From: Methylomonas rapida
Lineage (GTDB): Bacteria > Pseudomonadota > Gammaproteobacteria > Methylococcales > Methylomonadaceae
Assembly (NCBI RefSeq): GCF_024360925.2
Contig: NZ_CP113517.1
Location: forward strand, 930,001-994,000
Direction of reading: 5' to 3'
Length of the DNA: 64,000 bases
Under the pieces are notes generated by a model. That model made no database searches and had not been told where the DNA came from. It saw only the letters and a program-made list of their open reading frames with translations. The position numbers were made by a program, and so were the translations under genes. Below are positions 1 through 64,000 of the stretch, one piece after another (the stretch's first letter is position 1; each line of letters starts with the position of its first letter).

Positions 1-1
1 T

Positions 2-508
2 ACCGGAGCAATGGATTATTGGGCCAATGTGGATGCCGTGGTCTGGTTTGCGCAACAGGTATTCCCATCGATCAAGCCGCAATGTCCAGCCGTGCGTTTT
101 TATATCGTGGGCTCCAAACCCGCCAGACAGGTGCTGCAACTGGCTGAAACCGATGCCTCCGTGGTGGTAACCGGCCGAGTTGACGACGTGAGAGCCTATA
201 TCGCACATGCGGATGTAGTCGTGGCTCCGTTGCGTATTGCCAGAGGCATTCAGAACAAAGTGTTGGAGGCCATGGCGATGGCCAGGCCTGTGGTAGTCAC
301 TTCGGCGGCTATGGAAGGCATCTGCGCTGATTCATCCATTCAGGTGCCCGCCATAGATTCGCCTGATGAATTTGCCGAGCAAGTCTTGCGGTATTTGCAA
401 CAAGCGATGCCGCCTATCATCGCTAACCGCCGCTATGTGCAAGCCGAGTTCAGTTGGCAGCATAATGGTGAACAACTGTGCCGCGTACTGAGTGGTGAAG
501 GCCAATAA
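2..508 (+). CDS. Glycosyltransferase, exosortase A-associated (TIGR03087-like), 5'-truncated by window edge
   Basis: This is the C-terminal part of a family 1/4 (GT-B) glycosyltransferase, probably adding a sugar to an undecaprenyl-linked exopolysaccharide precursor at the inner face of the membrane. The frame is open to the window edge, and the Met at base 11 lies inside the conserved MDYWANVDA segment, so it is not the start. Visible parts are the Rossmann-like strand FYIVGSKP and the donor-site stretch around GIQNKVLEAMAMARPVV, whose Glu is the second residue of the usual E-x7-E pair. The spacing and wording match the PEP-CTERM/EpsH1-associated sugar transferase family TIGR03087. The stop lies 3 bases before the next start, so the genes are probably co-transcribed and translationally coupled. 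The donor sugar cannot be told. Confidence 0.85.
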   Translation, partial: TGAMDYWANVDAVVWFAQQVFPSIKPQCPAVRFYIVGSKPARQVLQLAETDASVVVTGRVDDVRAYIAHADVVVAPLRIARGIQNKVLEAMAMARPVVVTSAAMEGICADSSIQVPAIDSPDEFAEQVLRYLQQAMPPIIANRRYVQAEFSWQHNGEQLCRVLSGEGQ

Positions 509-511
509 TCC

Positions 512-1642
512 ATGTCGCAGCCGCCATTGATCGTTCACATCATTTATCGCCTTGGCATCGGCGGGCTGGAAAACGGCTTGGTCAATCTGATCAATCGCTT
601 ACCGGCAGATAAGTATCGGCATGCGATTATTTGCTTGACCGATAGTACAGATTTTAAGAACCGAATACAGCGCCCGGATGTTGACGTCTACGAGATGCAC
701 AAACGACCAGGTCAGGATTGGGCGAGCTTTTTAAACGTCTATCAACTGATCAAACGATTGCGGCCTGCTGTTGTGCACACGCGCAACCTTGCCGCGATCG
801 AATATCAAGTGTGCGCGTTTTTGGCTGGCGTACCCTATAGGGTGCATGGCGAGCACGGCTGGGATGTCTTCGACCCCGACGGAAGCAATGTCAAATATCA
901 ATGGTTACGGAGGCTGTTGGGGCTGCTGATTCATCGTTTCATTCCACTGTCTCGGCATCTCGAGGAGTACTTGCTGAACAAGGTTGGCATTCCCGCCGCG
1001 AAAGCTACCCGAATTTGTAACGGTGTCGACACCCAAGTCTTTTATCCCAGAGCGGCTACAAGGCCCATACCGCTGGGCTGTCCGTTGGCGTTGGACGATA
1101 AAGTCGTCATTGGCACGGTGGGGCGCATGCACGGCGTCAAGGATCAATTAACTTTGGTCAGGGCGTTCATCCAGGCTTGCAATCAATCTCAATCGTTTGC
1201 CGGGCGGGCGCGCTTGCTGATCATCGGCGATGGTCCTTTGCGGGAAGAAGCCTTGGTCTTGCTGGCAAATTGCGGTTTATCGGCACAGGCCTGGTTGCCG
1301 GGCGAGCGTAGCGATATTGCCGATATTTTGCGTAGTTTGGATGTATTCGTCTTGCCATCCAAGGCCGAAGGCATATCCAACACGATACTGGAAGCGATGG
1401 CGACGGGATTGCCGATTATCGCTACCCGTGTCGGCGGCAATCCGGAATTGGTCGAGGAGGGTGTGAATGGCTGTTTGGTGGATAAGGAAAATCCGCAGCA
1501 ACTGGCTGAAGCGATGCTGGATGTGCTGCTCGATGACGATAAACGTGCTCGGTTAGCAGAGGCATCGTTGCGCCGCGCCCGAGAAGAATTTTCCATCGAT
1601 AGCATGGTAGAACGCTATCGACACATTTACGATAGGCAATAA
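512..1642 (+). CDS. Glycosyltransferase, exosortase A-associated (TIGR03088-like)
   Basis: A complete 376-residue GT-B glycosyltransferase of family 4 type. The N-terminal acceptor domain begins with IVHIIYRLGIGGLENG, a signature of the TIGR03088 sugar transferases that occur only in exosortase A (XrtA) polysaccharide loci. The C-terminal donor domain carries IGTVGRMHGVKDQ, LLIIGDGPLR and the E-x7-E region near SKAEGISNTILEAMATG. There is no signal peptide or clear membrane segment, so it should act in the cytosol at the membrane face, extending the lipid-linked repeat unit. It follows the previous transferase by 3 bases and precedes the amidotransferase by 20. Family assignment is firm; donor and acceptor are unknown. 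Confidence 0.9.
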   Translation: MSQPPLIVHIIYRLGIGGLENGLVNLINRLPADKYRHAIICLTDSTDFKNRIQRPDVDVYEMHKRPGQDWASFLNVYQLIKRLRPAVVHTRNLAAIEYQVCAFLAGVPYRVHGEHGWDVFDPDGSNVKYQWLRRLLGLLIHRFIPLSRHLEEYLLNKVGIPAAKATRICNGVDTQVFYPRAATRPIPLGCPLALDDKVVIGTVGRMHGVKDQLTLVRAFIQACNQSQSFAGRARLLIIGDGPLREEALVLLANCGLSAQAWLPGERSDIADILRSLDVFVLPSKAEGISNTILEAMATGLPIIATRVGGNPELVEEGVNGCLVDKENPQQLAEAMLDVLLDDDKRARLAEASLRRAREEFSIDSMVERYRHIYDRQ

Positions 1643-1662
1643 CCCAGCCCAATAGGACAATC

Positions 1663-3552
1663 ATGTGCGGCATAGTCGGTATTTTTGATATTCATGGCAG
1701 CAGCGAGATAGACCGCGATTTGTTGTCGCGAATGAACGAATCGCAATTCCATCGCGGCCCCGATGAAGGTGGCCTGCATACCGAGCCGGGCTTGGGCTTT
1801 GGTCATCGTCGCTTGTCCATCATCGACTTGTCCAGCGGTCAGCAGCCGATGCACAGTCAGGATGGCAATGTCGTGTTGACGTATAACGGTGAGGTTTACA
1901 ATTTTCCGGCACTGCGGCAGGAGCTGGAAGCGCTGGGCTTTGTTTTTAAAACCCATTGCGATACCGAAGTGATTCTTTATGCCTGGCAAGCCTGGGGCGA
2001 GGCTTGCGTCGAGCGCCTGCGCGGTATGTTTGCCTTTGCGATTTGGGATAGACCTCAGCAAACCTTATTTCTGGCCCGCGACCGCTTGGGTGTCAAACCG
2101 CTGTTTTATGCGCAGCTGCCGAATGGGCATTTCATTTTTGGCTCCGAGCTAAAGTCATTGAAGCAGCACCCGCTGCTACCCAAAACCATCGATCCGACTG
2201 CGATCGAGGATTACTTCGGCTTTGGTTATATCCCCGATCCCAAAACCATTTATCAGGGCGTTTATAAGCTGGAGCCTGGCTATTGTCTGACCATCCGACG
2301 TGGACAACAACATTGGCAACCGCGGCAATATTGGGATGTGAAATTCGACGTAGGGCAAAGCCGAAGTGTAGCCGAAGCTGGCGAGGAACTGATAGAGCGT
2401 CTGCGCGAAGCCGTGAAAATCCGTATGGTGGCAGATGTGCCGCTTGGAGCGTTTTTGTCCGGCGGTGTCGATTCCAGCGCGGTCGTGGCCATGATGGCGG
2501 GCATATCGGCCGATCCGGTCAATACCTGCTCGATTTCCTTTGGCGACCCCAAATTCAACGAATCGCAATTTGCCGCACAGGTGGCCGAGCGCTATCACAC
2601 CGCGCACCGTGTCGAACAAGTCGATCCCGACGATTTCAGTTTGATCGATCAATTGTCCGGTTTGTACGACGAGCCCTACGCCGACAGTTCGGCCTTGCCC
2701 ACCTATCGGGTGTGTGAGTTGGCGAAAAAACAGGTGACCGTGGTGTTGTCCGGCGATGGCGGTGATGAAAACTTGGCCGGTTACCGGCGTTATCGTTGGC
2801 ATACCTACGAAGAACGCATGCGGGCTTTGTTACCGGATGCGTTGCGGGTGCCGCTGTTTTCGACGCTGGGTCGTATCTATCCCAAACTGGATTGGGCGCC
2901 GAAAGTGTTGCGAGCCAAATCCACGCTGGAATCGATCGGGCGTGATTCCATGGCCGGGTATTTCCACAGCGTTTCGGTTCTGTCCAACGAAATGCGCGCT
3001 CAGTTGTTCAGCGAACAGCTAAAAAGCCAATTACAAGGCTATCAAGCCATTGAAGTATTCCGCCGCTACCGTCAACACGCCCCCGAACACCCGTTGGCCA
3101 TGGTGCAGTATCTGGATTTGAAAACCTATCTGGCCGGCGATATTTTGACCAAAGTCGACAGAGCCAGCATGGCGCACGCGTTGGAAGTGCGAGTGCCTTT
3201 GCTGGATCACAAACTGGTGGAATGGATGGCAACCTTGCCGCCGGACTTGAAATTGCATGGCCGCGAAGGTAAATATTTATTCAAAAAATCCTTGGAACGC
3301 TATTTGCCGAACGACATCCTGTATAGGCCAAAGATGGGCTTTGCCGTACCGCTTGCCAGTTGGTTCCGCGGGCCGTTAAAACAGAGGGTGCAAGACGCTT
3401 TGCTGGGCGATACCTTGCGGCAAACAGGCTGGTTCAACGAGGATTTTCTGCGGCACATGGTTAGCCAGCATCAATCCGGATTGCGAGATTACAGCGCTTC
3501 GATTTGGTCGTTGCTGATGTTCGAAGCGTTTTTGCGGAATAATCTTGAGTAA
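1663..3552 (+). CDS. Exosortase A-associated amidotransferase, asparagine synthase (glutamine-hydrolysing) type
   Basis: A 629-residue AsnB-like enzyme. The start is fixed by the catalytic Cys2 (MCGIVGIF), which must become N-terminal for glutaminase activity. Residues about 1-210 form the Ntn glutaminase domain (FHRGPDEGG, GHRRLSIIDLS). Residues about 240-600 form the ATP-PPase synthetase domain with the P-loop LSGGVDSS near residue 265 and later LSGDGGDE. Families of this kind next to XrtA glycosyltransferases (TIGR03108) are thought to amidate a sugar acid or modify the polysaccharide rather than make free asparagine; that role is inferred from context. It belongs to the same operon as the two upstream transferases. 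The next cluster gene is separated from it by a decayed transposase. Confidence 0.9.
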   Translation: MCGIVGIFDIHGSSEIDRDLLSRMNESQFHRGPDEGGLHTEPGLGFGHRRLSIIDLSSGQQPMHSQDGNVVLTYNGEVYNFPALRQELEALGFVFKTHCDTEVILYAWQAWGEACVERLRGMFAFAIWDRPQQTLFLARDRLGVKPLFYAQLPNGHFIFGSELKSLKQHPLLPKTIDPTAIEDYFGFGYIPDPKTIYQGVYKLEPGYCLTIRRGQQHWQPRQYWDVKFDVGQSRSVAEAGEELIERLREAVKIRMVADVPLGAFLSGGVDSSAVVAMMAGISADPVNTCSISFGDPKFNESQFAAQVAERYHTAHRVEQVDPDDFSLIDQLSGLYDEPYADSSALPTYRVCELAKKQVTVVLSGDGGDENLAGYRRYRWHTYEERMRALLPDALRVPLFSTLGRIYPKLDWAPKVLRAKSTLESIGRDSMAGYFHSVSVLSNEMRAQLFSEQLKSQLQGYQAIEVFRRYRQHAPEHPLAMVQYLDLKTYLAGDILTKVDRASMAHALEVRVPLLDHKLVEWMATLPPDLKLHGREGKYLFKKSLERYLPNDILYRPKMGFAVPLASWFRGPLKQRVQDALLGDTLRQTGWFNEDFLRHMVSQHQSGLRDYSASIWSLLMFEAFLRNNLE

Positions 3553-3718
3553 TTTTGTTCGATTTGCTTGGCTTAGTCTGTACCCGCGTGCAAGGGATGT
3601 TTTGACGTTGATGCATGAAATCGCGATAGCGTAAACTGAAGTCTATGATTAACCCAATACAATGCGACTATGAAGGTCAAACAAATAGCTTCGGATTGCC
3701 CTACCTATCTCAGCAAAC

Positions 3719-3958
3719 GCGAAATACGAAGTACTAAATTGGCCTGAATATGACCGAGCATTGATGAAGCTAGGTGATATCACGGTTTGGTTTGATGAAG
3801 AATTTATCAGTTGCCACTGGTGTTCTGAGTCCATTGGTCAGAGTGGTGTACTGTTGAAGCATTCAGATTAAGTGATCCGGTCGTTGTTGGTTTTGAAAGT
3901 CACGTTCGCACTGGTTGCGGATGCCCTGGTATTTATTGATTCCCCATCTTTCCCGTAA
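3719..3958 (+). mobile_element. Decayed IS5-family (IS903-like) transposase fragment
   Basis: One reading frame encodes a fragment starting KYEVLNWPEYDRALMKLG, then DITVWFDEEFI, a stop codon at 3869-3871, then VIRSLLVLKVTFALVADAL, ending at a second stop at 3956. The NWxEYDRAL...LWFDEE order and the following (Y/H)SD-xAIRxLLVLKxxF block are typical of the N-terminus of IS5/IS903-type transposases. The DDE catalytic core and terminal repeats are not recognisable. This is a non-functional remnant occupying the 500-base gap between two polysaccharide genes. The rest of 3553-4056 shows nothing else. Confidence 0.55.
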
Positions 3959-4056
3959 GGCCTGGATGAAATTGACCGAGCCAAAACAGCCTTAAACCTT
4001 GTTGCCAATTTTCCAGCGATCGGCGATGCTAATAAAAACAAAATCATGATATTGCC

Positions 4057-5268
4057 ATGAAAATCCTGCATATCCTCGACCATTCGATACCGCTGCATAG
4101 TGGTTACACCTTTCGTACCCGGGCCATTTTGGAGCAACAGCGGCAGTTAGGTTGGGAGACTTTTCATATCACGTCCGCCAAACATGTTGGAAGCCGGGCG
4201 GCGGAAGAAGTTGTCGATGGACTGACTTTTTATCGATCACCGAATCCCGAAGGCCTGTTCTCGAAATGGCCGGTTTTGAATCAATGGGCCATCGTGCAAA
4301 CCTTGCGCCAGCGTCTCGATGAAATCATTCCTAAAATCCAGCCGGACATTCTGCATGCGCATTCGCCCGCGCTGAATGGTCTGGCTGCATTGCAAATGTC
4401 TAAAAAACATGGCATTCCATTGGTCTACGAATGCCGGGCGTTTTGGGAGGATGCCGCGGTCGATCACGGCACTACTCAAGAAGGCAGTTTGCGTTATCGG
4501 GTGACCAAGGCCTTGGAAACGCATATCTTCAAGCATGCCGATGCGGTTACCACGATTTGCGAAGGTTTGCGTAACGACATCATTGGCCGAGGCGTGGCGG
4601 CCGACAAAATCACCGTGATTCCCAATGCGGTCGATATCGATAAATTCACATTCGGCGAAAAAGCCGATCCCGAGTTGCTGCAACAATTGAATCTGGTTGA
4701 CAATACCGTGTTGGGTTTCATCGGCTCGTTTTACGCCTACGAAGGTCTGTTGTTGCTGCTCGATGCCTTGCCTGAAATCATCAGAAATCAGCCGAATGTA
4801 CGTTTATTGCTGGTTGGCGGCGGTCCGCAACAGCAAGCAATAAAACATAAGATCAAGGCGCTGGGTTTGCAGGATTTTGTTTTGTTGACGGGACGCATTC
4901 CGCACGATCAGGTACAGCGGTATTACAACTTGGTCGATATATTCGTCTATCCGCGCTTGTCGATGCGACTGACCGATCTGGTGACGCCTTTGAAACCGCT
5001 GGAAGCCATGGCGCAGGGACGGATTGTGGTGGCTTCCGATGTCGGCGGTCATCAGGAATTGATAAGAAACGGGGAAACCGGTTACCTATTTAAGGCGAGC
5101 GATCCTGATGCCTTGGCGCAAACCGTGCTAAAAGCGCTTGCGGATCAACACGGCTGGAACGAGATGCTGCGTAACGGCAGGCGTTACGTCGAGGATGAGC
5201 GCAACTGGCAGCGCAGTGTGGCTAATTACCAGTCTGTCTATGCGTACGCCAGTCAAGCGAAAAGATGA
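4057..5268 (+). CDS. Glycosyltransferase, exosortase A-associated (TIGR04063-like)
   Basis: A 403-residue GT-B family 4 transferase. The opening MKILHILDHSIPLHSGYTFR is the hallmark of TIGR04063, the third glycosyltransferase family restricted to XrtA/PEP-CTERM polysaccharide loci. The C-terminal half holds LGFIGSFYAYEGL, LLLVGGGPQQQ and the donor-binding stretch VTPLKPLEAMAQGRIVVASDVGG. It has no signal peptide and should work on the cytosolic membrane face. The start follows the transposase remnant. The stop overlaps the next start by ATGA, showing translational coupling with the following gene. Substrate is not deducible. Confidence 0.9.
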   Translation: MKILHILDHSIPLHSGYTFRTRAILEQQRQLGWETFHITSAKHVGSRAAEEVVDGLTFYRSPNPEGLFSKWPVLNQWAIVQTLRQRLDEIIPKIQPDILHAHSPALNGLAALQMSKKHGIPLVYECRAFWEDAAVDHGTTQEGSLRYRVTKALETHIFKHADAVTTICEGLRNDIIGRGVAADKITVIPNAVDIDKFTFGEKADPELLQQLNLVDNTVLGFIGSFYAYEGLLLLLDALPEIIRNQPNVRLLLVGGGPQQQAIKHKIKALGLQDFVLLTGRIPHDQVQRYYNLVDIFVYPRLSMRLTDLVTPLKPLEAMAQGRIVVASDVGGHQELIRNGETGYLFKASDPDALAQTVLKALADQHGWNEMLRNGRRYVEDERNWQRSVANYQSVYAYASQAKR

Positions 5269-6470
5269 GCGAAAAAACGCCCAGAATCGTGGTTTTTTGT
5301 TCTCTGTATCCGAGTCAGGTCAGACCGAATGCGGGTGTGTTCATACGCGAACGCATGAGTCGGGTCGCGGAACATTGTCCATTGTTAGTGGTTTCGCCGG
5401 TGCCGTGGTTTCCCTTGCAAGGCTTGATTCGCTTGGTTAAGCCAGGCTACCGACCGCAACCTCGCCACTATGAAGAGCAAAATGGTATTTCCGTGTATTT
5501 TCCACGTTTTTTGGCGATACCGGGTTTGTTTCGTTCTCTGGATGGCTTCATGATGGCGCTTGCTTGTCTGCCATTGTTCCTCAAGTTAAAAAAAGAATTG
5601 GCTTACAATTTGATCGATGCGCATTTCGCCTATCCTGATGGTTATGCTGCAACCTGGTTGGGACGCTGGCTTGATGTGCCGGTGACGATCACTTTGCGGG
5701 GAACCGAAGTGCCGCTATCCAGAATAGCCGGACGCCGGAAGTGCTTATTGAAAGCACTACAGCGAGCAACCAAAGTATTTTCAGTTTCCGAGTCGTTGAA
5801 ACGGCATGTGGTGGCTCTAGGCGCGCAATCTAAAAAAATCCAGGTAATCGGCAACGGCGTTGATAGGGAAAAATTCCGGGCAATCGATAAAACCAAGGCC
5901 CGCAAGCAATTGGGACTGCCCGAAGACGTGCCGGTGCTGATTTCGGTCGGTGGACTGGTGGACAGAAAAGGGTTTCATCGTGTAATTGAAATACTGCCCG
6001 GATTACTGGAAAAGTATCCAAGATTGGTTTATCTGATCGTTGGCGGGGCCAGTCCGGAGGGTGACAACCGGGCGCAACTGGAGCGTCAAGTCGAAGCGCT
6101 GGGGCTGACGCAATGCGTGCGTTTTCTGGGGGCGATGCCAAGCACTGAGCTATATGTGCCATTATCCGCGGCCGACGTGTTCGTGCTGGCGACCGCAAAC
6201 GAAGGCTGGGCCAACGTGTTTTTGGAAGCGATGGCTTGTGGCTTGCCGGTCGTGACGACTGACGTTGGCGGTAATCGCGAGGTGGTAGCCGATTCCAGTT
6301 TGGGCACGATCGTGCCTTTTGGGGACTCCGCGGCCTTAGCTGCAGCTATCGGTGATGCCTTGGGTCGTACATGGGACAGGCAAGCGATCATTCGCTATGC
6401 CTCCGACAATGCCTGGGATAGACGCATCTCTCAGTTACGGGCGGAATTCAACTTGCTGGTAAATCAATGA
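5265..6470 (+). CDS. Glycosyltransferase family 4 (TuaC-like)
   Basis: A 401-residue GT-B transferase. The N-terminal part reads FCSLYPSQVRPNAGVFIRER, resembling TuaC-type transferases. The donor domain has LISVGGLVDRKGFH, YLIVGGASPEG and the ANEGWANVFLEAMACGLPVV block with the E-x7-E pair. Both ends overlap neighbours by four bases (ATGA), so it lies in the middle of a tightly coupled three-gene unit with the upstream transferase and the downstream adenylating enzyme. It probably adds one sugar to the exopolysaccharide repeat unit, an inference from context. Confidence 0.85.
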   Translation: MSEKTPRIVVFCSLYPSQVRPNAGVFIRERMSRVAEHCPLLVVSPVPWFPLQGLIRLVKPGYRPQPRHYEEQNGISVYFPRFLAIPGLFRSLDGFMMALACLPLFLKLKKELAYNLIDAHFAYPDGYAATWLGRWLDVPVTITLRGTEVPLSRIAGRRKCLLKALQRATKVFSVSESLKRHVVALGAQSKKIQVIGNGVDREKFRAIDKTKARKQLGLPEDVPVLISVGGLVDRKGFHRVIEILPGLLEKYPRLVYLIVGGASPEGDNRAQLERQVEALGLTQCVRFLGAMPSTELYVPLSAADVFVLATANEGWANVFLEAMACGLPVVTTDVGGNREVVADSSLGTIVPFGDSAALAAAIGDALGRTWDRQAIIRYASDNAWDRRISQLRAEFNLLVNQ

Positions 6471-7822
6471 ACCTTTATACGTCTTTTTGCTCTGCCATTC
6501 TGTTTCCGCTACATGAGGCCCTGAAACAGCACAACACTGTAAAGATTCGTCGCGAGATGGAGCAGACTCAGTGGTTGAGCCCCGAGCAAATCAGACAATT
6601 GCAACTGAATAAGCTGAAAGCGTTCTTGACCGATGTACAAGGCCATGTGCCATATTATCGAAACTTGTTCGGGCAAAACGGATTCGATCCCGCGTCTGTC
6701 GAGAACCTGGAGCAATTGTCCGCCGTACCGTTATTGTCCAAGGCCGAGATCAGAGCGCATCTCGAAGATTTGAAGGCCGATGATGCCGTCGGGCTGGCTC
6801 GGTTCAATACCGGGGGTTCCAGCGGCGAACCTTTGATTTTTTATATTGGCCGGCAACGGGTCAGCCACGACGTGGCCGCCAAATGGCGAGCGACACGCTG
6901 GTGGAACGTCGATATCGGTGATCCCGAGGCGGTGATCTGGGGCTCGCCCATTGAGCTTGGCGCTCAGGATAAAATCCGGCTGCTGCGCGATAAATTGCTG
7001 CGCACCCACTTGATTCCGGCCTTCGAAATGTCGCCGGAAAAAATCGATGGTTTCATACGCGATATTCAAAGAATCCGGCCGAAAATGCTGTTCGGCTATC
7101 CGTCTGCCCTGGCGCATATCGCCAGCCATGCCGAGAAAAAAGGCATCATGCTGAACAATCTAGGCATCAAGGTGGCCTTTGTGACTTCGGAACGGCTCTA
7201 CGAGCATCAGCGGGAAAAAATCCAGAACGTGTTCGCATGCCCGGTCGCCAACGGCTACGGCGGCCGCGATGCCGGCTTCATCGCCCATCAATGCCCGCAG
7301 GGTGGGATGCATATCACCGCGGAAGACATCATCGTCGAAATCGTCGATGCAGCAGGTCGAGTTTTGCCGGCTGGCGAGTTGGGCGAAATCGTCGTCACCC
7401 ATCTGGCGACTCGCGATTTCCCGTTCATACGCTATCGTACGGGCGACATGGGGATTTTATCCGGCAAAACCTGTAGCTGTGGTCGCGGCTTGCCTTTACT
7501 TGAAGAAATACAGGGACGGACTACCGATTTCGTGGTCGCCCGGGACGGCACCGTGCTGCATGGTTTGGCGTTAATTTACGTGCTGCGCGACCTGGAAGGC
7601 GTCGATGCTTTCAAGATTACTCAGCACAGTTTGGATAAAACCGTGGTACAAGTGGTAAGAGCCGGCGGCTATCGCGAGGCCGAGGCTGAAAGCAGAATTA
7701 TCGGTGAATTCAAGAAACGTTTAGGCGCCGATGTCGATATTCAAATCGAATACAGCGATGTTATTGCTAAGGAACGATCCGGCAAGTTCCGCTATGTCAT
7801 CAGTCATGTGCATCCAGTTTGA
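6467..7822 (+). CDS. Phenylacetate-CoA ligase-like / CapK family adenylate-forming protein
   Basis: A 451-residue member of the AMP-forming acyl-adenylate superfamily, PaaK/CapK branch. The ATP-binding loop is FNTGGSSGEPLIF (residues about 115-127), with the downstream YGGRDAGFIAHQC and YRTGDMG motifs and a C-terminal region ending near KERSGKFRYVIS. CapK-like proteins are common in capsule and XrtA loci, where they are suspected to activate an acyl or amino acid group for decoration of the polysaccharide. The genuine substrate is unknown, so phenylacetate activation should not be assumed. Its start overlaps the previous stop. A 136-base gap then separates it from the GDP-mannose gene. Confidence 0.8.
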   Translation: MNLYTSFCSAILFPLHEALKQHNTVKIRREMEQTQWLSPEQIRQLQLNKLKAFLTDVQGHVPYYRNLFGQNGFDPASVENLEQLSAVPLLSKAEIRAHLEDLKADDAVGLARFNTGGSSGEPLIFYIGRQRVSHDVAAKWRATRWWNVDIGDPEAVIWGSPIELGAQDKIRLLRDKLLRTHLIPAFEMSPEKIDGFIRDIQRIRPKMLFGYPSALAHIASHAEKKGIMLNNLGIKVAFVTSERLYEHQREKIQNVFACPVANGYGGRDAGFIAHQCPQGGMHITAEDIIVEIVDAAGRVLPAGELGEIVVTHLATRDFPFIRYRTGDMGILSGKTCSCGRGLPLLEEIQGRTTDFVVARDGTVLHGLALIYVLRDLEGVDAFKITQHSLDKTVVQVVRAGGYREAEAESRIIGEFKKRLGADVDIQIEYSDVIAKERSGKFRYVISHVHPV

Positions 7823-7958
7823 TTTCGGTCGCAATGTCAAGCCAGTAGCAAAGCCAAGTATGGCAGCGAAGTAAAGCCTGCCTTACCCTTTGCCTTCTCG
7901 TGAGCTTGAAGAGGCGATATTTTATCCAACAAATTTATTAGAAAAGGAAAACCTAATC

Positions 7959-9359
7959 ATGATACCCGTCATACTTTCTGGAGGTTCCGGTACTCGGTTG
8001 TGGCCGCTGTCCCGTGGACAATATCCCAAACAATTCCTGCCGCTGGTTTCGGGGAAGACCATGATCCAGGAAACATTGTTGCGGTTGAACGGTGTGGCGG
8101 ATTTGCAGCCGCCTATCGCCGTTTGCAACGAAGACCACCGGTTCATGATGGCCGAGCAATTGCGGGAAATCGGCATCAGGCCGTCGGCGATCATACTGGA
8201 ACCCGTCGGCAAAAATACCGCGCCGGCCGTGGCGATGGCGGCTTTGAGCGCTTCGTCGGAAGACGATGTGCTGTTGATTTTGCCAGCAGACCATGTCATC
8301 GCCGATACGGTGGTTTTCCATGAGGCCATCAGACACGCCGCCGAGTTGGCGCAACAGGATTTGCTGGTAACCTTCGGCATCGTCGCAACGGCACCGGAGA
8401 CAGGGTACGGCTACATCAAGGCAGCCGATAGTGCTATCGGCCAAGGTTTCAAGGTGGCGGCCTTCGTCGAGAAACCCGATGTGGAAACGGCTCAGCGCTA
8501 TATCGACAGTGGTGATTATTTCTGGAACAGCGGGATGTTTGCCTTTAAAGCGGGTTGTTTTTTGCGCGAACTGGAAAAATTCAATCCACAAATGTTGGCT
8601 TCCTGCCGCCAAGCGTTGGCGGCAGCAAAAACCGATTTTGATTTCACTCGCCTCGATAAGGCAATATTCTCCAGCTGTCCTGCGGATTCCATCGACTACG
8701 CGGTGATGGAAAAAACCGACAAGGCGGCCGTGATACCAATGAATGCTGGCTGGAACGACGTCGGCTCGTGGTCGGCCTTGTGGGATGTCACCGGTAAAGA
8801 TCAAGCCGGCAATGCCATCAAGGGCGATGTATTGGCCATCGATACGGTCAATTCCTATATTCATTCCAGCAGTAAACTGGTAGCCGTCGTCGGCGTCGAG
8901 AACTTGGTGGTCGTGGAAACCGATGATGCGGTGATGGTAGCGGCCAAGGACAAGGTTCAGGATGTCAAGCTGGTCGTCGATCAATTGAAAGCATTGAAGC
9001 GCGACGAAGCCCAAGTGCATCGCAAAGTTTATCGGCCATGGGGGCATTACGATTTGGTCGATAGCGGAGACAGGCATCATACCAAGCGCATCGTGGTCAA
9101 GCCCGGCGCCAAGCTGTCCTTGCAAAAACACCATCATCGCGCGGAGCACTGGGTGGTGGTGAAGGGTACGGCCTGGGTACACAAGGACGGTCAGGAGGTC
9201 ATGGTCACCGAAAACGAGTCGATCTACATTCCGGTCGGTGCCATGCATAGCCTGGAAAATCCGGGTGTGATTCCGTTGGAAATGGTCGAGGTGCAATCCG
9301 GCAGTTATCTCGGCGAAGACGATATCGTACGTTATCAGGATAATTACGGCCGAGTCTGA
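7959..9359 (+). CDS. manC: Mannose-1-phosphate guanylyltransferase / mannose-6-phosphate isomerase
   Basis: A bifunctional type II enzyme (466 residues) making GDP-mannose for the polysaccharide. The N-terminal nucleotidyltransferase domain has the GGSGTRLWPLSR signature and PKQFLPL, then FVEKP near residue 170 and WNSGMF. The C-terminal cupin isomerase domain has the KHHHRAEHWVVVKGTA metal-site motif around residues 388-403. The reading frame extends 23 codons upstream, but the start at 7959 is chosen because the pyrophosphorylase fold begins directly there (MIPVILSGG) and a purine-rich GAAAAGGAAA lies just upstream. Equivalent names are AlgA, XanB and CpsB. It is the last cluster gene. Confidence 0.93.
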   Translation: MIPVILSGGSGTRLWPLSRGQYPKQFLPLVSGKTMIQETLLRLNGVADLQPPIAVCNEDHRFMMAEQLREIGIRPSAIILEPVGKNTAPAVAMAALSASSEDDVLLILPADHVIADTVVFHEAIRHAAELAQQDLLVTFGIVATAPETGYGYIKAADSAIGQGFKVAAFVEKPDVETAQRYIDSGDYFWNSGMFAFKAGCFLRELEKFNPQMLASCRQALAAAKTDFDFTRLDKAIFSSCPADSIDYAVMEKTDKAAVIPMNAGWNDVGSWSALWDVTGKDQAGNAIKGDVLAIDTVNSYIHSSSKLVAVVGVENLVVVETDDAVMVAAKDKVQDVKLVVDQLKALKRDEAQVHRKVYRPWGHYDLVDSGDRHHTKRIVVKPGAKLSLQKHHHRAEHWVVVKGTAWVHKDGQEVMVTENESIYIPVGAMHSLENPGVIPLEMVEVQSGSYLGEDDIVRYQDNYGRV

Positions 9360-9553
9360 TGCCTTTGGTTCGTTCTCGCTTGGTGGTCGGCGGATCCGGG
9401 TTTACCTGCGTCGTGCAGGCCGGGTAACAGAAGAAAGTCGGTTATCATGATGTTGGGTAGTCGCTACACATAGCTTTTCACTTTGAAAAAGGGGATAGGG
9501 GGGATCGAAAAACGCCTCCAGTCCTCTTTAGCAAAAGTGATAATCAGCGTGTG

Positions 9554-9571
9554 ATTCGGCACTAGCCGAAT
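9554..9571. repeat. Perfect 7-bp hairpin between manC and corA
   Basis: ATTCGGC and GCCGAAT flank a four-base ACTA loop. No T-run follows on either strand, so it is not a typical intrinsic terminator. It lies in the leader of the CorA-type gene; role unknown. A second small hairpin, CCTGC...GCAGG, lies near 9408. Confidence 0.4.
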
Positions 9572-9632
9572 TGTGCGAAGTTATGCGTGAGCAAATTCTT
9601 GGTAACTGAAACCGCCTGTTCTGGAGTCTTGA

Positions 9633-10907
9633 TTGTCATTGCATACCGTCAACGATTTGTTGAAAAAGCACCGCTTGGTCGAAAAAATGGTTCAAAATCA
9701 GGCGCAGCCGCGAAATAAGTTGGTCGCGGCGTTGGTGCAAAAACAGCATCTGGCGGAATTGCACGCTTTACTCGCGCGTTTGACGCCTATCGAAGTGGGT
9801 CAAATTTTATCGACCTTGGTTTTGGAAGACGCCGTGCTGGTTTGGGGGCAAGTCGAAGAAACGCGTCAGGATGATGTGTTGTGGGAAATTTCTGATACGC
9901 TTCGTGAACAGTTGGTCGGCGACCGGGAGCCTCACTGCGGTTTAGGTCAGATGTGCGCGTTTGAGCTGGTCGATGGTCGACTGGCCAAAGTGGCCATTAC
10001 CTGCCGGCATGATTTGCAAGCGATCAATCCGATCTGGGTCGATCTGCTGGCGCCTACCAAGGCGCAGCGCGTACTGATTGGACAGCATTACGGCGTGGAA
10101 TTGCCCGATCCGGAAGAGTTGACGGATCTGGAGGCGAGTGCCCGTTTTTACGTCGAGCAAAGGGAAATCCACATTCATTCCGATTTTTTGCTGGATAGGG
10201 AAGGCAAGTCTCGCAGCGTACCGGTCGCGTTCATACTACGGGGTGATATTTTATTTTCGGTACGCCGGGAGGAGTTGCCGGTCTTTCGGTTGCAGCGCTT
10301 GCGGGCACGCAGTCAGCCGGGCTTCGTCACCGACGCCAAGGACGTGTTGCTGGACCTTTACGGCGCCGAAGCCGAATATTCGGCCGATGCCCTGGAAAAT
10401 ATTTATACCGAGCTGGAGGCGGTCAGCAAGAAGGTTTTGAGTCAAAATGTCAGCGACGAAGATGCCGAACGGATTTTGGCAGACATCGCCGAAGAAGAAG
10501 ATCTCAATGGTCGCATCCGCCGTAATATGCTGGATACTCAACGCGCGGTGTCATTTTTGATACGGCGTAAATTGCTTTCCACCACCCAGCTGGAAGATGC
10601 GCAGCAAATCCTGCGCGACATCGAGTCGTTGAACAGTCATACCGCGTTTTTGTTCGACAAGATCAATTTTTTGATGGACGCCACGGTCGGCTTCATCAAT
10701 ATCAATCAAAACAAAGTCATCAAAATCTTTTCCGTGGCCTCGGTCGCGATGTTGCCGCCCACCTTGATCGCCAGCATCTACGGCATGAATTTTCAACACA
10801 TGCCGGAGCTGGAGTGGATGCTGGGCTATCCGTTTGCCTTGTCCCTGATGGCGTTTTCCATTTTGCTGCCCTATTTATATTTCAGGCGTAAAGGCTGGTT
10901 GAGATAA
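9633..10907 (+). CDS. CorA-family magnesium/cobalt transporter with MgtE-N-like N-terminal domain
   Basis: A 424-residue inner-membrane divalent cation channel. Residues about 1-110 are helical and resemble the MgtE cytosolic N-domain (LARLTPIEVGQILSTL). Residues 120-350 form the CorA funnel domain. The C-terminus has two membrane helices with the diagnostic pore motif YGMNF near residue 384, followed by a positively charged tail (RRKGW). The start is a TTG, supported by GGAG six bases upstream at 9623-9626, and no ATG gives a better N-terminus. Transport of Mg2+ is the family role; Co2+ or Ni2+ is possible. The gene faces the TonB receptor convergently, with six bases between stops. Confidence 0.85.
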   Translation: MSLHTVNDLLKKHRLVEKMVQNQAQPRNKLVAALVQKQHLAELHALLARLTPIEVGQILSTLVLEDAVLVWGQVEETRQDDVLWEISDTLREQLVGDREPHCGLGQMCAFELVDGRLAKVAITCRHDLQAINPIWVDLLAPTKAQRVLIGQHYGVELPDPEELTDLEASARFYVEQREIHIHSDFLLDREGKSRSVPVAFILRGDILFSVRREELPVFRLQRLRARSQPGFVTDAKDVLLDLYGAEAEYSADALENIYTELEAVSKKVLSQNVSDEDAERILADIAEEEDLNGRIRRNMLDTQRAVSFLIRRKLLSTTQLEDAQQILRDIESLNSHTAFLFDKINFLMDATVGFININQNKVIKIFSVASVAMLPPTLIASIYGMNFQHMPELEWMLGYPFALSLMAFSILLPYLYFRRKGWLR

Positions 10908-10913
10908 CGCCGC

Positions 10914-13052
10914 CTAATAGCTGAGTCTAAAACCGATCTCGGCGCCTCTGGCCGCTTCCGGCGCGAAGTTGCGCTGATAAGACACCGCGTTGCGGATGTT
11001 TTGATCCAATAGGTTGTTGCCTTTGGCAAACACCATCAGTTTGGCGTCCTGATAAGCCTTGAGCTGATAATTGACCCCGACATTCAACAGGAAATAGCCG
11101 GCCGTCGAGGTTTCGAAGTCGCCAACATAGGTCTGGTCGTCGGCACGGGTAAAGCGCAAATAACTGGATAATTGCTCTTTGGTGTAGTCCAGTTGCAGGC
11201 CGTAACGCAGCGGCGGCATGCGCGGCACATCGCCGCCGGACTTGAATTCGCCCCTTGTGTAGTCGCTGAATAGCGTTAATTCCAACAGGCCGTGGCGATT
11301 TTCCATGACCGGGAAAATCAGTTTGGCTTCGTAGCCTTTGAAAATGGCGTTGGCCTGGCTGCTTTGCAGCACCGGCACGCAGTAACTGTCGTCGCAGTGT
11401 TCGCTGTGACCTTCTTCATCGAGGAATTCGCCGGTGCGGCGCTGGTAGATATAGTCGCTGGCCCAATTGTGGAATAGGTCCAGCTCCGCGCGCATCCAGT
11501 CGCTTTTGAAGCGGTAACCCAAATCGAGGTTGTAAGAGGTTTCTTCCTTTAACGAGGTGTCGCCGCGTTCCCAGCTGCGGGTGGCGTGGTGAAAGCCGTC
11601 GGACAATAACTCTTGTACCTGCGGCGCGCGCGACGAGCGGGTCACGGCCACATTCAAGCTGTTGCTGCCGTCGAGTTTCCATAAGGCCGACACCGAGGCG
11701 CTAACCGGCGTATAGCTGAAGCTTTGCATGCCGTCCGGGCGGATGTCGGTCTGTTCGACGCGGGTGCCGAATTGGTAGGTCACAGGGCCGGCGTCAAAAG
11801 ATTCCACGGCAAACACGCCGTAACTCTGCACGTCCGAGCGCGGCACGATGTTTTCCACCAATGGGCCTTCATGTTCGCCATCGTGCTCGTCATGTTCATC
11901 ATGATCTTCTTCCTCGTGCGCGTGATCATCCTCATGCTCATCGTGGTGGTGCGTGTGGTAATGCAGGCCTTGAAAATCGCTGGATTGCGCCTGAAAGCCG
12001 ACCACGCCACGGAACGGCCCGATGTCTTGATGTTCGAGCTCGATGCGGCCTTCGTAGGTTTTATTGGTAAACAGCGCGCCCATTTCGCCATTGGCGATTT
12101 CGGTGTGCTGGTAATCGGTATAGCCCAGCCGGGTGCGTAGGGCTTTGGCGAATTTAAACGGGTTATCCAGTTCGCTCTTGAAATCGTATTTATTCTGCCG
12201 CATGGCGATTTGCACGATTTCTTCGCCGGTACCATCCGGGGCAATGCCGTAGTTGTTGTTGATGTTGTTGATGGACGCGCCGGCAAAGCCGAAATCATCG
12301 ATCCAGGATAAACCGGCCGAGCCGCTGATGGCTTCGGCGCCGGTGTTCTCCAGATAACCTTCGGGATTGTCGACGATTTCCAGCGACGGATCGGTAATGG
12401 CCACTTTGGCGGTATCGATCGCCCGGCCGCCGATATCCAGATTGTCGCGATGGCGGTAAAAACCGTCCAGGTGGTAGGCCAGGTTGCCTTGGCCGCCGTC
12501 GATTCTCAGCGCAGTGCTGGTTTCGTCGCTGGTGGAGTCGAAACGCTGTTCCAACGCGCCGCCCAAGGCTTTATCGGGCATCTGGCCTGGAATGCGGCTA
12601 TCGATGACATTCACCACGCCACCGATGGCGCCGCTTCCGTACAATAGCGTCGCCGGCCCGCGCAACACCTCGATACGGTCGGCCAATAGGGGCTCGACGC
12701 TGGTGGCATGGTCCGGGCTGATCGCGGACATGTCGTTGGCGCCGATGCCATTGTTCAGTACCCGTACGCGAGGCCCGGCCTGTCCACGAATCACCGGCGT
12801 ACCGACACCGGGGCCGAACGACTGGCTGCTGATGCCCAGTTCGTTTTTAAGTGTCTCGCCGATGCTGTGGCCGGTTTTCATGCGCAACTCGTCGCCGCTC
12901 AAAACCGTTACCGGTGCGGCGCTTTCCGAGAGTTTCACTGCTAAAGGAGCCGTAACGATCACCGATTCCAGTTCCAGGTCTGGCGCAAGAGCTTGATCGG
13001 CGAGGATGGTGACGGGATGAAGTGATAGCAGAAAGACGGTAGCTCTTCTCAT
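10914..13052 (-). CDS. TonB-dependent outer-membrane receptor, histidine-rich, ZnuD-like (probable zinc uptake)
   Basis: A 712-residue outer-membrane receptor. The chosen start gives a signal peptide (MRRATVFLLSLHP...ILADQ); the frame runs 22 codons further upstream without a better signal. A plug domain follows (SVIVTAPLAVKLSES, IRGQAGPRVRVLNNG, EVLRGPATLLYGSGAIGGVVNV), then a 22-strand barrel ending in a terminal aromatic-type strand (GAEIGFRLSY). An extracellular loop around residues 370-400 is very rich in His, Asp and Glu, as in the zinc receptor ZnuD. A near-palindromic Zur-like box sits 28 bases upstream. Zinc is therefore the best guess; nickel or another metal cannot be excluded. Confidence 0.88.
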   Translation of the reverse strand: MRRATVFLLSLHPVTILADQALAPDLELESVIVTAPLAVKLSESAAPVTVLSGDELRMKTGHSIGETLKNELGISSQSFGPGVGTPVIRGQAGPRVRVLNNGIGANDMSAISPDHATSVEPLLADRIEVLRGPATLLYGSGAIGGVVNVIDSRIPGQMPDKALGGALEQRFDSTSDETSTALRIDGGQGNLAYHLDGFYRHRDNLDIGGRAIDTAKVAITDPSLEIVDNPEGYLENTGAEAISGSAGLSWIDDFGFAGASINNINNNYGIAPDGTGEEIVQIAMRQNKYDFKSELDNPFKFAKALRTRLGYTDYQHTEIANGEMGALFTNKTYEGRIELEHQDIGPFRGVVGFQAQSSDFQGLHYHTHHHDEHEDDHAHEEEDHDEHDEHDGEHEGPLVENIVPRSDVQSYGVFAVESFDAGPVTYQFGTRVEQTDIRPDGMQSFSYTPVSASVSALWKLDGSNSLNVAVTRSSRAPQVQELLSDGFHHATRSWERGDTSLKEETSYNLDLGYRFKSDWMRAELDLFHNWASDYIYQRRTGEFLDEEGHSEHCDDSYCVPVLQSSQANAIFKGYEAKLIFPVMENRHGLLELTLFSDYTRGEFKSGGDVPRMPPLRYGLQLDYTKEQLSSYLRFTRADDQTYVGDFETSTAGYFLLNVGVNYQLKAYQDAKLMVFAKGNNLLDQNIRNAVSYQRNFAPEAARGAEIGFRLSY

Positions 13053-13079
13053 GGGAAGTGAAGCAAACAGTGATTGGGA

Positions 13080-13094
13080 TGTTATATTGTAACA
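13080..13094. promoter_or_regulatory. Candidate Zur operator upstream of the TonB receptor
   Basis: The 15-base sequence TGTTATATTGTAACA is an almost perfect inverted repeat (TGTTATA, T, TGTAACA). It differs at two bases from the gammaproteobacterial Zur core TGTTATAATATAACA. Its position 28 bases before the receptor start suits repression by a zinc-loaded Fur-family regulator. Binding by Fur itself or another paralog is possible. Confidence 0.5.
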
Positions 13095-13292
13095 CATTAC
13101 TGTCTTTAGGTTAGGCATTATGTGTGTCGCCGAAAGTTTGGCTGTCAGTTTGTGTGGGATGTGGGTGGATGGCGCTGGTCTTCGTCACAAAGTGAGCGAT
13201 TTCACACAATAAACTGAGTGGAATCACCTAATTCTGCCAAAAAGCCCGTTTGGTCGATGATTCTGATGCGGGGTATTCCAGGGTTTTCATGA

Positions 13293-13309
13293 TTGGCATC
13301 GCTTTTGCT
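13293..13309 (+). promoter_or_regulatory. Candidate sigma-54 (-24/-12) promoter for the PEP-CTERM gene
   Basis: TTGGCATCGCTTTTGCT matches the sigma-54 consensus TTGGCACG-N4-TTGCW at nearly every position, with GG and GC at the required 12-base separation. It lies about 310 bases before the PEP-CTERM gene. In exosortase A systems, PEP-CTERM genes are known to be driven by RpoN with the PrsK/PrsR two-component pair, which agrees with this assignment. An imperfect inverted repeat upstream (near 13146 and 13204, CAGTTT...AAACTG) could be an activator site. Confidence 0.6.
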
Positions 13310-13469
13310 AAATTATGATTGCAGCTGACAGACATGGATTACAACGTTGTACGCCTGGACATCGTCGGGAGCTGGTAATCAGAATGAATAAAAGGTGCCC
13401 ATCGTTTTTGTGCTGGCCTGATTGGGACGAGTTTAAGGCTGTGTCAAAAAATATTGGGGCTTTATGTTT

Positions 13470-13540
13470 TTGCCACCCCCGTCGTGAGGCGGGCTCGGAA
13501 AACCACGGATCTTGCGCCTAACAAGATGGCCGGGTTGCTC
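13470..13540 (+). promoter_or_regulatory. Cyclic-di-GMP-I (GEMM)-like riboswitch candidate in PEP-CTERM leader
   Basis: The leader can fold as a three-way junction. A closing helix pairs GCCACCC (13472-13478) with GGGTTGC (13532-13538), with one mismatch. A P2-like hairpin pairs CCCGTC with GGCGGG around a GTGA tetraloop. A P3-like hairpin pairs ATCTT with AAGAT, with CCTAA in its loop. The joining stretch CTCGGAAAACCACGG and the 3' block AAGATGGCCGGGTTGC closely resemble conserved GEMM-I segments. The 5' strand is divergent, the usual GGCAAA is missing, and the first two helices compete for one base. This is a candidate, not a firm call. Confidence 0.42.
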
Positions 13541-13617
13541 TCTCGGAGTTGAGAGGTGCGAGTGTGTTCGCCTGCTTGGGGATGCACGTTTAAACAAAAG
13601 TTAGGAAAGGAAAAATT

Positions 13618-14505
13618 ATGACTAAAACAAAATTGGCATTGGCAATTGCGGGCGCGGTTCTTTCTGCAAGTGCTTCAACGGCTTCCGCGCATGTGATGTA
13701 CAACACTTTCACGACAGTCGCTGCGACTCAGACCGACGGTTGGACGCGTGTTTACGATGGTACTGACGCTGATGCCGTCGCTACAGGCCCTGAAAGTCAA
13801 GGTAACAAAGGTTCGCTGGTGCCTTGGTTGGGTACTTCAGGTGGTGCGCTGCCTTTTGGCTACACTGGAAGCTCTCATCTGAACTGGGCGGCAACCATTC
13901 ACGGCGCCGGAGATAGCCTGGAAGTATCTTCAGCCAATGCCTTGGAACATTATGGTTTTGCCGCGGAAATCGATACAGGTGGTGGTGCGTGGAATGATAA
14001 TGGGACGGACAAGGATGGAAATCTAACAACGACCGGTCCAACTGGCTGGAAGCATCAAACGGATATAGGTTTAATTAAATCTCTGGTCACCCAAAACGTC
14101 ACGTTGAATCTTTCAACGGTGAATGGCTTATTTAGCCGCTTTGGCGTCACGGTATTCGAAGGCATGGACACCAACACAGGCAACTATAGCCATCACGGCG
14201 CCTGGAATAATGCGTCGAATCCTTTCACTAAAGACAATCCATTCGGCACCACCGGTCTGACCAATATCGGTTACTCCGATAACGTCGATTCAATAAACGG
14301 ATATACCTTTTTGGCGGAAGCCGGCAAAGTGTATTCGATCTACTTGGGTGGGGTTGGTTTCTCGCGCTGGAATTCCGGTGTTGATGGATATGCGTTAAGC
14401 ATTACCTCTGCGCCGGTGCCGGTTCCGGGGGCCGTCTGGTTATTCGGTAGCGCGATCGCCGGTCTGGTCGGCTTCGGTCGTCGCAAAACAGCCGTTGCTG
14501 CATAA
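13618..14505 (+). CDS. PEP-CTERM sorting domain-containing exported protein
   Basis: A 295-residue secreted protein of unknown function. It has an N-terminal signal peptide (MTKTKLALAIAGAVLSASAS...SA, cleavage near residue 25). The body is rich in Gly, Thr, Asn and Trp, without a recognisable enzyme motif, and reads like an extracellular beta-rich domain. The C-terminus carries the sorting signal PVPVPGAVWLFGSAIAGL followed by VGFGRRK: the VPxP motif, a hydrophobic helix and a basic tail, the substrate pattern of exosortase/XrtA. It should be exported and processed in connection with the exopolysaccharide made by the cluster at 1-9 kb. The RBS AGGAAAGGA lies a few bases before the ATG. Confidence 0.88.
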   Translation: MTKTKLALAIAGAVLSASASTASAHVMYNTFTTVAATQTDGWTRVYDGTDADAVATGPESQGNKGSLVPWLGTSGGALPFGYTGSSHLNWAATIHGAGDSLEVSSANALEHYGFAAEIDTGGGAWNDNGTDKDGNLTTTGPTGWKHQTDIGLIKSLVTQNVTLNLSTVNGLFSRFGVTVFEGMDTNTGNYSHHGAWNNASNPFTKDNPFGTTGLTNIGYSDNVDSINGYTFLAEAGKVYSIYLGGVGFSRWNSGVDGYALSITSAPVPVPGAVWLFGSAIAGLVGFGRRKTAVAA

Positions 14506-14619
14506 AATGTTTTAAAAGTCGCTGAAAATCCGTTGAGTTTTTCAGTGCAGGGAAATTTAGGATAGGTCAGGATGACTGCCACGGATGGCTTCTTTATTGA
14601 TTTACTCGTTTAATTGGCA

Positions 14620-14653
14620 CGCGAGAATCGCTTGGCCGCGCCAAGTGTTCGCG
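14620..14653 (+). repeat. Compound hairpin downstream of the PEP-CTERM gene
   Basis: CTTGGC and GCCAAG enclose a CGC loop (14631-14645), and an outer pair CGCGA (14620-14624) / TCGCG (14649-14653) extends it. No T-run follows directly. It could help stop or stabilise the PEP-CTERM transcript. A weaker AT-rich hairpin (CTGAAAA...TTTTTCAG, 14522-14545) lies upstream. The rest of the 400-base gap 14506-14906 shows no gene I can support. Confidence 0.35.
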
Positions 14654-14906
14654 GATTTATTCCCCCTCCGTTAGTCCTGAGCAATCTTTGCTTTTTTCAA
14701 AGACTATTCGTAATGACATTTCTTCGGTATTAAGGCGGTCAAACGTCATTGCGGTCGGGTCACCAATACCCCCTAACCACCGTTATCCCTATTCGACTTG
14801 GCGGCAAAATTCAAGCAATCAGTCCCATTTGTGTCGCGTGATATGGCATGATTACACGCAAAATGGCCGTTGAGGTACTGTCGGCCCAGGCTTAAGTTAC
14901 GAGAAC

Positions 14907-16172
14907 ATGCGACATATCTATACGTTAATTTTTTACTGTGCTTTGCCTTTTGTTTTGTTGCGGCTGTATTGGCGAGGCGTCAAGGCAGTGGATTATCGCC
15001 GGCGCTGGCGTGAGCGTCTGGGGTTTTATGCGTCAACGCCGGTAAGGAATGTGGTTTGGTTTCATTGCGTTTCGGTGGGAGAGGCCGAGGCCGCATTTTC
15101 GTTGATCGGTTTGCTGCAATCGGAGCATCCTGGTCAACGCTTTTTGGTCACGACTACGACCCCCACGGGTTCGGCTAGAGTACGCGCGGTTCTGGCGGAT
15201 CGAGTTGAACATGTGTATCTGCCCTATGATTTGCCTGCGGTTCTAGTGCGTTTTTTTGCGCATTTTCGTCCCAAAATGGCTATCTTCATGGAAAAGGAAA
15301 TCTGGCCCAATTTATTTGCGATGTGCGCCGAGCAGGAAGTTCCGCTGTTTGTGATCAATGCGCGTTTGTCGGCGCGTTCTGCGCCTGCTTATCAAAAGAT
15401 CTCCTGGTTGATTAAGCCCGCCCTGGCGTGTGTTGATCAAATCGCCACGCAAACCGAAGAAGACAAGAGGCGATTCATCGAGATAGGCGCGATGCCTGAG
15501 CGGGTAACGGTGCTGGGCAACCTCAAGTTCGATCTGGCGATAGACGATAGCTTGCTTGCGGCTGGCCGGGCAATGCGACGGCAGCTTTTCGCTGGCCGCT
15601 TTGTCTGGATTGCGGCCAGTACCCATCACGGCGAGGAGTCGCTATTATTGCCGGTTTATCAACGGTTAAAGCAGCGTATTCCCGAGTTGCTGTTGCTGAT
15701 TGCGCCAAGGCATCCGGAGCGGTTCCGGCAGGTAGAGCAATTATGCGCGGATCAGGGGCTTGATGCCGTAATGCGCAGTGAGTCGCTGCCTGTTTCCGAG
15801 GTTACCGATGTTTACATCGCCGATAGCATGGGCGAATTGAAAATGCTCTATGCGGCGGCCGATGTGGCCTTTGTGGGCGGTAGTCTGGTGCCTGTCGGAG
15901 GGCACAATGTGCTGGAGCCCGCCTTAGCCGGGGTGCCGATTTTGTTTGGCCCCGAGATGTTCAATTTCAAGGAGATTGCGCAACGTCTCTTGGCCGAACA
16001 AGGGGCTTTGCAATGTGACGAGCCGATGGTGCTTGCCGAGGCTGTCTTGCGGATAAGGGGTGATGAGGATTTTAGAAACAAAATGGCCGCCAAGGCCAAG
16101 GCTTTTGTGTTGCGCAATCAAGGCGCCACGCGGCGAACAGCGGACATGCTGACGCAAGCCTTGCGGCGATGA
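14907..16172 (+). CDS. waaA: 3-deoxy-D-manno-octulosonic acid (Kdo) transferase
   Basis: A 421-residue GT30 enzyme that transfers Kdo from CMP-Kdo to lipid IVA at the cytosolic face of the inner membrane, an essential step of LPS core assembly. It has an N-terminal membrane anchor (residues about 4-20). Recognisable blocks are VWFHCVSVGEAEAA with the conserved catalytic Glu, TTTTPTGSARV, FMEKEIWPNL, VINARLSARS, VLGNLKFD and FVGGSLVPVGGHNVLEPA. Length is normal for the family (about 420). Whether it adds one or two Kdo residues cannot be read from sequence. It is followed by argG after 90 bases. Confidence 0.95.
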   Translation: MRHIYTLIFYCALPFVLLRLYWRGVKAVDYRRRWRERLGFYASTPVRNVVWFHCVSVGEAEAAFSLIGLLQSEHPGQRFLVTTTTPTGSARVRAVLADRVEHVYLPYDLPAVLVRFFAHFRPKMAIFMEKEIWPNLFAMCAEQEVPLFVINARLSARSAPAYQKISWLIKPALACVDQIATQTEEDKRRFIEIGAMPERVTVLGNLKFDLAIDDSLLAAGRAMRRQLFAGRFVWIAASTHHGEESLLLPVYQRLKQRIPELLLLIAPRHPERFRQVEQLCADQGLDAVMRSESLPVSEVTDVYIADSMGELKMLYAAADVAFVGGSLVPVGGHNVLEPALAGVPILFGPEMFNFKEIAQRLLAEQGALQCDEPMVLAEAVLRIRGDEDFRNKMAAKAKAFVLRNQGATRRTADMLTQALRR

Positions 16173-16262
16173 GCGAAGTTGCCGCTGGTTTGCGGAAACT
16201 GGCGGTGTTTTTCGATATAATCCTTGGGTTTTTATTCATCAATTTGAGGTGTGAAGCACATT

Positions 16263-17471
16263 ATGTCCGAAGTCAAAAAAGTCGTATTAGCCTATTCAGG
16301 CGGTCTGGATACCTCGGTGATTCTGAAATGGTTGCAGGATGTCTACCAATGCGAGGTAGTGACATTTACGGCCGACATCGGGCAAGGCGAAGAACTGGAG
16401 CCTGCGCGCGCAAAAGCCACTGCCGCCGGGATCAAGGAAATTTACATCGACGATTTGCGCGAGGAATTCGCCCGAGATTTCATCTTCCCGATGTTCCGCG
16501 CCAATACCATTTACGAAGGCGAATATCTGCTCGGTACATCTATCGCTCGCCCGTTGATTGCGAAACGGTTGATCGAGATCGCCAATGAAACCGGCGCCGA
16601 TGCGATTTCCCATGGCGCGACCGGTAAAGGCAACGACCAGGTGCGCTTCGAGCTGGGCGCCTATGCATTGCGCCCGGACATCAATGTTATCGCGCCGTGG
16701 CGGGAATGGGATTTGAATTCGCGGCAAAAGCTGCTGGATTACGCCGAGAAACACGGTATTTCGGTGGAGATGAAAAAGGGCAAGACTTCGCCGTATTCCA
16801 TGGATGCGAATTCGCTGCATATTTCCTACGAAGGCCGTATTCTGGAAAATCCCTGGAACGAGCCGGAAGAAGATATGTGGCGCTGGACCGTGTCGCCGGA
16901 AAATGCGCCGGATCAAGCGACTTATGTTGAGTTGACCTATCAAAACGGCGACATCGTCGCGATCGACGGCGAACCGCATACGCCGCATCAGGTCATGGAA
17001 AAGCTGAACAAAATCGCCGGTGCCAACGGCATCGGCCGTTTGGACATCGTCGAAAATCGCTATGTCGGCATGAAGTCGCGTGGCTGCTATGAAACGCCGG
17101 CAGGTACCGTGATGCTCAAAGCGCATCGTGCGATCGAATCTTTGACTTTGGACCGCGAAGTGGCGCACCTGAAAGACGAGTTGATGCCGCGCTATGCGTC
17201 GTTGATCTATAACGGCTACTGGTGGAGTCCGGAGCGCAAGATGTTGCAAACCATGATCGATGCGTCTCAAGCCAATGTCAACGGCAAGGTTCGGGTCAAG
17301 TTGTACAAGGGCAATGTGATCGTGGTCGGCCGGATGTCGGACAACAGCCTGTTCGACGAAAACATCGCGACATTCGAGGAAGATGGTGGTGCCTATAACC
17401 AGAAAGACGCCGAAGGCTTTATCAAATTGAATGCTTTGCGCATGCGCATCGCTGCGAAAAAAGGCCGTTAA
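16263..17471 (+). CDS. argG: Argininosuccinate synthase
   Basis: Cytosolic enzyme joining citrulline and aspartate with ATP in arginine biosynthesis (402 residues). The ATP-PPase P-loop [15 protein letters not shown] is at residues 9-23, followed by [13 protein letters not shown] and [15 protein letters not shown]. The start at 16263 ([14 protein letters not shown]) fits the family N-terminus. An in-frame GTG at 16251 would add four residues but would overlap the likely ribosome site TGAGG at 16245-16249. A -10-like TATAAT lies at 16216-16221. The lyase argH and acetyltransferase argA are about 6-8 kb downstream, so the pathway genes are dispersed. Confidence 0.96.
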
Positions 17472-17595
17472 TTTTTCCTGGTTGCAGAAAGCAGGACATT
17501 TCTAGTGAAGCTTGTATAATGGCTTGATACGGCCAAGTCCGGGTTTGTGCCCTGTTCTTGGCTAAAGCTTCCTGATTAGCCACACTAAAACAATA

Positions 17596-18222
17596 ATGAG
17601 CACTATGCCTGAGATTAATCTGGATGATGCCAATAGCGAATCACGTGCACTAGCTTTACTTCAGGCCGTCCAAAGACATCATGCCTTGGTCAAAGCCAAC
17701 CGTTTTTTGTTGGGTTTGGTGTTTGTATTGATGGTTGCGGTGCTTGCGATGGGCTTGGTGTTGATGCCCAGTCAAACTAATTGGCCGCGAAGTCAAGCCA
17801 GTCAAGTTGCCATGGCATCCAATGCCCTACAAAATCCTGCTATCTCGGCCGAGATCAATACTCTGAAAAGTCAGTTATTCGGGCTGGTGAGTGGATCTAT
17901 CGAAAGCAAGCTGCGTTCATTGGAGGAAAATATCAAGCGCGGCAGCGTGGCTGATTCGTTGAATACCATTCAAGACTTGAAAAGCGACGTCAAGGTGCTC
18001 AGCGCGTATACGCATGCCCCTCAGATCAAGGCGCCGGATGCGGTGGTCAATCAGCAGTTGATCAAGGAAATGACCGATTTGAAGGATTTGGTTTATCTGA
18101 CCTTTATTTCCTGCGGCTTGATGATTGCGGCGGTGGCTGGTGTCTGGTTGCGTAATCGCTATCGCTTGACTCATCAGAACAATCATACGATTTACCTGGC
18201 GCGTAGTCGTAACGAGCAATAA
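17596..18222 (+). CDS. Uncharacterised membrane protein with two transmembrane segments
   Basis: A 208-residue protein I do not recognise. It has two hydrophobic segments, about residues 37-58 (FLLGLVFVLMVAVLAMGLVL) and 168-187 (LTFISCGLMIAAVAGVWL). The roughly 110 residues between them are polar with heptad-like leucines (SIESKLRSLEENIKR, IQDLKSDVKVL), so a coiled coil is likely. The N-terminus is acidic and probably cytosolic, placing the middle region in the periplasm. The short C-terminal tail is basic. It follows argG by 125 bases and faces the cytochrome c gene, with a terminator between. A structural or adaptor role is possible but unsupported. Confidence 0.7.
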   Translation: MSTMPEINLDDANSESRALALLQAVQRHHALVKANRFLLGLVFVLMVAVLAMGLVLMPSQTNWPRSQASQVAMASNALQNPAISAEINTLKSQLFGLVSGSIESKLRSLEENIKRGSVADSLNTIQDLKSDVKVLSAYTHAPQIKAPDAVVNQQLIKEMTDLKDLVYLTFISCGLMIAAVAGVWLRNRYRLTHQNNHTIYLARSRNEQ

Positions 18223-18284
18223 CTGCTGCTCATTGCGGATTGGTAAAATGCTCTGAAAAACGGTGTCATAAAAATAATGAAGAC

Positions 18285-18320
18285 ATAAAAAAGCCGCCTC
18301 ACATAACGTGGGCGGCTTGT
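18285..18320 (-). terminator. Rho-independent terminator of the cytochrome c gene
   Basis: AAGCCGCC (18291-18298) pairs with GGCGGCTT (18311-18318) around a 12-base loop. Read on the minus strand, the stem is followed by a run of six T, a strong terminator for the cytochrome gene. On the plus strand it is followed by GTTTGTT, so it may also stop transcription of the membrane protein gene. Confidence 0.85.
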
Positions 18321-18343
18321 TTGTTGGCCTGATAGGCTTGAGC

Positions 18344-18679
18344 TTATTTGCTCAGGTAAGCGTAAACTGCATCGATCGCTTGGTCTTCGGTGTAGCCTGC
18401 TTTTTTGACAGGACCCACTTCCATGATGGCGGCGGTTGCTTTAGGCATACCGTTTTTGCCTTCTTTCAGGACTTTGGCGAATTGATCTTTAGGCAGTTTG
18501 CCGGCTTTGATCAGTTCTTTCAGTTGTGGGTTAGAAGCGATGTCGTGGCAAGCACCGCAACCACGGCCGAAAGCGCGTTCATAGATTTTCGCGCCGATTT
18601 CTTCCGCTTCGTTAGCAGCTACTTGACCGCTGATTGCAATCAGAGCCGCGCCTACTAATAAACCAAATGATTTTTTCAT
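18344..18679 (-). CDS. Periplasmic class I c-type cytochrome
   Basis: A 111-residue monoheme cytochrome c. It has a signal peptide (MKKSFGLLVGAALIAISGQVAA, cleavage near residue 22). The heme-binding motif CGACH lies near residues 40-44. The distal Met ligand is probably in GKNGMPKATA. The size and the C-terminal helix ending DAVYAYLSK match soluble cytochrome c5/c-551-like electron carriers. It is transcribed alone, with its own terminator. The redox partner is not indicated by neighbours; in methanotrophs small cytochromes of this kind link periplasmic dehydrogenases to terminal oxidases, which remains an inference here. Confidence 0.9.
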   Translation of the reverse strand: MKKSFGLLVGAALIAISGQVAANEAEEIGAKIYERAFGRGCGACHDIASNPQLKELIKAGKLPKDQFAKVLKEGKNGMPKATAAIMEVGPVKKAGYTEDQAIDAVYAYLSK

Positions 18680-18868
18680 TATTGTGTTCTCTCGTTGTGA
18701 TTAAAAAAAGGATCGCGAATTACCGAAGAAACTCACGGACCAATGGGAAAATTTGAGAAAGCATAGGGAATTTTCCAGAAAAATTCAATCAATTTTGTCT
18801 GAAACAGGACGATTTCCTGGCTTTCGGTTTCATTGTTCAAGGTTAGACTTAACGTTTGCTGAAAATAG

Positions 18869-20269
18869 TTATTCATCCTTGTGGGATTGGGTTTGAAACC
18901 AGTTCAGCTTTTCATGCAACGAAACCACGGTGCCGACGATGATCAGCGTGGGTGGTTTGATATCTTCGTTTTCCACGCGTTGTGGCATGTCGCGCAAGGT
19001 GCCGGTGAATACTCGTTGCTGTGGCGTGGTGCCTTGCTGGACGAGGGCTATTGGATGATCGGGCGGACAGCCATTTTCAATCAGGGCCTGGCAAATGTTT
19101 TGTAGCCCGACCAGGCCCATGTAAATCACGATGGTTTGATTCGGGGCGGCCAATTGTTTCCAATTCAGATTGATGCTGCCGTCTTTCAGATGACCTGTGA
19201 CAAAGGTGCAGGATTGGGCGTGATCGCGGTGCGTCAGTGGAATGCCGGCGTAGCTGGCGCAACCTGCGGCGGCGGTGATGCCAGGGACGACTTGGAAAGG
19301 TATGCCTTGTTGCATCAAGGTTTCGATTTCCTCGCCACCGCGGCCGAAAATGAACGGGTCGCCGCCTTTGAGCCGCGCGACGCGTTTGCCGGCCAAAGCC
19401 AGCTTGGCCAGCAATTCGTTGATCGATTCCTGCGGCAGGCTGTGGTTGCTGCGTTGTTTGCCGACGTAGATTTTTTCGGCGTCGCGCCGTGCCATTTCCA
19501 GGATTTCTGGCGACACCAAGCGGTCGTAGACGACGACATCCGCCTGCTGCATCAGACGCAATGCGCGAAAGGTCAATAAGTCCGGATCGCCTGGCCCCGC
19601 CCCGATCAAATACACCTCGCCTTGATTATCCGATGTGTCCATTTCGCCCAGGCGAGTGCGCAATTCCTGTTCGGCTTCCTGCATGCGGCCCGAGAAAACC
19701 AATTCGGCGACGCGGCCGTGCAGCATGTTTTCCCAAAAGATTCTGCGTCGTGATGGCTGCTTGATTTCTTGTTTGACCAATAACCTGAAATCTTCGGCAA
19801 ACTGCGCCAGACGGCCATAAGCGGTTGGAATCGTGCTCTCGATTTTGGCGCGTAAAATCCTGGCCAGGACCGGTGATGAGCCGCCAGATGAGATGGCGGC
19901 AATCAGGGGTGAACGGTCTACGATGGCCGGGAAAATAAAACTACAGAGATCAGGGTTATCGACTACGTTGACGGGAATATTGCGTTGATTCGCAGCTGCG
20001 GCGACCGCCTCGTTACTGGCTCTATGATTGGTGGCGGATACTGCTATGCGCATGCCGGTCAAGTCGTCGGCGGCAAAGCTTTTTTGCCGGATGACCAAAT
20101 TTAATGCCGCCTGCATCGAGGCTACGTGCTCATGCACTTCTTCCGCAACCACGGTAATCCGCGCGCCGGCCCGGCTGAGCAATTCGATTTTACGCGCGGC
20201 AATTTCACCGGCGCCCACGACCAGGCAGGGTTGATCTTTGAGTTTTAGAAAAAGGGGGAAGTAATCCAT
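18869..20269 (-). CDS. cysG: Multifunctional siroheme synthase
   Basis: A 466-residue fusion that converts uroporphyrinogen III to siroheme for sulfite and nitrite reductases. The N-terminal NAD-dependent precorrin-2 dehydrogenase/ferrochelatase domain (about 1-210) starts MDYFPLFLKLKDQPCLVVGAGEIAARK. The C-terminal SAM uroporphyrinogen methyltransferase domain (about 218-460) has VYLIGAGPGDPDLLTFRA, GGDPFIFGRGGEE and PGITAAAGCASYAGIPLTHR. Length is normal for the fused form (about 460). It is divergent from the TusA-like sulfur carrier gene, so the two may be linked through sulfur metabolism. Confidence 0.95.
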   Translation of the reverse strand: MDYFPLFLKLKDQPCLVVGAGEIAARKIELLSRAGARITVVAEEVHEHVASMQAALNLVIRQKSFAADDLTGMRIAVSATNHRASNEAVAAAANQRNIPVNVVDNPDLCSFIFPAIVDRSPLIAAISSGGSSPVLARILRAKIESTIPTAYGRLAQFAEDFRLLVKQEIKQPSRRRIFWENMLHGRVAELVFSGRMQEAEQELRTRLGEMDTSDNQGEVYLIGAGPGDPDLLTFRALRLMQQADVVVYDRLVSPEILEMARRDAEKIYVGKQRSNHSLPQESINELLAKLALAGKRVARLKGGDPFIFGRGGEEIETLMQQGIPFQVVPGITAAAGCASYAGIPLTHRDHAQSCTFVTGHLKDGSINLNWKQLAAPNQTIVIYMGLVGLQNICQALIENGCPPDHPIALVQQGTTPQQRVFTGTLRDMPQRVENEDIKPPTLIIVGTVVSLHEKLNWFQTQSHKDE

Positions 20270-20343
20270 CTCTGCTCGATTTTCGCGGGTTGGGGTTGAT
20301 GATATGATAAATGTGTTTATGACTCAGTTGAGAAAACAAAGTA

Positions 20344-20574
20344 ATGATCGAGTTTGACTTGGAAGTGGATGCGAGTGGCTTGCAATGTCCGTTGCCGTTG
20401 TTGCGCCTGAAAAAGGCGATTATGGAAATCGATAGCGGCAGGGTGGTAAAGGTGATAGCCACCGATCCCGCCGCCCATCTTGATTTCGGTGTCTATGTCG
20501 ATCAGGCCGGACACATTCCGCTAAAGATTCTCAAGGAAGCCGACAAACAGGTTTTCTTTATACAGAAAAAATAG
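20344..20574 (+). CDS. TusA-family sulfurtransferase / sulfur carrier
   Basis: A 76-residue cytosolic protein of the SirA/TusA/YedF fold. The catalytic Cys lies in ASGLQCPLPLLRLKKAI (CPxP motif, residues 15-18) with the usual beta-alpha-beta-alpha pattern. It could relay persulfide sulfur for tRNA thiolation or another pathway. Several TusA paralogs normally exist in one genome, so I do not assign the tusA symbol. It is divergent from cysG, with 74 bases between the starts. Confidence 0.85.
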   Translation: MIEFDLEVDASGLQCPLPLLRLKKAIMEIDSGRVVKVIATDPAAHLDFGVYVDQAGHIPLKILKEADKQVFFIQKK

Positions 20575-20600
20575 AAGCGATTCAATATTAGATAAGGCTA

Positions 20601-20642
20601 AAGGCAAAAAGGGGGGTATTGCTATTTTGACCCTTTTGCCTT
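20601..20642. repeat. Inverted repeat between convergent tusA-like and HAD genes
   Basis: AAGGCAAAAAGGG (20601-20613) is complementary, with one bulge, to CCCTTTTGCCTT (20631-20642). It sits between two gene ends and may act as a bidirectional terminator, although no long T-run follows. The AAGGCAAAA word recurs in the inverted repeat at 30975-31028. Confidence 0.45.
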
Positions 20643-20659
20643 GTACCTAAATCTAAACC

Positions 20660-21313
20660 CTACCTCAGGCTGATAATCGGCCAACCGGCTTCTTGCGCGG
20701 CTTGCAACAATTTTTCATCCGGGTCGACCGCGACGGGTTTGTCGACCAGTCTCAGCAATGGCAGATCGTTGTGCGAGTCGCTGTAAAAACAGCTGCCTTC
20801 CAGGGTTTCATGGCTGCTGTTCAGCCAATCTTTCAAAAGCGTGACCTTGCCTTCCTGAAAGCAGGGCGTGCCGATGAATTTGCCGGTGTATTGGCCATTT
20901 TTGAATTCGGGCGTCGTTGCCAGCAAGTTGTCTATGCCGTAAAGCTTGACGATGGGTTCCGTTACGAAACGGTTGGTGGCGGTGACCACTAACAACGTGT
21001 CGCCGGCAGCACGGTGTTTTTCCACCAATGCATGGGCGGCATCGAGTGTGATCGGCTTGATCACGGTTTCTATGAATTCCTCGCGCCACGCATACAATTG
21101 GGTGGCATCGTGCATGGCCAAGGGTTCCAGCGAGAAGTCCAGGAACTCGACGATATCCAGTTTGCCCTGTTTGTAATCTTCATAAAATTTGGCATTGGCA
21201 TCCTCGTAATACTCTTTGTCGACGATGCCGTGGTCTACCAAAAACTGTCCCCATAAAAAATCGCTGTCATCGGCGATCAGCGTGTTGTCCAAGTCGAAAA
21301 TCGCTAAGCTCAC
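20660..21313 (-). CDS. HAD-superfamily IB phosphatase (SerB-like)
   Basis: A 217-residue haloacid dehalogenase-type hydrolase. Motif I is AIFDLDNTL with the nucleophile and general-acid Asp pair. Motif II is VVTATN, and the motif III/IV region reads [10 protein letters not shown]. Subfamily IB enzymes remove phosphate from small metabolites; phosphoserine and histidinol phosphate are both plausible. The GTG start at 21313 is preferred because it puts motif I at the N-terminus and has GACAGG upstream; an ATG ten codons earlier (21343) is the alternative. It is divergent from rppH, an arrangement also seen in pseudomonads. Confidence 0.8.
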
Positions 21314-21464
21314 GGTAAACCTGTCAAAAGTAAATAAAACCAAGCGGCCTGTGGCGTCCGCCGCTTATTTGTGGAACAATTGTGCCATTCATTTTAATGG
21401 TCTGCCCGAGTACGATTTTAACATTCACTCGATATTGCGGGCGGCAAATAATACAGGTTTTTAC

Positions 21465-21989
21465 ATGATAGACTCGAAAGGATACCGGCCTAATGTCGGC
21501 ATTATCCTTTGCAATGACGAGGGTCGTGTGTTCTGGGCCAAGCGCAAGGGCGCCAATTCATGGCAGTTCCCACAAGGCGGGATCGATGGCAATGAAGACC
21601 CGGAAACCGCGATGTATCGGGAATTGTGGGAAGAAACAGGCCTGCGCGCGGAGGACGTGCAAATCTTGGGTCGTACCCGCTATTGGCTGCGATATAAATT
21701 ACCGGAACGTTACATACGCAAAAATTCATTGCCGCTTTGTATCGGGCAGAAACAGATTTGGTTCATGTTGCGTTTGCTGAGTGACGAATCCATGGTGCGC
21801 TTCGATTGCGGCCACAAGCAGGAGTTCGATAGTTACAAATGGGTGGAGTATTGGTATCCGCTGCAGGATGTCGTGTATTTCAAACGCCGGGTCTATCGCA
21901 AAGCCATGGATGAGTTGGGCTCCTTGCTGATAGCAGATGGCAGTCAAGTCGATGCGGCTAGCTATTTGGCCGGACGCGAAGCCTGTTAA
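21465..21989 (+). CDS. rppH: RNA 5'-pyrophosphohydrolase (Nudix)
   Basis: Removes pyrophosphate from 5'-triphosphate RNA ends and so triggers RNase E decay (174 residues). The start [15 protein letters not shown] is the family N-terminus; the open frame extends 83 codons upstream through unrelated sequence. The Nudix box [20 protein letters not shown] lies at about residues 38-57 and continues TGL. The [11 protein letters not shown] and [10 protein letters not shown] regions are also conserved. Its stop overlaps the convergent cpdA stop by four bases. Confidence 0.94.
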
Positions 21990-22777
21990 TATTCGTGCGC
22001 TTGCCGGTTTAAGTGTTCTAGTCGGATCGGCAATCTGTGGCACTCGGACTTCAGGCTACCGTCGGCAAACAAGTCGAAGATTCGATAGCCGGGCGGCGCA
22101 TCGTCGATACTGAATTCCATTGAATGCGGGGTGAACTGGAAGCAGCTGGCCGGGGTAGCAAATATGGCGATCTTATCCATCGTAGCCGAAAGCTCCTGGT
22201 GTACATGGCCAAATGTCACGGCCTTGACGTTAGGAAATGTTTTTACCAGTGACAGAAATTCGCCACTGTTCTGGATTTGCATCGTATCCAGCCACGGCGA
22301 GCCGCTGGGAATGCAGTGATGGTGTACCGCGATCAGTGCCGGGCGGCTCGGTTCCTTGCGCAGTGTTTCTTCTAAAAATCTTAATTCTTCGGTTGTCAAT
22401 TCGCCTTGCGGACTTCCTGGCTTTTGGCTGTTCAACGCGATGATCCGCCAATTCTTTGCGATCCATTGCTGGCGGCAGCTGACCAAGCCGCCATTCAAAT
22501 AGCGCTTCATCATGTCGAAGTCATCGTGATTGCCCGGTAAACATAGGCAGGGTGTGTCATATTGCATCAAGTGCCGGCCAATGCGCTGGTAGCTTTCGGG
22601 GCAGGGATCTTGCGCCAAATCGCCAGTGACCAATATCAAATCGAAACGGCCATGCCGCTCAATCGCAACTTTTAGCGTTTGTTGAAAATAGTCCTCGGTA
22701 ACTATGCCCAGCATGGTGTCGCCAACATGCGGTTTGACATGCAGGTCGGTGATTTGCAGCACTTTGAGTACGGACAT
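21986..22777 (-). CDS. cpdA: 3',5'-cyclic-AMP phosphodiesterase (metallophosphoesterase)
   Basis: A 263-residue class III cAMP phosphodiesterase. The dinuclear metal site motifs are all visible: QITDLHV (D, H), VTGDLAQD (D), LPGNHDDF (N, H), VHHH and TFGHVHQE. It resets CRP-cAMP signalling in the cytosol. It lies 28 bases after argA on the same strand and may be co-transcribed with it. Substrate specificity beyond cAMP is untested, but the GNHDD and SGEFLS context fits CpdA well. Confidence 0.88.
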
Positions 22778-22805
22778 GATTTTGCTTTCTTGAATTGGCT
22801 TACGA

Positions 22806-24122
22806 TTAATTGACGTCTTTGAACAATACCTTTGAATTGCGCTGATAGTTATACGTGCTTTTCATCGATTCCGGTAAGTCGTCGATTTCACAAGGGGTAA
22901 AACCGCGTTCGACAAACCAGTGCACGGTTTGCGTCGAGCGGACGAACAAACGCTTGATGGCCTGTTTTCTGGCCTCGTCAAGCAAATATTCCAGCAAGCG
23001 ATTGCCGCGGGCGCCTTTACGATAATCGGGGTGTACGGCCAGACAAGCGATTTCCGCCCGTTGTCTGTCTTGCATCACATGAAACGCCGTGCAGCCGATG
23101 ATCAGCCCATCGCGCTCGATGACGATGTAATCGCTTATTTCCATTTCTAGCTTTTCCCGTGAGCGCTTGACCAGTATCCCTTGAAGTTCCAAAGGTTTGA
23201 TCAATTCCATGATACCGCCGATATCGTCCAGCGTCGCGGGGCGGATAGTCTCGAACTCCGTAGAGCTAATCAAGGTGCCGACGCCGTCACGGGTGAACAG
23301 TTCCAGCAACAAGGCGCCGTCCAGATGTCGGTCGATCAAATGCGCGCGGCCAACGCCGCGTTGACAGCTCTGAATCGCTGCCTGTAAAGAGCGCACGACG
23401 GCGTCCGGCATGTCGGGTGTTTGTGCCAATAGTGCGTTGGCTTGTTCGGTTGTCAGTTGTTGGATGGCGATGTTGTCGGTCGGTGACAGGCAGGCTTGCT
23501 CGGTCAATAAAATCAGTTTTTCGGCTTGTAATGCGATGGCCACTTCTGTCGCGACCTCTTCGGCGGAGAGATTGAAGACCTCGCCGCTGGGCGAATAACC
23601 GATCGGCGAAATCAACACCACATTGTGTTGATCCAGTTGCTGATGTATGGCTTGGGCGTCGATGCGTCTTACCTTGCCGGTATAGCAATAATCGATGCCA
23701 TCCAATACACCCAAGGGCTTCGCGGTCACGAAATTGCCCGAGGCCACCCGGATCTTGGCCCCCGCCATCGGCGAACCGGATACGCCCATGGACAACAAGG
23801 CTTCGATTTCCACGCGCACCAGACCTGCTGCTTGTTTGACGTATTGCAAGGTGGTGGAATCGGTAATGCGTAAATGATGATGGAATTTCGGCGTGTCGCC
23901 TTGCTGCAACAAGCGCTCATCGATTTGTGGCCTGATGCCATGTACCAGGACCAATCTGACGCCCAGGCTTCGCAATAAGGCAAAATCATGGATCAAATTG
24001 TCGAAATCCGGTTCGGTGACTGCCGTACCGCTAAAAAAAATCACAAAGGTGCGATTGCGATGGGCGTGGATGTAAGGTGAGGAGTTTCTAAACCAATGAA
24101 CGAAAGCGGTGGGTTGCAGCAT
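22806..24122 (-). CDS. argA: Amino-acid N-acetyltransferase (N-acetylglutamate synthase)
   Basis: First enzyme of arginine synthesis, acetylating glutamate with acetyl-CoA (438 residues; E. coli ArgA is 443). The N-terminal amino-acid kinase-like regulatory domain (about 1-280) includes FVIFFSGTAVTEPDF and LVLVHGIRPQID. The C-terminal GNAT domain (about 295-435) includes IACLAVHPDYRKGARGNRLL, the acetyl-CoA loop. The Met at 24122 matches the family N-terminus (MLQPTAFVHWFRNSSPYIHAHR); the frame runs 11 codons further. It is divergent from argH, which would allow shared arginine control, although I see no clear ArgR box. Confidence 0.94.
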   Translation of the reverse strand: MLQPTAFVHWFRNSSPYIHAHRNRTFVIFFSGTAVTEPDFDNLIHDFALLRSLGVRLVLVHGIRPQIDERLLQQGDTPKFHHHLRITDSTTLQYVKQAAGLVRVEIEALLSMGVSGSPMAGAKIRVASGNFVTAKPLGVLDGIDYCYTGKVRRIDAQAIHQQLDQHNVVLISPIGYSPSGEVFNLSAEEVATEVAIALQAEKLILLTEQACLSPTDNIAIQQLTTEQANALLAQTPDMPDAVVRSLQAAIQSCQRGVGRAHLIDRHLDGALLLELFTRDGVGTLISSTEFETIRPATLDDIGGIMELIKPLELQGILVKRSREKLEMEISDYIVIERDGLIIGCTAFHVMQDRQRAEIACLAVHPDYRKGARGNRLLEYLLDEARKQAIKRLFVRSTQTVHWFVERGFTPCEIDDLPESMKSTYNYQRNSKVLFKDVN

Positions 24123-24336
24123 GTGAATGTTGAGATGGCGGAATATAGGTCGCAAGACTGAATGAACTGGCTTGCATGTTATGCAGCTGAGTGCTGAAAG
24201 TCCAGTGCCGTGGCTGGCTGTAAGGTGCTACATTCACTTGGATAACTCCACCTGGCACAATTATCCAGCATGAGCGGTGTAAACAGGGCAAGCGAAGGTA
24301 TAATTTGCTTTTATCGTTCCCATCCCTAGATTTGAC

Positions 24337-25728
24337 ATGACCACCGTTAATACCGAAAAACTTTCCAGTGCCCGTTTTGCCGAAGCCACCGATGCGTTTG
24401 TCGAGGAATTTACCGCCTCGGTGACGTTTGACCAGCGCATGGCGCTGCAAGACATTCAAGGTTCGTTGGCGCACGCGGCGATGCTGGGCAAAATCGGCAT
24501 TCTGACCGAGCAGGAATTGGCCGATATTCGGCGGGGGCTGGCGCAAATCGAGGGCGAGATCGAGCGAGGCGAATTCGTCTGGTCGATCAAGCAGGAAGAT
24601 GTGCATATGAACATCGAGGCGCGTCTGACGGATTTGATTGGCATCGCGGGCAAGAAATTGCACACGGGACGCTCCCGTAACGATCAGGTCGCGACAGACA
24701 TACGTTTGTATCTGCGTGATGAGGTCGCCAACATTCTGCTACAACTCGAGCGCTTGCAATCGGCGTTATTGGATGTGGCCGAGCGCGAGGCCGATACCAT
24801 CATGCCGGGCTTCACGCATTTGCAAGTCGCCCAGCCCGTTACTTTTGGCCATCATCTAATGGCCTGGTTCGAAATGCTGAGCCGGGATAAGGATCGATTG
24901 CAGGATTGCATCAAACGCATCAACGTGATGCCGTTGGGCGCGGCGGCCTTGGCCGGTACCAGTTATCCTATCGACCGTTTCATGACGGCGGAGCTTTTGG
25001 GCTTTTCGCGCCCGTCGAACAATTCGCTGGATTCGGTCAGCGATCGTGATTTCGCCATCGAATTCGCCGCGGCTGGTAGTTTGATCATGATGCATTTGTC
25101 GCGCTTTTCCGAGGAATTGGTGCTTTGGGCCAGCGCGCAATTCGATTTCATCGATATTCCCGACGCGTTTTGTACGGGTTCTTCGATCATGCCGCAAAAG
25201 AAAAACCCGGATGTGCCTGAGCTGGTGCGCGGCAAATCTGGTCGTGTCGCCGGACATTTGATCTCGTTGCTGATGTTGATGAAGAGCCAGCCCTTGGCTT
25301 ACAACAAAGACAATCAGGAAGACAAAGAGCCCTTGTTCGATACCGTCGATACCTTGCTCAACTGTCTGCGCGCCTTCGCCGACATGATGCCGCACGTCAA
25401 GGCCAAGCGTGACAATATGTACCGTTCCGCCAAACGCGGCTTTGCCACTGCGACGGATCTGGCGGATTATCTGGTGCGCAAGGGCATGGCTTTTCGCGAC
25501 GCGCATGAGGTGGTCGGCCAAGCCGTGCGGCTGGGCTTGGAAAGCGGGCGAGATTTGTCGGAACTGACTTTAGTCGAGTTGCAAAATTTCTCAAACACCA
25601 TCAACGAAGATGTGTTCGAGATTCTGAAATTGGAAGGCTCGGTGGCCTTGCGCAATCATATTGGCGGTACCGCGCCCGAACAGGTCAGAAAAGCCATTGC
25701 GGCCGCGCGCCTGCAAATGGCTGGCTAA
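24337..25728 (+). CDS. argH: Argininosuccinate lyase
   Basis: Cleaves argininosuccinate to arginine and fumarate, the final step of the pathway (463 residues). The fumarase/aspartase-superfamily signature loop [12 protein letters not shown] lies near residues 284-295. [13 protein letters not shown] and [14 protein letters not shown] are further conserved blocks. A TATAAT hexamer at 24299-24304 is a plausible -10 element, without a good -35. Length and both ends agree with the family. Confidence 0.96.
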
Positions 25729-25820
25729 AGCGCTTGAGATAGGACGACGGCAAAAAAACGGCAAGACCTGGCCGTTGTCAGCAGCGGCCAGGATGATTTC
25801 GCGGTTTTCGATGTTTCAGT

Positions 25821-26351
25821 CTAGTAGCGCTGAGGCAGTGGAATGGGCTGTCTAGGTGCCAGTGGCGGGTTCAGGTTGGCTCCGGGGCCTTGGTTGGCTG
25901 GCGCTTGAGGTGCTGGCGCAGGCGCTGGAATCGGGCGATGGCCGGGCCCCGGTGCTTGCCAAAGATAGTAGTCGTTGACGTCATTTTGATTTTGCCTTTC
26001 CAATGCATCGGCTTGTCTATGCTGGGCCTGCGCCTGCTCTTGTTGCGCAAGGGCGGAACGTCGCGCGATTTCCAATGATAAAGCGTCATTGCGCCGAGTG
26101 CTTAAAGCCTTTTCATTTTCTACTTTGGCGGCCTTTCTGGCCTCGTATTCACTGCGTATGGCTTCCAGTTTGGCCTTGGCCTCGGCTTCTTTGGCAGGAT
26201 CGGATTTGATATCGAGCTGTTGTTCTTTTGCGTTTCCTTTACAGGGCGTTTTTTGGTAAATGGTCTTGCCGTATTTCTCGGTGCATTTGAATACTTCGGC
26301 ATTGGCTGATGCCGATAGCAGCGCCAAAAGGATGAACAACGGTTTGCGCAT
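25821..26351 (-). CDS. DUF4124 domain-containing exported protein
   Basis: A 176-residue secreted protein. It has a signal peptide (MRKPLFILLALLSASANA) followed directly by a DUF4124 module (EVFKCTEKYGKTIYQKTPC) with a conserved Cys pair. The middle is a charged helix (residues about 45-115) with many Lys, Glu and Ala and a Gln-rich part. The C-terminus is low-complexity, Pro-, Ala- and Gly-rich. The start at 26351 gives the signal peptide and has GGAG about seven bases upstream; the longer open frame is rejected. Function unknown. Confidence 0.82.
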   Translation of the reverse strand: MRKPLFILLALLSASANAEVFKCTEKYGKTIYQKTPCKGNAKEQQLDIKSDPAKEAEAKAKLEAIRSEYEARKAAKVENEKALSTRRNDALSLEIARRSALAQQEQAQAQHRQADALERQNQNDVNDYYLWQAPGPGHRPIPAPAPAPQAPANQGPGANLNPPLAPRQPIPLPQRY

Positions 26352-26441
26352 TTTGAATCTCCATGCTGGAAAAGAAGCCCTCATTTGGCTAGTGTAAGAA
26401 TCTCGGCGCAAAATCGCAATAACGCGTAGTCCGTCTGTTTT

Positions 26442-26732
26442 CTAATCCTGCTTCGCCAGCAAATCGTTTTTTCTTGAATGTGCTATCACAAAATAAAGGT
26501 TGCGAGCATAGATCAATAAGCCGGCTCCCTGGCCTAAGATAAAAACGGGGTCTTCTTTGTGAATTGAGTAAATCAGTAAGGTCGAACCGCCCAGGATGCT
26601 GAAATACCAGAACATCACCGGTATCACACTCTTTTTTTGCCGCTCGCTGGCAAGCCATTGCACCAAAAAACGCGCGGAAAAAAGCGCTTGGCCGACGAAG
26701 CCAACGATGAGCCATGCGGTATTACTGTCCAT
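26442..26732 (-). CDS. LAB_N-domain membrane protein (lipid A synthase N-terminal-like)
   Basis: A 96-residue inner-membrane protein with three hydrophobic segments, matching the stand-alone LAB_N domain otherwise fused to some LpxB proteins (WLIVGFVGQALFSARFLVQW, SVIPVMFWYFSILGG, GQGAGLLIYARNLYF). Such small proteins commonly accompany a GT2 and a GT39 transferase in lipid A or polyprenyl-phosphate sugar modification modules. Its start overlaps the GT2 stop by 11 bases, so the two are coupled. Exact role unknown. Confidence 0.82.
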   Translation of the reverse strand: MDSNTAWLIVGFVGQALFSARFLVQWLASERQKKSVIPVMFWYFSILGGSTLLIYSIHKEDPVFILGQGAGLLIYARNLYFVIAHSRKNDLLAKQD

Positions 26733-27450
26733 GCTGCACCTCGCTGACCACTGCCAGGCTATGGCGTTTCTTGAGCCAAATGGCGCCTAATAAATCCACG
26801 ATGCCCGCCAGCAATCTGTCCAATGTGCCGTATTTGGATTGGCCATGGCTTCTGGCTCTATGATTGACTTTCACCGAGATGACTTCGCCGCCGATCATTT
26901 GCATCATGGCCGGCATGAAGCGATGGATATGATCGAAATAAGGCAAGGCCAGGAATTTATCGCGGCGAAACAGTTTCAAGCCGCAGCCTGTGTCTGGCGT
27001 GTTGTCGTGCAGAATCGCTTGCCGAATGGCATTGGCGAATTTGGATGAAAAGCGCCGCCAACCGGTATCGTTGCGTTGATGTCTGAATCCTGCGAGCATC
27101 CAGAGTTTGTCGGAATCATGTTCCGCTAGAGCAGTGATTAGTCGCGGAATATCGGCAGGGTCGTTTTGACCGTCACCGTCTAGCGTGGCGATCCAGTCGT
27201 ATCGAGCGGCTGCTACCCCACTGTGAATGGCGCGGCTTTGGCCGCAGCTTTTTTGATGTTGCAGTACGCGCAATTGCGGATAGTTTTGCATGGCCTGTAT
27301 CAATTTGGCCAGGGTGTCGTCTTTACTGCCGTCATCGACAAAAATCATTTCATAAGCTTCTTGTGCGTTGAGTGCCAGGTGTATCTCTGCAATGAGAGCG
27401 TTCACATTGTCGGTTTCATTATGAACCGGAACTACGACCGAAATTTTCAT
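26722..27450 (-). CDS. Family 2 glycosyltransferase, polyprenyl-phosphate sugar synthase type
   Basis: A 242-residue GT-A fold enzyme. It opens with ISVVVPVHNETDNV, has the DDGSKDDT donor loop, the DXD-like TLDGDGQNDP near residue 90, and RSHGQSKYG near the end. It resembles dolichol/undecaprenyl-phosphate sugar transferases (DPM1, ArnC). It would load a sugar on a polyprenyl phosphate for use by the GT39 enzyme encoded upstream. No large C-terminal membrane region is present. A dispersed repeat separates it from the GT39 gene. Confidence 0.85.
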   Translation of the reverse strand: MKISVVVPVHNETDNVNALIAEIHLALNAQEAYEMIFVDDGSKDDTLAKLIQAMQNYPQLRVLQHQKSCGQSRAIHSGVAAARYDWIATLDGDGQNDPADIPRLITALAEHDSDKLWMLAGFRHQRNDTGWRRFSSKFANAIRQAILHDNTPDTGCGLKLFRRDKFLALPYFDHIHRFMPAMMQMIGGEVISVKVNHRARSHGQSKYGTLDRLLAGIVDLLGAIWLKKRHSLAVVSEVQHGQ

Positions 27451-27532
27451 GTTTGAATTTAATTGGATACTCGGAATAGCCTAAAGAAAGTTATTTTAAC
27501 TGCAATGGGAGATACTGTTTAATCTAGAAAAG

Positions 27533-27681
27533 TCATTTGGTCCACGAAACACACGAAAATCACGAAAAGTTTCAAACAGTTATCACACCTAAGAGCAGCG
27601 CCGAACCGGTGAATCGATAAGATTCATAACGCAATGATTTCTTTCGTGTATTTCGTGGACTTACTGCCATTTTTAGGTTTA
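27533..27681 (+). repeat. Dispersed palindrome-ended repeat, copy A
   Basis: The left end reads TCATTTGGTCCACGAAA and then ACACGAAAATCACGAAAAG. The right end reads TTCGTGTATTTCGTGGAC followed by TTTTTAGGTTTA. The ends are roughly inverted repeats of one another. The same element occurs at 60487-60644 (same orientation) and 51377-51551 (reversed). This copy lies between the GT39 and GT2 genes, and its right end meets the GT39 stop. Confidence 0.75.
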
Positions 27682-29298
27682 AGGCGATGATGTTGCGCGA
27701 ATGGAGGCAATGGCTTGCGCGGCGGTTCTGAAGATTAACCAATGTTCCCGGTGAGGCTGGGTGTAAGCCGCGTTTTCGGGTTTGTGTTTTTCTATGGAAA
27801 CCAAATAACCGTTGGGATGCTGCTCCACCCAGCTAGAGATTTGTTCGGAGCTGATGACGGGTAATGGTTGTGTCATGCGGCCAAGAAAATTGAATTGTCC
27901 TTGATAGTTTCCGACAAAAGCCGTGGGTATCTGTTGGTCGTCAAACTCCTTCAACATCAAAGACGCTGGGCGCAGATTGTATTGCAAGCCCGTGTAATGG
28001 AAGAAGAAAAAAAAGCCTATCATGATTGCAGTAACCAGCGCGGTGGAAAGAGCGATAACCGAGAGTTTTCTATAATGCATCACCCAGGCGGTCAGGCATA
28101 GCGCAATCCCGATGACGCTCAGTCCCCAATAAGGCTCGACCAATTGCACCCAATGGAGGTTCGATAGGCCAGGGATATGCGGAAGCGATACCAAAACAAG
28201 GCCGATCATTGCCATCGCCAGGGCCGGGACTAGTTCCGGAAATAAGTTGCGTTGCGCATCCAAATGACATAAGACGCGCGCGCCGAGCAGGGCAAAGGCG
28301 GGTAAAATCGGAATCAGATAATGCAGCTGTTTGCTGGGTAGCCAGCAAAATATCAGCAGCGTCGCCAACAGCCAGGTTAGGCAGAATCGTATTCCTGGAT
28401 CCTGGCGGATGCTGGCCAGGCGCATGTTGTGCCAGAGGCGGGGCCAGGTTATCCATGGAAACACCATCAGCGGCACGAACGGCAGATACCAGATGAACGA
28501 ACGGGCGTGAATCTTGGTGTTGATGGTTCTGTCGGCGGTTTGATGCCACAAGATGGCGTCGGCGTATTCTTTACCTCCCGCAAAAGCGGCGGGTAGTGCC
28601 CACATCAACGCTAACACGCTGCCTGTCAGTATCGTCAACAATAGATAGCCGGACCAGGTTTTTTTGTCGATGCTATCGCGCTTGCGCCACAAGAACGGGA
28701 CTGCGCTGGTCGGGAGTAAATGGAGAAATATTACGGGGCCCTTGGCAAGCAGTCCCAAGCCAATTGCCAGGGTGAAGTAGCCCCAGCCTTTACTGGCTGA
28801 GCCGTGCGCGGCCTCATGCAGGCCTGTCATGCCCAGCAACACACAAGCGCTAAGCAACATATCGAACATGGTCGAGGTCGCAAACAAGGTCCACGGCAGG
28901 GTGGCAATCAACACCCACGGCGCTTTTAGCGCGATCAATTTGTCCTCGGGCCAGAGTTTGCCGGCCAAATGGCGAATCAAAAAAAGATTGGTCAACGCGC
29001 ATAACGGGCCGACCAAGCGCGGCCACCATTCGTTGATACCCAGCAAGGCCCAGCCGAGATGAAATAACCAAAATAACAGCGGCGGCTTGTGACTGTAGGT
29101 ATGTCCATTTAGGTAAGGCACCAAAAAATCGCCACGTAACCACATTTCCCATGCCACGCTGAGGTAACGGGTTTCATCGATGGGAATTGGATTGCGGAAA
29201 AAAAGTGTCGTTGTCAGCAGCAGCCAGAGCGGAACAATGCCCCAGCGATAAATGGATGCTCTGCAAAAAATAGGCATTGAGAAGAGGGAGAACGGCAA
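27679..29298 (-). CDS. Family 39 glycosyltransferase (ArnT-like), multi-spanning membrane protein
   Basis: A 539-residue inner-membrane transferase. It has about a dozen hydrophobic segments and the characteristic first periplasmic loop PIDETRYLSVAWEMW, whose acidic residues are catalytic in ArnT/PMT families, followed by YSHKPPLLFWLFHLG. It should move a sugar from a polyprenyl-phosphate carrier to a lipid or protein acceptor on the periplasmic side, with lipid A the most likely given the LAB_N and GT2 neighbours. A second Met at 29277 is an alternative start. Sugar and acceptor are not predictable. Confidence 0.85.
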   Translation of the reverse strand: MPFSLFSMPIFCRASIYRWGIVPLWLLLTTTLFFRNPIPIDETRYLSVAWEMWLRGDFLVPYLNGHTYSHKPPLLFWLFHLGWALLGINEWWPRLVGPLCALTNLFLIRHLAGKLWPEDKLIALKAPWVLIATLPWTLFATSTMFDMLLSACVLLGMTGLHEAAHGSASKGWGYFTLAIGLGLLAKGPVIFLHLLPTSAVPFLWRKRDSIDKKTWSGYLLLTILTGSVLALMWALPAAFAGGKEYADAILWHQTADRTINTKIHARSFIWYLPFVPLMVFPWITWPRLWHNMRLASIRQDPGIRFCLTWLLATLLIFCWLPSKQLHYLIPILPAFALLGARVLCHLDAQRNLFPELVPALAMAMIGLVLVSLPHIPGLSNLHWVQLVEPYWGLSVIGIALCLTAWVMHYRKLSVIALSTALVTAIMIGFFFFFHYTGLQYNLRPASLMLKEFDDQQIPTAFVGNYQGQFNFLGRMTQPLPVISSEQISSWVEQHPNGYLVSIEKHKPENAAYTQPHREHWLIFRTAAQAIASIRATSSP

Positions 29299-29521
29299 AT
29301 TAATTTAAATTAAAAAGCAAAAATCCTGCCAAAATCAAATCGGTTTGATGGTTAATCGGGTTTGTTCAGAACGGGCAGCGGTTTAGGATTTAATGGTGCG
29401 AATTATAAGGTTTTTGGGCTGGTTCATGCTCGACGGTGGCAAATTGTTTTTGCCTGCAGGCAAAAACAACGCTGGTTGAAATGGCGTAGAGAGGTTGAAA
29501 TAAACCGGAGTTCTAACAGAA

Positions 29522-30565
29522 TCAAACCAACTGCCAGATCATTTGTTCGCCGGCTTTCAAAGGCGTGATTAGGGTGTCGTCAGTGCCGTATTGCTGGGGG
29601 ACGCTCCAGGTTTGTTTTCGCAGTGTGACGGTAGCGGTATTTCGCGGCAGGCCGTAAAAATCCGCGCCAAAGAAACTGGCAAAACCTTCCAATTTGTCCA
29701 GCGCGCCGGCCTGCTCGAAGGCTTCGGCATAAAGTTCCAGGGCTGCATGGGCGCTATAGCAACCGGCGCAGCCGCAGGCGTTTTCCTTGAGTGTCGTCAA
29801 ATGCGGAGCGCTATCGGTGCCTAGGAAGAATTTGGGATTACCGCTGGTGGCGGCTTTCAGCAACGCTAGGCGGTGATGCTCGCGTTTCAGAATCGGCAGG
29901 CAATAAAAATGCGGGCGGATGCCGCCAGCCAGGATGGCGTTGCGGTTGTACAGCAAATGTTGCGGCGTGAGGGTGGCAGCAACATTTTGGGGGGCAGATT
30001 CCACGAATTGCACCGCTTCTTGGGTGGTTAGATGCTCCATCACGATACGCAATTGGGGGAAATGTCGTGTGATAGGCGCGAGTTGGGTATCAATGAAGAT
30101 TTTTTCCCGGTCGAAAATATCGTATTCGCTGTTGGTGACTTCGCCATGCACCAATAGAGGCACGCCGTGTTCTTCCATCGCGGCAAAAACAGGGTAGGCG
30201 GATTCGATATTGGCTACGCCGGCATCGGAATTTGTGGTGGCGCCGGCCGGATAAAGCTTGAAGGCAAAAACGTGCGCCGAATCGGCGACTTGCTTGATGT
30301 CATCGACCGAGGTGTTGCCCGTCAAATAAAGCGTCATCAAAGGTTGAAAGGTTGAGCCATGCGGCAACGCCGCTAGTATTTCCTCGCGGTAGCTGAGTGC
30401 TTGCTGGACCGTGGTCACGGGCGGTTTTAGATTCGGCATGATGATCGCGCGGGCAAACTGGCGCGCCGTATGCGCAATCACGGTGTTCAAAATGGCACCG
30501 GTACGGACATGCAAATGCCAGTCATCGGGTTGAACCAGTGTCAATTGCTCAGTCGATATGTCCAT
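29522..30565 (-). CDS. pyrC: Dihydroorotase (class II, PyrC type)
   Basis: Third enzyme of pyrimidine synthesis, interconverting carbamoyl-aspartate and dihydroorotate (347 residues, same as E. coli). Zinc ligands are visible in [10 protein letters not shown] (HxH), the carboxylated Lys in [15 protein letters not shown], His in LVHGEV and VMEHLTT, and the catalytic Asp in LGTDSAPH. It is divergent from the fmdB-aspS unit, with a 106-base shared upstream region. The 223-base gap on its 3' side contains no supported gene. Confidence 0.95.
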
Positions 30566-30671
30566 TTTTGCGCCGTTTTCGATTAAAATAGGGCAATTTT
30601 AACATCAAGGCTCTTGAAAATTTCAACGAGCAACCCTATTCAGCAGTTTTTACCTATTTTTGGAGTAGCTT

Positions 30672-30968
30672 ATGCCCATTTACGAATACAAATGCAATGC
30701 CTGCGGTCATGAGCACGAAGCACTGCAAAAGCTTGGTGCCGAGCCTTTGGTGATCTGTCCTGCTTGCAATGAAGCTGAATTGAAGAAAAAAATATCCGCC
30801 GCGGGATTCCGTCTGAAAGGCGGCGGCTGGTACGAAACCGATTTCAAGAGCGGCAACAAGAAAAACGTTGCCGGCGAAAGCAATAGCTCTAGCTCTAGCT
30901 CTAGCTCTAGCTCTAGCAACTCGACTTCAAGCAGCGGCGGTTGCGGCAGTAGTTGCGCCTGTCATTAA
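30672..30968 (+). CDS. FmdB-family zinc-ribbon regulatory protein with polyserine tail
   Basis: A 98-residue protein. Residues 1-45 form the FmdB zinc ribbon (MPIYEYKCNACGHEHEA with CxxC, then CPACNEAELKK). The middle reads AAGFRLKGGGWYETDFK. The C-terminus is a low-complexity Ser tract encoded by five perfect AGCTCT repeats, ending in GGCGSSCACH with extra Cys and His. FmdB-like genes are commonly found directly before aspS in proteobacteria, as here. Function is unknown; a metal-dependent regulatory or assembly role is generally supposed. Confidence 0.85.
   Translation: MPIYEYKCNACGHEHEALQKLGAEPLVICPACNEAELKKKISAAGFRLKGGGWYETDFKSGNKKNVAGESNSSSSSSSSSSSNSTSSSGGCGSSCACH
30885..30917 (+). repeat. 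In-frame hexanucleotide microsatellite (AGCTCT)5
   Basis: Five perfect AGCTCT units plus a partial AGC encode serine residues 72-82 of the FmdB-like protein. Each unit adds two Ser codons, so copy-number change alters tail length without shifting the frame. Confidence 0.9.
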
Positions 30969-30974
30969 TTAAAC

Positions 30975-31028
30975 AGACGAAAGGCAAAAGAGAAAAGGCA
31001 AAACGAGTTCCGTAACAGCCTTTCGTCT
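30975..31028. repeat. 11-bp perfect inverted repeat between fmdB-like and aspS
   Basis: AGACGAAAGGC (30975-30985) is the exact complement of GCCTTTCGTCT (31018-31028), with 32 bases between. TTTCGTCTTTCGTCTTCCGCC direct-repeat-like words follow. It may form a long-loop hairpin in the fmdB-aspS mRNA; role unknown. It shares AAAGGCAAAA with the repeat at 20601. Confidence 0.5.
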
Positions 31029-31078
31029 TTCGTCTTCCGCCTTTGATCTTTATTATTTTGAACAACCCGAGAACCATT

Positions 31079-32869
31079 ATGCGTAGCCACAAGTGTGGAG
31101 AATTGAACACCCAACATCTAGGACAAACCGTTGCCTTGTGCGGCTGGGTACACCGCCGCCGCGACCACGGTGGCGTGATCTTTATCGACTTGCGCGACCG
31201 CGCCGGTTTGGTGCAAGTGGTGTTCGACCCCGACGCGGCGGAAAGTTTCGCGATTGCCGAAAGCGTGCGCAGTGAATATGTGTTGCGCATCGAAGGCATC
31301 GTCCGCGACCGTCCTGAAGGCACGCATAACCCCAATATGGCAACCGGTCAGATCGAAGTCTTGGGCAAGCACATCGAAGTGCTGAATGAGTCCGAGACGC
31401 CGCCGTTTCCGCTGGAAAGCGACATCGAAGTCAACGAAGAAACCCGTTTGCGTTTCCGCTACATCGATTTGCGCCGCACCGCGATGCTGGAAAAAATGAA
31501 GGTGCGCCGTGACGTGGCCCGCTATCTGCGCCAGTATCTGGACGCCAAGGAGTTTTTCGAAATCGAAACGCCGTATTTGACCAAAGCCACCCCGGAAGGC
31601 GCGCGCGACTATATCGTGCCCAGCCGCACCCACCAGAACGCCTTCTTCGCCTTGCCGCAGTCGCCGCAACTTTACAAACAATTGCTGATGGTCGCCGGCA
31701 TGGAGCGTTACTATCAAATCGTGCGTTGCTTCCGCGACGAGGATTTGCGCGCCGATCGCCAGCCAGAATTTACCCAGCTCGATATCGAAACCTCGTTCAT
31801 GAACGAGGAAGAAATCATGGCGATCATGGAAGAAATGATCCGCGGCCTGTTCAAGGACATCATCGATGTCGATCTTGGCGACAAATTCCCGGTCATGAGT
31901 TATGAAGAGGCCATGCGTCGTTACGGTTCCGACCGCCCGGACTTGCGGATTCCGCTGGAATTGGTCGATATCGCCGACGAGATGCGCGAAGTCGATTTCA
32001 AGGTCTTTTCCGGCCCCGCCAACGATCCGCACGGCCGCGTGGTGGCGATGAAATTGCCGGATGGCGGCGAACTGAGTCGTAGCGTGATCGACGAACTGAC
32101 CAAATTCGTCGGTATATACGGCGCCAAGGGCTTGGCCTACATCAAGGTCAACGACCTGGCTGCCGGCGTCGATGGTCTGCAATCGCCCATCGTCAAATTT
32201 GCCCCGGCCGAAGTCTGGGCCAAGGTCATGGAGAAAGTCGACGCCAAAAACGGCGACCTGATTTTCTTCGGCGCCGACAAGGCCAGTATCGTCAACGAAG
32301 CGATGGGCGCATTGCGGGTCAAGCTGGGCCTCGATCGCAACCTGATCACCGGGTCCTGGAAACCGTTGTGGGTCGTCGATTTCCCGATGTTCGCCTGGGA
32401 CGACAAAGCCCAGCGCTACACGGCAATTCATCACCCTTTTACCGCGCCGAAATGCACGGTCGAAGAGCTCAAGGCCGATCCTGGCAAGGCCTTGTCGCGC
32501 GCCTACGACCTGGTGTTGAACGGCACCGAAGTCGGCGGCGGTTCGATCCGGATCAACCGCACCGAAATGCAGCAAATCGTGTTTGCGATTCTGGGCATTG
32601 GTCATGAAGAAGCGCGCGAGAAATTCGGCTTCCTGTTGGATGCGTTGAAATACGGCGCGCCTCCGCACGGCGGTATTGCCTTCGGTCTGGATCGTCTGGT
32701 GATGTTGATGACCGGTGCGACGTCGATTCGCGACGTGATTGCCTTCCCGAAAACCCAGACCGCGGCTTGCCCATTGTTCAACGCCCCGGCACCGGTCAGC
32801 GAAGAGCAATTGAAGGAATTGAACATTCGCTTGCGCAAACCAGCGGGCAAGGACGAAAAACAGGATTGA
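31079..32869 (+). CDS. aspS: Aspartate-tRNA ligase
   Basis: Class IIb synthetase charging tRNA-Asp (596 residues, bacterial type). The N-terminal OB-fold anticodon domain has [19 protein letters not shown]. Motif 2 is [20 protein letters not shown], and the C-terminal motif 3 region is [13 protein letters not shown] bacterial GAD insertion domain lies between about 280 and 420. The start [10 protein letters not shown] at 31079 fits the family; the open frame adds 12 codons upstream without a better ribosome site. Whether it is discriminating cannot be judged without gatCAB and tRNA-Asn data. Confidence 0.95.
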
Positions 32870-33106
32870 TGCTATGCGCAAAATCGTGTAAGCCCATCAA
32901 GACGTGCTTGCACGGTCGGTTTGCGCTTGCTTCGAACTGAAGCGGTTTAGGCTTTTTTGTTGCCGTTTTTCGGTGAAACGCCGGTTTGGCAATCTGGAAG
33001 ACATATCAAATAGGCTATAGGCGAGGAAATGTGCCGCCCTAGTGTTAAGCCCGCTTGCTGTTCGATCGTTGGTCTTGTTGCTCACTTATCTCGGAGTTTA
33101 ATTCGC

Positions 33107-33658
33107 ATGAACCGATTGGCCCCTGTTTCGGCGGTTTTGCTGCTGTCAATGATTGCAGGATGTGCTTCTGAACAGCCATTGACCGGGCAAATGTTTGCGG
33201 ATGATTCACAGGAGCCTTTGTCACGGCAGGCCGGAAATCCAGTCGCGGTTGGCAGTCCTGACGCAGGACCGGGAACGGAGTTGGTCGATATCTTGGTCAA
33301 TCAGTTAGGTATCGACTCGCGGCAGGCCAAAGGTGGTGTTGGTTCTATCCTCGCGCTGGTGCAACAACGCATGGACCCTATTGATTTCATGCGCTTGAGT
33401 AACAGCGTGCCTAATATTGATCAATACTTTTCCGAGGTGCCGGCGTCGGCCTCGTCGGTTTCCTGGTTCAGCTCGCACGAAAGCCTGCAGGGGCAACAAG
33501 GACCTGTTTCGGACAGACTGGCTTTTTTGGCGGGTTCGTTTGAAAAACTGGGCATGAACGCAGAGATGGTTGGTCGATTTACGTCGATAGTGTTGCAATA
33601 TTTTCAAGCCCAAAATGGTCCGGAGGTCATGAGTTTATTGTTCAGTGTCCTGTATTGA
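33107..33658 (+). CDS. DUF2780 (VcgC/VcgE-like) lipoprotein
   Basis: A 183-residue predicted lipoprotein. The signal peptide ends in a lipobox (LSMIAGC, Cys at about residue 19), so it should be lipid-anchored in the envelope. The rest matches the DUF2780 pattern: LVDILVNQLGIDSRQAKGGVGSI, then repeated helical segments ending GPEVMSLLFSVL. The start at 33107 is chosen for the lipoprotein signal and CGGAG at 33092-33096. Function unknown. It stands alone downstream of aspS; the 237-base gap before it contains small hairpins only. Confidence 0.82.
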   Translation: MNRLAPVSAVLLLSMIAGCASEQPLTGQMFADDSQEPLSRQAGNPVAVGSPDAGPGTELVDILVNQLGIDSRQAKGGVGSILALVQQRMDPIDFMRLSNSVPNIDQYFSEVPASASSVSWFSSHESLQGQQGPVSDRLAFLAGSFEKLGMNAEMVGRFTSIVLQYFQAQNGPEVMSLLFSVLY

Positions 33659-33694
33659 TCAATTTGCGCGGGAGTCTGGGCGCTTAAGGGTTTG

Positions 33695-33768
33695 ATAAAA
33701 ATAACGTCTGCATTTTGGTCCCTTGCCTCCTGGGTCGGGTTGAGGGAATAAACAGGGAGGTTATTTTT
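33695..33768. repeat. Nested imperfect inverted repeat
   Basis: Outer arms AAAAATAAC (ending 33705) and GTTATTTTT (33760-33768) enclose inner arms CCTCCTG (33727-33733) and CAGGGAGG (33753-33760). It lies between two plus-strand genes. A terminator or decayed mobile sequence is possible; nothing more can be said. Confidence 0.35.
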
Positions 33769-33890
33769 GACCCCATCCTTAACAGTCTCGGGTCAATAAA
33801 CTGCATAAATAAGGCAAATTGGCTGGATGAGTCGAGCATTGAATGCGGTTTCCCGTCCCTTTTCCATACACACTCATTCGAACGAACATC

Positions 33891-34610
33891 ATGGCAAACT
33901 TTAAAACCCATGTCGGTGCCGCGCTGGGTGTCAGCGCCTTCTCCGTCGCGATAGCGGTCAATGGAGGTCTGATCGAGTTGGCGCAGAGCCATTGGTATGT
34001 TTCGATGGGGGTTGTCGGTGGTATGCTGCCGGATATAGACGCCGCCAAATCTCGTCCTTTCAAGCATTTGTTCATGGGGTTGGCGATATGGGCCGGTAGT
34101 CTGGCTTGGTACGCCCTGGAAAACAGCTTGAGCGAGAAATCACTGCTATTGGCGGTGTTCGCGGTTGCTGGTTTTGTACGCTATCCGCTGGCGTACTTGT
34201 TTCAAAAAATGACGGTTCATCGCGGGGTGTTTCATTCGCTGTTGGCCGGGATATTTTTCAGCCTGTCGCTAGTCTGTATCTGGCATTATTTGCTGGGAGC
34301 TTCCAGGCTGGATGCCTGGTTGAGTGGTATTTTCCTGTTGCTTGGCTTTGTGGTGCATTTGTGCCTCGACGAACTCTTCAGCGTGGATTTGGCCAATGGA
34401 CGTATGAAAAAATCGTTTGGTACGGCGTTAAAATTGTATGGTTACCAGAATGTTTCGGGATCGGTGCTCTTGCTGAGTTTGGTCGCGGGTTTGCTGATAT
34501 TGGCGCCTTCAGCGGCACCGTTGTATAAGGCTTTGAGTCTGGTGGACTGGATAAATGCCGCCGAGCTGGTTCCGCGCTTCAGTCATGTTCTGTCTGCTAG
34601 CTTGGGTTAG
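33891..34610 (+). CDS. DUF457/YdjM-family membrane-bound metal-dependent hydrolase-like protein
   Basis: A 239-residue inner-membrane protein with several hydrophobic segments. It has the family pattern FKTHVGAALGVSAF at the N-terminus, GGMLPDIDA with conserved Asp residues, HRGVFHSLLAG, and HLCLDELFSVD. The His and Asp residues probably bind a metal at the membrane face. YdjM-like proteins have been linked to DNA damage responses and lipid hydrolysis, without a settled function. The ATG at 33891 fits the family start; the frame runs 16 codons further. No operon partner. Confidence 0.8.
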   Translation: MANFKTHVGAALGVSAFSVAIAVNGGLIELAQSHWYVSMGVVGGMLPDIDAAKSRPFKHLFMGLAIWAGSLAWYALENSLSEKSLLLAVFAVAGFVRYPLAYLFQKMTVHRGVFHSLLAGIFFSLSLVCIWHYLLGASRLDAWLSGIFLLLGFVVHLCLDELFSVDLANGRMKKSFGTALKLYGYQNVSGSVLLLSLVAGLLILAPSAAPLYKALSLVDWINAAELVPRFSHVLSASLG

Positions 34611-34687
34611 CGGGCATCGAGTCCGGGTCTGCGTATCATGTCGTTACGCAAATATTTGAATTAATTTACTTTTCGAGTAATTAAACT

Positions 34688-35785
34688 ATGACAACCACTG
34701 CCTTACCCATTCACGATTACGCCCTGCTCGACGAATCCGAGTGCTCTGAGCGTATTGCCGCAGCTAAAGCCAAGCTTGGCAAGCGTTGCATTGTGCTCGG
34801 TCACCATTATCAACGCGACGAAGTGTTCAAGCATGCCGATGTTTTCGGCGATTCACTGAAGCTGTCGCGGGAAGCTGCGCAATCGGAAGCCGAATACATC
34901 GTGTTTTGCGGCGTGCATTTCATGGCCGAAGTGGCCGACATTTTGTCCAGGCCCGAGCAGATCGCGATTTTGCCGGATATGGCGGCGGGGTGCTCCATGG
35001 CTGACATGGCCAACAAAGTCAAGGTGCAGCAGTGCTGGGATGAGCTGGCGACAGTAATCGATGTGGAAAATACGGTAACGCCGGTGACCTACATCAACTC
35101 GGCTGCAGACTTGAAGGCTTTTTGCGGGCAGCACGATGGTATCGTTTGCACATCGTCCAATGCGGAAAAAATCCTGAACTGGAGCTTTGCCAAACGCGAA
35201 AAAGTGCTGTTCTTCCCCGATCAGCACCTGGGCCGTAACACCGGTTACCGGATGGGCATCCCGCTGGAACAGATGGTGACCTGGGACTTCAACAAGCCCA
35301 TGGGGGGCTTGAGCGAGCAGCAAATTCGCAATGCTAAGATCATTTTATGGAAAGGCTATTGCTCGGTACATCAGGCATTTCAGCCGGAACAGATCGACGA
35401 CTTCAAGGCCAGATATCCGGAAACCATCGTCATTTCGCATCCTGAGGCTTGTTTCGAAGTTTGCCAAAAGTCCGATTACATCGGTTCGACCGAGATGATT
35501 CTGAAAATCGTGCGCGAGGCAGCTCCCAATACCCGCTGGTTGGTAGCCACCGAACTCAATCTGGTCAACCGCTTGGCGCAGGAATGCAAAGCTCAAGGCA
35601 AACACGTGCATTTCATGGCGCCCACCCTGAGCATGTGTTCAACCATGTTCCGCACCGACCCGCAGCATTTATGCTGGGTGCTGGAGAATCTGGTGGCGGG
35701 CCATGTCGTCAATCAGGTCTCGGTGCCAGCGGAACAAGCGGCCGCCGCCAAGAAAGCATTGGACAACATGCTATTGGCTTCTTGA
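34688..35785 (+). CDS. nadA: Quinolinate synthase
   Basis: Condenses iminoaspartate with dihydroxyacetone phosphate to quinolinate in NAD synthesis, using an oxygen-sensitive [4Fe-4S] cluster (365 residues). Conserved stretches are VLGHHYQRDEVFKHAD, FCGVHFMAEVADIL, DMAAGCSMADM with a cluster Cys, SHPEACFEVC with another, and a third Cys late in the chain (near APTLSMCSTM). This is the longer form common in proteobacteria. Its last 15 bases overlap the convergent rbgA gene. Confidence 0.95.
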   Translation: MTTTALPIHDYALLDESECSERIAAAKAKLGKRCIVLGHHYQRDEVFKHADVFGDSLKLSREAAQSEAEYIVFCGVHFMAEVADILSRPEQIAILPDMAAGCSMADMANKVKVQQCWDELATVIDVENTVTPVTYINSAADLKAFCGQHDGIVCTSSNAEKILNWSFAKREKVLFFPDQHLGRNTGYRMGIPLEQMVTWDFNKPMGGLSEQQIRNAKIILWKGYCSVHQAFQPEQIDDFKARYPETIVISHPEACFEVCQKSDYIGSTEMILKIVREAAPNTRWLVATELNLVNRLAQECKAQGKHVHFMAPTLSMCSTMFRTDPQHLCWVLENLVAGHVVNQVSVPAEQAAAAKKALDNMLLAS

Positions 35786-36688
35786 GCGTTGTTTTCGAGC
35801 GGCGTTTTTGGCCGCCTTTTCAGCACGGATGGCCTCCAATTCAACCATTTCCGCGGTGATCATTTCCGGTGTTTCCAGGCTGATTTGGCCTAGTGTGCCC
35901 GCACGCAGTTCGGTCAAAAACAATTTCGCGGCTTTGTCCACGTCGACCAAGCCGCCTGCTTTCAGGCAGCCGCGGTGGCGGCCGATGTTTTGTAAGGCGT
36001 CCATTGCGGTTTCCGGCAAAGTTTCCAGGCGGTAACGTGCTTGCAGCAGGCTGGGGTAGGTCTTGAGCAGATATTCCAGCGCAAACAGGGCGATGTCGTC
36101 GTGTTGAAAGGCCGTGTCCTTGATCGCGCCGGTTACCGCCAGCCGATAGCCGCTGTGGCGGTTCTCCACATTCGGCCACAACACGCCGGGCGTGTCGGAT
36201 AGCACGATGTTATTGCGCAGGTTGATGCGCTGCTGCTGTTTGGTAACGGCCGGTTCATTGCCGGTTTTTGCAATGGTGCGGCCGGCCAGAACGTTGATGA
36301 GGGTGGATTTGCCGACATTGGGTATGCCCATGATCATCGTGCGAATCACCTTATTGGCTTCGGTTTTTTCCGGCAACATTTTGGCGCATAGGTCGATGAT
36401 CTGTTTGATCTTGTCAGGCTGCTGCGTGGTGACGGCTAGCGTTTTGACGCCTTGCTCCAATTCCAGATGGGTTTGCCATTTCAGCGTGAGGTCGGGATCG
36501 GCGAGATCGGTTTTGCTCAATACGCGAATCGTGGGTTTGTCGCCGCGCAATTGGGCCAGCATCGGATTTTGACTGCTAAACGGGATGCGGGCGTCGAGTA
36601 TTTCGATCAAGAGGTCTATCTCGGGCAGGGCGTGTTTAATTTCTTTGCTGGCCTTGTGCATATGGCCGGGGTACCACTGAATCAGCAT
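35771..36688 (-). CDS. rbgA: Ribosome biogenesis GTPase, YlqF/RbgA type
   Basis: A 305-residue circularly permuted GTPase for late 50S assembly. The G motifs occur in permuted order: G4 LSKTDLADPD comes first, then G1 GIPNVGKSTLINVLAG, then G3 SDTPGVLWP. The N-terminus MLIQWYPGHMHKASKEI is a family hallmark, and a C-terminal RNA-binding ANTAR-like region follows. The basic tail ends KNAARKQRSR. Convergent overlap with nadA at the 3' end is 15 bases. Confidence 0.92.
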   Translation of the reverse strand: MLIQWYPGHMHKASKEIKHALPEIDLLIEILDARIPFSSQNPMLAQLRGDKPTIRVLSKTDLADPDLTLKWQTHLELEQGVKTLAVTTQQPDKIKQIIDLCAKMLPEKTEANKVIRTMIMGIPNVGKSTLINVLAGRTIAKTGNEPAVTKQQQRINLRNNIVLSDTPGVLWPNVENRHSGYRLAVTGAIKDTAFQHDDIALFALEYLLKTYPSLLQARYRLETLPETAMDALQNIGRHRGCLKAGGLVDVDKAAKLFLTELRAGTLGQISLETPEMITAEMVELEAIRAEKAAKNAARKQRSRSQ

Positions 36689-36850
36689 GGCAAGTATCGT
36701 TTTTTGTTGATGCAGCCTTCATTCTACTAGGAGCGCATTTAGTCCGACAAAGAAAGATCAAATAAACTTTTCTTTTTTTCAAAAAGATTATAAAATTGTC
36801 AGCTCAGTTTGTTTCAGAAACAAAGTGCATTGGACATGTAGGGAGATGAT

Positions 36851-37042
36851 ATGCTTATTCTGACTCGTAGAGTGGGGGAGACCTTGATGATTGGTGATGA
36901 GGTCACTGTCACCGTTCTCGGCGTAAAAGGAAATCAGGTTCGGATTGGCGTTAATGCTCCGAAGGATGTTTCTGTGCATAGAGAGGAAATTTACGAGCGG
37001 ATTAAAAAAGAACAATCCGAATCCAAGTCCTCTGAAGTTTAA
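36851..37042 (+). CDS. csrA: Carbon storage regulator CsrA
   Basis: A 63-residue RNA-binding dimer that represses or stabilises mRNAs by binding GGA motifs. The family sequence [18 protein letters not shown] is present, with the RNA-contact Arg near the [17 protein letters not shown] segment. GGGAG precedes the ATG by seven bases. Its position next to tRNA-Ser(GCU) is typical of gammaproteobacteria. CsrA commonly controls exopolysaccharide and cyclic-di-GMP genes, which are abundant in this window; direct targets are not shown here. Confidence 0.97.
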
Positions 37043-37058
37043 AAGTTCGTAAAGTTTA

Positions 37059-37149
37059 GGAGAGATGGCCGAGAGGCCGAAGGCGCTCCCCTGCTAAGGG
37101 AGTATGTGCCAAAAGCGCATCGAGGGTTCGAATCCCTCTCTCTCCGCCA
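37059..37149 (+). tRNA. tRNA-Ser (anticodon GCU)
   Basis: A 91-base class II tRNA. The acceptor stem pairs GGAGAGA (37059-37065) with TCTCTCC (37139-37145). The anticodon stem CTCCC/GGGAG encloses CTGCTAA, giving anticodon GCT at 37093-37095. A long variable arm follows, then the T arm GAGGG-TTCGAAT-CCCTC. Discriminator G and an encoded CCA end the gene. It decodes AGC and AGU. It lies 16 bases after csrA. Confidence 0.97.
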
Positions 37150-37728
37150 TTTTTTGGATTTATAAAGACTTTTTATAAATCAGGCTAAAAACCTCAATTC
37201 AACAGCGTTTTTCTCTCATCGCTGTCAGACAATCTGAGGTATTTTCATGAGCAAACCTGCCAGCCAGCGTCGACGACACATGCCATTTCAATCGTCGGCT
37301 TCCAAGAGAGCGTCGAGTGTCGCCCCATTCTCGGGTCATTTTTTCATAGTCTCGGAACCAGTGACGGACTTGATGCAATCCAAAAGCCTCTGTAGCTTCT
37401 TCAGTTTCAAATCTCTATAACGTGACTCCAGGTCAGCGAGATAAACTTAGCCCAAGTTTGGCATCCATTTTTAAAAAATAGCGCAAGCTCTGCAGGCCCG
37501 TCTTTGGATTGTTAAGCCTGTGTGATGGCGGTGGCGGCAATGTGGCCAATGGTTATGTGTTCAAGAAGCGTTCCAGAATCTGATCGAACTTAGACATGGA
37601 AATCCGTGCGGCTTAACTCGTTTGGGTGGGCGACATCAGTAGGGAATTGCTGATGATAAAGGTGGCGACTGTCGCGCCTACATGAATGCTTTCATATAGG
37701 CGCGACGGGCAAGCTTTACGATGTCAGG
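37150..37728. other. Gene-free stretch downstream of tRNA-Ser, possibly decayed coding sequence
   Basis: No intact gene is visible in these 580 bases. On the minus strand, about 37210-37440, a frame reads through fragments such as HWFRDYEKMTREWGDTRRSL without a start or recognisable domain, which suggests an old, degraded gene. The position directly after a tRNA is a classical integration point for mobile DNA, but I found no duplicated tRNA 3' end or integrase. Confidence 0.35.
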
Positions 37729-38082
37729 TTAAAGAAAAAATACCTGTTTGCTGACGGCAATTTTGACGATGTAAATAAAACAGAGCAGCGCGCCGGCAAG
37801 AAAAGCCCTGCGCCGGCTGCCTTGTTCTTTCATGGTGAAAATTCCAAGCACGATAAAAGCCACCATCAACAACACCTTGGCAACTATCCAGCCGTAGTTG
37901 TCCGCCCAATTACCCTGGAATACCAATCCGATGCCGGACAGCAACAAACCTGCCGCCAGACCATGCGGTAGAATTTTCAGCCATTTTTCGGCCAACTTCT
38001 CGGGGTTCTTTTCGGCTAGATAAACCCGCCATAAAAAGCTGGTGATGACCAGGGCGACAAACAATAAATGTAAATGTTTCAT
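37729..38082 (-). CDS. SirB2-family membrane protein
   Basis: A 117-residue inner-membrane protein with four hydrophobic segments, fitting the SirB family: MKHLHLLFVALVITSFLWRV at the N-terminus, then LKILPHGLAAGLLLSGIGL, and a C-terminal TMKEQGSRRRAF...KIAVSK. SirB2 proteins were first linked to invasion gene expression in Salmonella, but their biochemical function is unknown. It stands alone, with a gene-free stretch after it. Confidence 0.85.
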   Translation of the reverse strand: MKHLHLLFVALVITSFLWRVYLAEKNPEKLAEKWLKILPHGLAAGLLLSGIGLVFQGNWADNYGWIVAKVLLMVAFIVLGIFTMKEQGSRRRAFLAGALLCFIYIVKIAVSKQVFFL

Positions 38083-38222
38083 AAGTAATCTTGGTTTCGA
38101 GATTAATGAATGATGAAGGAATCAACCAGCCGTTGATCATCAGCTATCGCAACGGATAAGGCAAGATTTTCCTGGTTCGGAATTGCGTTTTTGGAAGAAG
38201 CCAAGCTTTTTACTCCAGTCAC

Positions 38223-38274
38223 AACGCAGGCGTGCAATAGCTTTAGCTATTGCCGAATAGCGCCCGCGTTTTTT
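38223..38274 (+). repeat. Nested palindrome with trailing T-run
   Basis: An inner perfect hairpin GCAATAGC-TTTA-GCTATTGC (38234-38253) lies inside outer arms AACGCaGGCG (38223-38232) and CGCCcGCGTT (38261-38270), followed by TTTTTT. It looks like a terminator on the plus strand, although both flanking genes are on the minus strand. It may instead be a REP-like mobile palindrome. The 258-base gap holds nothing else. Confidence 0.6.
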
Positions 38275-38340
38275 ACTTTTAGGATGGCCTCAGGTCAAGG
38301 AGGCATGTTTTCACGGAATCTTAAGGGGCAAAAAACAGCC

Positions 38341-39606
38341 TTAGCGCTTTTGATACAAGGTCAAGGCGTTTATACGATCGTCGATTTCCGCAATCATGTT
38401 GCGATACAACTCGCTGCTGGTGTCGCCGAAACGGGTTTTGAAGGTTGGCTCGTCCATTTGTTCGGGCAGGCCTTTGATATCCGGGATGATCATTGTGTAA
38501 TCTTGGGCTTCCGACATGAAGCGTTGCAGTTCCCGCGCTTGTTTGGGCGAGGCGATGGCCAGTTGGCCGAAGCGCGTGCCGGCACGGTCGGCGGCCAGGT
38601 CGATGAAGCTGAAGCCGCTGCCTTGTTCCGCGTCGCCCAATTCCTTGTCCACGCCCAACTGTTCACCCAGCAGCGAGGCATCCACCATCGCAAAGAGTGC
38701 CGAAGCGATGAAATGCTGTGGAATGTCGACGCGTTTATAGGCAAATACTTGATATTCCTTGCTGTAGACCAGGCCCAGCGGTAAGAAGCGGCGCAGTTCT
38801 TGTTTATAGATGTAGCTGCCTACCGCAATGATTATTGCGCGGTTTTCCTGGATTGCGGTATCTTCGCTGGAGCGTTGGTAAGCCGATAAAAACAGGGGTT
38901 GCAACAGTTCCGTCAACGAGAGGCGCCATTCCGGATCGTGCTGGCTGACGATGTCGTTGATTTGTTGCTGATACAGATGCAGGTTGGGATATTCGCGATG
39001 TTTCTGTATTGCCAGTTGTCTCGCGGCATCGATTGCGGAACCCAAATAACTGACTTGCAGGCCTTCCTGGGTGAAGCGGATGTCCCTGATGTAGTTTTCA
39101 CCAAGTTGCCAGTATTTTTTCAGTGGACTCGATTCCACGATGGTCGGAATCAAATAATTTGCCGCCGAGTCAGGTATCGATATTTCACCGATCTTGAAAG
39201 ATTTGATCTTGATTCCGTTGTCGGTTTGCTTGAGCTTGAAACTAAAATCAAGGTAGCGGCCCCAAATGGTTTTGGGAACGAATACGGCGATTTGTGCGGT
39301 AATCAAGTCCTGGCTGATGTCTATTTGTACGGTGTTTTCCACGACGTGATTGAGCAGATAACTTATCGCGATGTTGATGTCTTTGCTGTTCAGGACAACG
39401 GTCTTGACGCCACCTCGCTCCTCGGGCGAGGTATGTAAAATCTGTTTCGCGCGTTGAATGTCCTCGCGATTCAAACCCTGATGTATTTTCATCAACGGGG
39501 TGTCGTCAATCGCAAATAGCATCAGCAGATTGAACAGCAGCACGAAGGTCAGACCGGCGAACAGCAGGCGTCTGGCCAACTTGGGAAGGGTGAAGGGCCT
39601 AGGCAT
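38341..39606 (-). CDS. Uncharacterised membrane-anchored protein coupled to ppx
   Basis: A 421-residue protein I do not recognise. It has a basic N-terminus and one membrane anchor (about residues 14-34, LLFAGLTFVLLFNLLMLFAI), then a large soluble domain presumably in the periplasm. The first third has alternating strands (VVLNSKDINIAISYLL, VQIDISQDLITAQIAVFV). The later part has helical stretches with conserved-looking DIPQHFIASALFAMVDASLLGE. The start at 39606 lies two bases after the ppx stop, so the two are almost certainly translationally coupled. The longer frame into ppx is rejected. A role near polyphosphate or stringent signalling is only a guess from linkage. Confidence 0.75.
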   Translation of the reverse strand: MPRPFTLPKLARRLLFAGLTFVLLFNLLMLFAIDDTPLMKIHQGLNREDIQRAKQILHTSPEERGGVKTVVLNSKDINIAISYLLNHVVENTVQIDISQDLITAQIAVFVPKTIWGRYLDFSFKLKQTDNGIKIKSFKIGEISIPDSAANYLIPTIVESSPLKKYWQLGENYIRDIRFTQEGLQVSYLGSAIDAARQLAIQKHREYPNLHLYQQQINDIVSQHDPEWRLSLTELLQPLFLSAYQRSSEDTAIQENRAIIIAVGSYIYKQELRRFLPLGLVYSKEYQVFAYKRVDIPQHFIASALFAMVDASLLGEQLGVDKELGDAEQGSGFSFIDLAADRAGTRFGQLAIASPKQARELQRFMSEAQDYTMIIPDIKGLPEQMDEPTFKTRFGDTSSELYRNMIAEIDDRINALTLYQKR

Positions 39607-39608
39607 GG

Positions 39609-41102
39609 TTAAAAAGACAGATTGAACCTGGCCTCTTTCAAATATTGGGCTTCCTGTTTCAGATCGGCGCACGTCAGCGGAGCCTGTTCCAGCCAGGCTT
39701 CTGGAAAGGTCAGCTCTATATCCTTACCGTCAATGCCAATCCGAAAATCAGGGCGGACGGCTTGTCTATTGCGATGCAACAGAGTCGCCAAACGGAAAAT
39801 AACGCTCATGATGGTGGTGTGTTTGTTCCATGGCGGAGGCAGGTCTTCGAAACGGGATTCCTTGAATCTTTTGCGGTGGCTACGAACCAGGCGGGATAGT
39901 ATCAATTGATCCTGTTTGGAAAAGCCGGCCAGATCGCCGTTTTCGATGATATAGGCGCTATGTTTGTGATATTGGCTATGCGCGATCTCGAAGCCGATTT
40001 CATGCAAATCCGCGGCCCATTCCAAAAATTGCAGGCTGGCGGAGTTGTCGGCAAAGCAGGGATGGTGTTCCAACTGGGCCACCATGTAACGCATGGTTTC
40101 CTTGAGTTGTTTTGAATGGCGTCTGTCGGTGTGATAACGCTCGGCGATGATTTGGCTGGTTTGCGAACGGGTGTCGTGATTGTAAATGCGGCCGACCAGG
40201 TCATATACCAGACCTTCGCGCAAAGCACCGTCGGATACCGTCATTTGCTGGATGTTCAAGGTCTTGAAGGTGGCATAGACTATCGCCACGGCGCCGATGA
40301 ACACCGGGCGTCTTTCGATGCTTAATGCAGGAAAGCTGATTTGATCGACATGGTCCAGGGTGTGTAAATGCGCGACCAATTGTTCCATGCCGTCGAGCGT
40401 GATGCCGTTGTTGCTGAAGCCGGAGGTTTCCAGTACGTTGCTGATGGCTTTCAAGCTGCCGGATGCGCCGATCGCTTCATCGTAGTGTTGACTGTTGAAG
40501 GTGCTTTGAAACGGTTCCAGATGGTGCTCGGCGAATAATGTCGCTTTTTTGAAGGCTTTTTTGGACAGCGCGCCGTTCCTGAAAAAAGACTGGCTGACGG
40601 TGACGCAGCCCATGTTCAGGCTTTCCTTGGTATGGGGAATATCCTGTTTGCCGATGATGTACTCGGTGCTGCTGCCGCCGATGTCCATCACGAAGCGATT
40701 GTTGGCGTTGCTGGACAGGCTATGGGCGACGCCTTGGTAAATCAGCCGCGCTTCCTCTATGCCCGAAATGATATGGATCGGATGGCCCAGGGCTTTTTCC
40801 GCCTTGACGATAAATTGGTGAGCATTTTTGGCCAAGCGCAGGGTGTTGGTGCCGACGATGCGCACGCTGTTGGGTGGAAAGTTGCTGATGCGTTGGCCGA
40901 AGCGTTCCAGGCAGGCGAGCGCCTTTTCCTGCGTGGCCGAATCCAGATATTTATTCTCATCCAGGCCTGCCGCCAGTCTTACCATTTCTTTCAGGCGGTC
41001 TATGGTTTGCAGTTTGCCGTCTTTCAGGCTGCAGATGATCATGTGAAAGCTGTTGGAGCCTAGGTCAACGGCGGCGACATTGGTGGGTATTGGGTTGGAC
41101 AC
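39609..41102 (-). CDS. ppx: Exopolyphosphatase / guanosine pentaphosphatase
   Basis: A 497-residue member of the Ppx/GppA branch of the ASKHA ATPase superfamily. Phosphate-loop motifs are AAVDLGSNSFHMI at the N-terminus and VMDIGGSSTEYII near residue 145, with GVAHSL between. The C-terminal HD-like domain (about 310-490) includes AADLHEIGFEIAHSQYHKHSAYI. It degrades inorganic polyphosphate or pppGpp in the cytosol. Length favours Ppx, but GppA activity cannot be excluded. It is divergent from the ABC exporter genes. Confidence 0.9.
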   Translation of the reverse strand: MSNPIPTNVAAVDLGSNSFHMIICSLKDGKLQTIDRLKEMVRLAAGLDENKYLDSATQEKALACLERFGQRISNFPPNSVRIVGTNTLRLAKNAHQFIVKAEKALGHPIHIISGIEEARLIYQGVAHSLSSNANNRFVMDIGGSSTEYIIGKQDIPHTKESLNMGCVTVSQSFFRNGALSKKAFKKATLFAEHHLEPFQSTFNSQHYDEAIGASGSLKAISNVLETSGFSNNGITLDGMEQLVAHLHTLDHVDQISFPALSIERRPVFIGAVAIVYATFKTLNIQQMTVSDGALREGLVYDLVGRIYNHDTRSQTSQIIAERYHTDRRHSKQLKETMRYMVAQLEHHPCFADNSASLQFLEWAADLHEIGFEIAHSQYHKHSAYIIENGDLAGFSKQDQLILSRLVRSHRKRFKESRFEDLPPPWNKHTTIMSVIFRLATLLHRNRQAVRPDFRIGIDGKDIELTFPEAWLEQAPLTCADLKQEAQYLKEARFNLSF

Positions 41103-41220
41103 GGTGATATTCCTGATTTAGGCAGCGGCAGGGTGGGGAATTTTGTTAAGATTCGCGGCTTTGAGCGCTTTCGGTTGGCCTTGCGCCTGTTTCCAGTCGG
41201 TCTGCATTATAAACTACCCC

Positions 41221-42126
41221 ATGAAGGCTTTATCTATTCAGAATCTAAAAAAGACCTATAAAAACGGCTTCCAGGCCTTGAAAGGTGTGGATCTGGAGGT
41301 CGAATGCGGTGACTTTTTTGCGTTATTGGGTCCCAATGGCGCCGGTAAGTCGACCATGATAGGCATCATCAGTTCCCTGGTCACCAAAAGCAGCGGTGTG
41401 GTCAATATTTTTGGTCATGATTTGGATAAAGACAACGGGCGGGCCAAGAGCTGTATCGGTCTGGTGCCCCAGGAAGTCAATTTCAATCAATTCGAAACCG
41501 TGAAAAACGTGGTGCTGAATCAGGCAGGCTATTACGGCATTCCACGTAAGCTGGCGCAAGTGCAGGCCGAGTATTGCCTGCGGCAAATGGATTTGTGGGA
41601 CAAGCGCGATAGCGTGTCGCGGCGTTTGTCGGGCGGCATGAAGCGGCGCCTGATGATAGCGCGCGCGATGGTGCACAAACCGCGTTTATTGATTCTGGAT
41701 GAGCCGACGGCTGGCGTGGACATCGAAATCCGCCGCTCGATGTGGCAAATGATGCAGGATGTCAACCGCGAGGGTACTACCATCATTTTGACCACCCATT
41801 ATCTGGAGGAGGCCGAAAGCCTGTGCCGCAACATTGCCATCATCAACAATGGCGAAATCGTGGAAAAATCGGGCATGAGCGCGTTGTTGAACCGGATTCA
41901 CACCGATCATTTCGTGTTCGACATTGCTCAGCGATTGGACAGCGCGCCAGTCATCGAAGGTTGTGACATCGAATTGGTGGATGGCCATGTGTTGAATGTG
42001 GCCGTGCCGAAAAGTTACGGCCTCAATCGGCTGTTTCAGGAACTATCGTCTTTACGTATCGACGTATTGAGCCTGAAAAACAAATCCAACCGTCTCGAAC
42101 AACTGTTTATCGATTTGGTGCAATGA
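41221..42126 (+). CDS. ABC-2 type transporter, ATP-binding protein (YadG-like)
   Basis: A 301-residue ABC ATPase. Walker A is LGPNGAGKST near residue 44, signature RRLSGGMKRR, Walker B LLILDEPTAGVD, and the H-loop TTHYLEEAE. It should energise the membrane partner encoded next, with which it overlaps by ATGA. The start MKALSIQNLKKTYKNG at 41221 is chosen; the open frame extends 26 codons upstream through AT-poor sequence without a ribosome site. The substrate is unknown; YadGH-type exporters are often near polysaccharide or lipid functions. Confidence 0.9.
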   Translation: MKALSIQNLKKTYKNGFQALKGVDLEVECGDFFALLGPNGAGKSTMIGIISSLVTKSSGVVNIFGHDLDKDNGRAKSCIGLVPQEVNFNQFETVKNVVLNQAGYYGIPRKLAQVQAEYCLRQMDLWDKRDSVSRRLSGGMKRRLMIARAMVHKPRLLILDEPTAGVDIEIRRSMWQMMQDVNREGTTIILTTHYLEEAESLCRNIAIINNGEIVEKSGMSALLNRIHTDHFVFDIAQRLDSAPVIEGCDIELVDGHVLNVAVPKSYGLNRLFQELSSLRIDVLSLKNKSNRLEQLFIDLVQ

Positions 42127-42887
42127 ATTATTCCGTCGCCTTTTTTACCATCCTGTTCAAGGAAATTCGCCGCTTTACCCGGATCTGGCCGCAAACGCTG
42201 TTGCCGCCCGCCATTACCACGGCCTTGTATTTCCTGATTTTCGGCAAACTGATCGGCGACAGGATAGGCACGGTGCATGGCGTCAGTTATATGGATTACA
42301 TCGTGCCGGGCGTGATTCTGATGTCGGTGATCAGTCACTCTTATTCCAACGTGGTGTCGTCGTTTTATTCCACCAAGTTTCAGCATCATATCGAAGAATT
42401 GCTGGTGGCGCCGGTGCCCAACTGGGTGATCTTGACCGGCTATGTCTGCGGGGGGATCGCGCGCGGCGGCATGGTCGGGTGCGTGGTGGCGGCGATATCG
42501 ATGTTGTTTAGTCCTATCAGCGTGATGCATTGGGGTGTCACGGTCGCAGTGCTGGGCTTGACGGCGACCTTGTTCGCGTTGGCGGGTTTCATCAACGCGG
42601 TATTTGCCGACAGTTTCGACGACATTTCGATCATTCCCAATTTCGTGTTGACCCCGTTGAGCTATTTGGGCGGGGTGTTTTATTCCCTGGCCATGTTGCC
42701 GCCCGTTTGGCAAGCCATTGCTCAAGGCAATCCAATTCTTTACATGATCAATGCCTTCCGCTTTGGTCTGATCGGTGTTAGCGACGTCGATATCATGCTG
42801 GCGTTTGAAATGACGGCTGGTTTTATCGTGTTCTTGAGTGTATTCAGTTTGTGGTTGTTGCACAAAGGTGTTGGCATAAAAAACTGA
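42123..42887 (+). CDS. ABC-2 type transporter permease (YadH-like)
   Basis: A 254-residue integral membrane protein with six hydrophobic segments. It is of the ABC-2 exporter class: RFTRIWPQTLLPPAITTALYF at the start, then SYMDYIVPGVILMSV, LLVAPVPNWVILTGYV and PLSYLGGVFYSLAMLPP. It overlaps the ATPase gene by four bases and pairs with it. Substrate unknown. Confidence 0.9.
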   Translation: MNYSVAFFTILFKEIRRFTRIWPQTLLPPAITTALYFLIFGKLIGDRIGTVHGVSYMDYIVPGVILMSVISHSYSNVVSSFYSTKFQHHIEELLVAPVPNWVILTGYVCGGIARGGMVGCVVAAISMLFSPISVMHWGVTVAVLGLTATLFALAGFINAVFADSFDDISIIPNFVLTPLSYLGGVFYSLAMLPPVWQAIAQGNPILYMINAFRFGLIGVSDVDIMLAFEMTAGFIVFLSVFSLWLLHKGVGIKN

Positions 42888-42947
42888 CGCAGGATCAAGC
42901 TCTTTTAGTTTTGATTTAGATTGTGCATGGCCATGCAGCAAAAAAAA

Positions 42948-42984
42948 CTATGTTAAATAACGCATTATTTCTATGTTAAATAAC
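42948..42984 (+). repeat. Pair of 14-bp direct repeats, possible activator site
   Basis: CTATGTTAAATAAC occurs at 42948-42961 and again at 42971-42984, 23 bases apart (about two helical turns). Each contains a GTTA-AA-TAAC inverted core. They lie 64-100 bases before the -24 element of the candidate sigma-54 promoter at 43048, a normal distance for an NtrC-type enhancer-binding site. Confidence 0.55.
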
Positions 42985-43047
42985 TGGGATTTTTTCCTTT
43001 TTTCTGGCGTGGTTTTTGTTTTGGCAATAAAAACAGAGGGATAGGTT

Positions 43048-43064
43048 TTGGCTCGGTTCATGCT
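43048..43064 (+). promoter_or_regulatory. Candidate sigma-54 promoter of the copper cassette
   Basis: TTGGCTCGGTTCATGCT keeps the invariant GG and GC at the right distance and matches TTGGCACG-N4-TTGCW except at two positions. It ends 47 bases before the first small gene. Upstream direct repeats support an activator-dependent promoter. Confidence 0.42.
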
Positions 43065-43111
43065 GTTGCATTCGAGTTGTTTTTTATTTTTCTCTTTGTG
43101 AGGTTGAAAGC

Positions 43112-43354
43112 ATGGCACAGGAATTAGTCGCGTCTAATTACGCAGTAGCTGCACAACAAATCAATACCGGTGCCTTGATGTTGGGCGCGGGGCTGGCATT
43201 GACCTCGATGATCTTGGTACCCGCGCTGGCTATGCGTTTGGGTTTGAGCGCCAGTTTGACGGGGGCTTTGAGAATTGCTTTGATGAAAGCCTCCAGCCGC
43301 GCCGCGGCGGTTCGAGTCACCGAAGAATCCATTCAACAGAAATTATTGCGTTGA
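43112..43354 (+). CDS. Small membrane-associated protein of unknown function, first gene of copper cassette
   Basis: An 80-residue protein I do not recognise. Residues about 17-45 form a long hydrophobic, Ala/Gly/Leu-rich stretch (GALMLGAGLALTSMILVPALAM), probably one membrane helix or a tight hairpin. The C-terminal half is amphipathic and basic (LRIALMKASSRAAAVRV), ending EESIQQKLLR. It contains no Cys or His but several Met. A good ribosome site (GTGAGG) precedes the ATG. It is placed in the cassette by orientation, the candidate promoter in front and closeness to the two next small genes. Confidence 0.65.
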   Translation: MAQELVASNYAVAAQQINTGALMLGAGLALTSMILVPALAMRLGLSASLTGALRIALMKASSRAAAVRVTEESIQQKLLR

Positions 43355-43485
43355 GCCAGCTATAGCTCCCCGTAGGTTGCCGTGTTGCCTGATTTAGTCA
43401 GGTCGATTGTTGTTTTGCCCGGATAGAAAGTTATAATGTCTAACGTCTTGCGTTGGGTTAATTTTTAAAGTTTGGTCTATTGGTA

Positions 43486-43665
43486 ATGAGCGATAAACAA
43501 AAGCAGTGCGATCTTTGTGGTTTGGATGTCGAAGTAGAAGGTTTTGATCTGAAAACCACCGAAGGCGACAAACAGTTTTGCTGCGAAGGATGCAAGGGCA
43601 TTTATCAAATGTTACATGAAGACCAGGTGCTAGCAGACGAATCCGAAAACGCGGAAAATAATTGA
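43486..43665 (+). CDS. Stand-alone Cys-rich metal-binding domain (PF12156-like)
   Basis: A 59-residue protein with a CxxC at residues about 8-11 (CDLCGLDVEVEGF) and CCEGCKGIYQML further on. This pattern equals the zinc-ribbon-like metal-binding domain normally found at the N-terminus of CcoI/FixI-type copper ATPases. Here it is encoded as an independent protein, upstream of a CopA-class ATPase that lacks it. The C-terminus is acidic. The ATG at 43486 is chosen; a TTG two codons earlier is possible. Copper or zinc binding is inferred. Confidence 0.72.
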   Translation: MSDKQKQCDLCGLDVEVEGFDLKTTEGDKQFCCEGCKGIYQMLHEDQVLADESENAENN

Positions 43666-43691
43666 TCAAACTAAACGCTATCGAGAAATTT

Positions 43692-43976
43692 ATGGCACAC
43701 AATCACGATTCCAAAGAAACCTCCATGGGCAAGCAAGTCATGGCGGGAACATTGGCAACGGCAACAGTCAGCACAGGGGAAAAGCTCATGAGTAAGGTCA
43801 CCAAACATCCATTGTTAGTTTTCGGCCTGGGCATGGTTGCCGGTTTCTTTGTTTACAAATACAGAAAGGAAATCATCGCCAGCGCCAGCAAAACCATCGA
43901 GGCCGGCAAGGATTTTGTTCTGCATCAAAAAGAAAATTTGGAAGATATTGTCGCCGAAGCAAAAGAAGAGAAATAA
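43692..43976 (+). CDS. Small single-span protein, DUF6110-like, ATPase-associated
   Basis: A 94-residue protein. The His- and Met-containing N-terminus (MAHNHDSKETSMGKQVM) precedes one membrane helix (about residues 38-58, HPLLVFGLGMVAGFFVYKYRK) and a charged C-terminal helix ending ENLEDIVAEAKEEK. The last motif resembles DUF6110 proteins, which I recall beside heavy-metal ATPases in other bacteria. The ATG at 43692 has GAGAAA upstream; a TTG at 43662 overlapping the previous stop is the alternative. It may be a small accessory subunit; function unknown. Confidence 0.68.
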   Translation: MAHNHDSKETSMGKQVMAGTLATATVSTGEKLMSKVTKHPLLVFGLGMVAGFFVYKYRKEIIASASKTIEAGKDFVLHQKENLEDIVAEAKEEK

Positions 43977-44024
43977 CTAACACTCCGAGTGATGCATTGA
44001 TAGAGCCGGGTTGAGTTTAATTTA

Positions 44025-44068
44025 AAAACGGGCGTACCTGCGTGGCGGGTTCGCCCGTTTTGTTTTTT
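44025..44068 (+). terminator. Rho-independent terminator inside the copper cassette
   Basis: AAAACGGGCG (44025-44034) pairs with CGCCCGTTTT (44052-44061) around a 17-base loop and is followed by TGTTTTTT. It separates the three small genes from the HMA-ATPase genes and would lower or stop read-through. Confidence 0.85.
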
Positions 44069-44080
44069 GATGTATTGATT

Positions 44081-44695
44081 ATGGCTATCCAAAAAGAATT
44101 TGTTGTGCGCTTTCGTAGCGAAGGCCATGTGCGTTTTCAAATACCGCAACGGGCGGCACATGCCGAAGTTGCCAAACTGATTACCGACAAAGTGGCGGCA
44201 ATAAAAGGGGTTCACGCGGCCAGTTTGTTCAGGCGTTCCAGGAAACTGGTGATTCGCTATCGTGAAGATGAATGCGGTTTCATCGATCTGGCCAAACAAT
44301 TGCACTCGATTTTGGCTGCCCTGGAGCAACAGGGGTGGTTTGCGCCTAAGGCCGTAGTCGATGTCTCGAAAAAACCGTTACTGGGTTTGAAACATAGGCT
44401 GCAAAACAGCGGAGTGGGGCGCTGGTTTGGGGAAAAAATGACGGCCGCCAAGGAAACCGCGCAAGCCGCCAAAATCCTCGGCAAAATGGGCACGAAAGGG
44501 CCAAAGGCCTTGTTCCGAGATCCGGAGAAAGCCGTGATCGATTTCTTGAATGACATCTTGGTGCTTTATCTGATCAAGGTGCACTGGACTCGAATTACCC
44601 AGCAATGGCTGGTGAGACCTCTTGCCTATCGTTATGAATGGCTGGCAATGTTTTATATGTTTTTCCTGTTGGTCCGTTCTCGCAGGCCCAAATAG
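44081..44695 (+). CDS. HMA_2-like domain protein with C-terminal membrane-proximal region
   Basis: A 204-residue protein. Residues about 5-85 fold like a heavy-metal-associated domain (FVVRFRSEGHVRFQIP, VAAIKGVHAASLFRRSRKLVIRY) but lack the CxxC metal site, matching HMA_2. A linker rich in Lys and Ala follows, then DFLNDILVLYLIKVHW and a hydrophobic C-terminal segment (EWLAMFYMFFLLVRSRR) that probably anchors it. The start at 44081 directly follows the terminator; the frame through the hairpin is rejected. It sits 58 bases before the ATPase gene and probably interacts with it. Confidence 0.75.
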   Translation: MAIQKEFVVRFRSEGHVRFQIPQRAAHAEVAKLITDKVAAIKGVHAASLFRRSRKLVIRYREDECGFIDLAKQLHSILAALEQQGWFAPKAVVDVSKKPLLGLKHRLQNSGVGRWFGEKMTAAKETAQAAKILGKMGTKGPKALFRDPEKAVIDFLNDILVLYLIKVHWTRITQQWLVRPLAYRYEWLAMFYMFFLLVRSRRPK

Positions 44696-44753
44696 CGTTT
44701 CCGGCCAGTTATAAAGCCTAGCTGGCCAGGTTGGTTACAGTTCAGAGGAAATC

Positions 44754-47201
44754 ATGCATTCCGAGAGTCAAACATACAAGCATTTCGAAATTCAGCATCA
44801 GCTGAAGAATCGTATCCGCATCATTACGCCAGTGTTAAAAAACGATCCCGAGCGGGGGTACATTTTTGAAATTTTGCTGAAAAAAAGGCCGGAAATTGCT
44901 TCGGTCAGATCGGTGTTCGACATCGGTTCGGTCGTCATCGAATTCGATTCCAGCCGCTTCCCGGTAAAAAATCTGTTGATCATGCTCGATGCGGTGTTGG
45001 GTAACATCGCCCAGAAGCAGCCTACGGTTAAAAAAGACAAGAAAAAGCAATTCGACGGGCCGGTTCAGGACATAGACCTGGCTGTGGAAGGCATGAGTTG
45101 CGCGTCCTGCGCCTTGTTGATCGAAATGGTGTTGAACCGCGATGAACGCGTCAAAAACGCCAGCGTCAACTTCGCCACCCAGACCGTCAATGTGCAGGGG
45201 CAGTTGAGCAAGGCCGACGTGGTACACCAAATCGAAAAGCTCGGCTACAGCGCCTTGATGGTCGATACCTTGGCGCAGAGAAAGAAGCTCATCGAAAAGG
45301 AGCAGACTCGAATTGACGCGGCCCGGCGTCGATTTGTATGGGCAGGGCTTTTGACCATACCCGTGGTAGGCGTGGCGATGTCGATGGCGACCTCTCGTTG
45401 GACGCACTGGCTGCAGTTTGCCTTGACGACACAAGTCGTTTTTGGTACCGGCGCCCAATTTTTTACCAAGGCTTACCGTTTGGCCAAGCAGCGCGCGGCC
45501 AACATGGATACCCTGATCGCCTTGGGGGTGGGCTCGGCTTATGGCTATAGCGTGCCTGCCTTGTTTCGCCGGCGCGGACACGTTTATTTCGAAGCCGCCG
45601 CGGCCATCATCACATTCGTATTGCTGGGGCGTTTCCTGGAAGAGCGCGCCAAAGGCAAGGCCGGCGAGGCCATCCGCAAGTTGGTGGACTTGCAACCGCA
45701 AACCGCGACCTTGTTGAGAAACGGCCAGGAAATCGTGGTCGATGTGGATGACGTGCAGGTCGGCGACGTGATGTTGGTGCGTCCCGGCGAACGCATCCCC
45801 ACCGATGGCCGGGTCATCTTCGGTTTGTCCACAGTCGACGAAGCCATGGTCACCGGAGAAAGCATGCCGGTGGTCAAGACGGTAGGGCATGCCGTGATCG
45901 GCGGTTGTGTCAACGGAAACGGCGTGCTGCATATCGAAACGACTGCCGTGGGCATGGATACCGTGCTGGCAGGCATCGTGCACATGGTCGATCAGGCGCA
46001 GGCCGCCAAATTACCGATACAAAAACAAGTCGATAAAATTTCCGCCGTCTTCGTACCCTCGGTGATGGCAATTTCCAGTTTAACCTTGTTCGGCTGGTTG
46101 TTGGCCGGGGCTCCGTTTGCTTTCGCTTTCGGCAATGCGATAACCGTGCTGTTGATTGCCTGCCCGTGCGCACTGGGTTTGGCGACACCCGCGGCGATCA
46201 TGGTCGGCACCGGGCAGGCGGCCAAGAAAGGGGTTTATATTCGCAACGGCGAAAGTCTGGAAGTCGCCAGCAAGCTCAACGCCATCGTGTTCGATAAAAC
46301 CGGTACGATCACGGAAGGCAAACCCAAGGTCAGCGAAGTGTTCAACATGTCCGGCCTGGACAATCACACGCTGGTGATGTTGGCGGCGACGGCCGAGCGT
46401 AATTCCGAACATTTTCTTGGCAAAGCCATCGTCGAGTTTGCTCGCGATCAGGCCATCGAGTTGCAGGAATGTAGCTATTTCTACAGCGAAACCGGGCGCG
46501 GCATTCGCGCAGACATCAATGGCTACAAGTTATTGCTGGGCAATCGCGATTGGCTGGACAGCCAGAATATCGACTTTGCTCCGCTGGACGTGCAAGCCGA
46601 TGAATTTGCCGGGCAAGGCAAGACGCCGGTTTACATGGCTATCAATGGCGAGCCCGCAGCCATATTTGCGATTGCGGATAACCCGCGCCTGGAAGCGGGG
46701 GCTGCGATTGCCAGGTTGCACGAGCTGGGCATCAAGACCTTGATGGTGACCGGCGATACCGAGAAAACCGCGTATTACATCGCCGACAAAGTCGGCATCG
46801 CGGATGTGGTGGCCAACGCCAAGCCGGATCAGAAACTGCAGATCATTCAACAGCTGCAAAGCGAGGGTTTTCAGGTTGGCATGATAGGTGACGGCATCAA
46901 TGACGCGCCGGCATTGGCGGCGGCGAATGTCGGTTTTGCCATCGGTAGCGGTACCGATGTCGCCATCGAATCGGCGGATTTGACCCTGGTGCAAGGCGAC
47001 ATCGGCAAAGTCACCGAAACCATAGAGCTCAGTGCGTTCACGATACGCGTCATCAAACAAAACCTGTTCTGGGCCTTTGGATACAATACCATCGCGATAC
47101 CGGTCGCTGCGCTCGGTAAACTCAATCCCATGATCGCGTCGGCGGCGATGGCGTTGAGTTCGGTGTCGGTGATCGTCAATTCATTGAGGTTGAACAAGTA
47201 A
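44754..47201 (+). CDS. P1B-type copper-translocating ATPase with two N-terminal HMA-type domains
   Basis: An 815-residue inner-membrane pump. Residues about 8-85 form a Cys-less HMA_2-like domain. Residues about 107-170 form a true HMA with GMSCASC (Cys116, Cys119). The membrane core contains the Cu(I) site CPC (Cys470-Pro-Cys472), and the last two helices carry YNTIAIP and [13 protein letters not shown], which are typical of CopA. Catalytic residues are TGES (367-370) and DKTGT (Asp514). The usual SEHP motif of the nucleotide domain reads SEHF (551-554). CAGAGGA precedes the ATG. Export of Cu(I) to the periplasm or into intracytoplasmic membranes is inferred. Confidence 0.92.
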
Positions 47202-48086
47202 ATGGAAAATACGATGGAGGGCATGGATCATTCCGCGCATGCGATGAATCATGGCATGAATCACATGGACCACGCGATGCACGGCATGGCGGAGATTGCG
47301 GGCGCGACCGGTTTTGACTACTCATTGGCCGTGGTGGCCGGTTTCCTGGGCAGCGGCCATTGCTTGGGCATGTGCGGGGCCCTGGTGTCCGGCTATTTCA
47401 TGAAGGCCGGCAAAAACAAAAGCTACCTGCCGTATTTTGCCTATCAATTCAGTCGCATCAGCGTTTACACCATGGTCGGTGTCTTTGCGGCCTCCTTGGG
47501 CGTGGTGCTGGTGTCCAGCGGCCTATTCGGCAAGTTGCAAAGTATTTTGCAAATGCTGATCGGTTGCGTGGTGATCGTGCTGGCCTTGGGCATTTTGGGC
47601 TGGATACCTTGGCAGGGCTCGATTCGCTTGATTCCGATGCAAACCCTGCGCAAGGGCTATGCCACCGCCAGCCAGAAAGGCCCGGTGCTGGGCGCGATGA
47701 TCGCCGGATTTTTGAACGGCTTGATGCCGTGCCCGCTGACCTTTGCGATGGCGGTCAAGGCCACTACCGCGACCAGCCTTTTGGAGGGGGGGGCGTTGAT
47801 GTTGGCCTTTGGTGTTGGCACTTTGCCGATGATGCTGTTCATCAGCGTAGCCTTTGGCAAAATGAGCGCCAAATTGCGCGGTTTCATGTACAAGTCGGCC
47901 GCCCTCATCATGGTGTTCATGGGCCTCAACACCATTCATAAGGGTTTGAGTTTTTATCTGGACGAAGACTTTCGCCATAGCACCTTTTTGATGATGGTCA
48001 AGAATTCGCTCGACCAGTTCGATCACTTCATCGATCAGATCATGGATTACATAGCCAGCATGATCACCGTGATTCAGTCCATGTAG
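47202..48086 (+). CDS. DsbD_2/SafE-like membrane protein with Met/His-rich N-terminus (probable copper handling)
   Basis: A 294-residue protein starting immediately after the ATPase stop. Residues 1-32 contain a dense series of Met and His (GMDHSAHAMNHGMNH, DHAMHGM), a pattern typical of Cu(I)/Cu(II)-binding tails. Six hydrophobic segments follow, with GSGHCLGMCGALVSGYF and NGLMPCPLTFAMAVKAT. The paired Cys in the first and fourth helices are the hallmark of the family often found next to cbb3 oxidase assembly genes. The C-terminus is amphipathic and His-containing. It probably passes copper or electrons together with the ATPase. Confidence 0.82.
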   Translation: MENTMEGMDHSAHAMNHGMNHMDHAMHGMAEIAGATGFDYSLAVVAGFLGSGHCLGMCGALVSGYFMKAGKNKSYLPYFAYQFSRISVYTMVGVFAASLGVVLVSSGLFGKLQSILQMLIGCVVIVLALGILGWIPWQGSIRLIPMQTLRKGYATASQKGPVLGAMIAGFLNGLMPCPLTFAMAVKATTATSLLEGGALMLAFGVGTLPMMLFISVAFGKMSAKLRGFMYKSAALIMVFMGLNTIHKGLSFYLDEDFRHSTFLMMVKNSLDQFDHFIDQIMDYIASMITVIQSM

Positions 48087-48109
48087 TTTTCTCTAAGCCA
48101 GGATGGGCA

Positions 48110-48958
48110 ATGGCCAATATTTTAGTCATCGGTTGTGGCGACATTGGGTTCAGGGTAGCCTTGGCGTTACACCGACAAGGCCATCGTGTCACGGGCTTGA
48201 AAAGAGCGCCGCCATCGACTCCTGCCCCATTTTCTCTGATCGCCGCCGATATTCGCCAAGCCGCCACGCTGTCTAGTTTAGCGACTGACTTCGATCTGGT
48301 GCTGTTCATCGTTTCGGCGGGCAGTCGTCAGGCCGACGAATACCAGGCGCTTTATCAGGTAGGGTTGAATAATGTGCTGGCCCATTTCGCCAGTGCCGGT
48401 CGTTCGCCTCGCTGGTTCATGGTGTCTTCAACCAGTGTCTATGGGCAATTTCGTGGGGAATGGGTCGATGAAACAAGTCCCACTGAACCCAAAACAGCCA
48501 CCGCGCAAGCGCTGGTGGCCGCCGAGCAGCGCTTATGGCAGGACGATCCCAAGCATTGCGTCGTGCGATTTTCCGGAATCTATGGGCAGGGCCGCGATTG
48601 GTTGTTGCGGCGCGTGGCGAGCGGCGAAAGTATTCAGCGGCAACCGCCCAGTTATACCAATCGCATTCACCAGGATGATTGCGTGGCGGTTTTGCTGTTT
48701 TTGATTGAAAAGCAATTGGCGGGCGAGCGGTTGCAGCCTTGCTATCTAGCCAGTGACGATGATCCCGCGCCCCTGTGGGACGTGATGAATTGGATCGCCG
48801 AGCAATACGATTATCCACGTCCAACCGCCTTGTCAGTACCCGTCGATGCCAATCAGAACAAGCGCTGCCGCAATGACCGCCTGCACACGCTAGGGTATCG
48901 GTTTTTGTTTCCGAGCTACCGTGACGGGTATGGAAATCCCGCGAAAGAAAGCGCTTGA
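48110..48958 (+). CDS. NAD(P)-dependent epimerase-like protein (YeeZ type)
   Basis: A 282-residue atypical/extended short-chain dehydrogenase. The N-terminal nucleotide loop is ILVIGCGDIGFRVA (GxGxxG), with SSTSVYG and YGQGRDWLLRR further on. The substrate domain has TNRIHQDDCVAVL. YeeZ-like proteins have no proven substrate. It follows the membrane protein by 23 bases and may be read through from the copper cassette, but shows no functional link. Immediately downstream is the DnaA-box region. Confidence 0.82.
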   Translation: MANILVIGCGDIGFRVALALHRQGHRVTGLKRAPPSTPAPFSLIAADIRQAATLSSLATDFDLVLFIVSAGSRQADEYQALYQVGLNNVLAHFASAGRSPRWFMVSSTSVYGQFRGEWVDETSPTEPKTATAQALVAAEQRLWQDDPKHCVVRFSGIYGQGRDWLLRRVASGESIQRQPPSYTNRIHQDDCVAVLLFLIEKQLAGERLQPCYLASDDDPAPLWDVMNWIAEQYDYPRPTALSVPVDANQNKRCRNDRLHTLGYRFLFPSYRDGYGNPAKESA

Positions 48959-49034
48959 ACAAAAAATAGACAAATCGACTCAAACTATTGATTCGACTGC
49001 TTTAATCGATTGATTTCGCAAATTATCTACAAAC

Positions 49035-49406
49035 TTATCCACATCGGCTGGGGATAAACCTGGAAATGTCGGCTTCACTTTTGGATAACTGCCTTGCTCA
49101 GTGGCTGGCTCGTGTCTGTGTTACAGGTTGATTAAAAAATAGCCAAATTAATTCAACTTATTGTTTTAAATGGATTTAAATACCTGATTATCAGTTTTTC
49201 TACAGGCTTATCCACAGATTGTGGGGATAAATGTGTATTTTAAAAGCGCTTGGGTGTAAATTTATTTCAGGGTTCTGGCACGGGAATCGACCTGGTTCGG
49301 CAGGTTTGGAACAATCATTGTCATTGCTTTAATCGCTTGATTATCAATAAAAAATAGATAAGATGCTCAGCTTATCGACAGAGTTGTCCACAGAAAATGT
49401 GGATAA
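49035..49406. other. Cluster of DnaA boxes in AT-rich non-coding DNA, candidate oriC
   Basis: The gap 48959-49478 has no gene but holds three perfect TTATCCACA boxes (49035-49043 +, 49208-49216 +, 49398-49406 -). Five more have one mismatch: TGGGGATAA at 49049 and 49222, TTTGGATAA at 49080, TTATCGACA at 49372 and TTGTCCACA at 49384. They form about three modules, each with AT-rich words such as GATTATCA and GCTTTAATCG before the boxes. This is the composition expected of a replication origin or a DnaA-titrating site. No dnaA, dnaN or mnmG gene is in the window. Confidence 0.6.
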
Positions 49407-49478
49407 GTGGTAACTGTGATATGTCGTGTTGAAAACTGTGGTTGACTGGAGTCGGCCCGAGCTGGTGTAAAAACAAAG

Positions 49479-51314
49479 ATGGCAACGAAATCCAAGCAGA
49501 CTCATTTTCGCCGTGCCGACACGGCGCCGCCATTGCCGACCGATACGGTTGGCTTCATTTTGTACTGCCTGAAAAGGTTTCGGCGACTGATCTTTTTGAT
49601 GCTGTTGCTGGAAACCGGGCAGGCGGCGGGCGGCATTTTGGTGCCTTATGCGATCAAGGCCCTGATGGATAACGTTTACAGTCAGGTCGGCGCGGAATTT
49701 TCCTGGGAAGCGTTCAAGCAGCCGCTGCTGTTGCTGGTCGGGCTCAATGTAGCCGAGATTCTGTTCAGCCGCTCGAGCGGCGCGGTGCTGATCATCATTG
49801 GGCCGCGCATCCGGCAGCGTACCAGTCGTTTGCTGTATGCCTATCTACAGCAACATGCACCGCGTTATTTCGCCAATCATTTCGCCGGCAGCCTGGCGCA
49901 CCGGATCAGCGAAACCGCGCAAAGCGTCAATCATACGGCCTGGTCGGTATTGTTCGATTTCTGGCCCATCAGCGTGACGTTCACGGTTTCCGTGATTCTG
50001 CTGTTGAATGTGCATACCGGCTTGGGTGGATTCGTCGCCGGTTGGGTGTTTTTATACGTTGCTACTTCGTATTGGCTGGCGACACGTTGTCAGCCTTATG
50101 CGCAAAACTATGCGGCTACCCGAAGTTTGGTCAACGGTAAGATCGTCGATGCAGTGACCAATATGTTGAATGCCAAATTATTCGCCCGCCTGGCGCATGA
50201 GCGGGAGTATCTGGATGGTTTTCTGGAAACCGAGGTGAGGGAAGGCCAGCGTACCTTCTGGTATATGGAACGGGTGCGGTGGTTTCAGTTTACCGCGGCG
50301 GCACTGTTGAAAATTGGCACCATCGCTTATGCGCTGATGCTTTGGCGGCAGGCTGAGATCGGCGTCGGCGATTTTGCGATGAGTACCGGTCTTGCCTTGT
50401 TGATCATCGGCGATGCCCGTAACTTGACGCGGCGTTTTCTGGAGTTTTTCGAATATGTCGGCAATGTCGCCAATGGCATCGACACCATCGTCAAGCCGCA
50501 CGAAATCGTGGACGTCAGCCATGCCAAACCCTTGCAAGTCACGCAAGGGCGTATCGAGTTTCGCGACGTCTGTTTTGCCTATGAACCGGGGCGGCCGGTG
50601 TTCGAAAACCTCAACGTGGTCATCGAGCCTGGTCAACGCGTGGGCTTGGTCGGTTTTTCGGGGTCGGGCAAATCGACTTTCGTCAGCTTGATATTGCGCA
50701 ATTTCGAGCCGCAATCCGGTTGCATTCTGATTGATGGCCAGGACGTTTGTCAGATGACTCAGGATTCCCTGCATCAACAAGTCAGTCTGATTCCGCAAGA
50801 TCCCAGCCTGTTTCACCGCAGCTTGCAAGAGAACATCGCTTATGGACGCCCTTGGGCCAATGACGAACAGATTCGTGAGGCCGCGCGACTGGCGCATGCC
50901 GACGCTTTCATCGACGCGATGCCGGATGGCTATGACTCGCTGGTCGGCGAGCGCGGCGTCAAGTTGTCGGGAGGTCAACGCCAGCGTATTGCCATCGCTC
51001 GCGTGATGCTGAAGGATGCACCGATATTGATCCTGGATGAAGCGACTTCCAGCCTGGATTCCGTCACCGAAAAAACCATACAGGAAAATCTCGATAGAGT
51101 GATGGGGCGGAAAACGGTGATTGCAATTGCGCACCGCTTGTCGACCATTGCGCATCTGGACAGAATCCTGGTGTTCGATCAGGGGCGTATCGTCGAGGAC
51201 GGCAGTCATGAAGCCTTGCTGGCGCAAAAAGGTTTTTATCACCGCTTATGGGCCATGCAGGCCGGCGGTTTCTTGCCCGAGGAGCAGGAATGGCGTCCGT
51301 CCGATGAGGAGTGA
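49479..51314 (+). CDS. ABC transporter, fused permease/ATPase (MsbA-like exporter)
   Basis: A 611-residue half-transporter. The N-terminal membrane domain (about 1-340) has six helices beginning near FLMLLLETGQAAGGILVPYA. The ATPase domain (about 365-600) has Walker A VGFSGSGKSTF, signature KLSGGQRQRIAIARVM, Walker B ILILDEATSSLD and H-loop AHRLST. It would work as a homodimer exporting a lipid, peptide or drug. The start region has no strong ribosome site. Substrate unknown; MsbA itself cannot be asserted because family members are numerous. Confidence 0.87.
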   Translation: MATKSKQTHFRRADTAPPLPTDTVGFILYCLKRFRRLIFLMLLLETGQAAGGILVPYAIKALMDNVYSQVGAEFSWEAFKQPLLLLVGLNVAEILFSRSSGAVLIIIGPRIRQRTSRLLYAYLQQHAPRYFANHFAGSLAHRISETAQSVNHTAWSVLFDFWPISVTFTVSVILLLNVHTGLGGFVAGWVFLYVATSYWLATRCQPYAQNYAATRSLVNGKIVDAVTNMLNAKLFARLAHEREYLDGFLETEVREGQRTFWYMERVRWFQFTAAALLKIGTIAYALMLWRQAEIGVGDFAMSTGLALLIIGDARNLTRRFLEFFEYVGNVANGIDTIVKPHEIVDVSHAKPLQVTQGRIEFRDVCFAYEPGRPVFENLNVVIEPGQRVGLVGFSGSGKSTFVSLILRNFEPQSGCILIDGQDVCQMTQDSLHQQVSLIPQDPSLFHRSLQENIAYGRPWANDEQIREAARLAHADAFIDAMPDGYDSLVGERGVKLSGGQRQRIAIARVMLKDAPILILDEATSSLDSVTEKTIQENLDRVMGRKTVIAIAHRLSTIAHLDRILVFDQGRIVEDGSHEALLAQKGFYHRLWAMQAGGFLPEEQEWRPSDEE

Positions 51315-51376
51315 CGTTTTTGCTACTTGCCGGGGCATGCGCGTATCATCGTCGATACGGTTGATTCACCCATCGC

Positions 51377-51551
51377 CCTAAAAGCATCGGTAGTCCACGA
51401 AAAGCACGAAATACACGAAATCGATCAATGAGTTGTCAACTATATGCATTCACCTGTTGGGTGTCATTGTTGATTGTGAACACTGTTTGAACTTTTCGTG
51501 ACCCCTTCGACTGCACTCAGGACTGGTTTTGTGTCTTTCGTGGACCAAACT
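51377..51551 (-). repeat. Dispersed palindrome-ended repeat, copy B (reversed, with nested insertion)
   Basis: Read on the minus strand it begins TTTGGTCCACGAAAGACAC and ends TTTCGTGGACTACC followed by TTTTAGG, matching copies A and C. The middle (CAGGTGAATGCATATAG...) aligns well with copy A. A block of about 25 bases at 51502-51526 containing CCTTCGACTGCACTCAGGAC is absent from the other copies and looks like a second short repeat inserted into this one. The element fills most of the 290-base gap 51315-51604. Confidence 0.72.
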
Positions 51552-51604
51552 CTTTTTCTAGGATCGCTAAATTTACAGGACTTCGCTGTCTTCTCATTCA
51601 TAAC

Positions 51605-52606
51605 ATGATCAAGGAATTCAATAATCTGCCCACGGGGCTGCTGGAGATCGCGGTCGAGGATTTGCACACGCTGATTCCGGGGCCTGCGTTATTTCATTTG
51701 CCCGGTAAAAGCGCCGATAGTCTGTTCGTGTCGGTGCTACTGCACGGCAATGAGCCGACGGGTTTTCTGGCCGTGCAAAGGTTATTGCAGAAATATCACG
51801 GACAAACATTGCCGCGGGGGATGACGTTGTTTTTTGGCAATACCCAGGCGGCGCGGGTCAGTTTGCGGCGACTTGATCAGCAACCGGATTTCAATCGCAT
51901 TTGGCCGGGTACTGCTTTGCCGGACTCGCCGGAGACCGCTTGGGCGAGGCGGATATATGAAATCATGCGGCGGCGAGGCGTGTTTGCCAGTATCGACGTG
52001 CATAACAATACCGGTCTGAATCCGCATTACGCCTGTTTGAATAAATTGGATGAGGATTTTTTGCATCTTGGCGCGCTGTTCGGGCGCTTGCTGGTGTATT
52101 TCACGCATCCCAAGGGCGTGCAATCGGGTGCCTTTGCCGAATTCTGTCCTGCCGTGACGCTGGAATGCGGTCGCCCCGATCAGCCGCACGGTGTCGAGCA
52201 TGCGTTCCAGTTCATCGATGATTGTCTGCATCTGCGGCAATTTCCGGCGCATCCTATCCCCAGGCATGACGTCGATATCTATCACACCGTCGCGCAGGTG
52301 ACCGTGGCGGACAGCGCCAGTTTCGCTTTCAATGATGCCGAGGCCGATTTATGCCTGAATCAGGATATGGAACGGATGAATTTCACCGAAATTCAGGCCG
52401 GCACGGCGTTTGGTGAAGTCAAGGGCGATCTGATGCCGGTGATCGCCAGGGATAATGACGGCAATCCCGTCACCGAGCGGTTTTTTCAATTGAGCGATGG
52501 GCAATTGCAAATCACCCGGCCGACCATGCCGTCCATGTTGACGCTGAACGAACGCGTCATTCGACAGGACTGTTTGTGTTACCTGATGGAGCGTATATCG
52601 CCTTGA
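51605..52606 (+). CDS. Succinylglutamate desuccinylase/aspartoacylase-family zinc hydrolase
   Basis: A 333-residue member of the M14-like amidohydrolases. Zinc motif LLHGNEPTGF (HxxE) lies near residue 43. DVHNNTGLNPHY carries the third zinc His, and TLECGRPDQ holds the catalytic Glu. Family members remove acyl groups from amino acids; this clade is not clearly AstE, as no other arginine succinyltransferase pathway genes are nearby. Substrate unknown. Confidence 0.83.
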   Translation: MIKEFNNLPTGLLEIAVEDLHTLIPGPALFHLPGKSADSLFVSVLLHGNEPTGFLAVQRLLQKYHGQTLPRGMTLFFGNTQAARVSLRRLDQQPDFNRIWPGTALPDSPETAWARRIYEIMRRRGVFASIDVHNNTGLNPHYACLNKLDEDFLHLGALFGRLLVYFTHPKGVQSGAFAEFCPAVTLECGRPDQPHGVEHAFQFIDDCLHLRQFPAHPIPRHDVDIYHTVAQVTVADSASFAFNDAEADLCLNQDMERMNFTEIQAGTAFGEVKGDLMPVIARDNDGNPVTERFFQLSDGQLQITRPTMPSMLTLNERVIRQDCLCYLMERISP

Positions 52607-52663
52607 GTCTTGGTGATTTTGATAGATGGCGGCGGTGAGCGGGTAAAAAAGATAAAAATCACT

Positions 52664-52691
52664 TTGCAAGAAGTCTGCCGGGTTTTACAAT
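52664..52691 (+). promoter_or_regulatory. Sigma-70-type promoter of the rpsF operon
   Basis: TTGCAA (52664-52669) and TACAAT (52686-52691) are separated by 16 bases, a good -35/-10 pair, about 85 bases before the rpsF start. Confidence 0.55.
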
Positions 52692-52711
52692 GACCGGCTT
52701 TTTGGGGTATT

Positions 52712-52748
52712 CCACTCCAAATCCTTGCCTCATCACGCGAACGAGTGG
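52712..52748 (+). promoter_or_regulatory. Candidate rpsF leader hairpin (S6:S18 feedback site)
   Basis: CCACTC (52712-52717) pairs with GAGTGG (52743-52748) in the 5' leader of rpsF. Ribosomal protein S6:S18 complexes bind a leader stem-loop in many bacteria to repress this operon. The position fits, but I could not verify the conserved loop bases. Confidence 0.35.
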
Positions 52749-52776
52749 GAGGCTTTTTAAACCGTAAGGAGAAATC

Positions 52777-53211
52777 ATGCGTCATTATGAAATCGTCTTC
52801 TTGGTACATCCTGATCAAAGCGCTCAGGTGCCTGCCATGATAGAACGTTACAGATCTACCATCGAAGAGGCTTCCGGCAAGATTCACCGACTGGAAGACT
52901 GGGGTCGTAGACATCTGGCATACCCGATCAAAAAAATTCACAAAGCGCATTACGTGCTGATGAATATCGAATGCGATCAAGCCACTCTTGAAGAATTGGA
53001 AGCGGGCTTCCGCTTCAACGATGCGATTCTGCGCAGCCAAACCTTGCTGCAAAAAGAAGCGATTACCGAACCTTCGAAGATTGCGACCAGCGGCAACGAC
53101 GGGCAAAAAGCCGGCAGCCGAGTGAAGGAAGAAGTCGAAGAAGAGCAGGAAGAGACAGAAGTCGAAGTTGCCGATGAAGCGGCAACCGAAACTGAAGCGG
53201 ATTCCGAATAA
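52777..53211 (+). CDS. rpsF: 30S ribosomal protein S6
   Basis: A 144-residue ribosomal protein. Residues 1-95 match S6 ([56 protein letters not shown]). The C-terminal about 45 residues are very acidic ([20 protein letters not shown]), longer than usual; E. coli S6 also ends in an acidic tail that receives added glutamates. AAGGAG lies at the expected distance. It leads the rpsF-rpsR-DUF2232-rplI operon. Confidence 0.97.
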
Positions 53212-53236
53212 ACGTTATTGAATCAAGAGAACTACT

Positions 53237-53467
53237 ATGGCACGTAACAACATTAGACGTAAAAAAGGCTGCCGCTTCAGCGGTGAAGACGCGCTCGTAA
53301 TCGATTACAAAGATCTGGATTTGCTCAGCGAATACATCACCGAAACCGGCAAGATCATTCCTAGCCGTATTACCGGTACCAGCGCGAAATATCAAAGACA
53401 GTTGACCTCGGCAATCAAGCAAGCCCGTTTCCTGGCTTTGCTGCCGTTCTGCGACGCGCATAAATAA
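53237..53467 (+). CDS. rpsR: 30S ribosomal protein S18
   Basis: A 76-residue small-subunit protein that binds S6 on the platform. The family pattern is [19 protein letters not shown] and [21 protein letters not shown], and the end is [10 protein letters not shown]. It follows rpsF by 25 bases. No priB lies between rpsF and rpsR, as in pseudomonads and unlike E. coli. Confidence 0.98.
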
Positions 53468-53491
53468 GCTGGATTAAACCGGAGAGCGGGC

Positions 53492-54403
53492 GTGCAATTT
53501 CTGGCAGCCTACATCATGAAGGGCAGATTGCAAGCCATGACCGTGGCGGCTGCCCTGGCATTGCTGTCATTGGCGTTCCCTCCGGCAAGTATCGTAAGTT
53601 CGGCCTCGGTTGCATTGGTCACATTGCGGCGAGGGGCGAAGGAAGGCTTGTATGTGTTGCTGTTCTCCTGCTTGGCGGCGGCGGTATTGAGCGTCTTCCT
53701 GAAGATCGGTTATCAGTTTGCCTTGCTGTACGGTCTGGTATTGTGGATGCCGATCTGGCTGATTTCCATCGTGTTGCGCGAAGGGCGTCATCTGGGCGTG
53801 GCGATTGAAATCGCCGTGTTGCTGGGTGTGGTGGCTGTTCTGGGTTTCTATCTGTATCAGCCCCAACCGGCCCAGCTTTGGGATGGTGTGCTGACGACGA
53901 TGATGCAGCCCATGCTGGCGGCCCGGCCGGATGTTCCCGCCGAGGACGTCCGCCATTCGGCGCAAGTCTTCGCGCATTTCATGACGGGTGCGATCGCCGC
54001 CGGCAGCGTCTACAGCTTGTTGTTCGGCTTGTTTCTGGCAAGATGGTGGCAAGCGGCGCTTTACAATCCGGGCGGATTCAGAAGCGAATTTCTGACCTTG
54101 AAGAGCCATGCCAAACTGGCGATGGCGACTATCGTGATCATCGCCGTGGCGACATTGGCCAGCGGCGTACTCGCGGAAGTGTGTTGGAACGTGCTGCTGG
54201 TGTTGCTGGTGCTGTATACCTTCATCGGTACCGCAGTGCTGCATGCCTGTTTCGCGGTGATGAAAGGCAGCCGTTTCATGGTGCCCTTTCTGTACCTGAC
54301 CCTGGTGGTGATTCCGCATGTCATGGTGATCATCGCCTTGTGCGGCTTGACCGATAACTGGCTGGACTTACGAAAAAAAATTTCAAATCAAACGGCTGAA
54401 TAA
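53492..54403 (+). CDS. DUF2232 (YybS-like) membrane protein
   Basis: A 303-residue inner-membrane protein with about eight hydrophobic segments, of the DUF2232 type that sits between rpsR and rplI in many gammaproteobacteria. Visible blocks are TVAAALALLSLAFPPASIVSSA, GLVLWMPIWLISIVLR and VLYTFIGTAVLHACFAVMKGSRF. The start is GTG, supported by GGAG at 53481-53484, seven bases upstream. Function unknown; its constant place in a ribosomal operon suggests a growth-linked role. Confidence 0.85.
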   Translation: MQFLAAYIMKGRLQAMTVAAALALLSLAFPPASIVSSASVALVTLRRGAKEGLYVLLFSCLAAAVLSVFLKIGYQFALLYGLVLWMPIWLISIVLREGRHLGVAIEIAVLLGVVAVLGFYLYQPQPAQLWDGVLTTMMQPMLAARPDVPAEDVRHSAQVFAHFMTGAIAAGSVYSLLFGLFLARWWQAALYNPGGFRSEFLTLKSHAKLAMATIVIIAVATLASGVLAEVCWNVLLVLLVLYTFIGTAVLHACFAVMKGSRFMVPFLYLTLVVIPHVMVIIALCGLTDNWLDLRKKISNQTAE

Positions 54404-54449
54404 GTGCAGCCATCATTCGACGGTAGGTCGATTAACGAGGTAGGTAAAG

Positions 54450-54896
54450 ATGGAAGTCATTCTTCTTGAAAAAGTTGCGAACCTGGGTAATCTGGGTGAC
54501 AAAGTCACCATTAAATCAGGTTACGGCAGAAACTATTTGATTCCACAAGGCAAGGCGGCTATGGCCACCCCCGCCAAAGTCAAGGAATTCGAAGAACGTC
54601 GGGCGGAGCTGGAAAAACAAGCGGCAGAAAAATTAGCGGCCGCCACCGCGCGTGGCGAAGCCTTGAGCAAACTAAACATCGTCATCGCGCACAAAACCGG
54701 TGATGAAGGCCGTTTGTTCGGTTCCGTCGGTACTCAAACTATCGCGGAAGCCGTAAGCGCGGCCGGTGTCAAGGTTGAAAAAAGCGAAGTGCGCATGCCG
54801 CATGGCGTGATTCGTCAAGTGGGCGAATACGACATCGCCTTCAATCTGCACAGCGATGTGGTCGTTAGTTTGCCGATCAAAGTCGTTTCCGAGTAA
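54450..54896 (+). CDS. rplI: 50S ribosomal protein L9
   Basis: A 148-residue two-domain ribosomal protein. The N-domain [22 protein letters not shown] with [13 protein letters not shown] binds 23S rRNA. A long connecting helix ([21 protein letters not shown]) leads to the C-domain ending [10 protein letters not shown]. It closes the rpsF operon and is followed by hldD after six bases. Confidence 0.97.
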
Positions 54897-54902
54897 GCCC
54901 GC

Positions 54903-55844
54903 ATGATCATCGTAACGGGCGGTGCCGGCTTCATCGGCAGCAACTTGGTGCTGGGCCTGAATGCCCGCGGTTACGATGATATTTTGGTGGTCGACCATTT
55001 GACCAATGGGGTCAAATTCAAGAATCTGGTCGATTGCCGCATCGCGGATTACATGGACAGAAGCACCTTTCTGCAACGTTTGCAGCAAGGTGCCTTTCAA
55101 GCCGAAAACATAGAAGCAATATTCCATCAGGGCGCTTGCTCGACCACGACCGAGTGGGACGGCCGTTACATGATGGATAACAATTATGAATACAGCAAAA
55201 CGCTGTTTCATTTTTGCCAAAGCCACAAAATACCGTTCATTTACGCGTCCAGCGCCGCCGTCTATGGCGCCGATCTGACTTTCAAGGAAGAATTGGCGTT
55301 CGAAGGTCCGCTGAATGTCTACGGTTATTCCAAATTCCAGTTCGACCAGTACCTGCGCAGGCAAGACAAATTGACTGCGCAAGTGGTCGGCTTACGCTAT
55401 TTCAATGTCTACGGACCGCGCGAAGCCCACAAGGGCAGCATGGCCAGCGTCGCCTACCATTTGAACAATCAAATCAAGGAATCCGATGCACTCAGGTTGT
55501 TCGAGGGCTGCGATGGTTACGCCCATGGCGAACAGCGGCGAGATTTCGTTTACGTCGGCGACGTGGTCGATGTCAATTTATGGTTTCTGGACAACCCGCA
55601 AGTGTCGGGGATCTTCAATTGCGGCACCGGCCGTAGTCAGACTTTCAACGACGTCGCCAATGCGGTGATCCACTATCACCAGCGCGGCTACATTCAATAC
55701 ATTCCGTTTCCCGAGCACCTTAAAGGCTGCTATCAAAGCTTCACCGAAGCCAATCTGGACAAGCTGCGCGCCGCCGGTTGCGAGCATCAATTCAAAACTG
55801 TCGAAGAAGGCGTTCAGCTTTACATGGAGTGGTTGAACCGGTAA
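54903..55844 (+). CDS. hldD: ADP-L-glycero-D-manno-heptose 6-epimerase
   Basis: Final step of ADP-heptose synthesis for the LPS inner core (313 residues). Extended SDR fold with [19 protein letters not shown] at the N-terminus, [13 protein letters not shown], the catalytic YGYSK (Tyr and Lys) with SSAAVYG, and [14 protein letters not shown]. It starts six bases after rplI and may be partly expressed from the ribosomal operon. Together with waaA it provides core LPS functions in this window. Confidence 0.95.
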
Positions 55845-56168
55845 GCGGTATCCCCGAACTCTGGCCTCAATTTTGACAGACCAGAAAAACGTTGCGTTTC
55901 CAAAGCGGTAGTACTCCCCTATCGGGTTTGAATGTTGATAGGCCTGAAATTCCGATTCAATTTTGGCTTGGGTCTGGGGGTTAAGTTTTTGTTAAAAAGA
56001 CCGTCAAAAAACATGTTTCCAATAAATGCCGGCCATAAAGAGGCAATCCAGCCTTTCTGGATAATGGTGGATGTAAGAGAGAAAATCGCCGTTCGATGCT
56101 AGGGTTCATCTTCACTTTTTTTTAACCAAGCTTGCTTTTTTAAACGGGTCAAAACCGGTGAGCATTGT
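55845..56168. other. Intergenic region before the large GGDEF-EAL gene
   Basis: No gene is supported in these 324 bases. A short hairpin CCAG-CCTTT-CTGG lies near 56050. A run of T and a ribosome site GGTGAG directly precede the next start. I see no convincing promoter or riboswitch. Confidence 0.4.
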
Positions 56169-59100
56169 ATGCAGCATGATCGGAACGCATACCCCATGAT
56201 GCGCGGCTTCCTTGAATATTGCTTGTTATTTTTGCTGATCCTTTTTGTCCAGCAACCCGCATGGGCAACCGATACCTTGGTATGGGGTGTGTTTGCCTAT
56301 CGTCCCAAGGACGTTTTACAACAACGTTATCAGCCGCTGGCGGACTATCTGAGCGAGCATCTAAACGATACGCGCATCGAGCTCCGGGTGCTCGACATGG
56401 ATGAAATCGATGAGCAAATCGCTCACGGACAATTGGATTTTTTGTTTACCACGCCTGGGCATTACATACTACTGCGGCTGCAAAACCGATTGACCGGGGC
56501 ATTAGCCACCTTGATCAGTCAAGAAAGCGGGCATCCCACCAGCAGCTTGGGCGGGGTGATTATTGCCCGAAGCGACAATGCCTCGATCCAGACGCTTGCC
56601 GATCTCAAGGGACGAAAGATTGCCACGCCCGGCACTAAATTCCTCGGTGGCTATCAGACTCAGGCCTTTGAACTACTTGAAAATGGTATCAAATTGCCCA
56701 TGGTTGCTCAGTGGGTAGAGGTTGGCGCGCATGACAACGTGGTTGCGGAGATTCTGGCGGGACGCGTGGACGTCGGTTTTGTTCGCACCGGCTTGATCGA
56801 GGAATTGACGGCGGAAGGCAAGCTCGACCCGGCGTTATTGCGAGTGATCAATCCTTTGCATTTTCCGGATTTTCCTTATCTGACGTCCACGCGCCTTTAT
56901 CCCGAATGGGCTTTTGTCGCCATGCCCCACGTAGATAGTCAGCATATCCGCAAGGTCGCCGCCGCCCTGCTGCAGTTGGAAGGAGATCATTCCGTGGCGC
57001 GGGCCGCGGGCATTGGCGGATTTGCGCCGCCTGCTGATTATTTGCCGGTGGAAAACATCAGCCGCAAATTGCACCTGCCGCCTTTCGATCAGGCGGAGGA
57101 AATCAGCTGGCGGGATATTTGGCGCCAATACCAGGCTCTCATCCTGGTTGTAATGGCGTCATTGCTCATCATCTTTTTCTTGCTGTTGCTGGTGGCGCGG
57201 CGCAATCGCTCATTGGCCGCAGCCAATGCGGAACAACGCAGGGAACGAGAGCGGACGCAGTATTATCTGGATAGCATTCAAAGCATGATGCTGGCTCTGG
57301 ACGCTCATGGGCATATCATGATGATCAACCGTTACGCTTGTGATTTGCTGGGTTACAGTGAAGCCGAATTACTGGGGCAGTCCTGGTTTACGCGCTGCTT
57401 GCCGCAGCCGGAAGGGGGGCGGGAGTTTTATCCGCTTTTCATCCGGATCATGGCCGGAAGCAAGGAAAAGGTCTATTTTATGGACAATGAAATCCTGCTG
57501 CGCGATGGCAGTCGGCGCATGATTTCTTGGCGCAATGCCTATGTCGCTGATGAAACCGGGCGGATCACCTGTTGCCTCAGTGCCGGGCAAGACATTACCG
57601 AACGCAAGCAGGCCGAAGCCACTTTGAGGGCCAGCGAAGAAAGGTTACGCACCATTCTGGATAATGTCGATGGTTTAATCTATCTCAAGGATGCCGAAGG
57701 GCGCTATCTTTTTGCCAACCGTGCTACAAGAGAACTTTTTCAAGCCGACATCGACGAGATCATTGGCTTCAGCGATGAAAAATTCTTCGAAGCCCCCTCA
57801 ACGGGACTCATCCGGGACAATGAACGCTGTGTGCTGGAACACGGTGAGTCCATTCAGTCCGACCAGATGCTGACGATTCGCGGTAATGCCGAGACGACAA
57901 TCTTTCAGACCACCAAATTGCCGTTGCGCGATCACCAAGGACATATTTATGCACTGTGCGGCATATCGATCGACATCACGCAGCGCAAGCGCGCCGAAGC
58001 CGAACTGCTACGCTCGCGCGACGAGTTGGCGTTTGCGCAAAGAGTTGCCAAGGTTGGCAGTTGGACGATTAACCTGGAAACCAAGGAACTGGAATGGTCG
58101 GCGGAAACTTACCGGATGTTCGGCATTCAGGCGGGGCAACCGGTGGATCTGGACTTATTTGCCTCACTCATTCATCCGGGTGATCGCGACCGGGTGCTGA
58201 ATGCCTGGAACAAGGCTGAGGCGGGCGAGGCTTATGAAATCGAACACCGGATTCTGGTAGGCGACCAGGTGAGATGGGTGCGGGAGCGAGCCGAATTTGT
58301 CCGCGACGACAAAGGCTCGATCATCAGCGCGTTGGGCATAGTCCTCGATATCACGGAACGCAAGCGTGCGGATGAAAAACTGCAACTGGCGGCGAGTGTA
58401 TTCAGCCATGCCCGAGAAGGCATATTCATTACCACCCCGAATGCCGAGATCGTCGACGTGAACCGAGCTTTTAGCGAAATTACCGGGTTTAACCGCGACG
58501 AAGTGTTGGGGCAAAACCCCAGAATCTTTCAGTCCGGTCTCGAGTCGGGCGAGTTTTATCAGGCTATGTGGGCCGCCTTGCTGGAGGAAGGTTACTGGTT
58601 TGGCGAGATAAAAAACCGCCGCAAGAATGGTGAGTTGTATGCAGAGCTGTTGACCATCATTGCCGTACGCGACGCCAAAGGTTGCACGCAACATTATGTG
58701 GCGATGTTTTCCGACATTACCCTGCAAAAGGCCAGTCAGCAGCAACTGGAGCTCATTGCCCATTACGACCCGCTGACGGGTCTGGCCAACCGTGTCCTGC
58801 TGGCCGACCGCCTGCACCACGCCATGGCGCAGGCCAAGCGTCGCAACCTGCAAATTGCCGTGGCCTACATCGATTTGGACGGTTTCAAGGCCGTCAACGA
58901 TGGCTATGGGCATCATATGGGCGATCAATTGCTTGTTCAAGTTTCGCAACGCATGAAACATGCGCTGCGAGAGGGCGATACCATTGCCCGATTGGGCGGC
59001 GACGAGTTCGTGGCGGTACTGGTGGATTTGACTGACAACCATGTAGGCATTCCGTTGATTCAACGCCTTATCGACACTACGGCGGAACCGACACTGATCA

Positions 59101-60419
59101 ATGGCGTTGAACTGAGCGTTTCAGCCAGCGCGGGTATCAGTTTCTACCCTCAACAAGAGGATATCGATCCCGACCAATTGATGCGCCAGGCCGATCAGGC
59201 CATGTATCAGGCTAAAGTGGCGGGCAAGAACCGCTACCATCTGTTCGATCCCGAAATCGACCGTAACGAGCGCGGCCGCCATGAACAGTTGGAGCGTATT
59301 CGTCAGGCTCTGGAGCAGCAGGAGTTTGTGTTGTATTTCCAGCCGAAGGTCGATTTGCGCCGAGGCAAGGTCTTCGGTGTCGAGGCGCTGATTCGTTGGC
59401 AACATCCTGAACTCGGCCTGTTGCCACCGCTGCGGTTTCTGCCCATGATCGAAAATCACAGTCTGGGGTTGCGGGTAGGGGATTGGGTGCTCGATACGGC
59501 TTTGTTGCAACTGGAAGCCTGGAGCAGCCAGGGGATCGATCTATCGATCAGCGTCAATGTTTCCGCTCAGCAGTTGCAGCAGCCAGATTTTGTCGTCCGG
59601 CTGGAACAGCGGCTTGCCGCGCATCCTGATTTGCCAAACGAGCGGCTGGAATTGGAGGTGTTGGAAACGAGCGCACTGGAGGATTTCGCCAGGGTTTCCC
59701 AGGTGATTGCGGCCTGCGCCAGGATGGGGGTGTCATTTGCGCTGGATGATTTCGGTACCGGCTATTCGTCGCTATCCTACTTGAAAAATCTACCGGCCGC
59801 CGTGCTCAAAATCGATCAAAGTTTTGTCCGTGACATGTTGGACGATCCGGAAGACCTGGCGATTCTTGATGGTATTTTGGGTCTGGTTAGCGCTTTCCGC
59901 CGGCGAGCCATCGCCGAAGGCGTGGAAACGCATGGCCATTGCAAACAACTGCTGCAATTAGGCTGCGATTTTGCCCAAGGCTATTACATCGCCAGGCCGA
60001 TGCCGGCAAATGAGATTCCACGTTGGCTCGATAATTGGCAACCCGACACCTCGTTATCGCAAATACCGGTGATCAGCGGGGACCGTCTGACGATTCTGTT
60101 TGCGATTGTGGAGCATCGGGCATGGGTGCGTGGGATCGAAGATTATCTGCAAGGCGAAGGACAACCCCCGCCACTGCTTGATTACCAATCTTGCCGTTTT
60201 GGGGTGTGGCTGTCGGGCACCGTGGCAAGGCTGTTGATACCGGAAGATACCGTAGCGCCGCTCATTAGCCATTTGCATCGGCAGGCTCATGGCATTGCCA
60301 CAGAAATAGTGGAACTGCACTCGACTGGCAAAACCGTGGAGGCAAAACGCCGTTTGACCGAACTCTATTCGGTAAGAGATGAATTGATCAGCCATTTGGA
60401 AAATCTTCTCAGCCAATAG
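56169..60419 (+). CDS. PhnD-like sensor with four PAS domains, GGDEF, EAL and CZB zinc domain
   Basis: A 1416-residue inner-membrane cyclic-di-GMP enzyme. Order: signal-anchor (about 11-34); periplasmic PhnD-type binding domain (about 35-300, YRPKDVLQQRYQPLADYL, GRKIATPGTKFLGGYQTQAF); membrane helix (322-343); four PAS domains between about 365 and 860; GGDEF with an intact active site (Gly943-Phe947, RLGGDEF); EAL with Glu1072-Leu1074 (GVEALIRWQHPE) and LDDFGTGYSSL; C-terminal CZB with His1316, Cys1342, His1370 and His1374, the zinc ligands of this domain. Both making and degrading cyclic-di-GMP are possible. The ATG at 56169 has GGTGAG upstream; Met10 or Met11 are alternatives. Confidence 0.9.
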   Translation: MQHDRNAYPMMRGFLEYCLLFLLILFVQQPAWATDTLVWGVFAYRPKDVLQQRYQPLADYLSEHLNDTRIELRVLDMDEIDEQIAHGQLDFLFTTPGHYILLRLQNRLTGALATLISQESGHPTSSLGGVIIARSDNASIQTLADLKGRKIATPGTKFLGGYQTQAFELLENGIKLPMVAQWVEVGAHDNVVAEILAGRVDVGFVRTGLIEELTAEGKLDPALLRVINPLHFPDFPYLTSTRLYPEWAFVAMPHVDSQHIRKVAAALLQLEGDHSVARAAGIGGFAPPADYLPVENISRKLHLPPFDQAEEISWRDIWRQYQALILVVMASLLIIFFLLLLVARRNRSLAAANAEQRRERERTQYYLDSIQSMMLALDAHGHIMMINRYACDLLGYSEAELLGQSWFTRCLPQPEGGREFYPLFIRIMAGSKEKVYFMDNEILLRDGSRRMISWRNAYVADETGRITCCLSAGQDITERKQAEATLRASEERLRTILDNVDGLIYLKDAEGRYLFANRATRELFQADIDEIIGFSDEKFFEAPSTGLIRDNERCVLEHGESIQSDQMLTIRGNAETTIFQTTKLPLRDHQGHIYALCGISIDITQRKRAEAELLRSRDELAFAQRVAKVGSWTINLETKELEWSAETYRMFGIQAGQPVDLDLFASLIHPGDRDRVLNAWNKAEAGEAYEIEHRILVGDQVRWVRERAEFVRDDKGSIISALGIVLDITERKRADEKLQLAASVFSHAREGIFITTPNAEIVDVNRAFSEITGFNRDEVLGQNPRIFQSGLESGEFYQAMWAALLEEGYWFGEIKNRRKNGELYAELLTIIAVRDAKGCTQHYVAMFSDITLQKASQQQLELIAHYDPLTGLANRVLLADRLHHAMAQAKRRNLQIAVAYIDLDGFKAVNDGYGHHMGDQLLVQVSQRMKHALREGDTIARLGGDEFVAVLVDLTDNHVGIPLIQRLIDTTAEPTLINGVELSVSASAGISFYPQQEDIDPDQLMRQADQAMYQAKVAGKNRYHLFDPEIDRNERGRHEQLERIRQALEQQEFVLYFQPKVDLRRGKVFGVEALIRWQHPELGLLPPLRFLPMIENHSLGLRVGDWVLDTALLQLEAWSSQGIDLSISVNVSAQQLQQPDFVVRLEQRLAAHPDLPNERLELEVLETSALEDFARVSQVIAACARMGVSFALDDFGTGYSSLSYLKNLPAAVLKIDQSFVRDMLDDPEDLAILDGILGLVSAFRRRAIAEGVETHGHCKQLLQLGCDFAQGYYIARPMPANEIPRWLDNWQPDTSLSQIPVISGDRLTILFAIVEHRAWVRGIEDYLQGEGQPPPLLDYQSCRFGVWLSGTVARLLIPEDTVAPLISHLHRQAHGIATEIVELHSTGKTVEAKRRLTELYSVRDELISHLENLLSQ

Positions 60420-60486
60420 CGGGCAAAATTCATGCTCAGGATATGGTCAGAAATACTCCCTGTGGTTTTTCTTTATCCTATAAAAA

Positions 60487-60644
60487 TCATTTGGTCCACG
60501 AAATACACAAAAATCACGAACAGTTTCAAAAACTTATTGCTCAAAAAGCCGACACTTTGCGGGTAACTAAATCAAGTGACGTAACCATCTGTTTTATTTC
60601 GTGTCTTTCGTGCTTTTCGTGGACTACTGATGTTTTTAGGTTTA
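60487..60644 (+). repeat. Dispersed palindrome-ended repeat, copy C
   Basis: Begins TCATTTGGTCCACGAAA and continues TACACAAAAATCACGAACAG. It ends TTTCGTGCTTTTCGTGGAC followed by TTTTTAGGTTTA. Same orientation as copy A at 27533. It lies in the 357-base gap 60420-60776, where no other gene is supported; the open frame over it is a by-product of the repeat. Confidence 0.75.
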
Positions 60645-60776
60645 TGCCTCGCGGATGCGGAGGGAGAAGGAACTTGTTTTGACTCACCCAACAGAGGACG
60701 AGGAAGTAAAATGCGGCAGTTATTTTTGACGAAATTGGGTTAGGCGTTCGTTTTCAGGCTGGCGAGCAAGATCGAC

Positions 60777-61781
60777 TCAGTCCGGCAAATGGTAGGCTTG
60801 CTCTTGAAACAGTGTTAGGCAGGCGTTCACAACGCGCGCATCGTAAAGGACATCCTTATTGCGGGAAATTTCGGCCAGTGCCGTGTCCACGCCAAGGCCG
60901 GCGCGGTAAGGGCGGTGCGAAACCATGGATTCGACGACGTCGGCGACCGCCAGAATCCTGGCTTCCAGTAGGATTTCCTCGCCTTTCAAGCCCTGAGGAT
61001 AGCCCCTGCCGTCCAGGCGTTCATGGTGTTGCAATACGATTTCGGCAAGAGGCCAGGGGAATTTGATCGATTTTAGGATTTCGTAACCGGTGAGAGAGTG
61101 TCGCTTGATCAGGTTGAATTCCAATTCATCCAGGCGACCGGGTTTGCAGAGTATTTCGGCGGGCACGCGAATTTTGCCAATATCATGGACAACGCCGGCC
61201 AGCTTGAGCCCTTCTATTTGTTCCGCCGGCAATTGCAATTCTCTGGCGATGGCGGTGGCGAGATTGGCCACGCGCCGCTGATGCCCCGCCGTATAGGGAT
61301 CGCGTGCTTCGATGGTGGCCGCGATGGCGGTGACGAAATCGAGCAGATTTTCCCTGAGTTCCAGGGTCCGCTCGACGACCATTTCTTCCAGATGATTGCG
61401 GAGACGATTGAATTCCAAATGCGTGCGCACTCGGGCCACCAGCTCTTCGCGCTGAAACGGTTTGGTGACAAAATCAACGGCGCCCAGTTCAAAGCCTTGC
61501 ACTTTTTCCACTGTCTCTGAAATCGCGCTGACGAAGATGACCGGGATGCCCTGCGTTTTCGGATTCGCCTTGAGTTGTCGGCACACTTCGAAACCATCCA
61601 TCCCCGGCATGCAAATGTTCAGCAATACCAATTCGGGCGGATTGTTGATCGCGGCATTGAGCGCCAGTTCGCCGCTGAGGGCCGCCCGCACCTGGTAACC
61701 TTCTTCGGCCAGCAGGTCGGCCAATAATTTCAGGGAAGCGGGGGTGTCGTCTACGGCAAGGATGTTGCCTTTATTGCTCAT
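60777..61781 (-). CDS. HD-GYP response regulator with Asp-to-Asn receiver (probable cyclic-di-GMP phosphodiesterase)
   Basis: A 334-residue RpfG-type protein. The receiver domain (about 1-120) has the acidic pair Asp11-Asp12 and the TKPF Lys, but the phospho-acceptor position reads LLNICMPGMDG, with Asn55 in place of Asp. The HD-GYP domain (about 145-330) keeps HDIGK and HHERLDGRGYP, so hydrolysis of cyclic-di-GMP remains plausible. It starts nine bases after the kinase stop and is clearly in one operon with it. Without the Asp, classical phosphotransfer should not work; control through binding or dimer state is inferred. Confidence 0.92.
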   Translation of the reverse strand: MSNKGNILAVDDTPASLKLLADLLAEEGYQVRAALSGELALNAAINNPPELVLLNICMPGMDGFEVCRQLKANPKTQGIPVIFVSAISETVEKVQGFELGAVDFVTKPFQREELVARVRTHLEFNRLRNHLEEMVVERTLELRENLLDFVTAIAATIEARDPYTAGHQRRVANLATAIARELQLPAEQIEGLKLAGVVHDIGKIRVPAEILCKPGRLDELEFNLIKRHSLTGYEILKSIKFPWPLAEIVLQHHERLDGRGYPQGLKGEEILLEARILAVADVVESMVSHRPYRAGLGVDTALAEISRNKDVLYDARVVNACLTLFQEQAYHLPD

Positions 61782-61790
61782 GGAGTCCCA

Positions 61791-64000
61791 TCATGTTTGC
61801 AGTGCCTTGAGAATGCTGGGGTAATCAAAATATTCGGCCAAGCGCTCCAGTATTTTTTGTAACGCTGGGTCGTACGCGGCTACTTGTTGTATGGCCTGAG
61901 CGATGCGCTCTGTTTCCAAGCTTTGCAGGGCCTCTATCATCTCGTTTTTTAAAGCGTCTGGCAAAACGGATAACATTTCCGGCGTCAATTGCGTGGCGGG
62001 TTCTTCGGAAACAGGCATGTTTCGATAAACATAGCGGAGACCCAATTGTTTGGACAGGCATTCATAGATTTCATGGGAGCGGTAAGGTTTGCGCACAAAG
62101 TCGTCCATGCCCGCGTTCAGCAACTCACTGCGTTGCTCGATAAAGGCCGAGGCGGTCACTGCGACGATTTTTACCTCTTTGCCGCCCGGTAACCCACGGA
62201 TGCGGCGGGTTGCCTCCACGCCATCCATCACCGGCATGCGTCTATCCATCCAGATCAGATGCGGGTGCCAATGCTGGAACAAGCGAATGCCTTCTTCGCC
62301 GTTCTCGGCCACCTTGACCTTCAAGCCGATGGATTCCATCAGCAGAGTCAGCAACAGTTGATTGTCACGCTGGTCTTCAATGATCAGGATGCGGTATTCA
62401 GGCTGGCCAGGCTCCAAAGCAATGACTTCGCCTTTGTCGGTTACCGTCGGTTTGCTGATTTCTGTTTCGTGTACCTCGTGCAGCGGTAAATCGACTCTGA
62501 ACAATGAACCCTTGCCGGGGGGGCTTAGTAAACTGATACTGCCTTCCATCAACTGCACGAATTGGCGCGTGATGCTCAGGCCCAAGCCGGTTCCCTTGTT
62601 GGCGCCCTGTTCGTTGAGCTGGATAAAGGGCTCAAAGATAAGGGCTTGATCGTCCGGACTAATGCCGGGACCCGAATCCTCGACTTCGATATGAAGATGG
62701 GAATGCGTGTTTTTCGTGGCCCCCAGGCGCAGGGTCACGCCGCCTTGTTCGGTAAATTTGATCGCATTTCCCAGCAGATTGATCAATATTTGCCGCAGGC
62801 GCGCTTCGTCGCCAAAAATGTAACGAGGGAATCTCGAGTCTTGGTCGACCAAAAGCCGCAGGCCTTTTTCCTGGGCGCGTATTTGCATCATGTCGGTCAC
62901 GTCTCGAACCATGCCGCCCAAATCGAACGGTGCGCTTTCCAGTTGCACGCGGCCGGCCTCGATTTTGCTCATTTCCAGTACATCGTTGATCAGCGTCAGC
63001 AAATGCTCGCCGCTGCGATTGATGATGTCTAAATTTTGCCGCAGTTTTTCCGATAATTGCGGATCTTTGCACATCATGTTGGAGAAACCCAAAATCGCAT
63101 TTAACGGCGTGCGCAATTCATGGCTCATGTTGGCTAAAAATGCGCTTTTGGCCTGATTGGCCGCCTCCGCGGCATTGCGCGCAAGCACCAGGTCCGTCGT
63201 GCGCTGTTGCACTTCTTCTTCCAGGTGGTCTTTGTAGCGCCTGAGTTCTTCTTCCACGCGCATGCGTTCGGTGATGTCGCTGAACACGACTACCGCGCCG
63301 GAGAGTTTGCCGTCCACTTGAATGGGCGTGCTGACAAACTCGACGGGAAAACCGCCGCCATCCTTGCGCCAATAAAAATCGCGACCGCGACAAACCTCGG
63401 CGCGGGTATAAGCCGAATGCACCGGGCAACTATCTTCGGCATACGGTGTGCCGTCCGCTTTGCTATGGTGGCACATCTGATGAAAAGGCTGGCCTTGTAG
63501 CTCCTCGGCGACATAGCCCAGCAATAGCGCCGCGGTGGGGTTGACGAAGGTGCAGCGGCCATGGCTGTCGAGTCCATAAATACCTTCGCCGGCCGAGTCA
63601 AGAATGAGCTTGTTCTTTAAGCTCAACTTGGCTAGTTCCAACTGGGCGATGTGGCGTTCGGTGATATCATGGATCGTGCCTGTGGAGCGTATGGGTTTTC
63701 CTGCCGCGTCGTAATGAGTCTCGCATTTTTCGTTGACATACTTGACGCGGCCATCGGGCATCAGCAGGCGGTGTTCGATGTCATACGGCCTGTGATGGCG
63801 CACGGATTCGGTATAGGCGGTATCGACTCGCTCCCTGTCCTCGGGGTGGATGAGGTTTAGAAAGGCTTCGTAAGAGGCTTGAAATTGTTCGGGGTCGATT
63901 TCAAAGATGCGGTAGATTTCGTCGGACCAGTGCAGTTTGTTCCGCAACAAGTCCAGTTCCCAGTTGCCCAGGTGGGCGATACGCTGGGCTTCGGCCAGGC
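61791..64000 (-). CDS. Hybrid sensor histidine kinase, PAS domains plus receiver, 5'-truncated by window edge
   Basis: At least 735 residues are visible; the frame stays open to the right edge (LAEAQRIAHLGNWELDL...), so the true start is outside. Order: PAS/PAC with HWSDEIYRIF; second PAS with GLDSHGRCTFVNPTAALLLGY; coiled segment; HisKA with MSHELRTPLNAILGF; HATPase with NLLGNAIKFTEQGG, DSGPGISPDD and KGTGLGLSITRQF; receiver with the intact acceptor in WMDRRMPVMDG; and a C-terminal helical region of about 70 residues without an obvious phosphotransfer His. No membrane helix is seen in the visible part, so sensing may be cytosolic. It is followed by the HD-GYP regulator. Confidence 0.9.
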   Translation of the reverse strand, partial: LAEAQRIAHLGNWELDLLRNKLHWSDEIYRIFEIDPEQFQASYEAFLNLIHPEDRERVDTAYTESVRHHRPYDIEHRLLMPDGRVKYVNEKCETHYDAAGKPIRSTGTIHDITERHIAQLELAKLSLKNKLILDSAGEGIYGLDSHGRCTFVNPTAALLLGYVAEELQGQPFHQMCHHSKADGTPYAEDSCPVHSAYTRAEVCRGRDFYWRKDGGGFPVEFVSTPIQVDGKLSGAVVVFSDITERMRVEEELRRYKDHLEEEVQQRTTDLVLARNAAEAANQAKSAFLANMSHELRTPLNAILGFSNMMCKDPQLSEKLRQNLDIINRSGEHLLTLINDVLEMSKIEAGRVQLESAPFDLGGMVRDVTDMMQIRAQEKGLRLLVDQDSRFPRYIFGDEARLRQILINLLGNAIKFTEQGGVTLRLGATKNTHSHLHIEVEDSGPGISPDDQALIFEPFIQLNEQGANKGTGLGLSITRQFVQLMEGSISLLSPPGKGSLFRVDLPLHEVHETEISKPTVTDKGEVIALEPGQPEYRILIIEDQRDNQLLLTLLMESIGLKVKVAENGEEGIRLFQHWHPHLIWMDRRMPVMDGVEATRRIRGLPGGKEVKIVAVTASAFIEQRSELLNAGMDDFVRKPYRSHEIYECLSKQLGLRYVYRNMPVSEEPATQLTPEMLSVLPDALKNEMIEALQSLETERIAQAIQQVAAYDPALQKILERLAEYFDYPSILKALQT

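Follow-up and report, generated by a model that had tools for sequence, protein, structure and literature searches.

Three tandem DARS-type modules between an epimerase gene and an ABC transporter gene of Methylomonas rapida: candidate sites of ATP-DnaA regeneration

What function might explain a dense cluster of DnaA boxes lying in a 520-bp non-coding gap between an epimerase-family gene and an ABC transporter gene, 21.3 centisomes away from dnaA? The window, i.e. the whole 64-kb stretch of DNA analysed here, corresponds to positions 930001-994000 of a single contig of 4,592,903 bp, and was screened for DnaA boxes using TTATNCACA as the search pattern with up to one mismatch allowed. The number of boxes in the window as a whole was ordinary (43, against a shuffle mean of 41.2), nine of them falling within the gap: three perfect boxes, beginning at 49035, 49208 and 49398, and six with one mismatch, beginning at 49023, 49049, 49080, 49222, 49372 and 49384. 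A first-pass annotation, made from the sequence alone, had counted the same three perfect boxes but only five with a single mismatch. Its claim that this density is far above chance was borne out, since 2000 dinucleotide shuffles of the same 520 bp gave a mean of 0.81 boxes and a maximum of five, by which chance clustering was ruled out. Within the window, no other cluster reached five such boxes per 600 bp, and a search of the same genome returned no further copy of the whole array, the next DNA match having an E value of 0.62. The gap is AT-rich (GC 0.383) and contains a family of 48-nt direct repeats in three copies, spaced 173 and 176 bp apart, which define three tandem modules and give substance to the "about three modules" initially described; the co-oriented epimerase-family and ABC transporter genes reported at its flanks were likewise recovered (Table 1). 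Elsewhere in the window, a c-di-GMP-I riboswitch scoring above the Rfam cut-off was observed at 13462-13542; it precedes a gene at 13618, the product of which gave no Pfam match.

Table 1. Features of the array and its flanks, in window coordinates; offsets are relative to box III and mismatches refer to the core pattern given in the text.
Feature	Position	Strand	Details
Epimerase-family gene, flanking	48110..48958	+	PF01370
Tandem array of three DARS-type modules, non-coding epimerase-ABC gap	48959..49478	+	
Fis consensus, module 1, -66	48957..48971	.	6 of 6; overlaps final 2 bases of epimerase stop codon
IHF consensus, module 1, -42	48981..48993	+	9 of 9
Second perfect IHF match, module 1	49003-49015		
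Module 1 core	49023..49057	+	box III 49023-49031(+), box II 49035-49043(+), box I 49049-49057(-); 1 mismatch
Additional one-mismatch DnaA box 3' of module 1	49080..49088	-	
Fis consensus, module 2, -66	49130..49144	.	6 of 6
IHF-like site, module 2, -42	49154..49166	+	8 of 9
Module 2 core	49196..49230	+	weak box III 49196-49204(+), box II 49208-49216(+), box I 49222-49230(-); 2 mismatches
IHF consensus, module 3, -42	49330..49342	+	9 of 9
Module 3 core	49372..49406	+	box III 49372-49380(+), box II 49384-49392(+), box I 49398-49406(-); 1 mismatch
GTTGAAAAC after module 3	49428..49436	+	recurs (or near form) in aligned orthologous arrays
ABC transporter gene, flanking	49479..51314	+	PF00664, PF00005

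Each module follows the same order, box III(+)-N3-box II(+)-N5-box I(-), which we expressed as the core pattern TTATCNACA-N3-TTATCCACA-N5-TGTGGATAA. As given in the available part of PMC5742627, DARS cores consist of three boxes with the same spacing in DARS1 and DARS2, box I being opposed to boxes II and III, and all three modules present this arrangement. The E. coli DARS1 core fits the pattern with three mismatches and that of DARS2 with five, at identical spacing, and E. coli oriC gave no core match at up to eight mismatches. When the arrays of different genomes were compared, identity was concentrated in the box columns (0.88-0.93), as opposed to the spacers (0.34-0.62) and most flanking stretches (0.25-0.50); the stretch from +56 to +67, which holds the additional DnaA box after module 1 and GTTGAAAAC after module 3, reached 0.69 and 0.56, respectively.

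The modules also share consensus sites for accessory proteins at fixed places. Using YAAN4TTGATW, a little more permissive than the published TAAN4TTGATW, an IHF consensus was found 42 bp upstream of box III in perfect form in 11 of the 24 modules of eight genomes, and within one mismatch in 20, although these modules are not mutually independent, the eight carriers being related. The mean IHF score at this offset was 8.29 of 9, against 3.27 (sd 0.85) across all offsets, and the next-best offset had just one of 24 modules within one mismatch. Three of the seven occurrences of this consensus in the 64 kb lie inside the array. A Fis consensus at -66 was present within one mismatch in 14 of the 16 modules 1 and 2 (nine perfect and five others) and in none of the eight modules 3; this offset ranks only fourth by mean score, and among the six top-scoring offsets it is alone in having perfect matches.

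The triple array was identified in eight Methylomonas genomes (G000, G007, G008, G009, G014, G016, G043 and G045). It lies directly 3' of the epimerase gene in seven of them, the 5-kb contig of G045 giving no epimerase match, and is followed by the ABC gene in G000, G007, G014, G043, G045, G008 and G016, the carriers whose flank was examined. Another 15 genomes of the genus have a close epimerase with no core (up to six mismatches) beside it. A tree of the epimerase joins one non-carrier, G015, to six of the seven carriers with modest support (80/72) and leaves G007 unplaced; inheritance of the array accompanied by loss appears the likely history. The distance from array to dnaA is 20.1 centisomes in G009, 35.3 in G014 and 37.7 in G007, the latter two arrays being on the other arm, and the modules point away from dnaA in all four arrays that could be placed, including that of the window. 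A conserved distance from oriC, as might be read from the similarity between the window array and E. coli DARS2 (20.6 centisomes), was rejected, as it fails in two of these four genomes.

Single cores are far more widespread, occurring with up to three mismatches in 56 of 61 near relatives and in 163 of 229 sampled Gammaproteobacteria, whereas a reversed-pattern control gave zero in the per-genome tables of both surveys. A strict two-module tandem pattern was found in at least 8 of 311 genomes of the order, from one of 50 genera, and in at least one of 369 genomes of the class sample, namely that of the window. These counts are lower bounds because the strict pattern is blind to other spacings and weaker boxes, and misses a four-copy array in G019 (L152 6474-6958). 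The cores of the latter are likewise in tandem within a non-coding gap, in 150-bp units, with no perfect IHF consensus within L152 6400-7150; unlike the triple array, it has different surrounding genes, presumably trpF and tilS, and its units are 97% alike, which suggests a recent origin. As this array is separate, tandem multiplication probably happened at least twice. G034 (L116) has three cores with 3-4 mismatches that at least partly coincide with open frames; we did not treat them as an array. In G101, G241, G120 and G255 we observed many DARS-type cores (6; 4+3) or core pairs less than 500 bp apart, the pairs being among the matches listed in G120 and G255 of the class sample.

Solo cores were less numerous in carriers than in non-carriers (mean 2.3 per genome, n=7, against 3.8, n=23; Mann-Whitney p 0.005, ignoring relatedness), in a comparison that leaves out G019, G045 and five other genomes less than 90% complete. 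The window's own genome has a solo core with four mismatches directly upstream of priA (L144 4166-4200, at about 257.7 kb), accompanied at -99 by an IHF site with one mismatch.

The protein components expected of a DARS are encoded in the same genome. Its DnaA is 61% identical to that of E. coli and conserves residues K178, R227, D269, R281, R285, L290 and R334, with G188 and L438 changed. Hda scores above one of the NCBIfam cut-offs (TIGR03420), IhfA above two and an IhfB-like protein above one of two, and a Fis homologue (46% over 50 residues) is encoded, as in E. coli, after a gene that we take to be dusB-like. Two IhfB-like genes were observed (L183 and L184, at about 2.77 and 3.04 Mb), whose proteins are identical over their shared length.

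Taken together, the region is probably a tandem array of three DARS that regenerate ATP-DnaA. This reading is supported by the match of box order, orientation and spacing to DARS1, DARS2 and the definition given in the accessible parts of PMC5742627 and PMC8682772, and by the IHF sites at -42, the Fis sites at -66, the conservation of the box columns, the empty reversed control, the conserved DnaA residues D269, R281, R285 and L290 and the genes for Hda, IHF and Fis. Against it count the place of the IHF site, which differs from that of DARS2 and of the solo cores, the lack of a Fis site in every module 3 and the fourth rank of the -66 offset, as well as the 15 same-genus genomes that lack the array beside their epimerase, the unconserved distance from oriC, gene neighbourhoods unlike those of DARS1 and DARS2, and the non-independence of the modules.

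From these features we infer protein binding, ADP release, timing and the effect of having three copies, in the following manner. In each module, ADP-DnaA would occupy boxes I and II head to head, with further DnaA on box III, which is weaker. From its site at -42, IHF may bend the DNA and thereby shape DnaA assembly, aided by Fis in modules 1 and 2. The two DnaA molecules facing each other on boxes I and II would loosen ADP until it departs, and apo-DnaA would then leave the core and reload ATP, so that more ATP-DnaA would be available for initiation at the dnaA-linked oriC. Three adjacent cores might raise this output or make it cooperative. More tentatively, and with somewhat greater doubt than trust on our part, the tandem array with IHF at -42 could be a distinct, multivalent DnaA-recharging device that, with its three cores acting together, would be the chief supplier of ATP-DnaA to one lineage of Methylomonas, partly in place of dispersed solo DARS.

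Other functions of a box-rich, AT-rich region have to be weighed against regeneration. The first-pass annotation had put forward oriC or a secondary replication origin, an idea to which dense DnaA boxes and the low GC content lend some appeal, and had proposed GC skew over the full chromosome as a check. Across the window, each of the 32 2-kb steps has positive skew, before and after the array alike, and a sample of 40 10-kb points along the chromosome places the switches of sign near coordinate 0 and near 2.3 Mb rather than at the array; 12 of 14 samples are positive on the right arm (all but those at 20 and 1495 kb) and 22 of 26 negative on the left (all but those at 3105, 4025, 4255 and 4485 kb). 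The dnaA frame starts at coordinate 1, and two AT-rich, oriC-like groups of DnaA boxes with a repeat that we take to resemble the DnaA-trio lie close to it, at about 4588.7-4588.9 kb and in the gap between dnaA and a gene presumed to be dnaN (L140, L141); they are possibly a bipartite origin. An oriC would be expected at the skew switch and with an unwinding or DnaA-trio element; no such trio-like repeat was found in the array, which is also missing beside the epimerase in the 15 same-genus genomes mentioned above, and the origin hypothesis retains hardly any credibility.

Nor does the fact that, in the window, the array immediately precedes the ABC gene argue strongly for a DnaA-responsive control region of the transporter (or of the epimerase), which we regard as quite improbable: in G016 the array keeps its place by the epimerase but some 640 bp separate its end from the start of the ABC gene (L048), 60 of 64 ABC loci have no core (up to six mismatches) in their upstream DNA (up to 1.2 kb, less in some), and a single promoter-like match was found, against a shuffle mean of 1.6. 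The main rival is a titration sink or datA-like locus, in which strong boxes would hold DnaA, or IHF would promote DnaA-ATP hydrolysis, so as to lower active DnaA; we judge it unlikely, if clearly less so than the two preceding alternatives. Nine boxes per 520 bp and IHF sites between the box groups are in its favour, and the available part of PMC12371093 reports that chromosomal boxes exert titration in E. coli. A sink, however, has no need of the strict III-II-I triplet, which is the layout of DARS. The locus resembles datA, which likewise lies away from oriC and combines an IHF site with several DnaA boxes (PMC5742627, in the part available), and to this extent the datA-like reservoir of the first-pass annotation survives, as a DnaA control locus away from the origin; its box geometry, in contrast, is that of the DARS core, for which the E. 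coli datA region offers a best match of seven mismatches. The two also differ in their predicted outcome, in that datA promotes ATP hydrolysis and not ADP release. The datA locus is defined by its box 7-box 2-IHF-box 3 arrangement and by stimulated DnaA-ATP hydrolysis.

If the regeneration of ATP-DnaA is indeed its role, this conserved, naturally triplicated and IHF-phased methanotroph DARS would constitute a natural test of core number and IHF position against ATP-DnaA supply. The strict core pattern, together with its clean reversed control, provides a simple means of mapping DARS-type sites across Gammaproteobacteria. What is known of DARS comes largely from two loci of E. coli, each with a single core, and our searches of the open-licence literature returned no description of a tandem DARS. 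We regard a tandem arrangement with its IHF sites at -42 as new, the DARS-type locus itself being of a known kind.

With neither of the E. coli loci is the array orthologous, its neighbours being an epimerase and an ABC transporter gene and not the uvrB/bio or mutH region. The DARS1 core (NC_000913, about 813107-813141, after bioD) shares its spacing but is single, and no IHF requirement is reported for it in the available part of PMC4245941. Solo DARS-type cores of Methylomonas and its relatives have the same core pattern and likewise an IHF consensus upstream of box III, but it lies between -96 and -100, where 15 of the 38 cores match it perfectly and 23 do so with no more than one mismatch, and none has a perfect match at -42; L125 (duplicate context) and L126 (upstream sequence absent) were left out of this comparison. 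A further parallel is the DARS2 core (NC_000913, about 2969135-2969169, between rppH and ygdT/mutH), which has the same box order, orientation and spacing, with an IHF consensus on the box III side and Fis further out (PMC4245941, in the part available). It differs in its neighbours, in having one core rather than three, and in the computed places of these sites, Fis at -125 and, on the same strand as the core, an IHF site with one mismatch at -87, against -66 and -42 in the array. In promoting ADP release, opposing boxes I and II are described in the accessible part of PMC8682772 as assisting a head-to-head DnaA dimer. DARS2 loses strength when its IHF or Fis site is shifted by 5-10 bp, according to the same part of PMC4245941, so that the IHF and Fis geometry of the array represents a real difference from DARS2.
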